64,000 nucleotides of DNA from Paratrimastix pyriformis (Eukaryota; Preaxostyla; Paratrimastigidae). Of this stretch, positions 1 through 64,000 are shown piece after piece. The translations under genes and the position numbers were made by a program. Position 1 is the first letter of the stretch; the number at the start of each line of letters is the position of its first letter. The notes beneath the pieces are model-generated. The model was given only the letters and a program-made list of their open reading frames with translations. It had not been told where the DNA came from and ran no database searches. The DNA is taken from the NCBI GenBank assembly GCA_027972325.1, contig JAPMOS010000018.1, positions 124,001 to 188,000 on the forward strand, in the 5' to 3' direction.

Positions 1-161
1 GCCTTCGTCGCGGTGGCCCCGGCCGAGTGGGTCGCGGGCGCCCCAACCAGCTCACATGCCGCGGGATGGCATTCAACGCCACCGACGGCTGGGCGGTCTA
101 GCCCCCCCCCCCCCCCCCACGCTGGGCCCACCCAGCTGGGCCGCCGCAACCGAGGTCTCAC

Positions 162-270
162 GGGATGGGATGGGATGGGATGGGATGGGATGGGATGGGA
201 TGGGATGGGATGGGATGGGATGGGATGGGATGGGATGGGGTGGGGTGGGGTGGGGTGGGGTGGGGTGGGT
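162..270. repeat. GGGAT/GGGGT pentamer array in an intron
   Basis: Many copies of GGGAT pass into GGGGT. The array lies in the intron just before the exon at 278. The repeat keeps several frames open, which creates false proteins. Confidence 0.9.
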
Positions 271-277
271 GGGGCAG

Positions 278-767
278 ACGAGCTCTATGTGCGCCTCTCC
301 AACGACGGGTACCGATTCGGCGCCTCGGCCACCCTGGAGCTGAAGGTCCCCATTGGGGCGGGCACCATCGTGGCCATCGTGGTGCCCGTGGTGGGGGGCC
401 TCCTCCTCGTGACCATCCTATGCTGCTCGGGCGGAGCCAAGCGCTGCTGGCGGTGCATGTGGGCCTCTCGGCACCCCGCCGTCCACCCGGCACTGGCCGA
501 CCCGAGCGCCACCACGGCACCCTCGCTGACCCCCACCACACTGACCCCGACGACCAGCTCCGCCTCCCCCGCATCCAGCCGCTCACCGGCCAGCTCGGCT
601 GCCTCGCCACGGCCATCAAAACCCAAACGCGCTGTCCGGGGCCAGGTCTGCCCTTGCCTCCAACAAGGGACAAACACCAACTGCTTTGTTCCGGGTAGCC
701 ACCGAGCGAAACCGATTCTCTTCTCGGATCATTGCCAGCCAGAGCCGGATACACGTCACTCGCGTAA
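278..767 (+). CDS. Single-pass membrane protein, 3' part
   Basis: The window opens inside this gene. The exon after the AG at 276-277 reads DELYVRLSNDGYRF, then a hydrophobic segment of about 25 residues (IGAGTIVAIVVPVVGGLLLV) followed by CC and basic residues. That is the layout of a type I membrane protein with a cytoplasmic tail. The tail is rich in Ser, Thr, Pro and Ala. An intron at 646-698 (GTCTGC...GGGTAG) joins RAVRGQ to PPSETDSLLG and leads to TAA at 765-767; without it the frame runs on to 816. The family is not recognised. Exons before 278 could not be placed: the first 60 bases may hold part of one. The membrane topology is inferred. Confidence 0.5.
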
Positions 768-892
768 TTTTGTTTTTATTTTCCACCCTACCTGCGCCTT
801 CTTTCTCGGTCAATAATAATGTGATTCTCCGCTCGGGACCTGCCGGACAGAGAGAGAGAGAGAGCCCTGGGTTGGCGGCGCATTCCCCAACG

Positions 893-1663
893 ATGTTCGC
901 TGCTCTTTTTCTCGGTATCACCGCTTTCCTTTACTTCTCTTCTTATTATCTTTGGACAACGTTTGTATTTCTACGGGCCTTTCTTTTCGGAAAGCAAGCA
1001 TATTCTCCTCTCGACAAAACATATTATCGCTCCCGGGTCGGTTTGCGCGACCTCGATTATTACGGTCACGTCAACAATGCATCATGTCTGCTGGTTCCGT
1101 GTGTTGAGCCACGTTGAAAACTTCTGCCAGATCTCACCATTCTCGAGTATGCTCGCTGGGATTGGTGGGTCCGGATGGGACTCCTCCCTTTTTCCATCAA
1201 AGAAGGTGTTCTGCCTATCCTCGCAGGCGTGAGGATTCGGTACCGCAAAGAGCTGCGCCCATTTCAGCCGTACACCGTTTGCTGTCGGGTTGCTTGCTGT
1301 GATGACAAATGGGTGTACGTTGAACAGGTCGGTGCCCCTCGTTCCGATGCTGCACACCACCGTTGATAGACGATTGAATGCCACGGAGAACTTTGCACCG
1401 TGGCCCTCATCAAGATCGTCCTGAAGCAGGGCCACAAGACGGTCCCCCTGAAGAAGCTCTGGGCACGGGCTTGGCCCCAGAAGCCCCTCGACGCCCAGCC
1501 AGCCGACGTTTGGGAGCGGGTGAACCTGACCATGAACGACGAGCTCCTCGGGCCTTCGGACGCATCGACATCACCCTCCCCCTCCCCCTCCCCCTCCCCC
1601 TCCCCCTCTCCATCCTCGGCTGCCTCCCCCGACCTTCCTCGGACATCCATCCCCGCCAACTAA
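893..1663 (+). CDS. THEM6-like hot-dog thioesterase family protein
   Basis: Three exons: 893-1085, 1131-1327 and 1370-1663. Introns 1086-1130 (GTCTGC) and 1328-1369 (GTCGGT) restore one frame. The protein starts at ATG 893 with a hydrophobic N-terminal segment (FAALFLGITAFLYFSSYYLW), probably a membrane anchor. The hot-dog signature follows: DLDYYGHVNNASYL, then EYARWDWWVRMGLLPF and VRIRYRKELRPFQPY. This is the 4HBT_2/THEM6 arrangement, in which the Asp and the HVNN motif belong to the acyl-thioester site of the superfamily. After ELCTVALIKIVLKQG the C-terminus is a Ser-Pro repeat tail from a CCCTCC array (about 1572-1607). Enzyme activity for THEM6-type proteins is poorly established, so the substrate is left open. 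The 3' end faces the EF-hand gene 38 bp away. Confidence 0.82.
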
Positions 1664-1701
1664 GGGTCTCAGCGAAATGGTAGTCCCATCCCTGCGTTGT
1701 T

Positions 1702-2443
1702 CTAGAGCTTTGAGGCCGGGCGGGCGCCGGGTGTTGGGCTTCTCCGCCCCCCGGGCGGGCTGCCCGTCCGAGTGGCTGCGATGCCCGAGGTGGTGGAGGA
1801 GCGGACACCCCCCATCGTTGGGTCGAGCAGCATCCGGGCGAATTCGGAGTAGTCGATGCTGCCGTCGTGGTCCACGTCGATCTGGGCAATGAGCTCGTCG
1901 ATCTGCCACCACACGAGGGGACGGAGCGGCAATGCGGATGCCAAACCGTGGGGGCGTCCAGACCTCTTGGGGGCTGAGATCAAGGTCGAGCTTGTGAAAA
2001 AACTCTCGAAACTTTGCCGCTGTGATATGACCAACCCCGTCGACGTCAAAGGCCTGGCAGAAGGTGTTGAACGAGCAATGACGACGACAGACTTTGAAAG
2101 CTTCTACAATTTCTTCCGGGCTATCTTCAGCCTCGATCCAATTATTTCGCATCAATTCAAGAAATTCGGAAAAGTCTATCGTCCCATTGCCGTCGGTATC
2201 CACCGACCGGAACATTCGCTCGGCTTCCTCAGTCGAAGCTTTTTTGCCCATGATGCCGATAACTTTAGCGAATTCGTGTGCATCGATCGTCCCAGAGTCA
2301 TCGCCGTCAAATAATGTGAATGCTTCGCGCATTTCCAAAATCTCATCCTCTGTGAAATTGTGTTGGGAGTACTCGGATTTTCTGCGTCTCATACTTGGCT
2401 GTTGGTGCATGACGGGCGCCTTTGAGGCCTGGGGTGCCTCCAT
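1702..2443 (-). CDS. Four-EF-hand calcium-binding protein (calmodulin/centrin-like)
   Basis: Exons on the minus strand are 2443-2093, 2053-1964 and 1902-1702; introns are 39 and 61 nt and start GTCTG. A basic N-terminus (MRRRKSEYSQ) precedes four EF-hands. Loop 1 is DGDDSGTIDAHE, loop 2 DTDGNGTIDFSE and loop 4 DVDHDGSIDYSE; all have Asp at position 1 and Glu at position 12. Loop 3 is DVDGVGHITAAK, with Lys in place of the Glu that binds calcium with two oxygens, so this site is probably silent. The core spacing fits the calmodulin/centrin superfamily. A C-terminal tail of about 35 residues rich in Ser, Thr, Gly and Pro is extra. Centrin and calmodulin-like protein cannot be told apart with certainty. 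ATG 2443 is 66 bp from the divergent ATG at 2510. Confidence 0.85.
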
Positions 2444-2509
2444 TTGTAAGAAACAGTGGATATTGCCTCGCGAGGAATCCTCATCCGCCGCGTGACAGAC
2501 CCAAAGTCG
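2444..2509. promoter_or_regulatory. 66-bp bidirectional intergenic interval
   Basis: This is all the DNA between the divergent starts of the EF-hand gene (2443, -) and the BAP31-like gene (2510, +). Both 5' UTRs and both core promoters must fit here or overlap coding sequence. No TATA box stands out. Confidence 0.5.
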
Positions 2510-3022
2510 ATGATATCAACGTTCTCTTTGATTTGGTACATTGTAATTATCGAACTTGTTCTCTGGTGCCTTCTGGCGTTTCTTCCTGGTGCAGCTGGGG
2601 CGCGGATCGGACGCGCCTCAGAACGACTTCTTGCGATCCCTCATGTAAAGTGGGTGGCTTCAGTTTTGTTCGCAGTCCTGTCTTTGGTGTTCCTTTCGTC
2701 ACTGAATGACACACGCATCGCCGCTGCGAACAAGGCCCGGAAGATGGCCATGGGCATCGTTTCAGCTTCCGATCACCTTCAACTGAACAACATCCTTTTC
2801 CGGGCCCAGCGAAATGCCTATTTGAGCGGAATGGTCCTGATTTTGGCCGTGTCTGTCGGCTGCACGCGAAGTCGTTTCCACACCTTGTTATTTTACAGAA
2901 TTTTGTGGAGGACTACCCAGCTTATCCAGAGGCAGTCCGAGGCATCGCACAGCACCCGAACAACCGTCCAGGTGATCCGCGAAAAGCCGGAAACTTCCTC
3001 CGATCCCAAGAAGGCCTTGTAA
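2510..3022 (+). CDS. BCAP31: BAP31-like ER membrane protein
   Basis: Members of the BAP29/BAP31 family are multi-span ER proteins that help sort membrane proteins. The N-terminus (ISTFSLIWYIVIIELVLW) is hydrophobic, a second span follows (WVASVLFAVLSLVFLSSL), and then comes the signature FRAQRNAYLSGMVLIL. Human BAP31 has LFRAQRNLYIAGFSLLL at the same place. An in-phase 48-nt intron (2851-2898, GTCTGT...ACAG) joins LAV to ILWRTTQLIQRQSEA. The charged cytoplasmic tail is short (ends DPKKAL), and the long coiled coil of animal BAP31 is missing. ATG 2510 is chosen because the frame upstream has only GTG. TAA is at 3020-3022, 32 bp from the end of the Dr1 gene. Confidence 0.8.
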   Translation: MISTFSLIWYIVIIELVLWCLLAFLPGAAGARIGRASERLLAIPHVKWVASVLFAVLSLVFLSSLNDTRIAAANKARKMAMGIVSASDHLQLNNILFRAQRNAYLSGMVLILAVSVGCTRSRFHTLLFYRILWRTTQLIQRQSEASHSTRTTVQVIREKPETSSDPKKAL

Positions 3023-3054
3023 ATGAGGGTGGTCAAGATAACGAGCAGGGACTT

Positions 3055-3305
3055 CTACCCGTACTCGTCGTCCTGCGGAGGAGGGGCAAGCTTCGGAGGG
3101 AAGGGGCTGGGTTGGTGGAATGGTGCTGGGGTGGCTCCGAAAGAAGGAACCGGAGGTAGGAACTCTTCGGGGGCTCCGAACGGCGCCAGTTGGGGAAGGT
3201 GGCCTTCCGAGGAGGATGGTATGACGCTGGCAACAGTGTCGGGCGCCAGTGGCTGTGGAGGGGTGCATAATATTGTGGCGGTGGCCGTGGGAACACAAAC
3301 TGCCC

Positions 3306-3337
<32 letters not shown>

Positions 3338-3982
3338 GCTGCTGCTGCGCGACCCTCCATGGCGAGGCGGGCCTGCTCGAAAAGTTCCTTCTGCTTGCGA
3401 ATCTCTTCGTCGGTGAGCGTGCGGTTCTTCTTCTTCTTGATTTCCGACCGTTGCTAACCAAAGGAGGCAATGGGCGACTGGCTCGGCTGCATCAGACCTT
3501 TGCAACTTCTTTGTGTTTTTCGGAGACGTCGGCGAGACCTTCCTGGTACTTTTCCCAGCCCAGGTTCGTCAGGGCATCCATCACGTGGTTTTCGGCGATT
3601 GTTTTTTTCTTGGCCTTAAGTGTAACGGCTTTCACCTCACCCAACAGTTGTTTGAGAAAAGCTAAGATGAAAAAAAAGAGTGGATGAGCCAGACCAACCG
3701 CTAACAACAGACTCATGCAACAATCATTCACAGCTTCGCGCGCCTCTGAAGAAATTCGCACATTTGTCGGGAGGTGATCACGAATGATTGCTTGAAGAGC
3801 AGCTGCAGGAAAGGAGAAAAGGTCGGAAGACAACGGAAATGAAGACGCGGACATCTTGGAAGTCCTTCTTCGGTGCGTTCATCGGTCCCACCAGTTGGCT
3901 CATTATCGGGACCGTCGTCGTCCAGGATCATATGTTGGTGGGGTTTGGGTGCCTGGGGCACATCCATCCCCCTCTCTTCCAT
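3055..3982 (-). CDS. DR1: Dr1 / NC2-beta histone-fold transcription cofactor
   Basis: NC2-beta pairs with NC2-alpha, binds TBP on DNA and modulates RNA polymerase II initiation in the nucleus. Four exons (3982-3853, 3802-3713, 3661-3498, 3453-3055) give 783 nt in one frame, with introns of 50, 51 and 44 nt, all starting GTC(C/T)G. The histone fold reads LPRSALQAIIRDHLPTNVRI, EAREAVNDCC, FLKQLLGEVKAVTLKAKKK, then TIAENHVMDALTNLGW. This matches Dr1 (PRAAI...LPNVRV...KKTISPEHVIQALESLGF). It is followed by a basic linker (EIKKKKNRTLTDEEI), an alanine run of about 13 residues and a Pro-rich tail, as in animal Dr1. The N-terminus is acidic (DDDGPDNEP). ATG 3982 is the first Met in the exon; a second lies five codons on. 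Confidence 0.88.
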
Positions 3983-4098
3983 TGGCCTGCAACTCCTGTG
4001 AGGTCGGCTATGCAATGATTGCCCAAGTCTGTCACTGTGCGAGACTAACGAACCACTTCCTGATTGTCCCAAATACATCACAAACACAAAGAAAACCA

Positions 4099-5646
4099 TT
4101 ACTTCTCTGCGAAAATGCGCGAAAAACTCTCGCGCGCCTTGCGCAGATGTCTTTCTAAGAGGGCGGATGCGTCGCGGCAGAGCCAGCTACATGCAGCTTG
4201 GAGAAAGATTTCATTGATCCGGCTCAAGAGGTCCAAAATATCCAGAGGGGGCTGCTTCTGGCTCTCAAAATGCTCAATCACATCGGCTAGGGACCGAAGG
4301 GCATGAAGCGCAAACAGTGAGTGCACAGACCCAGATACAAGGTCGGTTCGATGAAAGCCACAACCCCATCCACATAGGAGCGGGGGTTCTCCCTACCGAC
4401 CCCAGGAAGAGAACGATGAGAGGAGGAGCTCATCGGGGGACGATGGAAGCAGACACCCTGGAAACCCCCGTCCCGAGTCGTTTGGCCCCTTTGGCGATGT
4501 TGTGTCCGACGGCCTCCAGCACCGCGAAGACTCCGGTTTTCTAGGACGGCACAGAAAAACCAATTTGTGGGGGGGCGCTGCCAGAGGCGCGACGGCCTAC
4601 ATTGCGCCGGGAGGGGAGCGACCTTTTTCGCCTCGGGGATCTCGAGCTCGGGGACGAAAGACAGGCACGACGAGAGGCCGTTCTGGACGGCCACCAGACC
4701 CCTGTAGAAGGTCTCCAGCGCCTGTGAGTGCATGGATGTGGTAGATGCCGATTGTTTATGAGACGATGGCACCATGAGGGCAAGACACCGAACCCAATCG
4801 GGTAGCATTCAAAGGAAACAGCGGTGGGGCCATGCGGCATCCGGGCCTTGTAATACGCGCCGGGGCCCACTGCAAGGTGGTTGATCTGGCGGAGGACCAG
4901 CACGTGGTTGCGCATGGTCCCGCAGGCGGTCATCTTCTCGGGGAAGGCTGCGATGGGCGCCCCTTGCTGCACCCTGCCCAGCCGCCCATGCGAGGAAAGG
5001 CCAAAGGCGAGCGCGAATATTCATCGGCAGATGGACCAAATGGCGAAGAGGGACGGGCGGACCAAATGGAGGCGGGGAGGTAGAGGCGCGGCGTGAGCCA
5101 GGCCCCTCCCTGCATGGAGCGCATCATGATCCCCAGCAGCCAGAAGGAGCGCCGGCTGGAGGCCGGTGGGGGGGCGGGCTCCTGGGAGATGTCGATGGTG
5201 AGAAGAGCGCGAGGGGAGTGAGGCGAGAGTCGAGGGCGGAGGGGAGGCCGGACCGTGGAAGGAAAGGGGATCTCTTCGAACTGGATCTCAAACGTGTCCG
5301 GCGCAAACCCAAAAGCTGCGGGTGCCTAAATAGAACGTCGCATGCGACGTGGCTTGTGACTTTGAGAGCCAAACCATGGGCGACTCCTTGGATTTGGCGA
5401 GAACCGATGCATGAACCACGTCTGAAGGTTCGAGCTCCTTCTCCAAAAGAATGATACGATTTTGATAGCAGGTCACATAATTCGTCAGAATGGCCCGCTG
5501 CTCGAGAGAGACTGTCTCAAGGTGGGGGCTCATCAGGGTCACTGCTCTCCTGTACAACTCAATGGCCTGCTCATAATGCTCGTTTTGGTCTTCTTGAACG
5601 GCCTGTGCGGCCAATGCCTGCGCCTCAGAGAGAGACAGCTTCGCTC
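4099..5646 (-). CDS. MIT-domain protein of unknown function
   Basis: The N-terminal part (5646-5450) is a three-helix MIT domain: SEAQALAAQAVQEDQNEHYE, QAIELYRRAV, then ILTNYVTCYQNRIILLEKEL. MIT domains bind ESCRT-III tails and related helices. A conserved C-terminal region follows over several short exons: WLLGIMMRSMQGGAWLTPRL, CGTMRNHVLVLRQIN, FAVLEAVGHNIAKGAKRLGT, FIEPTLYL, then VIEHFESQKQPPLDILDLLS and ALLERHLRKARESF, ending in TAA at 4099-4101. Donors are mainly GTCTG (the intron ending at the tag before CDVIEHF is 44 nt). I do not recognise the C-terminal domain by name. The start is unresolved: no ATG lies in frame between 5646 and the CFAP57 start at 5735, so a first exon or start codon is missing from this model. 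Confidence 0.65.
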
Positions 5647-5734
5647 CTGCACACCAGGGGACTTAGGGAACCAGAACGGGGGATTTGAGGCTCGCTCCAG
5701 CAGTTTCAAACACAACACCGCTGCTGCTGCGTCA

Positions 5735-6416
5735 ATGGAGGAAACTCCATCACCGCCACCCACCGGCTCTCCATCCCCAAATGGTCCTGCTGCTGCTGCA
5801 GCATTAGTAGCCACCCCAGGACAGCCTGGACAGCCCGGTGCCAGCCAGAGCGTTGGGCTTGTGCCGCTGTCTGACGGCTTTCCGGTATTTCTCACAATTT
5901 CTCTCGCCCGTTTGTTTTTGTGTTTTGGACATCGTATAGTCACGCTTTTGGTATCGCCCCTCGAGTGGGAGATAATATCTATTTTGTGGATGACGATCGT
6001 GTGGTCTATCCGGTGGGGCGCCACATTGCCATTTTGAAGCTGTCCACCCGGACGATTCAGTGGATTATGGAAGATAAGAACCGTGCGATCACCGCCATGG
6101 CCATCAGCCCCGACCGGAAATATCTTGCCGTCTGCGAGACCATCCTGGAGGGCGACGGGCCCCCGCAGGTCGGTCCCTCCATGCGCCCCGCTGCTGCCCG
6201 GGCTCGGGGGTGGGGTGGGGGGGTGGGGATGGGAGGTGGGGGGTATCTTTCTCACTGCCCTCTGTCCTCACGGCCGGGGCGCCGCCGTCGGGTTGGCCGC
6301 CAGATTTCGGTGTACGACCTGGCCAAGCGGAAGCGCTCCCGCATCCTGACCCACCCCGATGTCACCGACAAGGAGTTCACCTGCGTGGCTTTCACCGGTC
6401 CGTGGGGTGTGGAGGA

Positions 6417-6447
<31 letters not shown>

Positions 6448-6928
6448 AGAGGGGGGGTGCCATCCCGTCTCGTCTCGCCTCGTCTCGCCTCATCCCCCAT
6501 CTCTCCCGGCCTCGGCCTTGGGCACCCGGGTGGCGTTTGCCTGGGCGGGGGCCGCCAGGCGACAGCCGGGACATCATCGCCGTGACGGGGCGTCTTCCCG
6601 AGCGCCGACCCGCAGAACCCGCGGCCGGCGACCCCGGTGCACTTGATGGTGCTGTGGCAGTGGGTCAGCCCGACCCACCCCAAGGCCACGGTGGCCGTGG
6701 GGGCCCTGGCGACCCGGGTCTCGGTCCACCCGACCGACCTGACCCAGTTCGTCACCAGCGGGCCCACCTGCTCCGCATCTGGCGCCTGGCCGGCGAGAAG
6801 ATCGCCCGCAGCCCGGCAGGCCACTCGCCTCGGTGGTCCGCCCGCCCCGGGTGTGTGGCGACACTGACAAACCCGGCACCACCATGGCGACACAGACAAA
6901 CCCGGCACCACCATGGCGGCTTGGAAGA

Positions 6929-6968
<40 letters not shown>

Positions 6969-9900
6969 GTGGATTTACGGCGTGAACTCGCGCCCCCATC
7001 CTCTGCCTTTCCCCGGGTGCGGTTGGGTGGGGCCACGGTGCGCGGCAGAACTACACGACCCACCTGTGGAGCCCCGAGGCGGACCGGCTGCTGGTGGGGA
7101 CGGACAAGGGCGAGGTGACCGTCCTCGACCGGGGCGAGCCCGCTGGTACAAGCCGGCCGTCCTGGGGGCCGACGTGCCCGTCCGCTGCCTGGCCCCCTAC
7201 GGGAAGGGCTTCATGGCGGCGGGCGACGGGGGCCGGATGGCCATCTTCGAGATCGACCACAAGGAGGTCTACAAGCAGAAGGGGTCCGCCGCCGCCGGCC
7301 CCCCGGCAGCCCGTCCCCCCCCGTTGGCCATCTGTCCTTTCTCTCCCGCCTGTCCGAGCGGCGCCTGATGGATGGGCTGGGGGTTGCCGGGTGTATATGT
7401 GTGTGTGTGCGCCGCCGGTTGGGGGCCGGGGCGCAGGCCCATCATCCAGGCGCCCCGGGACGACCTGCCCGTGACGGGGCTGGCCATGGCCCCCAACGAG
7501 CGCCAGCTGGTCTGCGTGCTGGGCGGCTGCCAGCTCTGCCTGGCCCGCACCCAAGGTCCGCCCCACCGCCACCGTCCCTCTCCTCTCCCTCTCGCCCCGC
7601 CCCGCCCCGCCCCTCTCCCTCTCGCCCCGCTCCCTCCCCTCGTGGCCACCAGGCCCGCCGGTTTGATGAGGGCCGGGGCGGGGTCGCAGCGGGGACATAA
7701 GATGGCTGGCCTGGCCGCGGCTGACCTGCTGGTGCCCTCTGGGACTCTCGGTGGGCGGGTGGGTGGATGCGGGTGGCGGTGGCGGGTGGCGGTGGCGGGA
7801 TGGGTCCAGTGATCGAGAGTGCCCCGGACTCGCGGGACGTCTTCCAGTACGTCGGCGGCGGCTCGCACGGCTCGGCTATCACGGGTCCGCCCCCGCCCCT
7901 GTCCCTGCCCCCACTGCCCCTGCCCCCACTGCCCCTGCCCCTGCCCCTGCCCCTGCCCCTGCCCCCACTGCCCCTGCCCCACTGCCCCTGCCCCCACTGC
8001 CCCTGCCCCCACTGCCCCTGCCCCTGCCCCTGCCCCTGCCCCTGCCCCCGCCCCCGCCCCGCCCCGCCCGCCCCGCCCCGCCCCGCCCCGCCCCGCCCCC
8101 GCCCCGCCCCGCCCCCACCTCGGCGCGCGCGTACCCTGTGCCATCCCCGTGTGGCGGGCTGGGCTGACGGTGGTGGGCTGACGGTGGTGGGGCTGACCCG
8201 TGGCTGTGTGGGCCGTGGGGGGCTGCCGCCTCAGGCCTGTCGAGCTGCGTGCGGAAGCCGCTGCTGGCCAGCTGCAGCGCCGACGGGTGGGTGCGGGTGT
8301 GGAACTACATGGACCGGCTCTGCGAGCTCGCAAAGGCCATGGAGAGCCCCGCCGAGTGGTCCGCACCGCCATCCCCCGCCATCCCCCGCCATCCCCCCGC
8401 CATCCTCCTGCCCCCTGCCCCTCGTTGCTTGCCCCTCGTTGCTTGCCCCGCCCTCCCGATCCAGGCCGCTGTGGCAGGCGACCCCCAATGGCCGCCCGCC
8501 TGTCGCCGCCGAGCTGACCGTCATCTCATCGGTCATCTCATCGGTCATCTCATCGGTCATCTCATCGGTCATCTCATCGGTCATCTCATCGGTCATCTCA
8601 TCGGTCATCTCATCGGTCATCTCATCGGTCATCTCATCGGTCATCTCATCGGTCATCTCATCGGTCATCTCATCGGTCATCTCATCGGTCATCTCATCGG
8701 TCATCTCATCGGTCATCTCATCGGTCATCTCATCGGTCATCTCATCGGTCATCTCATCGGTCATCTCATCGGTCATCGGTCATCGGTCATCGGTCATCGG
8801 TCATCGGTCATCTCATCGGTCATCTCATCGGTCATCTCATCGGTCATCGGTCATCGGTCATCGGTCATCGGTCATCGGTCATCGGTCATCGGTCATCGGG
8901 TGGGGTGCGGGGCGGGCGGTTCCTGGGGGGGCGGGCAGCGTGTCGCTGCACCCGTCGGGCTTCCACCTGCTGGTGGGCTGCACGGACCGGCTGCGGCTGT
9001 ACAACATCCACCACGACGGGCTGGTCCTGGTGCGGGACTTCCCCCAGGTCAAGCAGTGCAAGGAGGTGCTCTTCTCCAACGGGGGCCACCTCTTCGCCGT
9101 GGCCCACGCCAAGGTCATCACCATCTTCGCCACCTACACCTGCGAGGCCCTCTTCCAGCTCAAGGGTCCGCCACGCCACGCCACGCCACGCCACGCCACA
9201 CCACGCCACGCCACGCCACGCCACGCCACGCCACGCCACGCCACGCCATGCCATGCCATGCCACGCCCCGCCACGCCACGCCACGCCACGCACCCACGCC
9301 CCCCACCCGACCACCATCCTCCCACGCCCATTTCATGCCCCCCCCCCCCCCCCCCCCTCCCCAGCGCACGCGGCCCCTGTGCGAGCGCTGCAGTGGTCGC
9401 GGGACGACCGGTACCTGGCCACGGCCGGGCTGGACGGGGCCGTCTACGAGTGGCGGGGGGAGGAGACCGGGGCCAGCCGCACCGCCAACGAGTACGTCGT
9501 CAAGGCCTGCCGCTACCAGGGCATCGCCTACAGCGGCCACCGGATCGTCGCCTGCGGCAACGAGGGCTCCCTCCGCGAGGTGGCCGAGGGCCAGTGCGCA
9601 CACCACTTCCAGGCGCGCGACTGCTATATGAACCAGGTCCCCGGCCCGGCCCGGCCCGGCCCGGCCCCCCTGTGCCACAGCAGCCTTCCTCTGCATCCTC
9701 TGCACCCCTTCCTCTGCAGCACCCCTCCCTCTTCACCCCTTCCTCCTCTGCCCCACCGGCGCCCGCCCCTGGCCCGCCCTCCCACCAGCCCACGGCCCGT
9801 CAGCGGGGATTGGCATTGACATTGGCATTGACCTTGTCATTGGCGGGGGACAGCTGGCCCTGACGGGGGACAAGGCCCTCTTCGCGGGCACCAGCAAGGG

Positions 9901-12900
9901 CGTGGTGCAGGTCTACGGGTGGCCGCTGGTGGTGGACAAGCACGACGAGATGGCCGTCCACCAGGGTCCGCCCCGGCCCCTCCAGCCCCGCGCCCCTCCA
10001 GCCCCGCGCTACCACCGTCAGGGCGATGGCCCGCCCATCCAGCCGCCCCCCAGGCCGCCCCTGACTCCGACCTGACCGCTCACCCTCCCTCGCCGTCGCC
10101 GTCGCCGTCGCCACCGGACGGGGCGCGGGGTGGTGGGGGGTGCAGGGGCCATCACCCGGATGTGCACCGCGGCCGACGGGGCGCTGCTGGTGACGGGCGG
10201 GGAAGACGGGGCGCTCTTCGTGATGACCATCCACGACCTCGACTTCGGCCAGATGCGCCCCCCCAAGCCCATCGACGCCGCCGTCCGCCCGCCACCCAGC
10301 CACACCGCCACCCAGCCACCCAGCCACACCGCCACCCAGCCACCCAGCCACCCAGCCACTGCCCTCCGGCGCGCTTCCCATCCGCACGCTTCCCCCCGGC
10401 TGTCTGTCCTTGTCCTGGACTAACGGCGTGTACGGGTGTGGGTGCGGGTGTGGGTGCGGGTGTGTGTCACCGGTGGGCGGCGGCAGACGTTCTGGGACGC
10501 GTACCTGGTGGGGAAGGGCGACCTGGACGCCAAGCAGCGCGAGCTGGACGAGACCCAGGGCCGGGTGCGCGACCTGACCGTGCAGATGGAGGCCCAGCTG
10601 CGGCTGAAGGACACCCAGTACCAGGACATCCTCGCCAAGCAGCGCATGGGCGCCGACGACGCCATCAGGCTGGCCGAGGACAGGTCGCCAGACACGCCCC
10701 GCCCCCTGCCCACACGTGCCCTCGTGGCGCCCCACGATGCCCCGCGCCATCCTCTGCTGCCCGAGTGCCGCCATCCTCTGCCTCACGCACTCGTCGCTCA
10801 TCCCCTCCCTCCACTTCCGCCCCCCTCCCTCCCTCCCTCCCTCCCCGCCCCTCACCCACCGGCCGGCGCCAGGGTGCGGCAGATGGAGAATCGCATCCAC
10901 GAGATGGTGCTGCAGCACCAGGAGCGCCTCCGCACCCAGGAGCTCGCCCAGATGAAGGCCGCCGACGTCCGTCGCTGCTGCCCGCTGCCCCCGCCCCACT
11001 CCCGCCCCGGCCCAGCGGCCCCCCCCTGGGATCCAAACCCCCGAGGGTGCACGCTGCCCCTGCTGACATTGGCGGGTTGCGGGCTGGCGGCGGGGGTTGC
11101 GCTGGGGGGCTGGGGGGGTTGCGCTGCTGGGGGGGGTACAGGAGACGGAGAAGGCCCACGAGGCCGAGTGCAAGCGGTACAAGGACCACATCCGCCAGCT
11201 CGTCGACGTCCGCCACGCCCCCAGCCCACTGCATCCCCCAGCCCCCCCTGCCTTCCCGGCGCTCTTGCCTTCCCGGCCCCCCTGCATCCCCCCAGCCCCT
11301 GCATCCCCCCAGCCCCTGCATCCCCCCAGCCCCTGCATCCCCCCAGCCCCTGCCCGTTCCCCCTGGGGCACCCTGGCCGCGGGTGGGGTCCGAGCTGCTC
11401 GTCTTCTGGTCTCCGATTCTCGGGCTGCTCCTGGCGGGTGTGGGGCCGGCCGGGGGTGTGTGCTGGGGCCGCAGGAGAAAGCCGAGCTGCAGCGGGAGCA
11501 TGCCCGCAAGCTGACCCGGATGGAGGCCGACTTCCTGCAGAAGAAGCAGCAGCTCATGGAGAGCTACCAGTCCATCGACTCGGTCCGCCGCCCCACCCGC
11601 TCCCACGCCCTGCCCACCATGCACACGGCACACGCCCACCCACCAGGCACACACCCTGCCCACCAGGCACACGCCCCCACATCACCACCCATCACACCCC
11701 GCCAGGGCCTGTCCCGTCTGGCTCCTCACCGCCGCCACGGGGGCATGGGGCTGTGTGTCTGGGGTGTGTGCCTGGGGCTGTGTGTCTGGGGTGTGTGGCT
11801 GGGGTGTGTGGCTGGGGTGTGTGGCTGGGTCTGTGTGGCTGGGGGCGCCTTGGCTGGGGTGTGTGTCTGGGGTGTGTGGCTGGGGTGTGTGTCTGGGGTG
11901 TGTGGCTGTGTGTCTGGGGTGTGTGTCTGGGGTGTGTGGCTGGGGTGTGTGTCTGGGGTGTGTGGCTGGGGTGTGTGTCTGGGGTGTGTGTCTGGGGTGT
12001 GTGTCTGGGGTGTGTGGCTGGGGTGTGTGTCTGGGGTGTGTGGCTGGGGTGTGTGTCTGGGGTGTGTGGCTGGGGTGTGTGTCTGGGGTGTGTGTCTGGG
12101 GTGTGTGTCTGGGGTGTGTGGCTGGGGTGTGTGTCTGGGGTGTGTGGCTGGGGTGTGTGGCTGGGGTGTGTGTCTGGGGTGTGTGTCTGGGGTGTGTGTC
12201 TGGGGTGTGTGGCTGGGGTGTGTGTCTGGGGTGTGTGTCTGGGGTGTGTGGCTGGGGTGTGTGTCTGGGGTGTGTCTGGGGTGTGTGTCTGGGGTGTGTG
12301 GCTGGGGTGTGTGTCTGGGGTGTGTGGCTGGGGTGTGTGTCTGGGGTGTGTGGCTGGGGTGTGTGTCTGGGGTGTGTGTCTGGGGTGTGTGTCTGGGGTG
12401 TGTGGCTGGGGTGTGTGTCTGGGGTGTGTGGCTGGGGTGTGTGGCTGGGGTGTGTGGCTGGGGTGTGTGTCTGGGGTGTGTGTCTGGGGTGTGTGTCTGG
12501 GGTGTGTGTCTGGGGTGTGTGGCTGGGGTGTGTGGCTGGGGTGTGTGGCTGGGGTGTGTGTCTGGGTCTGTGTGTCTGGGGTGTGTGGCTGGGGTGTGTG
12601 CCTGGGGTGTGTGCCTGGGGCTGTGTGTCTGGGGCTGTGGCTGGGGTGTGTGGCTGGGGTGTGTGCCTGGGGGCGCCTTGGCTGGGCGGCGCAGCAAAAC
12701 GAGAAGGCCTTCGAGGACCTCAAGGAGGAGCTCAAGCGGATGGCCGACAAGTGCGACGAGGCCCTCTCCCAGGCCGAGGACGACGCCAACAAGCTCATCG
12801 AGCAGAAGGAGGGTCCGCCCACGGCCCCCATGGGGAGGTTACTCTTTTTTTTTTTTTTTTTTTTTGAGGGGAGGGAGGGGGAGGGGGGGAGGGCGAGACG

Positions 12901-15900
12901 AGCGATGGCCGGCTGGGTGACGACCGGGTGGTGGCTGGCTGGCTGGGGCTGGCTGGGTGGTGGCTGACTGGGGGCTGGCTGGCTGGCTGGCTGGCTGGCT
13001 GGGGGGCTGGGCAGCGGAGCAGCAGCGGCAGCTGCGTGAGAAGGACGAGGCCATCGCGACGCTGCGGGAGGACATCAACCGGAAGCAGTCGCTGCTCTCG
13101 GTGGCCGTCTCGACCGAGACCGTGGCCAAGGCCCGCATGGACGAGCTGGCCGCCAAGCTGGCCGCCCAGGGGCGCTGTACAAGAACAAGGAGGTCGAGCT
13201 GGTGCTGGCCAACAAGAAGCTCGACGAGCAGCGGAGCACCATCCAGGAGAAGGAGGAGCTGGTCATGCGGCTGAAGAAGGAGAACCAGGACCTCGAGAAG
13301 TTCCGCTACGTGTACGAGTTCAAGATCAAGGAGCTCCAGAAGGAGATCCGTCCGTCGGCCAGCCCCCGCCCCCCCCTCGGCCCCCCTCGGCCCCCCCCTC
13401 GGTGATGCCCGGCCATCTCGCCCGGCCCCCATCCCTGGCCCCCGCCCATCGGCCATCCCCCCCCCCCCCCCTCACCCGTGCCGCCGCACCTTCCGCCATC
13501 TTCATGGTTCCTCTTGGCTGGCGGGCTGTGGGGCGGGCTGTGGGGCGGGCTGTGGGGCGGGCTGTGGGGCGGGCTGTGGGGCGGGCTGTGGGGCGGGCTG
13601 TGGGGCGGGCTGTGGGGCGGGCTGTGGGGCGGGCTGTGGGGCGGGCTGTGGGGCGGGGGCGGGGCTGTGGGCAGAGCCGCGGGACGAGGAGATCGCCCAG
13701 ATGCACGACCAGATCCGCGACATGGACGGCGAGCTCGAGTCCGACCACCGCAAGTTCGCCGAGCTGGTCCGGCCCCGTCGCCCCTGTTGCCCCCTGTTGC
13801 CCCCTGTTGCCCCCTGTTGCCCCCTGTTGCCCCCGTTGCCCCCTGTTGCCCCCCGTTGCCCCCTGTTGCCCCCGTTGCCCCCGTTGCCTCTGCCGAGAGG
13901 GCTGCCCCTGATGGTCGACTGGTGGGTGGGGGCGCAGCAAGCGAACAAGGCCGACCTCGACCTCAAGAACGCCGCCCTCAAGAAGGAGGTGGCCCTCAGG
14001 TCGGCGCCCCTGCCCTGCACCCCTGTCGCACCCATCCCCGCCCCGCCCCGCCCCCCGCCCCGCCCCCGCCCCGCCCCGCCCCGCCCCCCCGCCCCCGCCC
14101 CGCCCCCGCCCCCGCCCCGCCCCCGCCCCGCCCCCGCCCCGCCCCCGCCCCCGCCCCTGCTCCGCGCCTTCTCCCGGCCCTTGAGCGTGGGTGGCCCTGC
14201 GGCTCTGAGTGGGGTGCCCGCGGGTGCGGCGCGGCTTCTCACGGGGCTGCGGCTTGGTCGGCCGGGGTGCCGTCTGGGCGGGCCGGGGAGCAGGCAGAAG
14301 GTCTTCACCCAGGCCCGGGTCATCGAGAACTTCGAGCACGACCTGCACAGCGTCGTCGCCTCCGAGCCCCGGTCCGCGGCCCCGCCCACATGCTGCCCCA
14401 CATGCTGCCCCACATGCTGCCCCACATGCTGCCCCACATGCTGCCCCACATGCTGCCCCACATGCTGCCCCACATGCTGCCCCACATGCTGCCCCACATG
14501 CTGCCCCACATGCTGCCCCACATGCTGCCCCGCATGCTGCCCTGCCCCACGTGCTGCCCCACGTGCTGCCCCACATGCTGCCCCACATGCTGCCCTGCTC
14601 ACATGCTGCCCTGCCTCGGCCTCGCATGCTGCGCCTCCGCTTGCCGCGGCTGGGGGCGGCTCCCCCATGGGCGATGGGCCTCCTCACCTGGTGCTGGCCG
14701 CGGGGTGGGCGGGCGGGGTGGGGGCCCGGACGCGGGCGCGGGTGGGGCTGGGGGCTGGGCAGCCAATGGCCGGGGCTGATCAAGGCCCTCTACGAGAAGC
14801 ACGTCGTGCGGCCGGCCGAGGCGAGCCGGATGCAGGAGGGCTCCGACGAGAAGGTCCAGGAGTTCGCCCGGCAGCGGGAGTTCCTCGAGCGGTCGGTGCA
14901 GATGCTGAAGAAGTCCCTGGGCCGGCACCGGGACCAGGGCAAGGGCGAGGTCCAGCAGAAGCTCGACGAGAACACCACCCTCATCCGGTCCGCCCACCAG
15001 CGCCCTCGCCCCTCCGCCTCGCCCCCCTTCCTGACGGCCCTCATCTGGCCCACCCCCGCCCCTGGCCCTCCCCTTTCCTGACGGCCCGCTCGGTCACGCT
15101 CACCGCGTCCCTGGCTGTGGTTGTGGGCTATGGGGCTTGGGGGCTTGGGGGCTTGGGGGCTATGGGGGCTATGGGGGCTATGGGGGCTTGGGGGTTTGGG
15201 GGCAGGGAGATCAACGACCTGCGGCGGGAGAAGCGCATCAAGGACCTCAAGATCCAGCAGCTCACCGTCCGCCCCGCCCCGCCATCACCATCACGCCCCG
15301 TCATCACGCCCCGCCAACCAGCCAGCCTCATCCGCCAGTCCCATCCGCCAGCTCCATCCGCCCTTCGTCCTCCCTCCCTCCCTCCCTCCCTCCCTCCCTC
15401 CCCCCCCCCCCCTCCCTCCCTATCGCTCGCTGCCCCTTCCATGGCCGTGCCCCCTTCCATTTTGTTGGAGCGTTTGGCTGCTGTGGTGGTGTGTCCTGAC
15501 GGGCTCCCTCCCTCCCCGGGCGGCGTGGCGTGGGCGGCGTGGCGTGGGGACGGGCGGGTGCGGGGCAGGGCCTGCTGGAGAAGGAGCGCGAGAAGAACGC
15601 GCCCCCCGTGCCCAGCTCGACCTCCCCCATGGCCCGCGAATCCGGTCCGCCCGGCTGCCCGGCCCACTGGGCAGGGGTGTTGACGGGGGTATGTTGACGG
15701 GGGCGCGGCTCACTGGGCGCGGCTCACTGGGCGCGGCTCACTGGGCGCGGCTCACTGGGCGCGGCTCACTGGGCGCGGCTCGCTGGGCGCGGCTCACTGG
15801 GCGCGGCTCGCTGGGCGCGGCTCACTGGGCGCGGCTCACTGGGCGCGGCTCACTGGGCGCGGCTCTGGGCGGGGTGGCGGGCTCCTGGTGGGGCGGGCAG

Positions 15901-16915
15901 AGGAGGAGGAGACCCCCAACGGGCGCCGCTCGGCCCCGCCGGGCCGGCTGATCAAGGGCTCCACAAAGCAGTGGGCCGAGGTCACAAGGTCGGCCCCTCA
16001 TGCCCCTCAGGGCCGTCTGGCTCACTCTGTGCGCATGGGGCTGGCGTCGGACCTGCCGGGGCTGGGACCTGCCGGGGCCTGGCCTGGGACATGGCTCACT
16101 CTTGACGCCTGGGTGCTGCTGGGTGCTGCTGGGTGCTGCTGGGTGCTGCTGGGTGCTGCTGGGTGCTGCTGGGTGCTGCTGGGTGCTGCTGGGTGCTGCT
16201 GGGTGCTGCTGGGTGCTGCTGGGTGCTGGTGGCGGTGTGGCGGTGTGGTGCGGCAGCGAGCGGTCGCGGGTGGCGGCCCTGATCGGGCAGCTGGAGGCCA
16301 ACAACCGGGAGATGGAGATCCAGAAGGACCTCATCCGCCGCCTGCGGGACCACCTCCAGGACCTCCTCGCGGGCGGCATCGCCAGCCCGGCTGCCCTCCA
16401 GGGGGTCGTCGCGGCCCTCCAAGGCGCCGGTCCGCCACCCTGCCCCCCTTTCGGGCCGCCCCGCCTCCATCCGCTTGCCCTCATCGTCACGCCCCTTCCC
16501 CTCTTCTGCTGTTTTTCGCGCCGCGTTGGCCGCCCCAGCCCCCCACACGCCCCCGGATGGCGTCAGGCCCGGCTCGCGCCAGGGCGGGGCCGATGGGGGG
16601 GTGTCCTCTCCGCCCGACCTGAGCCCGCCGCGAGAGAGGCCCTCGGCGTCGATGGCGCCCACGCCCCCACTTGCCTCGCGGCTGGTCGCCTCCCCGGCCA
16701 GCGCCAGGCTGCCACCGGCTGGTCTTTTGCACCCCGGCGGGATGCCCGTGCCCCCATCATCTCCTGGGGGTCTCCCGTCAACACCCCCAGGGGGAAGGAG
16801 ACTGCCGGCCTTGAGCAGCACCCCCACCGCGATCAGCGGCACCCCGTCCATCCTCCAAGAATCTGGCACGCCCACCCCAATGGCGGCCCCGGCCCCCAAG
16901 AGTGGCCGAAGGTGA
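5735..16915 (+). CDS. CFAP57: CFAP57 (WDR65): axonemal WD40/coiled-coil protein
   Basis: CFAP57 is a cilium/flagellum protein linked to inner dynein arms. The order of segments follows the animal protein closely. The N-terminal WD40 half has [115 protein letters not shown] and [11 protein letters not shown]. The second half is a long coiled coil (for example [93 protein letters not shown]) and a Pro/Ser-rich tail. The first intron is 5869-5939 and the second 6169-6303; over twenty more follow, many filled with tandem repeats. Three conserved exons seem to change frame by one base (near 6763, 7137, 13172), which looks like consensus error. Exact exon ends in the GC-rich part are approximate. 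Confidence 0.88.
6420..6447. repeat. 28-nt G run in a CFAP57 intron
   Basis: An unbroken run of G follows GGAGGAGGA, between the exon ending near 6399 (VAFT) and the next conserved exon. Confidence 0.9.
6930..6965. repeat. 36-nt G run in a CFAP57 intron
   Basis: An unbroken run of G just after two near-identical stretches reading CAAACCCGGCACCACCATGG (6878-6915). Its length in the assembly may be unreliable. Confidence 0.9.
7897..8130. repeat. CCCCTG/CCCCG pyrimidine-rich array (intron)
   Basis: Irregular CCCCTG and CCCCACTG units pass into CCCCGCC units, within the CFAP57 intron that ends before [10 protein letters not shown]. Confidence 0.85.
8520..8898. repeat. 12-bp minisatellite GGTCATCTCATC (intron)
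   Basis: About 20 near-perfect copies of the 12-mer, then a run of the shorter unit CGGTCAT. It fills the intron between the exons encoding WVRVWNYM and SLHPSGFH of CFAP57. Confidence 0.95.
9172..9292. repeat. CCACG pentamer array (intron)
   Basis: Tandem CCACG with some CCATG and CCACA variants. It follows the CFAP57 exon ending LFQLKG. Confidence 0.9.
11750..12690. repeat. Large minisatellite of 12-13 bp units (intron)
   Basis: About 940 bp of TGGCTGGGGTGTG and TGTCTGGGGTGTG units mixed in no fixed order. It lies between the CFAP57 exons encoding [10 protein letters not shown] and [16 protein letters not shown]. The top strand is purine/T-rich with almost no A, so all forward frames stay open; the long Gly/Cys/Val/Trp proteins predicted here are artefacts. 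Confidence 0.95.
12938..13006. repeat. GGCT tetramer array (intron)
   Basis: Interrupted GGCTGGCT repeats just before the CFAP57 exon encoding [14 protein letters not shown]. Confidence 0.85.
13520..13664. repeat. 12-bp minisatellite GGGGCGGGCTGT (intron)
   Basis: About 12 nearly identical copies before the CFAP57 exon encoding [14 protein letters not shown]. Confidence 0.95.
13783..13886. repeat. TTGCCCCC/TTGCCCCCTG array (intron)
   Basis: Tandem 8-10 bp units follow the CFAP57 exon ending HRKFAELV. Confidence 0.88.
14388..14606. repeat. 12-bp minisatellite CACATGCTGCCC (intron)
   Basis: About 13 regular copies, then degenerate ones, between the CFAP57 exons encoding [13 protein letters not shown] and [10 protein letters not shown]. 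Confidence 0.95.
15698..15868. repeat. 14-bp minisatellite GGGCGCGGCTCACT (intron)
   Basis: About 12 copies, two of them with CTCGCT, in the intron before the CFAP57 exon encoding [15 protein letters not shown]. Confidence 0.92.
16110..16227. repeat. 10-bp minisatellite GGGTGCTGCT (intron)
   Basis: About 11 perfect copies before the CFAP57 exon encoding [14 protein letters not shown]. Confidence 0.95.
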
Positions 16916-17300
16916 CGAGAGGTCCAGTAGTCCTCCGTTCGGCCAGGTGTACATTTAGTCCCCATTCTCTGGTTTCATCAAGAGCTGTGCGGTTTCGGTT
17001 CAGCAATTGATTTCGATCGCCTTGTCATCTGGTTTGGCTGTGGCGGATCGGGAACCTCCTCCAGAGAGGCGCCAAGGTTTTGTGTCAAAAACTGCGCCAA
17101 ACCAACCCGGGTCACCCAGCTCTGGTGTGTTTTTTTTCAGTCCTTCGAAGTCGGAGTTTCTCACCATTTCCTCCATTTTTTGTCCTTTTTTGCGGATTTT
17201 CCCTCCTTTTCCCCCACTTTTTCTTCGGATTCCCTAGTTTGGAAACTCACAACATCAGCATCTCAGTTTCATAAGTGGCGAATCATTAAACAATTCTCGA
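16916..17300. other. Intergenic, CFAP57 to antizyme
   Basis: 385 bp of lower GC than either gene body, with T-rich stretches near 17130-17220. It must hold the CFAP57 3' end and the antizyme promoter and leader. No further gene is seen. Confidence 0.5.
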
Positions 17301-17870
17301 ATGGATTCAATTCTCACCTTCTCCTGCGCTTCGGAGAACCGTTGCTCTGACACCGTCTTCCTGTTCGGTAAGAAAGTCGGTATGCGGGTCATGCGGTGCT
17401 TTTAGCGTTCAGCAACAGCTGACTCAAGCTGGCTATCAGCCGCTCGAGGGCCTCCCGGTTCCTTTTGGCCTCGAAGATGCGCTCCACCAGCTTCCCAAGG
17501 ATGCGGACCTGATCGCTGTGGTCTCGAAAGATGAGCTCGACAACTGCATGGGATCTATTGTGGGAATGATTGAGGACTCCACTGTCCGTCTCAACATTGT
17601 CGGTGAGCTTCCTCGGCGTTCTGGCTTGACGACTCTCCTCGACGTCTGCTCCATTCTGGGCGTTGACGTTTGCTCGTCGGTGACCATCAGCCTGGACCCC
17701 AAGACCCAGAAGTCTCTGGCGAAGTCCCTGCTTTTCCTCGGCTTCTCTCCCATGAAGTCCGGCCCTGCCCAGGATGTCATGCAGATGACCTATGTCGTTG
17801 TCTGTTCGCTGTGTCACCACACTCCTTCATTTCCCGCACTCTTCCCGTCCAGGCTCCTGCTCGTGCTTAA
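17301..17870 (+). CDS. OAZ: Ornithine decarboxylase antizyme, predicted +1 frameshift
   Basis: Antizyme binds ornithine decarboxylase monomers and sends them to the proteasome; polyamines raise its synthesis by promoting a +1 ribosomal frameshift. ORF1 starts at ATG 17301 (MDSILTFSCASENRCSD) and stops at TAG 17403-17405 after 34 codons. The long conserved frame is exactly +1 and is already open at GCT 17398. Its C-terminus reads STVRLNIVGELPRRSGLTTL, LLDVCSILGVDVCSSVTISL, then DPKTQKSLAKSLLFLGFSPM. This aligns with animal antizyme (YVEIPGGPLPEG; LLEFAEEQLRADHVFICFHK; LLRTFSFLGFEIV). An intron at 17794-17852 (GTCGTT...CCAG) puts the end at TYAPARA and TAA 17868-17870. Human antizyme shifts at UCC-UGA; here the site is UUU-UAG. 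The family assignment rests on alignment by eye. Confidence 0.75.
17397..17406 (+). promoter_or_regulatory. Predicted +1 programmed frameshift site UGC UUU UAG C
   Basis: In the ORF1 frame the codons are TGC TTT TAG. Skipping one base after TTT gives AGC GTT CAG and enters the conserved antizyme frame. A stop codon next to a slippery codon is the usual layout. The stretch 17368-17405 (GTAAGA...TTTTAG) also looks like a 38-nt intron, but removing it leads to TGA six codons on and not to the conserved frame. Confidence 0.6.
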
Positions 17871-18238
17871 AGGGAAGCAATGCACGCCCGATTGACGATC
17901 GTGTTTTCTCTGGCCGCCTCTCCCACCGAAAGTCCGATGACGCGAGGGGTGAAGGGGTGCTCCGTTCGATTCTCTTCAGTGCGCGTTGGGTTGAGCGCCT
18001 CAGTGCGGCGACCGTGCGCGGTTGCTGCCTTCACCGCAGCCTCTCAAGGATGTGGGAATCGAGTAGGGGGTGAGGTAGGCCGGGGGGAATTTCGATCGTC
18101 GCTCGTGATTGTGCGTTTGTTTGCCAATAAGACACCGCCCCGCTTCGTGCCCCGCTTCGAGGGTGGTGGGTCCGGTTGATGTTTTGGCGCGCGGGGAGAG
18201 GGCAGGGGGATGGGGGAACGGGTGGGGCGGGGTGCGCC
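17871..18238. other. Intergenic between convergent antizyme and RRP12 genes
   Basis: 368 bp holding both 3' ends. No coding signal or RNA gene is seen. Confidence 0.5.
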
Positions 18239-21200
18239 TCAAGTGCGCTTCTTGTGGTGGTGCGACTGGCGGCCGCCGGCGGGCTTTGCGGCAGCGCGGG
18301 CGCCCTTCTTGGCGGCGGACATCATCTTCTCGAAGCCCCGGGCGACGGCCTTCCGGTTCCTGCGGCCCCCCCAATCCGACCCGGCGAGCGCAGACCACCC
18401 GCCACCGCCGCCCGGCCCGCATGAGCCACCACACCGCCGCCCGGGCATGGGCGGGCACAGGGCCGGAGGAGGGGGGCGGACCGTTTGTTGACGTTGGCGG
18501 GGTCGAGGGTGATGTACGCGTAGGGGTCGGCCTTGCCCTTCTTCGTCATGTCGCCCGCAGCCTAGGGCCCCGATGGCAACGGGAAAGGAAAAGGGGCGCC
18601 CGGTGAGCCCGAGGGGCGGCGGGGGGGGGGGGGGGGGGGGCGGACCCTCTGGGAGCGGTAGGTCTGGCCCAGCTTGGCGAACTGCTTCTCGATGCCTGAC
18701 CCCTCGGCCTCCTTGCGGGCCTTCTTGCGGCCCCGGTCGGCCCCGGGCGCACCGGCTCGGCCTGCCCCACACCGACCCGCCAGCAGCCCAGCCCAGCCCA
18801 GCCCAGCCCAGCCCAGCCCAGCCCAGCCCAGCCCAGCCCAGCCCAGCCCAGCCCAGCCCAGCCCAGCCCAGCCCAGCCCAGCCCAGCCCAGCCCAGCGTG
18901 GCTCAGGTCTCGGGCCAAGGGGTGCCAAGGGTGCCGAGGGGTGCCAAGGGTGCCAAGGGAGGGGGGCGGACCCTTCTTGGGGGCCTCGAGGGGCATGGGG
19001 GCCGCCTCGTCGCGGTCCTCGTTCTCGTCGGGCCGCTTGGCCTCGCCGCGCCGCATCCGCTGCAGGGTCCCCTCCCGCAGCTCGCTCAGGGCGGCCCCGA
19101 TGGCTCCCTGCGGCCCCGCTCCGGCCCCAGCCCCGGCCCCAGCCGGGCCCGCCTGGAGGCCCCAACCCCACGGGCAGGGAGCGAACCACAGCCGGGGAAA
19201 GCGGTGAGGGCGGGCAGCGAGGCGACTCGGCGGTCTGCCGGCTCGTTGGCGGCGAGGGTGCCGTCCGCATTTCCGCTCGGTCGGTCGGCCCGCGGTCGTT
19301 CCCCTCCGAATCCCATCTTTGGGGGATAAATCGGAGAAAAATAATTTCGCCCGCTGCAGGAGTCGAACCTACGACCAGTTGCCCGCCTTGCGGCAGGAGA
19401 ACCGCTCTTCCTCTGAGCTAAACGGGCGTCACGGGGCTGAGGAGCCCGGCTCGGGCACATGTCCAAGATGCAAGATGCACCGCCACCCGCCACCGCCACG
19501 AGCGCCGACAATTCTTTTCCACAAGAGTTCGGCAGTCGTGCCAGGCGGTGCGGGCTGATCTTTTGAGGGGCATCTTCGGCCGACTCGCCCACCGAAAAGA
19601 AGGTGGTGCTGCCCAATGCAGTGCGTGGATGTGCCCAGGGCGCAGGGCGGAGGGCGGAGGGCGGAGGGCGGAGGGCGGACCTGCTGCTGGTCGGGGGCGA
19701 TGAGGAGCTTGCCCGCGTCGTCGGTGGGGAACTCGCCCCGCCGCTGGCGCTTGCCGAGGGCCTTGCGGGGGGCCCCCTGCCCCTGCCCCTGCTCCGGCTC
19801 CTGGCGGCCGGCCGGCTCGGCGGCTGCCTGGGCGGCTGCCTCGGCCTCCTGGCGCCGGGCGGCCCGGAAGACGGAGGCCAGCGAGGGCGCCCGCTCGTCG
19901 GCCCCCTCGTCGCCCTCGCCCGCCCCGTCCTCGGCCCCGCTGGTGTCGTCGTCCCGGCCCGCGAGGATGCTCTCGAACTGGTCCCGGGTGCCCCGGCCCG
20001 CCGCCCGCTCGTCCAGCTCGGCCTGGTCCCACCAGGCGCCGCCAGGGAGAAGAGAAGGAGAAGAGCAGGTGAGAGCGGGTGAGAGCGGGTGGGACGGGGC
20101 AGAGGCGAGGTGGGATGTGAGGCCAAGGCGAGGCGGGCCGATGGCCCATCATCGACCGCCAAACCCGCCAAACCCGCCAAGCCCGCCACACCCGCCACAC
20201 CCGCCAAGCCCGCCACACCCGCCAAGCCCGCCAAGCCCGCCAAGCCCGCCAAGCCCGCCAAGCCCGCCAAGCCCGCCAAGCCCGCCAAGCCCGCCAAGCC
20301 CGCCAAGCCCGCCAAGCCCGCCACCCGCCAAGCCCGCCGCCAAACCCGCCAAACCCGAGGGGCGAGGGCGGCCGCAGAGTGGCTGGGCGTGTGGGGCGTG
20401 TGGGGCGGGCGGGACGGACGGTGCGCTGGGCGCGCTTCTTGATGGCCCGGGCGTGCTCGCGGCGGATGTAGGTCAGCATGGGCTGGTCGGCGGCCGGGAC
20501 GAAGTGGGCCACGGCCTCGAAGCCGAACTTGCGCATGGCCTTCTCGAGCAGCACACGCAGGTGGTGCTGCATGTGGGCACGCTTGTCGGCCGGCAGCCCG
20601 AACAGCGCCCCGAACTGCACGGCGGAAGGGGGGGGCGGGGGGCCAGGGGCAGGGGGCGGGGGGCCAGGGGCAGGGGGCCAGGGGCAGGGGGGCAGGGGGC
20701 CAGGGGCAGGGGGCAGGGGGGCAGGGGCGCCCGTGGTGAGGAACAGCCTCGAGGGTTTGAGGGCTGGGGCTGGGGCTGGGGCTGGGGCTGGGGCTGGGGC
20801 TGGGGCTGGGGCTGGGGCTGACCAGGGCCCCGAGGTGGGGCACGACGAGGCGCTGGTGGAGGGAGAGCAGCACCGTGACCACCGCGCAGACGGCGTGGAG
20901 GACCTCGAGCGAGGGCGACCCCAGGAAGAGCACCACGCTCTTCAGGGCCTCCTCCAGGAAGCCCTCACGCACTGGGCCGCCCCACCAGCACCAGCACCAG
21001 CACCAGCACCAGCACCATCATCCCCATCCCCCCCAACCACACGCCGGGCGAAGGAGCCGTCAGCCGTGGGACGGGGATGGGGCGGCCTCGTCGGGCTCCC
21101 CCACCCAACCAGGGGAGGGCTGGGCGGGCGGTGGCGGGGGCACGGGGGGTGCCTGGCGGACCGGGGAGCTCGAGGATGACGCGGGCCATGGCCGTCAGGG

Positions 21201-22970
21201 CGGCCGAGATGAGGCGGGTGTCCTCGCCCACCAGGGCCGCCATGATGGCCTTCAGGAACTCCTCCACCCCAGCCCTGCGGGCCCGCCCAGCCGCACCCAC
21301 GCCCACACCCCCCCAGCCGCCGCACGCAGAGGCCCAGCCCCAAGCGGGTCAGTCCCGGTCCGGCCACCCACCAGAGAGGAAAGCGCTCCCCAGGGGCGGG
21401 CGGGCGGGGAGCGGGCGGGCGGGCAGGGGGCGGGCGGGGAGCGGGCGGGGCCTGCCTGCGGACCTGTGGCGATGTACTTCCTTGCGAGGGCCAGCAGCAG
21501 CTCGTAGGCGGCGTCGCGAGTCTTGGTGTTGGGCTCCTTGACGGCCAGCACGGCCTCGGAGAGCACCGACCGCACGAAGGGCCCCACCTGGGGCGCGGGC
21601 AGGCCGGCCAGCAGGGCGTGCAGCGTCTGGATGCGCGGCTTGCGGGCGGCCGGCTGCAGGGCCCGGGCGGCCTCGGCCAGGGTGGCGATCAGGTCGGCGC
21701 TGCTCTCGGCCACGAAGGCCCCGTCCCGGCAGCACAGCCGGACGGCCTTGTAGCTCTTCTTCTGCAGGGTCCCGTCACGGTCCTGCACCGCCACCCGACG
21801 TCCCACGTCCCACGTCCCACGCCACCCACCACCAAAGCCCGAGCCCCGGTCCGATCATGTGGTATGTGGTGGGTGGGAGGGAGGGCGGCGGCCGGGCAGT
21901 GGGCGGGGGGGCCGGGGGGCAGAGTGCAGGGGGTGCGGGCGGACGGTGAGCTGGGGCTTCATGCAGCGGTAGAAGAAGGACGTGTTGGGGTGGGTGAGGG
22001 AGGGCCCCAGGGCCAGTGCCAGGTCGGTGAAGGCGTGCCGCTTGCGGAGGGCCCGGGCCATGTCCTCCTTGGTGGGGGCCGCCCCCAGCCGGGCGCTGGT
22101 CTCGAGCAGGTGCCGCATGGCCGACTTGAAGAAGTCCTCGACCACCTGGGGGGCCGCCAGGGCCGCCACCCGGCCGATGGTGCCGATGACCAGGCCTCCG
22201 TCGGGGCCCAGGAAGCCCGCCGGGGGATGCTGCGGGGGCTTCTTGGGGGCCGCCCCGGGGGCCGCCCCGGCGGGCAGGGTGGCGGCCAGGGGCAGGGGCG
22301 TCTCGGTCAGGGCCAGGAAGGCCTGGAAGAGGATGTTGAAGAGCGGCTGGCCCGTCCGCCGGATGACCTCCAGGTTGCGGGTGGCCTGCTCGGGCCCGTA
22401 GCCCACCCGGCCCGGGTGGTCGGGCTCGTCGTTGGCCTCGCTGTCGTCCTCCGCCTCCCCCTCGGCGGCCTCCTCGTCGCCCCCCTCGGCGCCCTTCGCC
22501 TCGGCCTCCTCCTCCCCCTCGGCCTCCTCCTCATCCTGGGCATCATCATCCCCCTCCTCCTCCTGGGCCATGGCCTCGTCCTCGTCGCCCTGCCGAGCCG
22601 CCTCGGCCCTCCGGCGGGCCACCAGGTCGCGGCGCTTCATGCGGCCCGTGGCGGCCCGCTTGGGGCGCCGCTGGGGGGCGGGGGCGGGGCCCTCGGGGTC
22701 CTGCTGGCCGCCGTGGTGGGGCGGGTCGTAGCGGGCCCGGGCCTGGTTGCTGGCGATGAGGCCCTCGATGGCCCCGCACACGGCCGGGATCAGGTCGGCT
22801 CCGCACCGGTACAGGGCCAGGTGGGGCTTGGCCCCGGGCGCCGTGGCCGCGGCCGGGTTGGTGAAGACGGTCAGGATCTCGGCCCACAGGGCCCCCATCT
22901 GGTTGAAGGCCTGCTCAGTCCCCACAGCAGCCACCCCATCCCACCCAAGCCCTGTGAGCCGACGAACCAT

Positions 22971-23016
<46 letters not shown>

Positions 23017-26000
23017 AGGGCCAGTGGGCCAGTGGGCCAGTGGGGGCCATGAGCAGGGGCAGGTCGGGCGGACGTTGGAGGGCTTGGGATCGGCGCCCTT
23101 GGGGCCGGCGGCCTCGAGGTCGGTGGGGCATGTGCAGAAGGCCGGCATCAGCGACCAGAGCTGCGAGGCCACCAGGCTCAGGGTCTTCGCCGTGACCGGC
23201 TCGCTCGTGGCCAGGGCCCGCTCCTGCCCGCCCCCCCAGCGGCCGCGGCCCCACCAACCAACAGGCACCAGCAGCGCCCCACGGATCGCCCCAGCAGCAG
23301 CAGCAGCAGCATCACACGGAGCGGCAAGCGCCGGATGGGAGGGGATCCGGATTGGGATGGGCGGAGGGGATCCGGATTGGGATGGGAGGAGGGCATCCGG
23401 ATTGGGATGCGATGGTGCAGTCGACGCGACAATGGGCCGGGCTGGGAGGGCTGTGCTGGCCGCAATGGGGCGGGGGCATGGCTGGGGACCTGGGTGGCGC
23501 GGGCGAGGGGCACGAAGGTCTCCCCGAAGTAGCGCATGGAGGCGTGGTGGAGGGACTTGCGCATGAGGGGCAGCAGCCACAGCCGGGGCTGCGTCTGGGC
23601 GGCGGCCGTCATGGAGGCCGTCCAGTTGAGCGGCACCGCCTCCAGGAAGGCCGCCGGCCCCATGGCCCCCATGGCCGCCCCCTGCGCACACCCACACCCA
23701 CACCGGCACACGCCCCCACACCGGCGCACACCCACACCCACACACCCGCAGACACGGCGCCCGCAGCATCGAGCAAACACCTCCAGTTGAGCCGCTGCCA
23801 CGGGGGGACACGGGCAGGCCGGGGGGCGTGGGGTGGCGGTGGGGTGGCGGTGGGGTGGCGGTGGGGTGGCGGTGGGGTGGCGGTGGGGTGGCGGTGGGGT
23901 GGCGGTGGGGTGGCGGTGGGGTGGCGGTGCGGACGATGGCCTTGTCGAGTGCCTCGCGGCGGATGGGGTCGTGCATGTCGGGCATCTCATGCAGGTCGCA
24001 CAGCGTCCGCACGGCCCCCGGGCAGAGGCGGCTCGTGGCCCGGCCCAGCCGCTGCAATCGGGGCAGCGGGGCGGGGGGCGGGACAGGGGTCGGATCAGGG
24101 CAGCTCCCAGCCGCGCCTCCCCCGAGCGAGGGCCGCCCCCACCCGCCCGCGGGAGCCTCTCCAGCCACCAGCCACCAGCCACCCACCAGCCACCCACCAG
24201 CCGTCATATCCCCATATCCCGGAGGAGGAGGGCAGCGGGTGGGGGCCGGACCCTGAAGACGGCCCCCCAGAGGGCGAATGCGTCGGTCCAAGCGGGCTGG
24301 TAGCGGATCTTGAGGGCCTCCTCGAGCATGCCCAGCACCGTCCCCAGGGGGCTCCTCCCCTCGGGGGCCGCCAGGGCCTCCCCGATCAGCCGGCTCGACA
24401 CGCACCCGTCCACCAGGGCCTGCTCCCACCCACCCACACAGCACCCCCCGCCAGCCCACAGGGGCGTGGGCGATGGGGCGCATGGAGCGGGTGCCTGAGG
24501 CGGCAAGGGCGTGCGAATGCTCCCATCGACCCATCGACCCGCCACGGATCCGTCCCCGCCACGGCCCCTGTCCCCCGCCCCCCGCCCCCGCCCCCTGTCC
24601 CTGCCCCCGGGACGGACGGTGAGTGCCTCGCGGGTTGCGTGGGCGATGGCAGGCATGGGGGCGCCGAAGTAGGGCACCAGGGCGGCCACCAGGGGGCCCA
24701 GCAGCAGGGCGCAGCGGGGGTTGTGGTGGTGCCGGGCCAGGAGGGCCGTCTCGGGGCCGGCCTCCCGGAGGGCCTCGCCCGTCAGCTGGAAGTGCAGCGC
24801 GGCGTTGGTCATCAGGTTCAGGTAGCCGATGCACACCTCGACGCTCCCGTCCGCCTTGGGCCGCGAGTTGAGCAGCTCCTGCACCCACCCACCCACATGC
24901 CCAGCCCCCCAGCCGCCCCCAGCCGCCCCACCCACATGCCCAGCCCCCCACCCACATGCCCAGCACCCACATGCCCAGCCCCCCAGCCGCCCCCAGCCGC
25001 CCCACCCACATGCCCATGCCCATCGCCAGGAAGATGGAAGTGCGGCAGTCAGGCTGGGCGTCCGGCCGCGGAGCGAGCCAATCAAAGGGGTGCGAGCAAG
25101 CGAGGGGCGAGCAGGCGGGGCGGGGGCGACCATGAGCAGCGAGGCGTGGTCCTCGGGGCGGAAGGCGAACCGGTAGCCCCCGCTGGGGCTGCCCGACACC
25201 GCCTCGTCGCCCTCGCCCTCACCCTCGCTCTCCTCGTCGTCCTCGTCCTCGTCCTCGTCCCCACCCTGCCGGGGGGCCCGCTGTTTGGTGGGGCCGGCCG
25301 CCCCGGGTGCGGCCGTGAGGAGGGGCAGCAGGGCCTTGTAGGCGGCCAGCGAGAGGGCCGGCTGGTTGAGGGCGGGCAGCGCGTAGATGGCCCGCACGCA
25401 GTCGGCCGCGTCCTGCTGGCGGGTGAAGGCCGGCAGGGTCCGCTGCAGGAGGCCCAGCACGTAGAGGGTCCCCTTGGCCTTCAGGGTGTGCTCCCGGATG
25501 ATGCCCAGCGCGAACTTGGCGATGGCCGTGGTGGCCAGGCGGAGGGTCTCCTGGGCCTCGGCCTGCTGGGGCGAGAGCGGCAGCTGGAAGCCCGCTGCCC
25601 CGGGGGCGGGGCGGGCGCCGAGCAGCAGACAGCGTCGGTCGAGGATCTCCTCGATGGCCAGCTGGGCCGCCCGGCGCACCTGCCCGGGGGGGACGGAGCC
25701 GCCAGAGCCAGCGCCAGCGCAGCAGCCAAGGAGGGGGTTGGGGGTTGCATGTCGAGCCGCAGACGGGGCAGACCTTCATGCGGCTGTCCAGGGAGAAGTT
25801 CAGCAGGGTCTGGAAGACCCGCGCCGTGGACGGCTCGCTCCACACCGGCAGCGGCTGCGCATCCAGGAAGCTGCCCAGGGCGGACAGGGTCTGCCGAGCA
25901 CATCAAGAGAGCCGTCCCATCGGAGGGAGGGACGCCAGACCGCTTTAACCACAAATTGGTCGGTGAGATGCTTTTCCATGGTGGCGATCAGGACGGGAAC

Positions 26001-26301
26001 ACAGAGGGAGTACTGCCTCCTCAAAATGGCGGGATTGACTCTTACCGGAGGATTTGAGCGAGTGGGTGTGGGGGACGCAAACGGACCGGCCGAGTTCCGA
26101 TGAAAAACCCTCAACGAGCGCCCGGAGCTGCGGGAAATCCTCGGATGCGTGTTTTTCGGAGATCATTTTAAAATATGCCGAAAAAAAGGACGTGGGCGTT
26201 TCTGGTTGGCCCATCTCATGGATATAAGAAATAACAGCAGCTTTTATGTCGGCCTTGCTGGCCGTGACGACGGCCTTCGTGCTGGTGGAGGCAACACTCA
26301 T
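18239..26301 (-). CDS. RRP12: RRP12: ribosome assembly and export factor
   Basis: RRP12 is a HEAT-repeat protein that acts in maturation and nuclear export of pre-ribosomal subunits. ATG 26301 begins MSVASTSTKAVVTASKADIK. The order of segments matches RRP12: ILRRQYSLCVPVLIATMEKH, LGSFLDAQPLPVWSEPSTAR, VRRAAQLAIEEILD, LALGPSLTHPNTSFFYRCMK, VLAVKEPNTKTRDAAYELLL, MAALVGEDTRLISAALTAMA, AMRKFGFEAVAHFVPAADQP, FPTDDAGKLLIAPDQQQ, and a basic end with KGKADPYAYITLDPANVNKR then MMSAAKKGARAAAKP. Human RRP12 ends in the same way (RPDPYAYIPLNRSKLNRR). Acidic stretches of Glu/Asp lie mid-protein. Introns on the minus strand start GTCCGC and hold repeats. One 573-nt intron (19680-19108) carries a tRNA-like gene. 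Some internal exon limits are approximate. Confidence 0.87.
18783..18896. repeat. CAGCC pentamer array (RRP12 intron)
   Basis: About 23 nearly perfect copies of the pentamer. Confidence 0.95.
19337..19341 (-). terminator. Pol III T5 terminator
   Basis: Five T on the minus strand, seven bases after the tRNA-like discriminator base. Confidence 0.6.
19348..19427 (-). tRNA. tRNA-like gene inside an RRP12 intron; isotype uncertain
   Basis: Read on the minus strand, an acceptor stem GCCCGTT pairs with AGCGGGC (7 bp), then TA, a D arm GCTC/GAGC, and a T arm GTAGG-TTCGACT-CCTGC with 5 bp. The internal promoters fit Pol III genes: A box TAGCTCAGAGG and B box GGTTCGACTCC. The discriminator base is G and five T follow. 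The anticodon arm is odd. The best fold is a GGTT/AACT stem with loop CT-CCT-G and a 12-nt insert CCGCAAGGCGGG after position 37, the normal place for tRNA introns; that would give anticodon CCU (Arg). Base 26 is then missing and the stem has only four pairs. A sequencing gap or a decayed gene is possible. Confidence 0.7.
20158..20350. repeat. 9-bp minisatellite AAGCCCGCC (RRP12 intron)
   Basis: About 20 copies of AAGCCCGCC with AAACCCGCC and ACACCCGCC variants. Confidence 0.93.
20763..20820. repeat. GGGGCT hexamer array (RRP12 intron)
   Basis: Nine or ten perfect copies. The short GGGGGCCAGGGGCAGG blocks just before it (20630-20730) are a second, looser repeat. Confidence 0.93.
22971..23014. 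repeat. 44-nt G run (C on the RRP12 sense strand)
   Basis: The longest homopolymer in the window, inside an RRP12 intron. It is followed by three GGGCCAGT units. Confidence 0.9.
23328..23412. repeat. 28-bp repeat, about three copies (RRP12 intron)
   Basis: Units contain GGATCCGGATTGGGATGGG, with the third starting GCATCCGG. Confidence 0.8.
23828..23932. repeat. 11-bp minisatellite GGGGTGGCGGT (RRP12 intron)
   Basis: About nine or ten perfect copies next to the exon encoding CDLHEMPDMHDPIRREALDK. Confidence 0.94.
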
Positions 26302-26377
26302 CCCTTCGCCTTCAGTTGTGCTGACCGCCCCGGTAAAGAGCACATTTTTGCAGCTCAAGCTTTTTTCATTGCGGAAT
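26302..26377. promoter_or_regulatory. 76-bp bidirectional interval, RRP12/ACSL
   Basis: This separates ATG 26301 (-) from ATG 26378 (+). It includes a T-rich stretch (26342-26369). Both promoters must lie here or within the first codons. Confidence 0.5.
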
Positions 26378-29300
26378 ATGTCACAGCAGCCTCAGATCGG
26401 TGAACTCAGCGACGACGAACGGCAACACGGAGAAATTCATGGATGCCCTGTCCCGCTCCCTCTCGATGTGTCGGAGGCTCGCGTCAACACTGTGGAGTCT
26501 TTTCGCAATTCGGCGGTTCGTTTCCCCGAAAACAAATGCATGGGTGTACGCGCCTTCCTTGAAAACGGTAATCGGGGTGAATACGTCTGGACAACATATC
26601 GGCAGGTCAACGAGTCTGTGGTTTTGCTTTGGTGGCTGTATATATTGTGGCGTTTTGGTAGGCGTGTCACCCATTTTGCCGCTGGTATTCGTGGGTTGGG
26701 ATATAAAGCGGTCCGTTCCGAGCGCACGCCATTTTGACTGAATCGTCCTTGGTTTAGGGTGATCGGATCGCCATCATGGCCCGGAACCGCCCGGAATGGA
26801 TGATCGCTGCACTTGCGTGCTCTTGCCATGGCATCATCACTGTCCCAGTCTATGACAGCTATGGGCCCCCGGACTGCCAGTACATTATGGAGCACTCCGA
26901 GTCGACCGGCATCGTGGCGGCACGGGAGCACCTGGCATTCGTCTGCAGGCGACACCTTCCCGCGCACCCGCCTGACCCTTTCCCTTTCTCTGCCCCCGGC
27001 GCTGCCGGGGGGTTTGGCTCTGGGGCCGGGCAGATCAAGGAGGTCCGCGAGAAGTACACGGCCCTGCGGACGGTCGTGGTGATGGACGACAACCCGGGCG
27101 ACAAGGAGTTCGTGGCCCAGGTCGGCCCCTCGGCGGCCCTCTACACCCACACCATGAGGTCCGCCCGGCTGCTCCCTCTGGGCGGCGCCTCTGACCATGT
27201 GTGCGTGCGGGTGTACCCGCATTCCCCTCGGCAGCCAGCTGGAGGCGGACGGGGCCCGCAGCCCGCAGCCCGAGGACCATCCGCCCCGGGCCACCGACTG
27301 GTGCACCTTCGTGTACACCTCGGGCACCACCGGCTCGCCCAAGGTCTCCCGCTCCCCCTCCCTCGCACCAGCCCTCGCACCAGCCCTCGCACCCCCCGAG
27401 TACCCAGCCTGTTTTGGGGTACCTCCTCCCTGGTTGGTCACACTCTCGGGGGCCGGCGGGGTGCGATCCTGGCAGGGCGCCATCCTGACCCACCAAGCCG
27501 TGCTGGCCGGCGCCCACGGCATCTGGGGGCGGCAGTCCTTCTATCCCGAACCCGACGTCCTGATCAGGTCCGCTCCCGCGCGCCCCAGGGTGTGCGGTGC
27601 CTGCCTGTCTGCGCCTGTCTGCGCCTGTCTGCGCCTGTCTGCGCCTGTCTGCGCCTGTCTGCGCCTGTCTGCGCCTGTCTGCGCCTGTCTGCGCCTGTCT
27701 GCGCCTGTCTGCGCCTGTCTGCGCCTGTCTGCGCCTGCGCGTGGGAGGCCGTGGTCTGACCACCCCGCGGCTCTTGTGTGGCCCCCCTCCACCCCACCCC
27801 ACTCCACTCCACTCCACTCCACTCCACTCCACTCCACTCCACTCCACTCCACTCCACTCCACTCCACTCCACTCCACTCCACTCCACTCCACTCCACTCC
27901 ACTCCCGGCCAGCTACCTCCCGCTGGCCCACGTCTTCCAGCGGGCCAACGAGCACTGCCTGCTGGCGGGGGGCCACGCGATCGGGTACTACTCGGGGGAG
28001 ATCCCCAAGCTGGTCGAGGACATCGGCCTCCTGCGGCCCACCCTGTTCCCCTCGGTGCCCCGGGTCCTGAACAAGATCCACCAGGCCCTCCGCAGCGGCG
28101 TCGAGAAGTCCAGCCCCATCAAGCGGGCCGTCTTCTGGGCCGCCTTCCACATGATGAAGCGCGCCATCATGCGCGGTCCGCCCTGCCCTGCCCTGCCCTG
28201 CCCTGCCCTGCCCTGCCCTGCCCTGCCCTGCCCTGCCCTGCCCTGCCCTGCCCTGCCCTGCCCTGCCCTGCCCTGCCCTGCCCTGCCCTGCCCTGCCCTG
28301 CCCTGCCCTGCCCTGCCCTGCCCTGCCCTGCCCTGCCCTGCACCCACTCGCACACTTGCGCACTGTCCGATGGATCAGTCCCTTTGCTCCACACACACAC
28401 TTGCACGCACCCCCCCTGGGCCCGACCTGACGGACGGGCATGCGGACCTGTGTGCGGCGGGTGGGCGGTGAGCAGGCGAGGACACCTGCTTCCCGGCTGA
28501 CGCTGTGCTCAAATCGATCCGGGCCAAGTTCGGGGGCCGCATCCGCATCACATACTGCGGCTCGGCCCCGCTCTCGGTGGCCGTGGCAAGCTTCCTGCGC
28601 GTGTCCGCACCATCACCCGCTCCCTCTCCTCGCTCCCTCTCCTCGCTCCCTCTCCTCGCTCCCTCTCCTCGCTCCCTCTCCTCGCTCCCTCTCCTCGCTC
28701 CCTCTCCTCGCTCCCTCTCCTCGCTGCTCGAGTCATGGCACGGCGGGTCATGTCATGGCCATGGGGGGACTGCCCTTCACCGGCGCTGTGGGCTGTGGGG
28801 GGCGGTGCGGGGGCGCAGGGCCATGGGCTGCTACATCCTGGAGGGCTACGGGCTGACCGAGACCTGCTCGGCGGCCACGGCCATGGTCAACGACGACAAC
28901 CTGGTGGGCACGGTGGGCCAGCCCGAGCCCGGGGTCGAGCTGAAGCTAGTCTCGCTGCCCCACATGGGCTACAACGTCACCGACTCGCCCTCCCGGGGCG
29001 AGATCTGGGTCCGGGGCCCCTGCAACTTCTCCGGCTACTACAAGGACCCCGTGCAGACGTCCGTCCCGCCCGCCCAGCCGGCCCGCCCGCCCACTTGCAC
29101 GCCCACCCGCCCACTTGCACGCCCACCCGCCCGGCCTTCCTCGCCCCCCTCGGCCCCGCCCTCCCCTCGGGCCCCCCTCCCCTCGGCTCGCTGCGGAGGC
29201 TGAACTTCCCCTGGGGGGGGCATCGGGGCGGGCCTCCGGGCGTGCAGCGCCAAGGTGCTCTCGCCCGACGGGTGGGTCCGCACGGGCGACGTGGGCATGT

Positions 29301-29939
29301 GGGTCGACGACAAGCGCCTCAAGGTCATCGACCGCATCAAGAGTCCGCCCCGCCCCCCCCCTCATGCCCCCCCTCATGCCCCCCTCATGCCCCTCATGCC
29401 CCCGATCGCCTGCCCTGTCGTCCCTGCCAACGCCCCTCATGCCCGCCCCTCATGCCCGCCCCTCATGCCCGCCCCTCATGCCCGCCCCTCATGCCCGCCC
29501 CTCATGGCCAACGGCCAATCGCCCGCCGGGTGGCAGACGTCTTCAAACTTGCCATCGGGGAGTTCTGCTCGTGCGACGACCTGGAGCGGATCTACCAGTT
29601 CTGCCCTACATGACCCAGTTCATGGTGCACGGCGACCGGACCATGTCGGCCCTGGTGGGCATCGGCGTGCCCGACTTCGCCCAGATCAAGACCTGGGCCC
29701 TCGCCCACGACCTCGCCCCATCGCCGACGTCCGCACTCCCCCCCCCCCCCCCCCCCCCCCCCCGGGCCATCGATTTTCACGACGGCATGTGGCTTGTCTC
29801 TGGCAGAACCGGGAGGCCCTGTGCGGCCACCCTGCGGTGCGGCGGATGATCCTGGACGACCTGGCCCGGATCGCCGCCCAGGAGCGCCTCAGGCGCTTCC
29901 AGTACATCAAGGTCCCTGCCCCTCGCCACCACAACCTCT

Positions 29940-29974
<35 letters not shown>

Positions 29975-30260
29975 GCTGGGCTGGGCTGGGCTGGGCTGGG
30001 CTGGGCTGGGCTGGGCTGGGCTGGGCTGGGCTGGGCTGGGCTGGGCTGGGCTGGGCTGGGCGCCCTGCCTTGCCGTTGGGGCGTGTTGCTGACTTGGGCC
30101 GCTGCGGGTGGGCTGGGGGCAGGACGTGATGCTGGTGCCGGGCGAGTTCACCGCCGAGAACGGGCTGATGACGCCCTCGATGAAGTTCAAGCGGGAGGCC
30201 ATCAAGAAGCTCTACGAGAAGCCCCTCGCCGCCCTGGTGCGCCCCTTCCAGCAGGAATAA
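26378..30260 (+). CDS. ACSL: Long-chain acyl-CoA synthetase
   Basis: The enzyme activates long-chain fatty acids to acyl-CoA with ATP, usually at ER or peroxisome membranes. ATG 26378 begins MSQQPQIGELSDDERQHGEI. The ACSL layout is complete: GVRAFLENGNRGEYVWTTYR, LGYKAGDRIAIMARNRPEWM, the ATP-binding motif FVYTSGTTGSPK, YLPLAHVFQRANEHCLLAGG, SVPRVLNKIHQAL, ITYCGSAPLSVAVASFLR, the L motif ILEGYGLTETCSAA, SRGEIWVRGPCNFSGYYKDP, GWVRTGDVGMWVDDKRLKVI, FKLAIGEFCSCDDLERIYQ, and the end FTAENGLMTPSMKFKREAIK. TAA is at 30258-30260. The first two introns are short; later ones hold tandem repeats. No signal peptide is seen. Confidence 0.92.
27598..27735. repeat. 10-bp minisatellite GCGCCTGTCT (ACSL intron)
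   Basis: About 13 perfect copies following the exon ending FYPEPDVLI. Confidence 0.95.
27794..27905. repeat. CCACT pentamer array (ACSL intron)
   Basis: About 22 perfect copies, directly after the 10-bp array and before the exon encoding SYLPLAHVFQ. Two unrelated arrays share one intron. Confidence 0.95.
28177..28341. repeat. CCCTG pentamer array (ACSL intron)
   Basis: About 33 perfect copies after the exon ending MMKRAIMR. Confidence 0.95.
28619..28727. repeat. 13-bp minisatellite CGCTCCCTCTCCT (ACSL intron)
   Basis: About eight perfect copies after the exon ending SVAVASFLR. Confidence 0.94.
29738..30061. repeat. Two C runs and a GGGCT array (ACSL introns)
   Basis: C runs occur near 29739-29763 and 29941-29972. 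The second is followed at once by about 17 copies of GGGCT (29974-30060). A short exon (RFQYIK) lies between the runs. Confidence 0.9.
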
Positions 30261-31415
30261 GCTCCCACCCACGCCCGCACGCCCGCACGCCCGCACGCCC
30301 GCACGCCCGCACGCCCGCACGCCCGCACGCCCGCACGCCCGCACGCCCGCACGCCCGCACGCCCGCACGCCCGCACGCCCGCACGCCCTCGGCCATGGCG
30401 AAGCAACGCGTCTTCTCTCCCGCACCCGGAGCGTCTCCTCCCATCCCCATCCCCGTCCCCGTCCCCGTCCCTCCCACACACCCTCTGCCCGTCTGTTCTG
30501 TCCTATTCTGGGCGATCTGTTCTGCCCGTCTGTTCCCGCGGTGCGAGTGCAGCCGAGGGAAGGCCGCGGACCCTCCCCTCCCCTGCTCTTCCCCTCCCTT
30601 CCCCTTCCCATCCCCCTTCCCATCCATCCCCTCGCTGCTCATCCCCATCGAGATGAGATGACTTCCGCGCTCTCTCCTTCTCGTTGTTGCTTCCTCGCGC
30701 CACGCCACGTCACGCCAGCCCTCCTCTGAGTGCCCCCCGTGGTTCCCGTGTGTCCGTGTCCGTGTCGTACCAGCCCGGAGTGTACAAACAGCTTCCCATG
30801 GGTCGGTCGGCACACGGGCTGAAGGGGGGGCGACGACGGCGGCGGCTCCGGATCGTCTGGGGTCATGGGGTTATATCGTCTGGGGTCATGGGGTTATATC
30901 GTCTGGGGGTCATGGGTCATGGGGTTATATCGGGGCCGTGGGGGGAGCGGGCTGCGCGGGCTCTGAGCTCGGGGCCGGCCGGGGCTGGGCTGCTTCGGGC
31001 GGGGGCTCTTGGGACCCGTCCGCCTGGGCGGGGGCATCACCGGGCGGGGGCTCTTGGGGCTGGGACTGGGCGGGGGCATCATGGGGCGGGGGCTCTTGGG
31101 ATTGGGATTGGGCGGGGGCATCACCGGGCGGGGGCTGCCCTTGGGCCGGGGGCTGCGGCCAGTGCTGGTGGTGCTCAGCCGGGGGGCAGGGCGGCGGGCC
31201 GGGGGGTGGCGGGCCCTGAAGCAGGTCGGGCGAGGGCGAGGGCGAGGGCGATGGCGATGGCGAGGGCGAGGGCGAGGGCGATCCGGTCTCGCGGGGCTCG
31301 GCCCGGCCCGGGGGGGGCGAGGAGGACGTGGACCTGCCGTCGGCCGGGGCAGCCTGGGCGGGGGTGGGGGGAGCGCCCGGGGCGACGCGTGGTGAGCCCG
31401 GGGTGAGGGAGGCCG
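30261..31415. other. Region between convergent ACSL and RalGAP genes
   Basis: It holds a CGCACGCC array (30273-30387), a C/T-rich stretch, three copies of a roughly 23-bp unit around GTCTGGGGTCATGGGGTTAT (30857-30925), and a Pro/Gln/Ala-coding minus-strand frame (31400-30925) with repeats of about 45 bp. That frame has a plausible protein composition and may be the true RalGAP tail if a base is missing near 31540. Confidence 0.5.
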
Positions 31416-34400
31416 TCACGAGGGCCGCCGCGGAGGGCCCCAGCGAGAGGGACGAGGGGGCGGCCGCGAGGGCGGGCGACCCGGGAGGCCGGGGCCCCGA
31501 GAAGGAGCCTGCCCTCGCCCGCCCCCGCCCCAGCCAGTCCGGAGGGCCGCCGCCTGTGGGCCGCCCGGGGGGCCGGGGGTCCGTGCCAGGGCCGGCGGGG
31601 GCGCGAAGAAGGCCGCGTAGTATTCGGCGTGGGTCGGGTCGGCCCGCACCCGCGAGGCCAGCTCCTGCAGCGCCTGCGCCCGGGTCGGGTGGCTGCCCGG
31701 CCACACACAGAGATACAGAGACACAGAGACACAGAGACACAGAGGAAGCACGCGTCCAGACACACACACCCGCCGGTCAGTGATCGTCGCGCCCCTTTTT
31801 TGGGGGGGAGGGTTGGCGAGGGGGCGAGGGGGGCGATGGGGGCGTGCGAGGGGGCGTGCGAGGGGCGAGGGAGGGGTGCGGACGCCTTGTTGAAGCCCTT
31901 CTGGGAGAGGCGCACGTTGCGGTTGGCGATGACGGCCGTCTGGCGGACGAGCGACCCCAGCAGGGCCTTGTTGACCACCATGCAGTCCTGCAGCGGCCCG
32001 ATGGGGCGCAGCTGTCCAGCCGGCAGGCCCCGGGGGGCCGGAAGGGGACCGGGGCAGCCGTTAGGGTGGCCGCGTCAGGTGGGGTCTGTGCCGTGGAGTG
32101 GCGTGGCGTGGCGTGGCGTGGGGTGGGGTGGGGTGGGGTGGGGTGGGGTGGGGTGGGGTGCCGTGGGGTGGGGTGGCGTGCTGCGGGCGGCCGACCTGGG
32201 CCATGACCTCGGGCTTGACGTGGATCCGGACGCGGAAGAGGCCCGAGGCGGGCAGGGGGCCACCACGATGTGGACGAAGTTGAACTGTGAGGTGATCGTG
32301 GCCGGGCGGTACTCCCTGCCGGGCTCCCCTACCGACCCCCACCAGCCCCCCACCCCACGAGCAGCCGGAGCGGACGGCGAGGATGAGGGCGCGGGCCGCT
32401 CCGATGGGGTGCGGGTGGGTGGGCGGGCGGGAGGGGGCTCTGGGGGGGGGGGGGGGGGTGCGGACCGGTCGTGCTCGGTCCAGACGATGTGCACGTGGTC
32501 GTTGCCCACGTGGCGCTTCTTGTGGATCTGGGTCGACATCCCCGGGGTGAGCGTGACCAACATCCCCGAGGGTGATGCGGCGATCAGGATACAGCGGATG
32601 GTGGATGGTGGATGGAGCGGATGGTGGAGCATGGAGCGGGTGATGCGGCGTGATGTCGATGCTCAGCGTGGCAGTGGCAGTGGCAGTGGCAGTGGCAGTG
32701 GCAGTGGCAGTGGCAGTGGCAGTGGCAGTGGCGCGGCGGGGGGCGGGCGGACCTGCTGGGTGTCGCGCTCGTTGAGGGGCATCCACGTGGGCACGTGGAA
32801 GATCACCTCGTTCGCGTAGTCCGCGTAGTACGGCGCCCGCCGCCCTGCACGAGCCACCCCCAGGCCAGACGCCCAGCCAGACACGGGTCGTGAGGGTGCG
32901 CCGCCGGTGCCATGTGCCCCGTGCCCCGTGCTGGGGGCTGGGGGGGGGGGGGGGGCTGAGGGGCTGAGAGGGGCTGGGGGCTGAGAGGGGCTGAGGGGCT
33001 GAGAGGGGGCTGAGGGGGCTGAGAGGGGCTGAGGGGGCTGAGAGGGGGGCTGATGGGGGCTGGGGGGCTGATGGGGCTGGGGGGGCTGAGAGGGGGCTGG
33101 GGGGGCGGCGTGTGCGGACCGACGGAGCCCTTGGGGTCGAGGCCGCCGTTGAAGCCGGTGTGGGCGGCCAGGTCGACGGGCCAGCCGAGGGCCCCCAGGA
33201 AGGCCTCGTACTCGGGGCTGCCGCTCTGGTTCTGCTCCCGCCAGCCAGCCCCCCGCCCCGGCACGCCCCCCCAGGCAGCACGCGGCCCCCCCAGGCTGGT
33301 GAGCGACCCTGGCTGGGAAGGGATTGGAGACAGGGCGCGGAGGCAGGGGCCGGGAAGGGAGGGGAGCGGGGGAGCGGGGGCGGCTGGATGGCGGGGGCGC
33401 GGAGGGGACCTTGAAGATGTCCCGCTGGCAGATCTGGCCCCTGCCCACGTAGATGACCCCGATCTTGTGGGTGTCCCGCCTGCAGGAGCAGAGCAGGCCG
33501 GCGTGAGGATGCAAGCCCCATGGGCGGGCATGGGCCGAGGCCGTGGATGCCGGTGGGAGGAGGCGGCTTGGGGGTGGGAGGAGGCGGCTTGGGGGGGGCA
33601 TGTGTGGGCAGACTCGGCGGCCTTGTCGAGGGAGTGCAGCGAGCGCTCGAGGCGGAGGCCGCTCTCGAGGGGCACGAACCGGTGCCGGTTGGCGCTCGAC
33701 AGGAACCCTGCGGCACGCGGCGCACCCCCGGCCCGCCCCTCGTGAGCGGTCGGCTTGGCCGAGGGCACATGAGGGCGGCAGGGGCAGAGGGGCAGGGGCA
33801 GAGGGGCAGGGGCAGAGGGGCAGAGGGGCAGGGGAGCCAAAGCCGGGGCCGGGGCCGGGGCCGGGGCCGGGGCCGGGTGGGCGGACCATGAGGGGGCGGG
33901 GGCAGGGCATTGCGGACCGAGCTGGGTGAGGAAGAGGCGGCCCATGAGGAACCGGTTGGGCTGCGGCTGGCGGGAGGGGCACGGCCCCGGGGCGGCCGCC
34001 TCAAAGGATGGCCTGCGCCGCCGCGCGATGGGCGGGGGGAGGGGGAGGGGGCCCGCGGGTGCAGATGAGCTGGCGAGGCCCCCCCACTTCCAGACCACCC
34101 AGGGGGGAGGGCACGGCGGGGGGGAGGGCACGGGTGGCACGGAGGGGGGGAGGCACGGAGGGGGGATGGCACGGCGGGGGGAGGCACGGAGGCAGGCGCG
34201 GACGGGGGCCCGTGTGCGAGGCGGTCCTCGTGGGCGACCAGGGTGGTGACGTTGCCCCGCAGGGCGGCGTGCTGCTGGGCCATGGGCCCCGTGAAGTGCT
34301 CCTCGGGCCCCTGGGCCCGCGTCACGCTGCACCCACAGCCCCGCCGCCCACCGTCGACATGAGCCCCCATCGACCGGTCTCAGCGCCCCTGCCCCTGCCT

Positions 34401-37400
34401 GCGCCCCCCGTGGCTGTGCCCGTGGCTGTGCCCGTGGCTGTGCCCGTGGCTGTGCCCGTGGCTGTGCCCGTGGCTGTGCCCGTGGCTGTGCCCGTGGCTG
34501 TGCGAGGGGCCGGGGAGTGCGGGGCGGCGGGGCGGCGGGGGCGGCGGGGCGGCGGGGCGGCGGGGCGGCGGGGGCGGCGGGGCGGCGGGGCGGCGGGGGC
34601 GGCGGGGCGACCTTGAGCCTTGGCGAGGCCCCGCTGGGCGTCGGCGGCCATGTGCTGGGTCAGCAGGTCGCACAGCGGGTCCGCATCGCTGGGCAGGGCC
34701 GAGGGATGGGGGATGGCCCGAGGGAGGGCAGGATGAGCCGCCCAGTGGACCCACGGGGGCGGTGCCATGGAGGGGTGGATGATGGGCGGTGTGGATGATG
34801 GATGGATGATGGATGGATGGATGGGCGGGCGGGTGGATGATGGGCGGGTGAATGATGGGCGGGCGGGCGGGTGGATGGGCGGGGCTGAGAGGTGGAGCTG
34901 GGGCCGGGCGGACCGCTGAAGGTCCTGGTCGGAGGGCTGGCCCTGGGACTGGCTGGCGGGGCAGGCGGAGGGTGCTGGCCGTGATGGGCGGGGAGGCCCG
35001 GGCCGGGGGGGGGGCCCGGCCGTCGGATTCGGTCGGGCCAGCCTCGGGGGGCGCGAAGGCGGGCCGCTCGATGACGGTCAGGGTGGTGGCCCCGTTGAAG
35101 AGGAAGTACCGCATGTGCTCGGCGGGCACCGGGGGCCCCGCCTCGGCCTCGGGGGGCCCCAGCATGGCCGGCCCGACGGCATCCTCGGTGAGCAGGGTCG
35201 AGAGGCGGGCCGGGCCCCAGGCGGGCAGCGGGAAGTGACCCGACTGGTTCAGGATGGTCGACAGCAGGAACATGGCCCCCTGGTGCTGCGCCCAGCCCAG
35301 CCCAGCCCAGCGGACGAGGCGAGGGGGGGGGGGGAAGAGACCCGGGGTCAGCTCGACGGGCGGAGGCCGAGGCCAGTGGCGGGCGCCTTGGTGCTGCCAG
35401 ACCGGTGCTGGGGGCGCCGGGGTCCGTCGCTTGCGCGCCTCGTCCGCGCCGTGGGGGTTGGGGCAGCCCGCCAGCCCTGCCGCGCCCCACCAGAAGCGCC
35501 AGGCCGCACCGCCCGCCACCCGCGCAGCCCCGAGACCACCGTGAGCAGCCAGCAGACCCACCACTGACCGGCGGGCGGGCGGCCCGAGGGGCGGGCAGGC
35601 AGGTGGGCCGGGGCGGGCGGGCGGGCGGCGGACCGATCTCGATGGCGGCCAGGAGGCCCTGCACCAGCGGCCGCCGCCCGAAGAGCTGCGGGGCGGCCAC
35701 AACCCAGTCGGCCAGCGTGTAGAAGGTTTGCGCTGCCCGCCGCCGCCGCCGCCGCCACCACCACCACCACCACCAACAACAACAACACCCACCACCCACC
35801 ACCCACCACCCACCACCACCAGCCGCACCACCAGCGCATGCAAATGGTCAACTGGTGGCCACCAGACCTCCAAGCCATGGGGCTGGGGCATGACGGGGGG
35901 CGGGGGGTGTAGCGGCTGCGGACCGATGACCATCTCGGGGTTCTCCGACCGGCGGCGGCTGTTGGCGGGTGCCGGGGCCAGGGCCAGGGCCGTCAGGGAC
36001 TCCACGAAGGCGCACAGCCGGCTCAGGATGCCCTCGATGACCGCCTGGCCCCACAGCACCCGCGGGTCGCCCGGGCGGTGAGGGCAGGCGGGCAGGCGGG
36101 GCATGGGGGGGGGGTGGCGGGCCGGGGGTGGCGGGCGGGCGGGCGGGCTTGGGTGCGGACTTCCTTGTAGCGTGTGAGGGGGCCGCGATGGCGGTCATGG
36201 CCGAGAGCAGGTCCAGGGCGGTCAGCATGACCTCGTCGGGCCACATCCGGGCCGGGTCGAACCGCTCCAGCACAACCCGGGCCGTCAGCTCGGCCAGCTG
36301 CGGGTTGGTGCCCATGTCCTGCCAGCCCCATCCCCATCCCCCATCCCCCAACCCGCATAGGCAGCAAGCAGTCAGGCCAGGGGCGGAGAAGGGAGACGGG
36401 GCAGCAGGGGCATCCGGGGGCGGTGGTGCTGGTGGTGGCAGTGTGGCGAGGGGGGGGGGCTGGGGGGTGGCGGCAAGGGGCGGTGCAAGGGGCTGTGCAA
36501 GGGGCGGCGGGCCTCGAAGACGGCGCATCCGAGGGCCCAGAGGAGCTTGCACAGGGTGGCCGGGTCGCTCTCCCGCACCAGTCCGGCCAGCAGGACCGTC
36601 CCCAGGAAGCGGTGCGCCTCGCCGAAGGTGGCCAGCCCCTCGCCCACCCGCTGCCCACAGCCAGCCGGCACGCGCACCCCATGGGGGGAGGTGGAGAGGC
36701 CAGGTCAGTCGTGGATGCTGGCGATGATGCTGATGGTGATGCTGGTGGTGCTGGTGACGATTGTGGGGATGATGGTGGTGATGATGATGGTGGCGATTGG
36801 TGGTGATGGTGGCGATTGGTGGTGATGGTGGTGGTGGTGATGGTGGTGGTGGCGATGATGGTGGTGGTGGTATACCGATGGCATTGCTGGTTGGGGAAGG
36901 CGTGGAGGCGGACCTCGGGGGTGATGGTGGCGGCCCGGTAGGCGGCCGACCCGGCGACCGGAGCCGGAAGGAGCGAACTCGACGAGGACGACCCTGCGCC
37001 CACCCGCCCACCCGCCCGGCAGGGGCGATACACGCGGCGGTGAGGCGGCAGCGGTGGGATGGCGGGGCGCATGGACACAGGACCGGGGCGCGGATGGGCG
37101 CAGTCGGGGTGGAGGGAGGGGAGGGGTGGAGGGGCCGCCAGATGGTGGGTGGGAGGAGGTGCGCGAGCCGCGGGCAGGGTGGGTGGGTGGGTGGGGAGGA
37201 GGTGCGCGAGCGAGGCCTGGCGGACCGAGGATGGGCGTCGCTGCGGCCGAGTGGCGCCAGCGGGAGCCGCCGCTGACCTCGGGTGTCCCCGGGGCCGCCG
37301 GGCCGTCCGGGACGACCACCGTCAGGGCCGCCGCCCCGCCATCGCCGCCCGCCGACCCCCCGGAGCCGCCCGTCGCCCCGCCGCTGGGGCCGCCGGAGGC

Positions 37401-40400
37401 CCCGCCTGGCTGCTGGGGGGCCGGGGCCGGGGTGGCGGGGCTGCTGCTGGCGGGGCCGCCCGGGGTGCCCCCCATGACCGACGAGGCCTGGGCCATGAGC
37501 CGAGCCAGGAAGGGCGTCGAGGGCTGGGGCCGCCGCCGGGGCCGCCAGTGCCGCCAGGGAGGGCGACGCCGGCAGGGGGCTGCTGACGGGGCCCGCCAGC
37601 AGGGCCTGGTAGATGCTCCCCGAGGGCGACGGGATGGGGGGGGTCGCGGCCCCGGGGGCGCCCGCTGGGGCGGCGGCTGGTGGCTCGTGGGGGGGGCTGG
37701 TGGGGGCCCCGCAGGCGGGGGGCGTCCCGGCCCGGGGCGGGTCCGACGGGGACGAGGAGGAGGAGGAGGAGGAGGAGGAGGAGGAGGCGTCTCCCAGGGG
37801 CGGGATGCGCACAGGCTCCGACCGGCGCATGGACAGCCGCCGGGCAGGGTCCAGGGGCAGCTGGCCATCCGCCCAGGGGTGGGCAGGAGGTGGGCAGGGT
37901 GTGGGCGGGGAGTGAGGGTGGGCAGGGAGTGAGGGTGGGCAGGGTGAGGTGGGCAGGGTGTGGGCGGGGGGAGACGAGGCTCGGGTCGGCCCGTCTCCGT
38001 GTTCCCAGGGGGAGCCGCCCTCAGCCCGTGTCCATGTCGGTGTCCATGTCGGTGTCCATGTCGGTGTCCATGTCGGTGTCCATGTCGGTGTCCATGTCGG
38101 TGGGCATGTCGGTGGGCTGCTTTGGGCGGGGCATCGGGCGGGGCATCGGGCGGGGCATCGGGCGGGACGGACCAGGCCCTCGGAGGCGGGCGGGGGTGTC
38201 GCCCAGGCGCCCTTGCTCGGGGGCGCCCTCTGCACGCCCCACAGCAGGACCCACGGCCACGGGAGGAGGCGCATCTCAGCGCATCTCAGCGCATCTCAGC
38301 TCAGCTCAGGGCAAGTCAGGCAAGTCAGCTCAGCTCAGCTCAGCTCAGCTCAGCTCAGCTCAGGGCAAGTCAGGGCAGGGCGGGGCGTGGGCGCGTGGGC
38401 GGACCAGGGCAGCCGGGGGCAGGGCGGGGAAGGGCAAGTCAGGGCAAGTCAGGGCAGGGCGGGGCGTGGGCGCGTGGGCGGACCAGGGCAGCCGGGGGCA
38501 GGGCGGGGAAGGGCAGCGGGCGGACCAGGGCAGCCGGGGGCAGGGCGGGGAAGGGCAGCGGGCGGAAGTGGGCCGTGGGGGCGAAGAGCGACCCGGCGAT
38601 GGTGACGGCCGCCTGCCGGACGGCCGGGTCGGGGTGTTGCTGCGCCGGGCCACCAGCCCCCCAGGCCAGCCCAGCCCAGGAGGGCCCACGGCAGGACATA
38701 CCGATGAGGAGGAAGCGGTCCCACAGGCAGACCAGCCCAGTGACGGGCGGGGGGGCGGACCAGGGCCAGGACGTGGTCGATGTGGGGCAGGAAGACGGGC
38801 GCCAGGCTGTAGAGGCCCTCGAGGTCCTTGCCGAAGAGCGACTGCGAGTTGAGCAGCACCGACCGCAGCGCCTGGTCCTCGCCCCTGCTCAGGCCCTGCG
38901 CCCCAGACCGGATGATGCAGGCCGAGGCCAGGGTGAGGACGGTGGCGTTGGAGGCAGCAGGGGAGGCGCCGTGGTGGCGGATGGAGGGCGTGGGGCGGGG
39001 GAGGCGGGGGGGGGGGGGGGGGGGGGGGGGGACCTGGGCGATGGCCACGTAGAACTGGGCCAGGTTGGCCTTCTGGAAGGGGCGGCCCCCCCAGGCGGAG
39101 AAGATCCGGCACAGCGCACCCAGCGCCTCCGCCCGGCTGGCCTCGAAGCCTACCCCACCCCGCCCGCCACACCCCACCCGATCAGCCACCGCCACTCAGT
39201 CAGCCATCCGCCACCGAGGGTGATGGGGGCGTGGTGTGGTGATGGGGGCGTGGTGTGGTGATGGGGGCGTGGTGTGGTGATGGGGGCGTGGTGTGGTGAT
39301 GGGGGCGTGGTGTGGTGATGGGGGCGTGGTGTGGTGATGGGGGCGTGGTGTGGTGATGGGGGCATGGTGATGGGGGCATGGTGATGGGGGCTGCGGGGGC
39401 TGCGGGTGCGGACCTTGTCGGCCATGGCGGCCGCCTGGAAAAGCCAGGCGCCCAGCAGGGCCAGCACGGTGTTCCCGTCGGGCGGCAGGGGCAGCTGGGA
39501 GGGCTGCGCGGCCCCACGCTCCACCGGCACGTGGGTCCCCACCTGCAGCCGGCCCCCCCATCGGCCCCCCAGCGCAGTCAGGTCAGTCCCGAGCCCAAGG
39601 CGGGCCGGGGCAGCAGCAGGGGCCCACCGAGGCAGCGGCAGAGGCAGAGGCAGAGGCAGAGGCAGCGGCAGCAGCGGCAGGGGTCCACCGAGGCAGCGGC
39701 AGCGGCAGGCGAGGACGGGGAGGGGCGGACCGCGAGGAAGCGGTCGACGATGGCGGTGATGGTCTGCAGGGCGGCCAGGTGGATGGGCTGGCTGGGGATG
39801 AGCACCGGGTTGCCCATCACACGCAGCATCCGGTGCCACCCGTAGACCGCGTCCTCGGGTCGCACCGGCACGATCGTCGCCACGGGGCCCCTGCGGCACC
39901 CAGCGCCATGCACCCACCCAGACCACACAGCCGGCCCGTGGGACAGCATCAGTCGACCGCCATCGCCCCACGGCCGGCCGGCCGGGTGGATGTGGATGGG
40001 GATGTGGATGGGATGAGGAGGGGAGGGAGGGAGGGAGGGAGGGAGGGAGGGAGGGAGGGAGGGGCAGACCCGGGCAGGGCCAGCTCCACCACGGGGGAGC
40101 CCTCGAGGGGCCCGTACAAGTGCCGGAGCACGTAGTTGGTCAGCCCCAGCTGCCCCCCAGCGAGCGGCGGGTGATCAGGGGATCAGACAGGCGGGGGCGA
40201 AGAGACGAGACACGGACGCGGCGCGGAGATAGGCCGCGGACAGGCGGACCCCCACACACACACAGACACACAGCAGACACTCCGCGCACACTCCGCGCAC
40301 ACACGCCGCACACACGCCGCACACGCCGCACACAGGCCGCACACAGGCCGCACACACACCGCACACACACCGCACACACACCGCACACAGGCCGCACACA

Positions 40401-41616
40401 CACCGCACACACACCGCACACACACCGCACACACACCGCACACACACCGCACACAGGCCGCACACAGGCCGCACACAGGCCGCACACAGGCCGCACACAC
40501 ACCGCACACAGAGCAAGAACAGCAAGCAGCAAGAACAGCAAGCAGCAAGAACAGCAAGCAGCAACAACAGCAAGCAGCAACAACAGCAAGCAGCAACAAC
40601 AGCAAGCAGCAAGAACAGCAAGCAGCAACAACAGCAAGCAGCAACAACAGCAAGCAGCAACAACAGCAAGCAGCAACAACAGCAAGCAGCAGGGGGCGGC
40701 GGACCACTGCGGCGCGCCAAGTGGCGATGGCGACGGGGTGGTGGACCCAGTGGCGGGCGAAGCGCTCGAGGGCGTCCCAGAGGGCCGGCAGCCGGCTCCC
40801 CGAGCGGAGCCACACCGTGAAGAGCACCCCCAGTCCCATCGGGCTCAGCTCCCGGGAGAGGGCGTCGTCTGCGGGGCCCCCACCAGGCACCCGGCTGAGG
40901 GCCAAAGGGGCGGGGGTGGCGGGTGGCGGGTGGCGGGTGGCGGGTGGCGGCCGACCGGGCAGACCGGCGTTGGGATTACAGAGGCTGTCCAGCACCCCCA
41001 GGAGGGTCTTCAGCAGTCCCTCCCAGGCCACCAGGCTGAGGCGGCCGGCCATCTCGCGCCCGACCAGGTCCCACAGCTCGAGGGCCTGCACGCAGAGGGC
41101 CAGGTGCCGCTCCAGGCCGGCCCCCGCCAGGCCCCGGCTCTCGAAGAGCAGCGACAGGTGCTCGAAGGCCCGCTACAAAGGCCGAGCCAGACGTGAGACG
41201 AACCGGCGCCGCCCACACCACCCCGCCAGACAATGTAGAAGTCCTCCTCGTGGGCCTCCTGGCACGGCTTGGGCCGAGCGGCGGGGTTGAGAAGCCATGT
41301 TTTATAGATCGTGATGGCTTGTTGAACGAGATCGAATGTGCCCATGTCCTCCAGTGGCAAAGCAAAGGCCGGTCCAACACACTCCATCACAAAGCGGACG
41401 TGATGGATGGTCGAGAGGACAGTCGGCGAAAAAATGGGATCCCGAACGAAACCAACAATTTGAGATGCAATATTCCGTTTGACAGCAGTAGGAAATTCAC
41501 ACAGAAGATTCGTGCCTACAGGGCGGGGTGGATTATTCAAGTGAGGGGGCGCGAAACAGACTGTGATCGGGCGGTCCGTTCACAAGGCCAATGGCTTCGA
41601 TGTGTCCTAAAAACAT
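31416..41616 (-). CDS. RALGAPA1: RalGAP alpha-like GTPase-activating protein
   Basis: RalGAP alpha is the catalytic subunit that stimulates GTP hydrolysis by Ral-type small GTPases; it is related to tuberin. ATG 41616 (MFLGHIEAIGLVNGPPDH) joins across a 46-nt intron (41561-41516) to TNLLCEFPTAVKRNIASQIV. A long helical middle follows over many exons. The C-terminal Rap/RalGAP domain has the family order: KIGVIYVGRGQICQRDIFK, YEAFLGALGWPVDLAAHTGF, APYYADYANEVIFHVPTWMP, then KKRHVGNDHVHIVW. The Asn of GND is the catalytic 'Asn thumb' position of this family. After it come ITSQFNFVHIVV and GPLQDCMVVNKALLGSLVRQ, then RADPTHAEYYAAFF, as in RALGAPA and unlike TSC2. Introns carry many repeats. The exact C-terminus is uncertain (31416 or near 30925). 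Confidence 0.82.
32098..32180. repeat. GGGGT/GGCGT pentamer array (RalGAP intron)
   Basis: GGCGT units pass into GGGGT and back, between two GAP-domain exons. Confidence 0.92.
32666..32733. repeat. GTGGCA hexamer array (RalGAP intron)
   Basis: About 11 perfect copies. Confidence 0.94.
34404..34503. repeat. 12-bp minisatellite GTGGCTGTGCCC (RalGAP intron)
   Basis: About eight perfect copies, followed by a GGCGGGGC-type array to about 34610 and by ATGGATGG-type repeats near 34780-34880. Confidence 0.94.
36712..36885. repeat. GATGGTGGT-type repeat (RalGAP intron)
   Basis: Degenerate trinucleotide-based repeat of GAT and GGT on the plus strand. Confidence 0.88.
38033..38112. repeat. 12-bp minisatellite GTGTCCATGTCG (RalGAP intron)
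   Basis: Six copies plus GTGGGCATGTCG variants, then four CGGGGCATCGGG units (38127-38165). Confidence 0.93.
38270..38575. repeat. Complex AGCTC / AGGGCAAGTC repeat (RalGAP intron)
   Basis: GCATCTCA, AGCTC and GGGCAAGTCA units, then two to three long copies (about 95 bp) containing GGGGCGTGGGCGCGTGGGCG. Confidence 0.85.
39224..39375. repeat. 19-bp minisatellite GATGGGGGCGTGGTGTGGT (RalGAP intron)
   Basis: About eight near-perfect copies, ending in shorter GATGGGGGCATGGT units. Confidence 0.94.
40258..40512. repeat. 11-bp repeat CGCACACACAC / CGCACACAGGC (RalGAP intron)
   Basis: About 20 units alternating between two forms. Confidence 0.92.
40511..40690. repeat. AGCAAGCAGCAACAAC repeat (RalGAP intron)
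   Basis: About 12 copies of a roughly 15-bp unit with AAGAAC/AACAAC variants, directly next to the CACA array. Confidence 0.92.
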
Positions 41617-41740
41617 CACGGCACAACAAAAATCAGCCCCGGGATAGAGGAGGGGCTTTCGGGAAGAAGGGGCGAGCCCGGGCTTAGATAGATGATCCGG
41701 GGGATTATCCTCTATAACACGTCAAAAGCGGTTCGAGGTC
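41617..41740. promoter_or_regulatory. 124-bp bidirectional interval, RalGAP/LOA1-like
   Basis: This lies between ATG 41616 (-) and ATG 41741 (+). A TATAA-like stretch (CTCTATAACACG) is about 30 bp before the plus-strand ATG. Confidence 0.5.
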
Positions 41741-43791
41741 ATGGAGAAATACCGTGAGTGGGCCGATCATGCCACTGGCATCAATCCTTTCGTCCCGATC
41801 AAACCGAAGCGGACAACGCTCCCTTTCTTCACGAAGCTTGCTCTTTGGTTCTCGTATTTGGTGGGTCCCATACTCTTCATTTTGCGCATTCCGTTCCTTC
41901 TGGGATGCTTCATTTGGATTTCTTTATTCAGCTTCTTTTGCTTTTTGATTCCGATCTCCTTTTTGAGGAGACCTCTTGAAATTTACCATTCGGCTGTGGG
42001 CTGCCGGCTCTTCCTTTTCCTCTGTGGATTCTTCTGGATTGGCTCTGACAAAAAAAGGTTCGGGCTCACTCTCCTGAACAGTTCTCCCTCATCCCGATGT
42101 CAGTTCCCCAGAATCCAGCTGGAATCGTTCCCCTCGATCCGGTGACATCATCCTCAGCAACCACTGCTCGTATCTGGATATTTTCTACTACTCATTCCGG
42201 TTTGTCATTTGGTTTGTGCTCTCCTGGATCCCTTTGCCAGGTACGCGCCCACATTCGCCTTCCCCTGCCCGGGGAACACGGTCTGGTGCCCCGTCGGGGG
42301 ATGCCCTCTTCACTTCACCTCCCTCTGGCCTCCGGTGCTGTAGGACCAAGTTGTCAAAGCCTCCCTCTTTGGTGCCCTGGGCATGTCCCTTTTCGGTCGG
42401 CTTCCCCGGCGGAAGGTTGGCCTTCGCCTACTATCCCCCCCCCCCCCCCCCCATCCCTCCCTCCGACCACCGTGCCTGACCCTGGGTTGGCTGATTGGGT
42501 GGCGGGTGGCCAGAGCACCCTGCCCCAGCTGCTGGAGGCCAGCCGCCGGTCGCGGGGGGGCCCGGTGGTCTACTTCGCCGAGGGGACCACCTCCAACGGG
42601 CGGGCCCTGCTCTGCTTCGCCGCCCCGCTGGACCGCATCTTCCCCGACTCGTTCGAGGCCCCCCCGGCCGCCGCCCCCGCCGGCCACAGCAGCGCCCGGT
42701 CGCTGATGAGCCTTGACGAGGAACTCCCGGCGGCCCGCGGCCGGCCCGAGCGCCAGGAGGCCCTGATCTTCCCGGTCACCCTCGAGTCCGCCTTCGGCCC
42801 CCGAGCTGGGTGGGGCGGGGCTTCGGGTGGGCCGTCGAGTGCCTCCCCACCTCACCGCTGTGGACCCGCCCATGCGCTCGCAGGTACCGGTACGCCTTCT
42901 TCGCGCCCACCTTCCCGGTGGGGTCTCCTCTGGGGCACTTCGCCCGCCTCAATGGCCAGGTCGGCCCCCCTCCGGTAGTGGCATTCCCATCCGCCGACAC
43001 TCTCCCGATGGGTGCTCCCTTCCGGCCGCCTTTGCCGGCTGGCAGCAGCCCTCCATCACGGGTGGCTGTTCCTCGGGCGGGCGTGGTGCGGGCAGGTCTA
43101 CAACCGGCTGGTGGTGCACCGCCTGGCGCCCCTGAGCCCCGCCCGGCCGGCGGTGACCCTGCTGGCCGAGCCTTCGGCCGACCCCAACGCGGCCACCCCC
43201 GCGGCCCACCTTACCAAATGGTCCGCCCGCTCGGCCGCGAAGGCGCCACCCAACTTGGGCGGAGCCGAGAGGCCCCGGGGGGGCGCCAACACCCCGGCCA
43301 TCCGATGGCCATGCCTTCTGCCACGGATACGCCCTTCCTGTCCGATGGATCAGTCCCTTCGCTCCACCCACCCACACGCACGCCACTTACACACACGCCA
43401 CCCCGGCCATCCGATTCCGATGTTCATGACTTCTGCCACACACACACACACTTGATCAGTCCCTTTGCTCCACACACACACACACACACACACGTACGCC
43501 ACCCCCGGTCGCAGGACGCGGGACCTCTTCTCGAGCAGCACCCCCGGCACGGGCGCCCTGGGGGGTCGGCCGGCGGGGCCCTCGTTCCGCACGCGGGCCG
43601 AGGTCGTCTCGGGGCTGCGGCACATGATGGCCGCCAGCGTGGGGGTCCGGCCCACCCAGAGCCTCGACATGGCCGCCAAGGCCGCCTTCTGCCGCTACTG
43701 GGCGGGCACCCATGTGGGCCGCGCCTACCAGGCCCAGGCCCAGGCCGTCAGGGCCTCCGTCGCCGCGGCTAGTCAGGAGCACGACCAGTGA
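41741..43791 (+). CDS. LOA1: LOA1/Vps66-like lysophospholipid acyltransferase
   Basis: Yeast Loa1 acylates lysophosphatidic acid with oleoyl-CoA at ER and lipid droplets. ATG 41741 opens MEKYREWADHATGINPFVPI, close to yeast Loa1 (MEKYTNWRDNGTGIAPFLP). Hydrophobic spans follow (FSYLVGPILFILRIPFLLG; GCFIWISLFSFFCFLI). The PlsC block I is SNHCSYLDIFYYSFRFVIWF, giving the His-x4-Asp catalytic pair, and block III is VYFAEGTTSNGRALL. The last exon reads RTRAEVVSGLRHMMAASVGV and AAFCRYWAGTH, ending in TGA 43789-43791. The substrate is inferred from the family. Early introns start GTTCGG or GTC and were placed only roughly. Introns near 42430 (C run) and 43300-43515 (CA repeats and a repeat shared with ACSL) interrupt the second half. 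Confidence 0.82.
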
Positions 43792-44189
43792 GACCTCCCC
43801 CCCTCCCTCCCTCCCTCCCTCCCTCCCTCCCTCCCCCTCCCTCCCTCCCTCCCTCCCTCCCTCCCTCCTCCCTCCCCTCCCTCCCTCCCCTCCTCCCTCC
43901 CTCCCCCCCCTGCAGCGTCAGGGCGGTCCGCGAGAGGGTGTTTTGCCCGGATGGGCACGACTGCGGCGGGACCGAACAAGCGGGATGGAGGCGACTGCTG
44001 CATGCCAGCGAAGCAACCCGATGGAAGGCGGGCAGAGGGCAGAGGGGAGCCCCTGCGCTGGGCTTGGTGGCGGCGGCCATGGCCCCGCAGGGAGGGAGGC
44101 GAGAGATGGAGGGAGGCGAGAGAGGGAGGGAGGCGAGAGAGGGAGGGAGCGAGGGAGGGAGGCGGGAGAGGGAGCGAGGGGAACGGGGC
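43792..44189. other. Intergenic with CCCT and GGGA repeats
   Basis: This lies between the convergent LOA1-like and EAF-like genes. A CCCT array (43798-43912) and a GGGAGGGAGGCGAGAGA array (44090-44180) flank unique sequence. No gene is seen. Confidence 0.7.
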
Positions 44190-45394
44190 TCATGGCTGCG
44201 GGGCCACCGGGGGCTGGGGCGGGTGGGGCGCCTCGGCCCCAGACTCGGCCCCGGATGTGGAATCGTCGTCCGAGTCCGAGCTGGACGAGCTCTCGTCCCC
44301 CTGGGCCCCCGGGGGCGGCGCCGGCCAGTAGCCCGGGGGCATGGGCGGGTAGGGGAAGGCCCCCCCGGGTGGCGGCGGGCCCCCGAAAAACCATGGAGGA
44401 GGCGCCTGCCCGGGGGCCAGCGGAAAGCTGCCCGGCGGGGGCGGACCCGGCTGTGGGAGCCCGGCGCCCGAGCCTGGCGGCAGCTGGGGCTGGGGCTGCA
44501 TCCACGGGGGCAGCGGCGGCGGGGCGGCCAGGACGGCCGGAACGGCGGATGGCGGCTGCTGGGCGGCAAGCTCCATGGGGGCCGTGGCGGCCTCGGGGAG
44601 GGCCGGCGCCGGCGGCGCGGCCGCTGCCGCCGGGCTCGGGGCCGATGGGAAGAGGGGCGCCGGTGCGGGCGCCGGTGCGGGCGCGGGCGAGGTGCGGCCC
44701 GGATCGGGGCCGGGGATGGGGGTCACGGCCCGCCCAGAGGGCGTCAGGGGCTGAGGAGTCGAGCCGGCCCTTATCTTCGAGGTGGCCGGGGCCCCCGCAG
44801 CCTTGGCGGATTCGCTCCCCGGCAGTGGGGTCGTGGCGGCCCCCTGGGGCTGGGGCTGGGACGGCTGGCCCTGCCCCTGAGACGCGCCCCCCTCTGCCGG
44901 TCGAGAAAAAGATTTAGAATCGCGAAATGGCGATAACGATCGCCCAGACCCTTTGCCCTGGAGAGTTTCATCTGCAAGGTCGAGGAGAGCCGCTCCAGGC
45001 GAAACCCCGTCCCATCAAAGATCAGACAGCACTCCGTGTCTTTCGCGGGTGCTTGCGTGCCATGAAATACGATCCGACCTTCGTTTCCCTGGAGCAAAAA
45101 TGAGAAACCCAGGCGGTGCGTGGAGTGCCACACCGACCTTTTTTGCATGTTCAAGCGTCACTCGTTGAGACGAATCAATTGAAAGAATCCCCGGAGAAGA
45201 TGTGTCGATGGATGCTGGTTGGAAGTCGTCTGCAGGGGACGGTGAAGTCAGGTCAGGGGAGGAAGACGGGAGCACAGACATCGGAAAATGTGGTGCGGCT
45301 GCATCCGCTCGCCCCCTTTTAACGACTCACCAATGGACAACGGGTATCGTCCTGGACCGATGCCCAAGGCAGAGGAGGGAACAGGGGCAGCCAT
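44190..45394 (-). CDS. EAF1: EAF family (ELL-associated) elongation factor
   Basis: EAF proteins bind ELL and support RNA polymerase II elongation in the nucleus. ATG 45394 begins MAAPVPSSALGIGPGRYPLS. Exon 1 ends GGERMQPHHIFR, and a 50-nt intron (45279-45230, GTCTGT...TGCAG) joins it to YDFQPASIDTSSPGILSI. Animal EAF1 has VRYDFKPASIDTSSEGYLEV here, the strongest match. The next exon has NEGRIVFHGTQAPAKDTECC and FRLERLSSTLQMK, matching the EAF core. The C-terminal half is rich in Pro and Ala and ends with an acidic Ser/Asp stretch (GDESSSSSDSDDDSTSG), as in animal EAFs, where the region activates transcription. TGA is at 44190-44192. ATG 45394 is 81 bp from the divergent start at 45476. Confidence 0.87.
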
Positions 45395-45475
45395 CAAGGA
45401 ACACTCCGTAAAAAAGAGGCAGGGTGCCTTCCCCTGGTCAATCGAGCACATGACGGAATTGGTCGAGGGGATTTG
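45395..45475. promoter_or_regulatory. 81-bp bidirectional interval, EAF/TANGO6-like
   Basis: All DNA between the divergent ATGs at 45394 (-) and 45476 (+). No clear core element is visible. Confidence 0.45.
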
Positions 45476-48400
45476 ATGCAGCCGATTCGGATCACATTTA
45501 CACACGACGCGCTGCAATTGAATCTCGATGACCGCGTAAAACTGATAGAAGGGTGCCTTGCTTTTTTCCTCTCCGTCCAGGCTCGGTTTGAAGCGAACGG
45601 TTGGTGTCACTCGTTTGCTCGCTCGTCCGACGCTTGCTTCTTGTTTGTTAGAGAACCGTCTCGATACGTTTAGTATCCAAGACTTTTCTCGCATGCAAGT
45701 CGTGCTTGACTTAGTCATCTGGCACGGGCTCCGGCCCTGCATTGAAGATAACATCCTGGCGCCTCTGTTGAGCCGGCTCAACCCGGCCCAAGCCCGGACG
45801 CCCATTGCGCGGCAAATGTTTGATGCCAAGAGCGTGCCCCTTGACCGAGCTGCGATCTGCGGGGCGACCCCGGGCAATGACCCGTCCGGCTGCTTCGAGC
45901 GGGAGCTGCTGGGGCTGCTGGGGCGGCTCATGGGCCTCGCGCAGCACCCGCTCCTCAGAAGGCTCCTGATCCCAGGCCGCTTGATGGACCTGCTCGCGGT
46001 CTGCTCTTGCGCCCATTCCATTCCGGGGTGGATCTGTCTGGCGGGGCGCGGGGGGATAGGGCCTGCTCGAGCTGGACCACATCGCGACCGCCCGGCGGCA
46101 CGCGGAGCCGCCAGCGCCAGCGTCAACTCGCCCCAGCGAAGTGGCTGCCGCTCCAAAAATCGCCGATGGGGCCGACGAGCCTGCCTCGGCCGCCCATCCC
46201 TGGCTCCGCGACCTGCTGGCCCGGTCCGACCCCCATCCCCCCCCGGTGCCCGGCGCCCATCCTGTGATCCTGCCCATCTCGCCCATCCTGCCCATCCTGC
46301 ACATCATCGCCATCCTGTGACCTTTTTGTCGGCACCCCACGAACTAGGGAGTCGCCCGCGGACCTGATCGCGGCCATGCTGAGCCTCCTGGCCTCTGCCC
46401 CCCAGGTCCGCCGACCGCCCCGCTCTTGGCCCCCCTCCGCCCCCCTACCCCCCCGGCCTTGGCCGCTCCTGCTCCCGGTCTTGGTGGGTCGCCCTCGCGG
46501 CCGATTTCATGGCCGCCCCGGGATCGCCGACACTCCCCTCGCCCATCAGGCCCCGGCCTGGTTCCGCCAGCGGGTGGGGATGCTGCTGAGCCAGGCCCTG
46601 ATGCGGCCCGGGGGTCTGTCGGGCCGCCTCGGGTCGGGCCGCCCCGCCTCTCTGCCACCAGGGCCGATCCGATCACCGCCGCAGTCGGCCTGACCCTCTC
46701 CGGCTCCGGTCCCTCACTGGCCGCAGGGCTCGCGGCCACCCTCGAGTGCATGCTCCCCGAGGCAGGCCGTCCGTCCTCCTGCCCCAGTCCCCGGCCGGCC
46801 GCGCCCATCCCCGGCCGCGCCCATCCCCGGCCGCGCCCATCCCCGGCCGCGCCCATCCCCGGCCGCGCCCATCCCTCACCTCATGTTCCGGCACACCACC
46901 CGGGCGTGCTGGTTGATGCAGCGGAGAGCAGCCGGGCCCAGGAACAGGCCGTCCGGCTGGTGAGCGCAGTCCCCCGCCAGCTGGTCGCCAGCGCCGAAGT
47001 CTGCTCGCCCGCCTGACCCGCCATCCTCGCCGCTCGCCCCCTCCCCCTCGCCTCTCATCTTCAACCCCTCCCTCTTCATCTCCCCACCTGGTGGGGGCGC
47101 CCTGCTCGCCGGGGCGCAGGCATACTACGGGCGCATGGGCCCCCAACTGCGCTCGCTGCTGGTCGGGGCGGACCCCCAGAAGCGGCAGCCCGCCCTGCAG
47201 GTCGGCCGCACCATCCTCGACCGCCCCGCCCTCGCTCCTGAGCTCACCTTTGGGAGGATGTCCGTATGGCTGGCGCTGGGTCCGTGGCTGTCTTTGGCTG
47301 TCTTTGGCTGTCTTTGGGTGTCTTTGGGTGTCTTTGGGTGTCTTTGGGTGTCTGCGTGCGGCGATCGGCCAGGCCGTGGTGGGCATCATCAGCGCCATGG
47401 CCCGGCAGCACCCCGCCCTGGCGTCCCGGTACATCTTCCGGCCGCTCCTCCACCCGCTGCCCCAGCTGGCCGCCCAGCTCGCATTCACCCGGCCGCCCCG
47501 GCCCCGGCCCGGGCGAGGCAGCAGCGCCGACGAGGACCCCTGGGCCGGGCTGACGGTGGCCGGCGAGGGCCGGGTGGCCCTGGTGGTGGAGACCCTCCAG
47601 CGCCTGCTGGGCTGCGGGCCCCCCGGCCCCGCCCTCCTAGGCGCCATCGCCGGAGCCATGCCGGCCGTGTGGGAGCTGTTCTGCTGGGCCCACCGGTTCC
47701 CCTCGGCCCTCAGGGGACCCTGCAGCGACATCCTGGGGCGCTTCTTCAGGTCTGGCCGGCCCCCCTCGCCCCCCCTCGCCCCCAGGTGGTGACGCGTCTC
47801 CCCCCCTGGGATATCGAATGGCGGTGCAGATTCGCCGAGCACGGGGCGCCCCTGTTCCTCTTCGTGGTCGTCCCGCCCGCCCTGCCCTCGGCCGACCCGG
47901 GCCTGCCCTCGGCCCTCCAGATGCTCGCTCAGCCCGCCCCCGCCCCCGCCCCGGTCGAGGAGGGGGCCCGCCCCGGCCGATGAGGCCGATGGCGGCCTTG
48001 GCGATCCCGAGATGGCCCAGTGGCGCCTGCTGATGCGCTCCATGGCCGCGGACGAGCGCCCCCCCTCACCGCCTGCCCCCGGGGACGAGGCCAAGGCCAA
48101 GGGCGAGGGCGAGGGCGAGGGCGAGGGCGAGGGCGAGGGCGAGGGGGACGAGGGCGCGGCCCGGGCGGACCTCGAGCAGGGCGAGGACGAGCAGGGGTCG
48201 AGCGGGCCCGTTTGGCGACTTCAGTTCGCCAGCGGCCCCAGCGGGGGGCCCGTCATCCGGTGGTCCGACCGGTCCGTCGGTTGGCCCCCCCCCACTCTCC
48301 CCTTTGTCTCGGGGGGGTTGCGCATCAAGCCGTCATAGTATTATACCAAAAAAAAAATGAAACGATCGAGCCTTCATTTTAACAAATTCACCGATTTCCT

Positions 48401-50692
48401 TGAGCTCAACCACCTTTACTGGGTGTAAAAAACTGCACCAATGGCGGCGAAGGTCAGGATAGTGTGGACCAGATCGATCAGCCAAACTTTCAGGCCGGCT
48501 TGGCCTGAACAAGGGGGTGAGTTATGGCAAAATAATCAGTGGTTGAACAGACTAAACATATAATGACTCAAGCCAGCAGCAGAGCAAACGAAACCGGCAA
48601 GGAGAGAGATCTCGACAGCACCAAGACGGCTCCCCACGGTGGCGTACGTCAGAACGGTCCCCCAAAGGAGGCAAAGAACAACGGCACCGATCGTGGCCCA
48701 AGAAAAAGTCCAAGCAGCATGCTTCTGAGCCTCCTTCATACGGTCGCCAGTCAGTCCGAGGGCATTGGCCCAGATGGTTCCTAGAACGCGAGGCGCGTAG
48801 TAGAACATCCCAATGACCTGGGTGAGGACAAACGACACCACGAAACGAATGGCGAAACCAAGAACCATCTTTTTGAAAATCAAACGGATGGGTGATTCAC
48901 CTGGGGTGGGCTCTCGCCCTTTCATTTCATCGAGCAGCCTCCGCGACCCTGCCCTGGAAGCCCAATGCGCCCTTGAAATTCTCCAGGTCTGAGCCGAGTC
49001 ACAGTTGTTCCCACTCCTTGTTCTGCAGCTCTCAGGACCAGCGTTGAGCGGGGCCGTCTATGTGGAACTCTTGCGCGAATATACCGACATCAAGGCCGCG
49101 CTCAGAGTCTGGCCTGCCTTTTCATGGCCCTTTCACTGACAATCCCGGGGTGGTTCCTTCTAGGCGCAGGATGAAGAGATCAGGTCCCGGGCGGCCGAGC
49201 GGGCGGAGCAGGCCCGTGCGGGCCGGGTCTTCGTGCACGAGCTCGACCAGGAGGAGCCCCTCGCACCCGTGGGGGCGGGCCCCCAGGCGGGCCCCGCGCG
49301 CGGCGTCGTGGACAGTCTCGACCCAGGCCAGCTGGAGGAATGGCGCTCCCTGCAGCGCCACCGCGGCCTCACGGATCGGTCGGCAGCTTGCGCTCCGTGC
49401 CGCCCCGCTCACCCCCTGCCTCGGGACCCACCCCCCATCCCCAGAAAGCGGCTGCTGCTGGACTTGCTTGCCCGCCTGGGTGAGTCGCTGGGCCCAACGG
49501 CCTTGATGTCGAGCGTCCCGCGGTGCGTGGCCTTCGTCCAGGAGCACCTCCGCGCCTACCTTGCCCTGGCCGCCCTGAGGCCCGGTCTGCCGCCTGGCTG
49601 CCTCGACCTCACCTGCGCACCCCCCTGACGCGGCCTCATGCGGGCGCTCCCCTGTCCCGACCACCAGGAGGGCTGACTGCCGCCCCCACGAGCAGCCCCA
49701 CCCGCGACCCGTTCCCCACTGTCCCTCAGGCAGGGCCGGGCAGCGGGTGCCCCCGCCGCGAACATTCCCCCGGGGCTGCGGCTCGAGCTGGGCGGCGAGA
49801 CGAGCGGCGCCAGTGAAGAAGAAGCAGAAACAGAAGGGGCGGCCCGCGGCGGGGGGGCCGGGGGGGACGAGCCCAGGAGCCCCGCCGAGGAGGACGAGGA
49901 CATGCTTGCCCTGGCCCTGGGCCTCCTGCAGGCCCTCGTCTCGGGTCCGCGCCGCCCCCACTGCCGCCCCCACTGCCGCCACCACCTCGGCAGCTGCTCC
50001 TCGGGGCCCATCCCCATTGCCCATAAGTCCTCGCCGCCCCGACTGTTTGTGCACGAGATGAAGCCTCGCCCCGAGGACCGTCCGTAAGCGGCCCCGCTGA
50101 CATTGCGTTTGGCTCCTCCGCTTCGGTGGGGCGGCGCAGGTCAGGTGGCCCGCCTGTCGGGCCAGGATGCCGACGCCCTGACGGCCCTGGCCCCGCTCCT
50201 CACCCAGGTCCGCGCGCCCCCCAGATCCCTCTCAAGGGGCGCGATGGGATGGGATGGTGCGGTGGGTGACACGAAGGGTCGTGCGGGGCGCCGACCTGCT
50301 CATTCATGCTGGCCACGGCCCAAAGGAGATCGTTGTCCGTTTTGTGATGCTTCAAAAGGGCCATTGCAAACTGCAAGCTGGGGCGGGTGGCGTTGGCGAA
50401 AGAGACGAGCAGGCCGGTTGTTTGTTTGTTGTTGCTTGGCAATATTGCAAGCTGGGGCGGGTGGCGAGCAGACCGGTTGTTTGTTGTTGCTTGGGCAATA
50501 TTGTTTTCGGCGACGAAGGACGTTCTTGCAGACGGGGCCCGGGGCACCGCGCACCCAAGCATGTACCCCGCCGCCAGGGCCAGAGTGGACTCCTCCCCGT
50601 GGGGGGTGGGAGCCACAAACGTGGGGTGGGTGGGATGGGCCAGGGTGGCGGGCGGAGGCCGTGGCTTCATCGTCCTTGCCTGGGGTCATCTC

Positions 50693-50723
<31 letters not shown>

Positions 50724-53557
50724 CTCCTGGGGCACCCGGCGCCCCACGTGCGAGAGCTGGTGGCCTACATCCAGGCGGCCGTCGTCAGCAGAGACCCGCG
50801 CTGGTACGCGGGGCCCACCGCCAGCCCCCAATCCCAACCCCAACCCGCCCCTGCATCCGGCCAGCCTCAGCGCGCAGGCGGCCCGGCGGCCTCTCTGGCG
50901 AGCCTGCTGGCGCCCATCATGGCTCTCCTCAGGTCCGGCTGCCCTGCAGGCCCTCTCCCTCCCTGGCAAGGCCGGGTGTCCCGGGGGCGGCGTGCGGCCT
51001 CGGCATCGTCGTCACCATCATCTGGCGCCGCTAGGGACCCCATGGTGCCCGTCCGGGCGTACGGACTGGTGGAGCTGCGGCGCCTCATCCTCCGCCGCGA
51101 CCCGGCCATCATGGGGGGCGCCCCCCTGCCCCCCGCTGCGGGCGTCCCGTCGACACCATCAGCCCCCGCGGCTGGGTCGCCCCAGGGCCCCCAGGGGTCG
51201 CAGCCGGAGAGCCCGCTGGACGTGCTGTGGGGGATCTTCCTCGGCCAGCTGCACGACACGGACAGGTCCGCACCACACCCGCCCGGCCCGCCCCTCCAGC
51301 CTATCCCTGGCCCTCATTCGATGGGCGTCCTCCTGGCCGCCCGGGCCGGGCCCAGCTACCTGACGGGGATGGCCGTGGAGGGCCTGAGCGCGCTCGCCTT
51401 CGTGGCCCCTGCGGTGTACGTGCCCCGCCTGGTGCGCACCTACGCCTACGCTCCGGCCCCAGGCTCGGCCCTGCCCCTCGAGGTGCGGGTCCGTCGCGCC
51501 GCCCACGCCCCGGGCATCACCCACCGCCCACCCCTCGCATTGGTGTGCATCATGCCCGCCCCTCGCATTTGGTTGCCCACCCTCGCATTTGGTTGCCCAC
51601 CCCTCGCATTTGGTGGCATCATGCCCGCCCCTCGCATTTGGTGGCATCATGCCCGCCCCTCGCATTTGGTGGCATCATGCCCACCCCTCGCATTTGGTGG
51701 CATCATGCCCGCCCCTCGCATTTGGTGGCATCATGCCCGCCCCTCGCATTTGGTGGCATCATGCCCACCCCTCGCATTTGGTGGCATCATGCCCGCCCCT
51801 CGCATTTGGTGGCATCATGCCCACCCTCGCATTTGGTGGCATCATGCCCACCCCTCGCATTTGGTGGCATCATGCCCGCCCCTCGCATTTGGTGGCATCA
51901 TGCCCACCCTCGCATTTGGTGGCATCATGCCCACCCCTCGCATTTGGTGGCATCATGCCCGCCCCTCGCATTTGGTGGCATCATGCCCACCCCGGACCCT
52001 CCGTTATGGCCGGCCGCAGCTGCGGGTTGGGGAGGCCGTCACCAAGAGCATCCTCCGCTGCGGCGGCGCCCTGCCCGCGTACGGTCCGCAGCGCCGCCGC
52101 GCCCGTCCCTCTGCCGCTCCGTCCGCCCCTCTGCCGCTCCGTCCGCCCCTCTGCCGCTCCATCGGCCGCCTGCCTGCCTGTGCCGGCCACGGGTCGCACA
52201 TCCACCGCCGCTTCGGATGCCCCGCCCATGCCGGCCCATGGCTGGCTGTGCCCTCCCCTGGGCCCGTCCTGGGCCTGACCTGCCCTCGGTCGCATGATGA
52301 TCACCGCACGCTGAGACACACAACGTCACACCACAACACATCACAACGCCACAAGACGTGATGATCACCTCACGTGATGTCGTGATGATCACTGCATGCA
52401 CGCCGACACACACACACACGTCACGCACACACACACGACGCACGCATCGACACAACTCGAGCAGGGGCGGCCTACCTGGAGGCGCTGATCCCCCTGGCGG
52501 CCACGGGGCGTCTCCTCGAGGAGGCCCCATCCCCATCCCCATCGTCATCGCCTCCCCGCGCCGAGGTGCCCACGCCGGTCGCCCCGAAGGCCGCCCAGGA
52601 CGGCCCCGACACCACCGACGGTCCGCAGGCTGCCGCCGCCCCGGCCGGGGGGTGGCTCTGGGTCCTTGGCCGGCCGGGGGGGTGGCCCGTTGGGCTGCTG
52701 CGCCCGCCACCGCCGCCACCCCCGGGCGGGCCGCTGACACTGGTCCGGGTCGTGCCGGGGGCTGGGCTGTGACGGTGGGGTGGGCAGCCCCTCTGGTTGT
52801 GGGCGGGGGCCCCTCGGGCGGCCCCGGGGGGGCGGCTGCCCTGGTGGAGGCGACCCTGCTGCGGGCCAGCGCCCTGGGCAACCTGGCGGCCCTGGCACAG
52901 GCCCTCGGGCTCGCCATCCGCCCCTACATCCACAGGTCCGCCCGCCCGGGGCCCGGCCAGCAGGGCCACCCAAGGCTGCGCCAGGAAGCGCCACCCTCAT
53001 CCTCTCCCGCCCGTGGGGGGGGCGGGGCCACCACCAGGTGCGTCCAGTTGGCGTGCGGCGCTCTCGACACGGCGCCCCAGCCCCTGGTCCGACGCGGTCT
53101 GCACCCGCCCCGCCCGATCCCCGAAACACATCCCCCCCGCTGCTGGGGACCGCTGCTCGCTGGTGGTGGGGACATGGCTGCTGACTGTCGATGTGCCCCA
53201 CGGGCGGGCGGGCGGGCAGGGGCGCTGGCCCTGCTGGGGGGGCTGCTGCGGGGCCTGCGGGCCCACCTGGTGCGGCTGGAGCCGGACGCCCTGCATCGGA
53301 TCCGCGAGCGGCTGCTCCTCTCGGCCGAGGCCCCCGACCGGCCCGGGGGGGTGGGCGAGCCCGACGAGCGGGCCCGCCGGCACGCCCGGGTGGGGCTGGC
53401 CCTGTACGAAGATGCCGTGCAGGACGCCCTCCGGCCCGCGACCCTCTCCGAGGCCCGCCGCGAGCAGTCCGATCGGCTGGGGCCCCTGGCCGGCCTCATG
53501 GTCACCGCCCAGGGACTCTGGGACCCTCCCCGCGGCCAGGACGACGACGGCCCCTGA
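45476..53557 (+). CDS. TANGO6: TANGO6/RTP1-like protein (Pol II assembly/transport family)
   Basis: Yeast Rtp1 helps assemble and import RNA polymerase II; animal TANGO6 is its relative. ATG 45476 opens MQPIRITFTHDALQLNLDDR. The long helical N-terminal half includes FSRMQVVLDLVIWHGLRPCI and IGQAVVGIISAMARQHPALA. The C-terminal half has the RTP1_C1-type region VRAYGLVELRRLILRRDPAI, LDVLWGIFLGQLHDTD, YLTGMAVEGLSALAFVAPAV, RVGEAVTKSILRCG, then an RTP1_C2-type segment LLRASALGNLAALAQALGLA. TGA is at 53555-53557. A 666-nt intron (48272-48937) holds a whole antisense gene; the exons join in phase (WSDR to LRDPALEAQCALEILQLSG). An acidic Gly-Glu repeat (about 48100-48145) is coding. The assignment rests mainly on the C-terminal region; some internal exons are approximate. 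Confidence 0.72.
47284..47352. repeat. 10-11 bp repeat TGTCTTTGGG (intron)
   Basis: Six or seven copies alternating TGGCTGTCTT and TGGGTGTCTT. Confidence 0.9.
48416..48925 (-). CDS. DUF1761-like membrane protein nested in the TANGO6-like gene
   Basis: Two exons (48925-48553 and 48504-48416) give 462 nt in one frame; the 48-nt intron starts GTCTGT and ends TTCAG. The 153-residue protein has four likely membrane spans: MVLGFAIRFVVSFVLTQVIG, TFSWATIGAVVLCLLWGTVL, AVEISLLAGFVCSAAGLSHY and VHTILTFAAIGAVFYTQ. The family marks are YYAPRVLGTIWANALGL after span 1 and a WLID motif before the last span, as in DUF1761 proteins, whose function is unknown. The gene lies wholly inside a 666-nt intron of the opposite-strand TANGO6-like gene, and its ATG is only 12 bp from the host's next exon. 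It is AT-richer than the host exons and looks intact. Confidence 0.82.
50694..50720. repeat. About 27-nt G run (intron)
   Basis: It precedes the exon encoding LLGHPAPHVRELVAYIQAAV. Just upstream (50380-50500) two copies of a roughly 60-bp unit contain GCAAGCTGGGGCGGGTGGCG and GACCGGTTGTTTGTTGTTGC. Confidence 0.85.
51566..51990. repeat. 28-bp minisatellite (intron)
   Basis: About 15 copies of a unit containing CCCCTCGCATTTGGTGGCAT and CATGCCC, with CACC/CGCC variation at the joint. It sits between the exons ending LPLEVRV and starting LRVGEAVTKS of the TANGO6-like gene. Confidence 0.95.
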
Positions 53558-53811
53558 CCGGCCCGACCCTTCTCTCCTCCCAGGGGCCCAGTCCCGTCCA
53601 TTGCAGGGCGACGGCGACGGTGCGCCAATCCTCCCCGCACCCCGCTGAACTGTGTCTGCCCGCGGGCTGTCACGAACAAGGGCATTGTTGGACCACGGAA
53701 ACACGGCTGCGGGAGCGAAGAGAAACGGAGAAACAACAACCAACCACGCCACGGCCGGGGCGGTGCAAAAGCCCCGGCCGGGCCAAACCGCGCGCTGGGA
53801 GGGCCCTGCTT

Positions 53812-54739
53812 TTAGCGGAGCATCTCAGGAGGCTGCTCAGGGGCCGGGGCCAGATCCTCGCGGAACTCGGAGCGGAACGAGGACGGGAAGGTGGGGATCG
53901 TCTCGTGGTCGCCCCCACTGCTGGCGGGGAAGCCCATGTCCCCCGTGTGCTCGCCCGCCCCGGCCCCACCCACCGGCTGGGAGAGGGTCAGCGGCATGGT
54001 CTCCTCCTCCCCACTGGCCAGGGTCCCGTACCCCTCGGCCCCACGTTGCTGGGGCTGGGGAGTGACGTAGTAGGCAGCGGGGATGCCGCCGGAGGGGATG
54101 GAAGCCTCCACAATGAAGTCCTGGTGCGGGCGTGAGCATCAGAGTGGAGAATCGGCAAAAAGCACAAACCTCGGTCCGATATTGAGGACGCCGCTTGAAT
54201 GAGAACATTTGCAGCTGATGAGCGAGGAGAGTGCCCATCGCAGCCGAGAAGATCAAAGAGAAGTAGAGGAGAATCATTGCCACCAGCACCCAAACGTCAA
54301 AGTACACAGCAGCTAGGCTAATAATGCTCAGAAGCAGAGTCAGTGCCACATCGCCCAGGATGATGCACTATCAAAAGCAGGATGAGTGAGAAGCAAGGAG
54401 CCCACCGACCTGCCCAACAGTAACGAGCTTGCGGGAGGTCTTTCGAGAGCCGAAAAAGCTCAGGAAGGCGCCAGAAACGTAGGCAAAGTGGAGCAGAAGC
54501 AGCAAGAGCGATGAGGCATAGAAGACTGAGGCCACGGAAGCCGACACGATAATACTGAAGAAGCACCAAAGCGCGATACATGCGAATGAAATGACTTCAG
54601 TCATGCACAGCAATTGGAACATGCGAAGTTTGGCGGTGGTATCGATGGCTTGGAATGCGCGAATCGTCAGGACAGAGACAACAGTGAGGGCGCATGCAGC
54701 CAGTGTCTGCGCAACACCCATAAAGGTATCGGTCCACAT
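53812..54739 (-). CDS. Four-span membrane protein, family not recognised
   Basis: ATG 54739 begins MWTDTFMGVAQTLAACALTV. Four hydrophobic segments follow: about residues 8-30, LLCMTEVISFACIALWCFF, ASVFYASSLLLLLLHFAYVS, then, after the intron ending TGATAG near 54370, VALTLLLSIISLAAVYFDVW with LVAMILLYFSLIFSAAMG. A second intron ends at GCACCAG before DFIVEASIPSGGIPAAYYV. The cytoplasmic-type tail is rich in Gly, Ser, Pro and Glu and ends PAPEQPPEMLR, TAA at 53812-53814. No family motif is recognised. A 75-bp piece of this coding region (54276-54350) is repeated without change at 56960-57034. Confidence 0.68.
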
Positions 54740-55183
54740 CCTAAAGCACGAAAACCTCCGGAGAGGGGGAGCTAGTGAACAATACCTTTGGAGGTCGATG
54801 CTCTGCCACGCCCCACAGAAATTGACAGCGCTGGTTTCCCTCGGTTGTTTGCTCGTTTTTTCCTGAATAAAACTCCTCCTCCACTACCACCATCATCCAT
54901 CCTCCCTCCTCCCTCATCATGTTTTTTTTTTCCCCAGGCTGGGCGAGTGGGAGGTCGCTCCTGCTTCCTCAATTTCGAGCTCAGATGTTTGATGATCCAA
55001 GGGTGGTGCGAGAGGTTGTTTTCAGAACGGAATACACAATTTTAAGTATACTTTCTTATTGACAGTCTTAAAAGTTCAGACCCGTACCCACTTTGCAGAA
55101 AACAACCTGCCAACAATTCCTCAATTTTCTTTCAAAATCTTCGGTGGCTATGACGGGGCCGAGCCTCGAACAAAGGGCACCAG
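54740..55183. promoter_or_regulatory. Divergent intergenic region, four-span/F-box genes
   Basis: At 444 bp this is the longest divergent spacer seen here. It contains CCT/CAC-rich sequence (54866-54920) and a T9 run. No RNA gene or further ORF is convincing. Confidence 0.45.
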
Positions 55184-56913
55184 ATGGAGGAGGTCCCCTA
55201 CCATTTTGCTGATGACTGTTTCATTTTATTGTTTGATCATCTTGAGAGCCTATCTGATTACCTTCGCTTGAGAACGTTCCGTTCACAAAAGCTTGAGAAC
55301 TCTCCCCGCATCTTCTTCCTAGCCTCAACCGACGATTCTGGCGACTTACGTCTTTTTGGCACCGATTCGACTTAACTCCACTTCCATGTTGCGTGAAAGT
55401 CTGTTGTGGTTCTTCTTCTTATTTCCTCGGTCTCATCCTCGCTCTCATTCCTGCAGCTGACGCCGGAAGCCTTTACCCAACTCATGACCCGCTGCCCTTA
55501 CGTGTCGTACATCAACCTGGACATCCAGAAGATGCTCTCGCGAAGGGTGAACTCCCGCGACAAGGTCGGTCCGGGCCCACCCACCCACCCCGCCGCCCCA
55601 ACCCGGACTCGTTCTAGGTCGATGGCATGTTGGCCGCCATCCACCGCCTGTGCCCATGTCTGCGCCAGCTTGACTTGGGAATGGCCACCCCGGGGAGCTT
55701 CGAGCCATTCGCAAAGATCGCCACCCTGACGTCGCTCTACCTCAACTTGAACAGGCCCGCCCGCTGACTGTTTCCTCATTCCGCACAATTCCCTCGCACG
55801 CACGCATGCACGCACGCACGCACGCACGCATGCACGCACGCGCATGCACACGCATCTGGCCCGTTCACTTCGGACCGCACTCTCAGCCCTCCTGATCGCA
55901 CTCTCTTCTGGTCCCGCGTGCGGCTGGGTGCAGCACGGGGTTCCGGATCCCCGAGCGGTCCCTCCGGCAGCTGACCGGCGCCCCGCTGCTGACCACCCTC
56001 ACCCTGCAGGACTGCGACCTGACCGGGTACAACCAGTTCGACACGCCCCTCAGCCGCACCGGGTCGGCCACCCCAAAGTCCGCCCGAGGCTTCTGACCTC
56101 CCGTTTCCCCTCACGCTCCCTCTTGTCTTCTTCTTCTTCTTCGGGGCCGGCAGGATGGAGGCCTTCGCGGAAGCCCTCAGCAAGATGGTCCCCAATCTGA
56201 GCTCCCTCAGCTTGCTGCGGGGCCAGTGCGACGTGCGCTACGTGGACGCCTTCGTGCGCCGCTTCCGGGGCCAACTGAGGCGACTCTCGCTGTGCGGGCT
56301 CATCCTGACCTTCGAGGGCAGGCCCCAGCCGCTGTCCAGCCGCGATGGCGGAGTGGCCGCGGGCAGGCTCTTCGCGAGCTTCTTCACCGGGTGCACCCCC
56401 GCCTTCGTCCTGGAGCGCCTGGAGGAACTCGACCTGGGCAGCACCCGCATCACGGACGAGGTCCTCCAGCGGGTGGGCTTCCTCTGCCCCAGTCTCAGGC
56501 GACTTTCGCTGTTCGGCTGCTCGATGCTCGGCCCCGCGACCCTCCTGGAGCTCCGTGGGCACCCCTTCGCCCAAACCCTGGAGTGGCTGAATTTCTCGGC
56601 CCCCGCATACCACGAGGTGCGCGCCTGCCTTTCGATGGGCCTTCTCCGACGAACCGTCCCACACGATGAGGCATTGCCTCCGCCTGGCTGTGACTACGCA
56701 TTCCTGATTTCTTGCCCTCGCTTGCGCCGCATCATTGTGCCCCCACACTGGTTGGATAGCACCCCCAGGAAGTGGGACGAGGATGCAGCCAAACCAATGC
56801 CGCCGGTCGAACCTTTCGTTCCGGCCGAGGCCGAAACAGGACATCGCGAATTGGTCCTGAATCAGTTCCCACGTGTACAATTCATCTGTTCGGCAGAAGC
56901 CGATGCCGTGTAA
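55184..56913 (+). CDS. F-box/leucine-rich-repeat protein
   Basis: Proteins of this kind link substrates to SCF ubiquitin ligases. ATG 55184 opens MEEVPYHFADDCFILLFDHL, an F-box start. Splicing in phase to LNRRFWRLTSFWHRFDLTPL completes the F-box pattern (LvNrrf..Lts.w..fDLt). The rest is leucine-rich repeats: LTPEAFTQLMTRCPYVSYIN, IHRLCPCLRQLDLGMATPGS, LTGAPLLTTLTLQDCDLTGY, MVPNLSSLSLLRGQCDVRYV, LERLEELDLGSTRITDEVLQ, CPSLRRLSLFGCSMLGPATL, CPRLRRIIVPPHWL. TAA is at 56911-56913. One intron (55755-55935) has a repeat of ACGC/ATGC units. The substrate is unknown. Direct alternatives are LRR proteins without an F-box role. Confidence 0.75.
55797..55850. repeat. GCACGCAC / GCATGCAC tetramer array (intron)
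   Basis: Tandem CACG with CATG variants in the F-box/LRR gene. Confidence 0.9.
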
Positions 56914-57319
56914 ATGACATCTCCCCAGAACGTTCTCTGTGAATTTGTCTACGACACCAATTGCCACCAGCACCCAAACGTCAAAGTACACAGCAGCTAG
57001 GCTAATAATGCTCAGAAGCAGAGTCAGTGCCACAGAGCCGGGCCTTGAGCGCGAGCTTGCGGAGGGTTTCATACCGCGGCTAGGTGGGTGAAAAACCCTG
57101 CGCAGGGCAAAAAACAGGGTGTTCCGCCGGGGTCGGAGGCTTGCAGTTGTTTGGTGCCTCGTCTGTTTCTGCCGGTTTTATTGCATAATTCCCTCATTTA
57201 TGTCTTGTTTTCTGATTGCGTTCCGACTTCTTTCGCCGGTTTCCAATCATTGCTATTTCGCCCGACCATTTCTATCGGGCTCGCCAACACTTGTGTCCCC
57301 CGACTAAATTTCTCGCAGA
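56914..57319. other. Intergenic holding a duplicated 75-bp coding fragment
   Basis: 406 bp between the F-box/LRR gene and the Pol I gene. Positions 56960-57034 are an exact copy of 54276-54350. The rest is T-rich, low-GC sequence and must contain the Pol I gene promoter. Confidence 0.85.
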
Positions 57320-60300
57320 ATGCTCCAAGTCGCCGGGGTACACTTTGGGTTCTTTGAGCCCGATGAGATTCGGAAGCTTAGCGTCAAAAAGATCACCAAC
57401 CCCGTGAGTTTCGACTCACTGAAAAACCAGCAGAAGGACAGTCTTTACGATCCTGCCCTTGGTCCTATTGATCATCATGATTGGTCTGGCGCACGACACA
57501 CATGTCTGGGGGCCCTCACTCCCGCAATGTAATCCACAGCTGTGCCACCTGCAAACTGAACTTCCACGACTGTCCCGGACATTTGGGCCACATCGACCTG
57601 ATTGTCCCTTGCTACAACCCTCTTCTGTTTAACACAATGCTCCGGCTTCTCCGGTCGAAGTGCTTCAAATGCCACAAATTCCGCATGAGCACCGCCCAGG
57701 TCGGCCCCCCGCCTGCCGTTTCGGATCGGATCACACCTCGGCTCGCAGGTTCGCCGGTACGTCTTGATGCTCGCCCTGCTGGACGCGGGCGAGCTGGTGG
57801 AGTGCGCCGAGGTTCTGGACATCCCCGAGCTGAAGGCCAAACACAAGGACGAGACCGCCGAGATGCTGCCCACCCCCGAGGAGCTCAACGAGATGCTCGG
57901 TCGGCGCCCCGCCCACGCCCACCAGCCCGCCATGGGCCAGCGTCTTGGTGACCCCCCCCGCCCATCGGACTTCTGGGCGCTCTGCACTGGGGGGGGGGGG
58001 GGGGGGGGGGGGTTGGGGGGCGCCCTGCGGGCCCTCACAGAGAAGGTGCGGGCCAACCTGCGGACACGGGAGGCTGCCCGCGCGGTGGAGGCGCGCCAGG
58101 GGCGAGGCGACCTTGCCATGGAGTACACCCCCCGCGAGAAGACCGTCCACATCCAGGCCGCCCGGCGGCGCCTCGAGACCGAGTTCCTCCGCTCCATGCC
58201 GGCCGTCTGCGAGAACTGCGGCGCGTCCGTCCCCCCAGAGGCAGACACACACAGACACCCACGGCCACCACCCCATGACGGCCCACCCTCCGGCATGGTC
58301 CCATCACGCTGTGACCCTCATCGGCGGCGGGTTCTGGCGGGACGGGGCGGGGCGGCGGGCGGGGGCGCGCAGGGTCTCGCCCAAGGTGAAGCAGGACGAG
58401 CGGGCCAAGATCTTCCGGATGCCCATCACGAAGGGCTCCAAGAAGCGCACCGCAGCCCAGGACCAGGTCAAGTCCAAGAAGGCCGCCGCCGCCATGGCCA
58501 AGCGCGACAAGGTCCCCGCCCGGGCCTTCCTGGGGGCAGGGCGGGGCAGGAGAGGGGAGGGATGGGAGAGGGTGGGGCAGGGGTGCTCCCTTCGGGGTCT
58601 GTGGGTGCCATCCTCAGGGCCGGGGGCGTGGCTGCGGGGGGGGCCGGTGTCGCTGGGCAGTCGGACAGCGGGGAGGAGGCCTCGCCTGACGAGGCCCCCG
58701 AGTCGGAGCCCGAGGCGGAGCCCGAGGCGGAGCCCGAGGCCGACGAGGAGGAGGAGGACGAGGAGGCGGCCCCCAAGCCGGCCGAGGCCCCCAAGGCCCC
58801 CAAGGCCGCCGCGGGGCCGCGGCAGGTGATGCGCATCCTGGACGACGACGACGAGGAACCCGCCGCCCCGGGGGCCGACCCCGAGCGGGGCTGGGACATG
58901 GCCCAGTACGAGCGCCACTACGGCTTCCAGCCCGCCCCCGAGACGGCCCCCGACGGGACCAAGCGGCTCACGGCCAGCAGCAGCGGGGCGGCCGTCTTCA
59001 TGCCGCCCCACGAGGTCATGCGCCACCTGGACCTCCTCTGGCGCCGCGAGTACCTCATCGTCGACCGCCTCTGGGGCCGCGCCGCCACCGGTTCTGGCCC
59101 CGGTCCGTGCCCCCGCTGCCCTCTCCTTCCCTCTCCTTCCCTCTCCTTCCCTCTCCTTCCCTCTCCTTCCCTCTCCTTCCCTCTCCTTCCCTCCTCGCCC
59201 CTCGCCTCACCTGCCCGGTTGGCCTCTTGGGGGGGCGGCGGCGTGGTGGGCTGGCTCCCCTGCAGAGGCCATCACCAGCGCTGGGCACTTCTTCCTGTAC
59301 GTGATCCCGGTGCCGCCCAGCAAGTTCCGGCCGCCCTCGCTGATGGACGGGGTCCTGTACGAGCACCCGCAGAACTACTACCTGACCCGGGTCCTGCAGT
59401 GCAACCAGACCATCATGACCCTCTCCGCCAAGGCCGCCCGGGCCGCCCAGGGGGCCGCCGGCCCCGCCCAGACGGCCCTGGAGCCGGTCGCCCCGCCGGC
59501 GGGCAAGCAGGAGCGGCTGGTGGGGGGCGAGGTGCTCAGCCCCGAGGAGGCCGAGCGGAAGCTGGTCGAGGCCTGGGTCGAGCTGCAGCGCTCGGTGAAC
59601 AGCATGTGCGACAACACCCTGGCCCCCAAGCAGGGCGGCACCCAGCCCGGCAAGACCCCCGCCGGCATCAAGCAGATCTTCGAGAAGAAGCAGGGTCCGC
59701 GCCCCCCACCCCCACCCACCCCGGGCGATGCGATGGCGATGGCCCCCTCCTGGATCTCTGGGTGGCCCCCTGCCCCCCAGGGTGGCGCGCCGTGTCTCCT
59801 CTGACATTGCCCCTCCCCGCTCGGTTGCACAATGCCGCTCCCCCTCCGGCTCGGTTGCAGGGCTGTTCCGGATGAACATGATGGGCAAGCGGGTCAACTA
59901 CGCGGCCCGGTCGGTGATCTCGCCCGACCTCAACCTGGACACCCGCGAGATCGGCGTGCCCCACGTCTTCGCCCGGACGCTGACCTACCCGGTGCCGGTG
60001 ACCCCGCAGAACGTGGAGCACCTGCGCCAGCTGGTCATCAACGGGGCCGACGTCTACCCGGGCGCCAACTACGTCGAGGACGAGCGCGGGGCCCTGGTGG
60101 ACCTGCGCAAGCGGACCCCCGAGCAGCGGATGGGCATCGCCAAGCGGCTGCTGACCCCGGCCGGGGCGGGGGCCGAGGGGGCCGCCGAGGGGCGCCCCAA
60201 GCGGGTCTACCGGCACCTCGTGACGGGCGACGTGATGATCGTCAACCGGCAGCCGACCCTGCACAAGCCCTCGATGATGACCCACTACGCCCGGGTGCTG

Positions 60301-63300
60301 GGCTGGACCGACCAGAAGACCATCCGCATGCACTACAGCAACTGCGCCACCTACAACGCCGACTTCGACGGGGACGAGATGAACCTGCACTTCCCCCAGA
60401 CCGAGCTGGCCCGGGCCGAGGCGTACAACATCAGCAACACCGACAACCAGTACTGCGCCCCCACCACGGGCAAGCCCCTGCGGGGTCTCATCCAGGACCA
60501 CGTCGTCTCGGGGGCTCTGCTGACCAAGCGGGACACCTTCCTCGACCCGGACCTCTACATGCAGCTCTGCTACACGGCCTGCAACGACCCCACCGGGGCC
60601 GAGGGCCGCATCGAGCCCGTCGAGCCGGCCGTCCTCAAGCCGGCCCGCCTGTGGACCGGCAAGCAGGTCATCTCGACCATCCTCCGCCACATCGCCGCCG
60701 GGCGGCCCGGCCTCAACCTGGTCTCGCAGTGCCGCATCCCGGCCTCCTCGTGGGGCCCCGACGCCGCCGACGAGGGCACCGTCCGCATCTGCGACGGCAT
60801 CCTCGTCCACGGCGTCCTCGAGCGCTCCCAGTACGGCGCATCCGCCTTCGGCCTCATCCACGTCCGCCCCCCTCGGCCCCCTCCGCGCCCCACATCGACC
60901 CCCCGCCCCCTCGGCCCCCACCCCCTCGGCCCCCGCCCAGGCCCCACATGGGTTCACACGTGCACGGCTCATCCGGTGGGTTGCGGGATGTTGGGTTGTG
61001 GTGCGCGGCGCGCAGACGGTGTATGAGCTGTACGGGCCCCGGGCCGCGGGGCACCTGCTGAGCTCGCTGGGGCGGCTGTTCACCAGCTACCTGCAGCTGT
61101 CGCACGGGTTCACCTGCGGCATCGAGGACATGCTCGTCAACGCCCCCCAGGAGGCCGAGCGGGAGCAGATCCTGGCCCAGGCCGACGAGGGCGGCCTCGA
61201 CATCGCCCGCCAGTTCGCCAAGGCCCCCGGGGCGCCCCTGACCGACCTGCGCGAGGCCCTGGCCCACGTCCTCAAGACCCCCGACGACTTCGCCCGGCTG
61301 GACGGGCCCAACAAGAGCCACTGCTCGGTGGCCACCTCGAAGGTGATCAAGGTGTGCCTCCCGGGCGGCCAGTACAAGCCCTTCCCCGAGAACTGCCTCG
61401 CCCTGATGACCATCTCCGGCGCCAAGGGCTCCCAGGTGAACTTCTCCCAGATCTCATGCCTCCTCGGTCCGCAGCCCCCCCGCCCGCCCCCGCCCCCCGC
61501 CTGCCCCTCCACCGCTGTTGTGGGGAGCGGCGGCTCATGCCTTTCGCCCTTCTCGCCGTTCCTCTCCTCTCCGTGCCCCGCTCATCTGGATTGCGCTCAT
61601 ATGGATTGCGCTCATATGGATTGCGCTCATATGGATTGCCGTTCCTCTCCGTGCCCCTGGGCGGCCTGGCCTGCCGGACGCGCAGGCCAGCAAGAGCTGG
61701 AGGGCCAGCGGGTGCCCGTCATGTCGAGCGGCAAGACCCTGCCCTGCTTCCCGCCCCACGACCCCCACTGCCGGGCGGGGGGCTTCGTGGCGGACCGCTT
61801 CCTGACGGGGCTGCGGCCCCAGGAGTACTTCTTCCACTCGATGGCCGGCCGGGAGGGCCTCATCGACACGGCCGTCAAGACGGCCCGCTCGGGCTACCTG
61901 CAGCGGTGCGTCATCAAGGGCCTCGAGACCCTGGCCGTGGGGTACGACAGCACCGTGCGGGACGAGAGCGACGGCTCGGTGGTGCAGTTCCTCTACGGGG
62001 AGGACGGCATCGAGGTGGGGGCCACCCAGATGCTCAACCAGTTCGAGCTGCTCCTGCAGAACGGGGCCCTGCTGCGGCAGCGCTTCCAGGCCGAGGTCGA
62101 GGGCATGGCCGAGGAGGCGCCCCCCCGGGCCACGGCCCTCGACCTGGCGGCCCCCGTCAAGGCCGCCATGGAGGAGGTCGAGCGGGACCCGGCCGCGGAC
62201 CCCATCCAGGCCCGCCTCAACCCGGCCCGGCACCTGGGGGCCGTCTCGGAGAAGTACCAGCGGGCCATCCGCGACTTCCTGGCCAAGAACGCCGCCCGGC
62301 CCGAGCTGGACAGCCCCAAGAAGCAGCGGGCCTTCGTCAAGATGCTCTACCGCAAGTACATGCACTGCCTGGCGGCCCCGGGCGAGTCGGTGGGCATCGT
62401 GGCGGGCCAGTCGATCGGCGAGCCCTCCACCCAGATGACCCTGAACACCTTCCACCTGGCCGGCCACGGCGAGGAGAACGTCACGCTGGGCATCCCCCGG
62501 CTGCGCGAGATCCTGATGACCGCCTCGCGGGACCTCAAGACCCCCTCGATGGTGCTGCCCATCCGGGCCGACCGGGGCACCCCCGGCGCCGAGCTGGTGG
62601 CCCACCGGCTGCGCAGGGTCCGCCTGGCGGACGTCCTCGAGGCCGTCGAGATCGTCGAGTGCATCCGCCAGGCCGGCGCCGCAGCCGCCACGGGGCCCGC
62701 CGGGGCCGCCAAGAAGAAGACCGCCGTCAGCGGCAGCAACGGGGGCGGCGCCTACCGGGAGGTCACCATCAAGGCCACCGTGCGGCCCATGGAGCACTGC
62801 CGCCAGGCCCACGGCATCACCCAGGAGGAGATCCACGCGGCCCTGGTGGACAAGTTCGACCCCATCCTCAGGCGCCAGATCGCCCGCGCCACCCGCAGCA
62901 CCCTCGTCCAGATGGGTCCGCCCCACCCCCTCGCCCGGCCCCGCCCGCCCGCCCGCCGCCCGTTGCGCCCTCTTCCTCGCCCGCCTCATCATCTGATTGT
63001 GCCCCCTCCTCGGCCCGTCTCCTCGCACCGTGGCCCTTCTCCCCTCCATCCCACCACCCGGCGGGCAGATATGGGGGTCGCGAAGGCCGTCTCGGACGCC
63101 CCCGCCAAGCGGGCGGGCGGCGAGGATGGCGAGGGCGAGGGCGAGGGCGAGGGCGCCGAGCAGCGCGAGGCCGACGAGGCCGAGGAGTCCGCCGCCCGGC
63201 AGCGGCGGGGCGCCAAGGGGCGCAAGGGGGCCGCCAAGGGGGCCGCCGAGGGCGAGGATGACGAGGCCGAGGACGAGGAGCGGCTCGACGACGAGGTCGA

Positions 63301-64000
63301 CGAGGACCAGGCCCGCCAGCCCAAGCAGGAGCTCTCCTCCTACGACGACGGTCCGCCCGCCCCACGCGCCGTTCCCGCCCCACTCGGTGATTGGGAAGAG
63401 GCGTGGCGGAATCTCACCGCCGGCTACTCGGACCCTGGCTGGGGGGCTGTGTCGTCATGGATCGATCGGGGCTGGGGGCTGGGGCTTTGGCCGGGCAGAG
63501 GAGGAGAAGGAGAAGGCCCCCAAGGGCGACGAGTCGGCCAGCGAGAGCGAGAGCGAGGAGGCCGAGGGCCGCCCCGCCCGGGCCGCCGCCAAGAAGGGCC
63601 GGGTCGCCGCCGCCGCCGCCCCGGAGGGCGACGAGGAGGCCGACGAGGCGCAGGAGGGCGAGGAGGACGAGGCGGCCGGGGACGAGGAGGAGCCCGAGGG
63701 CGAGGACCTCGACGAGAGCGAGGCCGACGAGGAGGCCCCCAAGGGCAAGAAGGCCCCCGCCGCCCCCAAGAAGGGCAAGAAGGCCACCGCCGGCTCCAAG
63801 AAGGGCAAGAAGGCCCCCGCCGGCTCCAAGAAGGCCCCCGGCCCGGCCCCGCTGATCATCCGCGGGACGGACGCCGAGCCGCAGCAGTTCGTCTTCCGCT
63901 ACCAGGTGGACATCGGGGCCCAGCGGGTGCTGCTGGACACGCTGGTCGAGAAGGCCGCCAAGAGCGTCCTCGTGCGGGCCACCAAGGGCATCGAGAAGTG
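57320..64000 (+). CDS. POLR1A: RNA polymerase I largest subunit (RPA190), 3' end cut by window
   Basis: This catalytic subunit makes pre-rRNA in the nucleolus. ATG 57320 begins MLQVAGVHFGFFEPDEIRKL, then SVKKITNPVSFDSL, as in other Pol I large subunits. A zinc region follows across an intron (DCCATCKLNFHDCPGHLGHI). The core has MNMMGKRVNYAARSVISPD, NRQPTLHKPSMMTHYARVLG, the catalytic metal motif NADFDGDEMN (three Asp), GKPLRGLIQDHVVSGALLTK, and the trigger-loop region GEPSTQMTLNTFHLAGHGEE then NVTLGIPRLREILM. FRMNMMGKRV and TLGIPRLREI favour Pol I over Pol II and III. Two acidic, low-complexity insertions (58660-58860 and 63120-63860) are seen; the second lies at the usual Pol I acidic insertion. 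Introns begin GTC(C/T/G)G and carry repeats. The frame is still open at 64000. Confidence 0.93.
57989..58012. repeat. G run in a Pol I gene intron
   Basis: About 23 G in a row, following the exon ending EELNEML. Confidence 0.88.
59118..59192. repeat. 10-bp repeat CCCTCTCCTT (intron)
   Basis: About seven perfect copies before the Pol I exon encoding ITSAGHFFLYVIPVPPSKFR. Confidence 0.93.
61583..61641. repeat. 15-bp repeat TCATATGGATTGCGC (intron)
   Basis: Four copies, the first with TCATCTGG, between the Pol I exons ending FSQISCLLG and starting ELEGQRVPVMSSGKT. Confidence 0.9.

Follow-up and report, generated by a model that had tools for sequence, protein, structure and literature searches.

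According to the parts of the literature drawn on here, the majority of antizymes shift frame at UCC_UGA (PMC5009743), the site also found in human antizyme 1 (PMC9841425). Departures from it have been described: UUU is the shift codon in all Agaricomycete antizymes analysed, at UUU-UGA (PMC4505036), and in a logo covering 153 antizymes no base of the site is universal apart from the U that opens the stop (PMC2375905, in a passage that does not list the stops), which implies that the other letters of the stop already vary among antizymes. TTT-TAR serves as the +1 site in 54 genes of Euplotes octocarinatus (PMC4759687).

The window, as we call the whole 64,000-nucleotide stretch of DNA that was analysed, has a GC content of 69% and belongs to a genome assembly of 56.06 Mb in 495 contigs. 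It carries a short reading frame (ORF1; Table 1) that opens with an ATG at 17301-17303 and ends TGC (17397-17399), TTT (17400-17402), TAG (17403-17405), so that its last codon adjoins a stop beginning with U. The length of 34 codons, this ending and the position of a second frame at exactly +1 were confirmed as first described in the sequence-only reading. The +1 frame is free of stops from 17290 to 17895, contains no ATG between 17290 and 17403, and has its first ATG past the shift at codon 49 (17548). ORF2 thus overlaps ORF1 and lacks an AUG of its own upstream of the shift, which is the layout of antizyme genes; from 17404 it reads S V Q Q Q L T Q A G and onwards. Removal of a probable intron near its end gives a C-terminus of TYVVAPARA followed by a stop, resembling SYSIAPVAASA at the C-terminus of a homologue (P0001), and with these 53 nucleotides (17800-17852) taken out the previously proposed end of the gene at 17870 is correct. 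The intron scores 3.8 bits in total for its donor and 8.2 bits for its acceptor on the genome's own matrix, and the intronic part of the donor agrees with the genome consensus.

Table 1 Features of the locus, its surroundings and the U1 genes. Positions are those of the window unless a locus is named.
Feature	Position	Strand	Content and basis
ORF1 (zero frame), 34 codons and UAG stop	17301..17405	+	MDSILTFSCASENRCSDTVFLFGKKVGMRVMRCF
ORF1 stretch apparently conserved in P0001	17367..17402	+	zero-frame peptide GKKVGMRVMRCF; back-translation of P0001 residues 2-13
Proposed +1 shift site UUU_UAG	17400..17405	+	site from the sequence; mechanism inferred
ORF2 antizyme domain (most likely), exon part	17404..17799	+	SVQQQLTQAGYQP...MQMTYVV; Pfam best family below cut-off, homologues P0001 and P0002, structure model
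Predicted hairpin UCAGC-AACA-GCUGA, candidate 3' stimulator	17409..17422	+	begins 6 nt after the UUU codon
Second predicted hairpin, abutting the first	17423..17448	+	RNA folding
Probable intron, 53 nt, close to the ORF2 end	17800..17852	+	GTCTGT...GTCCAG; donor and acceptor scores, joined C-terminus
Last ORF2 exon	17853..17870	+	GCT CCT GCT CGT GCT TAA (APARA stop)
tRNA-Gly (GCC) gene	19347-19428	minus	only tRNA found by ARAGORN in the window
U1 snRNA matches	L071-L078, from near 1501	L076 and L077 minus	Rfam 50.8-60.2 bits, below the cut-off of 69.5

Where the majority of antizymes have UCC_UGA the window has UUU and UAG, and compared with the Agaricomycete site the UUU is present with UAG as the stop. 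As far as the published descriptions drawn on extend, the locus resembles Agaricomycete antizymes in having UUU as the end of ORF1 at the stop, a proposed +1 shift, a probable antizyme domain in ORF2 and, 3' of the site, a pair of neighbouring predicted hairpins; it differs from them in its UAG as opposed to UGA, and in the spacing of the first hairpin, which begins 6 nt after the UUU here and 19 nt after the site in those antizymes (PMC4505036). It is unlike human antizyme 1 (PMC9841425) in both shift codon and stop, and the sequence similarity of the window protein lies below the Pfam cut-off. With Euplotes octocarinatus it shares the six-base site type UUU_UAR and, as proposed, the +1 outcome; there, however, UGA is reassigned and shifts are numerous (PMC4759687), whereas here a single frameshift gene was examined and UGA ends one of two genes that probably encode ornithine decarboxylase (ODC), the locus L002. 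Since L002 stops at TGA (the other, L003, at TAA), the UAG at this site is not forced by a reassigned UGA. No passage that we found in the literature on antizyme shift sites names a UAG site, and a published case may well exist. The earlier proposal that a site with UAG would broaden knowledge of the sensor is partly right at most, given the precedents for other stop letters, for UUU and for UUU-UAR sites. UUU_UAG is probably a variation on a known polyamine-sensing switch and not a new type of switch.

The two-frame layout alone proves nothing, since 112 of the 399 ATG-initiated ORFs of at least 30 codons in the window (both strands, at 69% GC) likewise have a +1 frame that continues unbroken over 120 or more codons beyond the stop; we therefore dropped geometry as evidence for a frameshift. 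The assertion that the locus fits no simple reading other than recoding did not hold, because the layout is common by chance and 12 GT/GC..YAG pairs join the frames without frameshifting.

A profile search against antizyme families, which had been suggested as a check on the second frame, favoured antizyme in rank but not in score: Pfam ODC_AZ is the top family for all three members (the window protein, P0001 and P0002), with scores of 12.7-20.0 bits that all lie under the curated cut-off of 24.2 bits. A genome-wide search with the ODC_AZ family gave no match, and its control was likewise without a match in any genome. Antizyme chains are among the top fold matches of two AlphaFold models (4zgy and 5bwa were the structures used for the comparison with human antizyme 1), tied with GNAT enzymes at similar Z, and PDB searches by sequence, one with the family profile among them, returned no antizyme at E up to 10. 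That GNAT chains equal antizyme in the fold comparison, and that the sequence score is under the Pfam cut-off, would suit another GNAT-fold protein that uses a +1 shift, for example a polyamine or protein acetyltransferase. We consider this highly improbable, since ODC_AZ tops all three members, acetyltransferase families are absent from every Pfam scan of them, and both the arrangement of ORF1 and ORF2 and the place of the shift are as in antizymes. The +1 frame is most likely a divergent antizyme.

Conservation of the ORF2 protein exceeds chance, judging from its match to P0001 (E=1.1e-22, 46% identity to the window protein). Protein searches returned P0001 and P0002 only, a pattern scan of viral_contigs for relatives found none, and a search for a second antizyme copy in the genome recovered the window locus only. 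The listed P0002 protein begins inside the domain and is uninformative on the shift site. A target for an antizyme is present in the same genome, as L002 and L003 match Pfam Orn_Arg_deC_N (E 1.2e-28 and 2.0e-28) and were read by eye as ODC. These two ODC-like loci have introns at some common positions.

In the +1 frame the listed P0001 protein has 13 residues ahead of the shift point (MVGKSLCGWFIVF, followed by SVQQQ), which allowed the DNA of P0001 to be inferred by back-translation of 12 residues and read one base earlier. Residues 2-13 then allow G, R/G/W, K/Q/E/stop, V/I/E/K, any of eight and M/L/V at the first six positions, and R/W, V/L/M, V, H/Y, C/R/S and F/L/V/I at the last six, to be set against GKKVGMRVMRCF in the window. 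At the six positions that differ, the observed replacements keep the zero frame better than 99.5% of random ones (p 0.005), and in the +1 frame the same six replacements are no better than random (p 0.75). Under a codon model with a similarity weighting of 0.5, the best zero-frame fit leads the best +1-frame fit by 3.99 log units when each model takes its own best divergence, that of the zero frame (t 0.5) fitting ORF2 poorly; at the divergences that do fit ORF2 (t 1 to 9) it leads by 1.1 to 3.6. Computed from the best fits, the difference comes out negative in all 38 testable windows of ORF2, which codes in the +1 frame (these control windows overlap, and a window is testable if the other frame has no stop). 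Over t 1 to 9 the lead ranges from +1.5 to -0.9 at a weighting of 0.25, and with no similarity weighting it is the +1 frame that leads, by 0.3 to 2.2. The unweighted likelihood test does not favour the zero frame and was set aside as support for it. Because the lead vanishes once similarity weighting is removed, preferring the zero frame to the +1 frame hinges on the replacements being conservative. Rejection of neutrality is independent of the weighting, since a neutral (intron-like) model trails the zero frame by 4 to 13 log units under all three weightings wherever t is at least 1. Comparison with P0001 thus suggests, with moderate and model-dependent strength, that the 12 codons before the stop fit conservation in the ORF1 frame better than in the antizyme frame.

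This result bears on the possibility that no shift takes place and ribosomes enter the +1 frame at a non-AUG start codon before 17404, such as the CTG in GCT CTG ACA, with ORF1 as an overlapping upstream ORF. The +1 frame is open back to 17290, the listed P0001 protein starts upstream of the shift in that frame with 6 of 12 residues identical, and the unweighted likelihood test slightly prefers it, all of which would be compatible with a direct start. Several of the differences, however, amount to radical replacements when read in the +1 frame (S-W, C-F, G-I) and to conservative ones in the zero frame, an AUG in the other frame sits upstream of the CTG, and the start listed for P0001 may be a mere choice of the gene caller. 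We therefore regard direct translation of the +1 frame as very unlikely.

An intron within ORF1 could also join both frames and render a frameshift unnecessary. A scan of GT/GC..YAG pairs of at least 30 nt, with donors in 17304-17402 and YAG acceptors up to 17480, found 12 that restore the frame, including 17355-17412 (58 nt), 17363-17405 (43 nt), 17376-17412 (37 nt) and 17376-17439 (64 nt), and the joined frames are open. No YAG acceptor occurs in 17291-17403, which closes this route to any earlier entry into the +1 frame by splicing. The candidates were judged against introns of the same genome, for which 40 exon pairs in HSP70 and CCT genes were used, 31 of them with candidates chosen by EM. 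These 31 introns are 46 to 270 nt long; 28 of them begin with GT, 24 carry C at +3 and 27 carry G at +5. All eight introns of the ODC loci (48 to 103 nt, one starting GC) show both the C at +3 and the G at +5. In favour of splicing, the GTCGGT donor at 17376 reaches 6.6 bits with the genome matrix and largely fits the altered U1 described below, and a low donor score is not decisive, given that the accepted C-terminal intron has a donor of only 3.8 bits. Yet eight of the 12 pairs (acceptors 17418 or 17439) delete 5 or 12 residues of SVQQQLTQAGYQ, the first 10 residues of which P0001 keeps. Of the remaining options, 17376-17412 is shorter than the shortest inferred introns of either set, 17363-17405 has a donor of 0.0 bits, the donor at 17355 reaches 2.4 bits, a value that 28 of the 31 training introns exceed, and the GC donor at 17328 scores -7.7 bits. 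The would-be intron is conserved in P0001 far above the neutral model, and this is the stronger argument against splicing, because donor scores alone are not decisive. Splicing is accordingly unlikely in our judgement.

A sequencing or assembly error would offer a further way to a single-frame gene, with one surplus T in the TTTT at 17400-17403, and homopolymers are the usual places for indels. The independent P0001 nevertheless aligns across the site without a gap and in the same frame relation (V-KS-CG----FSVQQQL against the +1 frame), and by eye the ORF1 residues obtained with the base removed are almost matchless against the continuous frame of P0001. Such an error is therefore barely credible. 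The zero-frame tests on P0001 uphold the earlier claim of a real recoding event to this degree, that the change of frame is most likely ribosomal.

From the two computed frames, the small family best matched to antizyme, the zero-frame fit in one relative and the ODC-like genes, we infer slippage, a polyamine response, ODC binding and roles for the hairpin and the rare UUU codon; it is likely that the locus is an antizyme gene read by +1 slippage at UUU-UAG, regulated by polyamines and with a product that inactivates ODC. Translation would start at the AUG at 17301 and, after 34 codons, reach the UAG with peptidyl-tRNA-Phe on UUU, where a fraction of ribosomes would terminate and termination would compete with slippage. 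The tRNA-Phe could re-pair one base on with the overlapping UUU (17401-17403), pairing equally well, after which AGC (Ser) would be decoded and the +1 frame read through the divergent antizyme domain to 17870, once the 53-nt intron has been removed. The frameshift product would have the junction peptide CFSVQQQLTQAGYQPLEG, and an unspliced mRNA would contain TGCTTTTAGCGTTCAG. By analogy with antizymes that have been studied, polyamines would raise slippage, and the product would bind and inactivate ornithine decarboxylase, for which the genome has two likely genes.

UUU is a minority codon for phenylalanine in the ODC exon stretches counted, at 4 against 22 in 555 codons. Of five RNA pieces folded, the 52 nt at 17409-17460 reach -19.8 kcal/mol, with 7 of 200 shuffles as stable (z -1.81), a piece that was picked after looking; the other four are unremarkable (z -0.11 to -0.50). 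An Rfam scan of 17250-17650 found no family, frameshift elements included, beyond one chance match (E 5.9).

In P0001 the F-S pair at the shift, read one base earlier, allows only TAG, CAG, TTC or CTC, so if P0001 shifts at a stop there, that stop is UAG. The next ten residues are identical in the window protein and P0001 (10/10, compared with 52/120 further on; hypergeometric 4e-4, longest-run shuffle 0.028), as expected if the nucleotides there have a second purpose. Opinion is evenly balanced on a broader proposal, that the little-sampled eukaryotic lineage to which both this genome and the organism behind P0001 belong has relocated its polyamine sensor to a slippery UUU_UAG stop, with the last 12 codons of ORF1 and the hairpin as a conserved cassette. 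If so, shift codon and stop identity would both be replaceable while UGA is still a normal stop. A UUU_UAG antizyme in this genome would itself extend antizyme and its control by +1 frameshifting to another lineage with a sensor that needs no UGA, and would offer a natural case in which to ask whether the range over which the polyamine sensor works is set by the identity of the stop. A further consequence would be that the Pfam antizyme model can miss divergent members, which a two-frame layout together with a relative can reveal.

The splice signals used above are themselves altered, the 5' splice-site consensus of the genome being G|GTCTGT as against GTRAGT. All eight U1 snRNA matches begin ATACAGACCTTG, complementary to the GTCTGT donor; the usual U1 snRNA starts ATACTTACCTG. 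Donor and matching U1 look like a genome-wide compensatory change, one that may outweigh the frameshift in interest. U6 snRNA (L079, about 1501-1607) retains ACAGAG in the one of four copies that was read. The ACAG of U6 is able to pair with CUGU, which occupies +3 to +6 of the donor, so the changed donor would suit both U1 and U6.

A genome search found no light-harvesting (LHC) domain, and for this reason a photosynthetic alga was rejected as the host; the organism, a unicellular eukaryote, is probably non-photosynthetic. A partial 18S sequence lies on L009. Around the locus, positions 13275-21000 of the window contain long low-complexity tandem repeats, for example of GCWVLLGAA and GLAGLAG units, which lie in apparent introns or spacers of neighbouring genes. 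On the minus strand at 18239-18561 lies a short, conserved-looking reading, two pieces of which had no match in Pfam; its sequence, DPYAYITLDPANVNKR, presumably resembles the end of RRP12-type nucleolar proteins.
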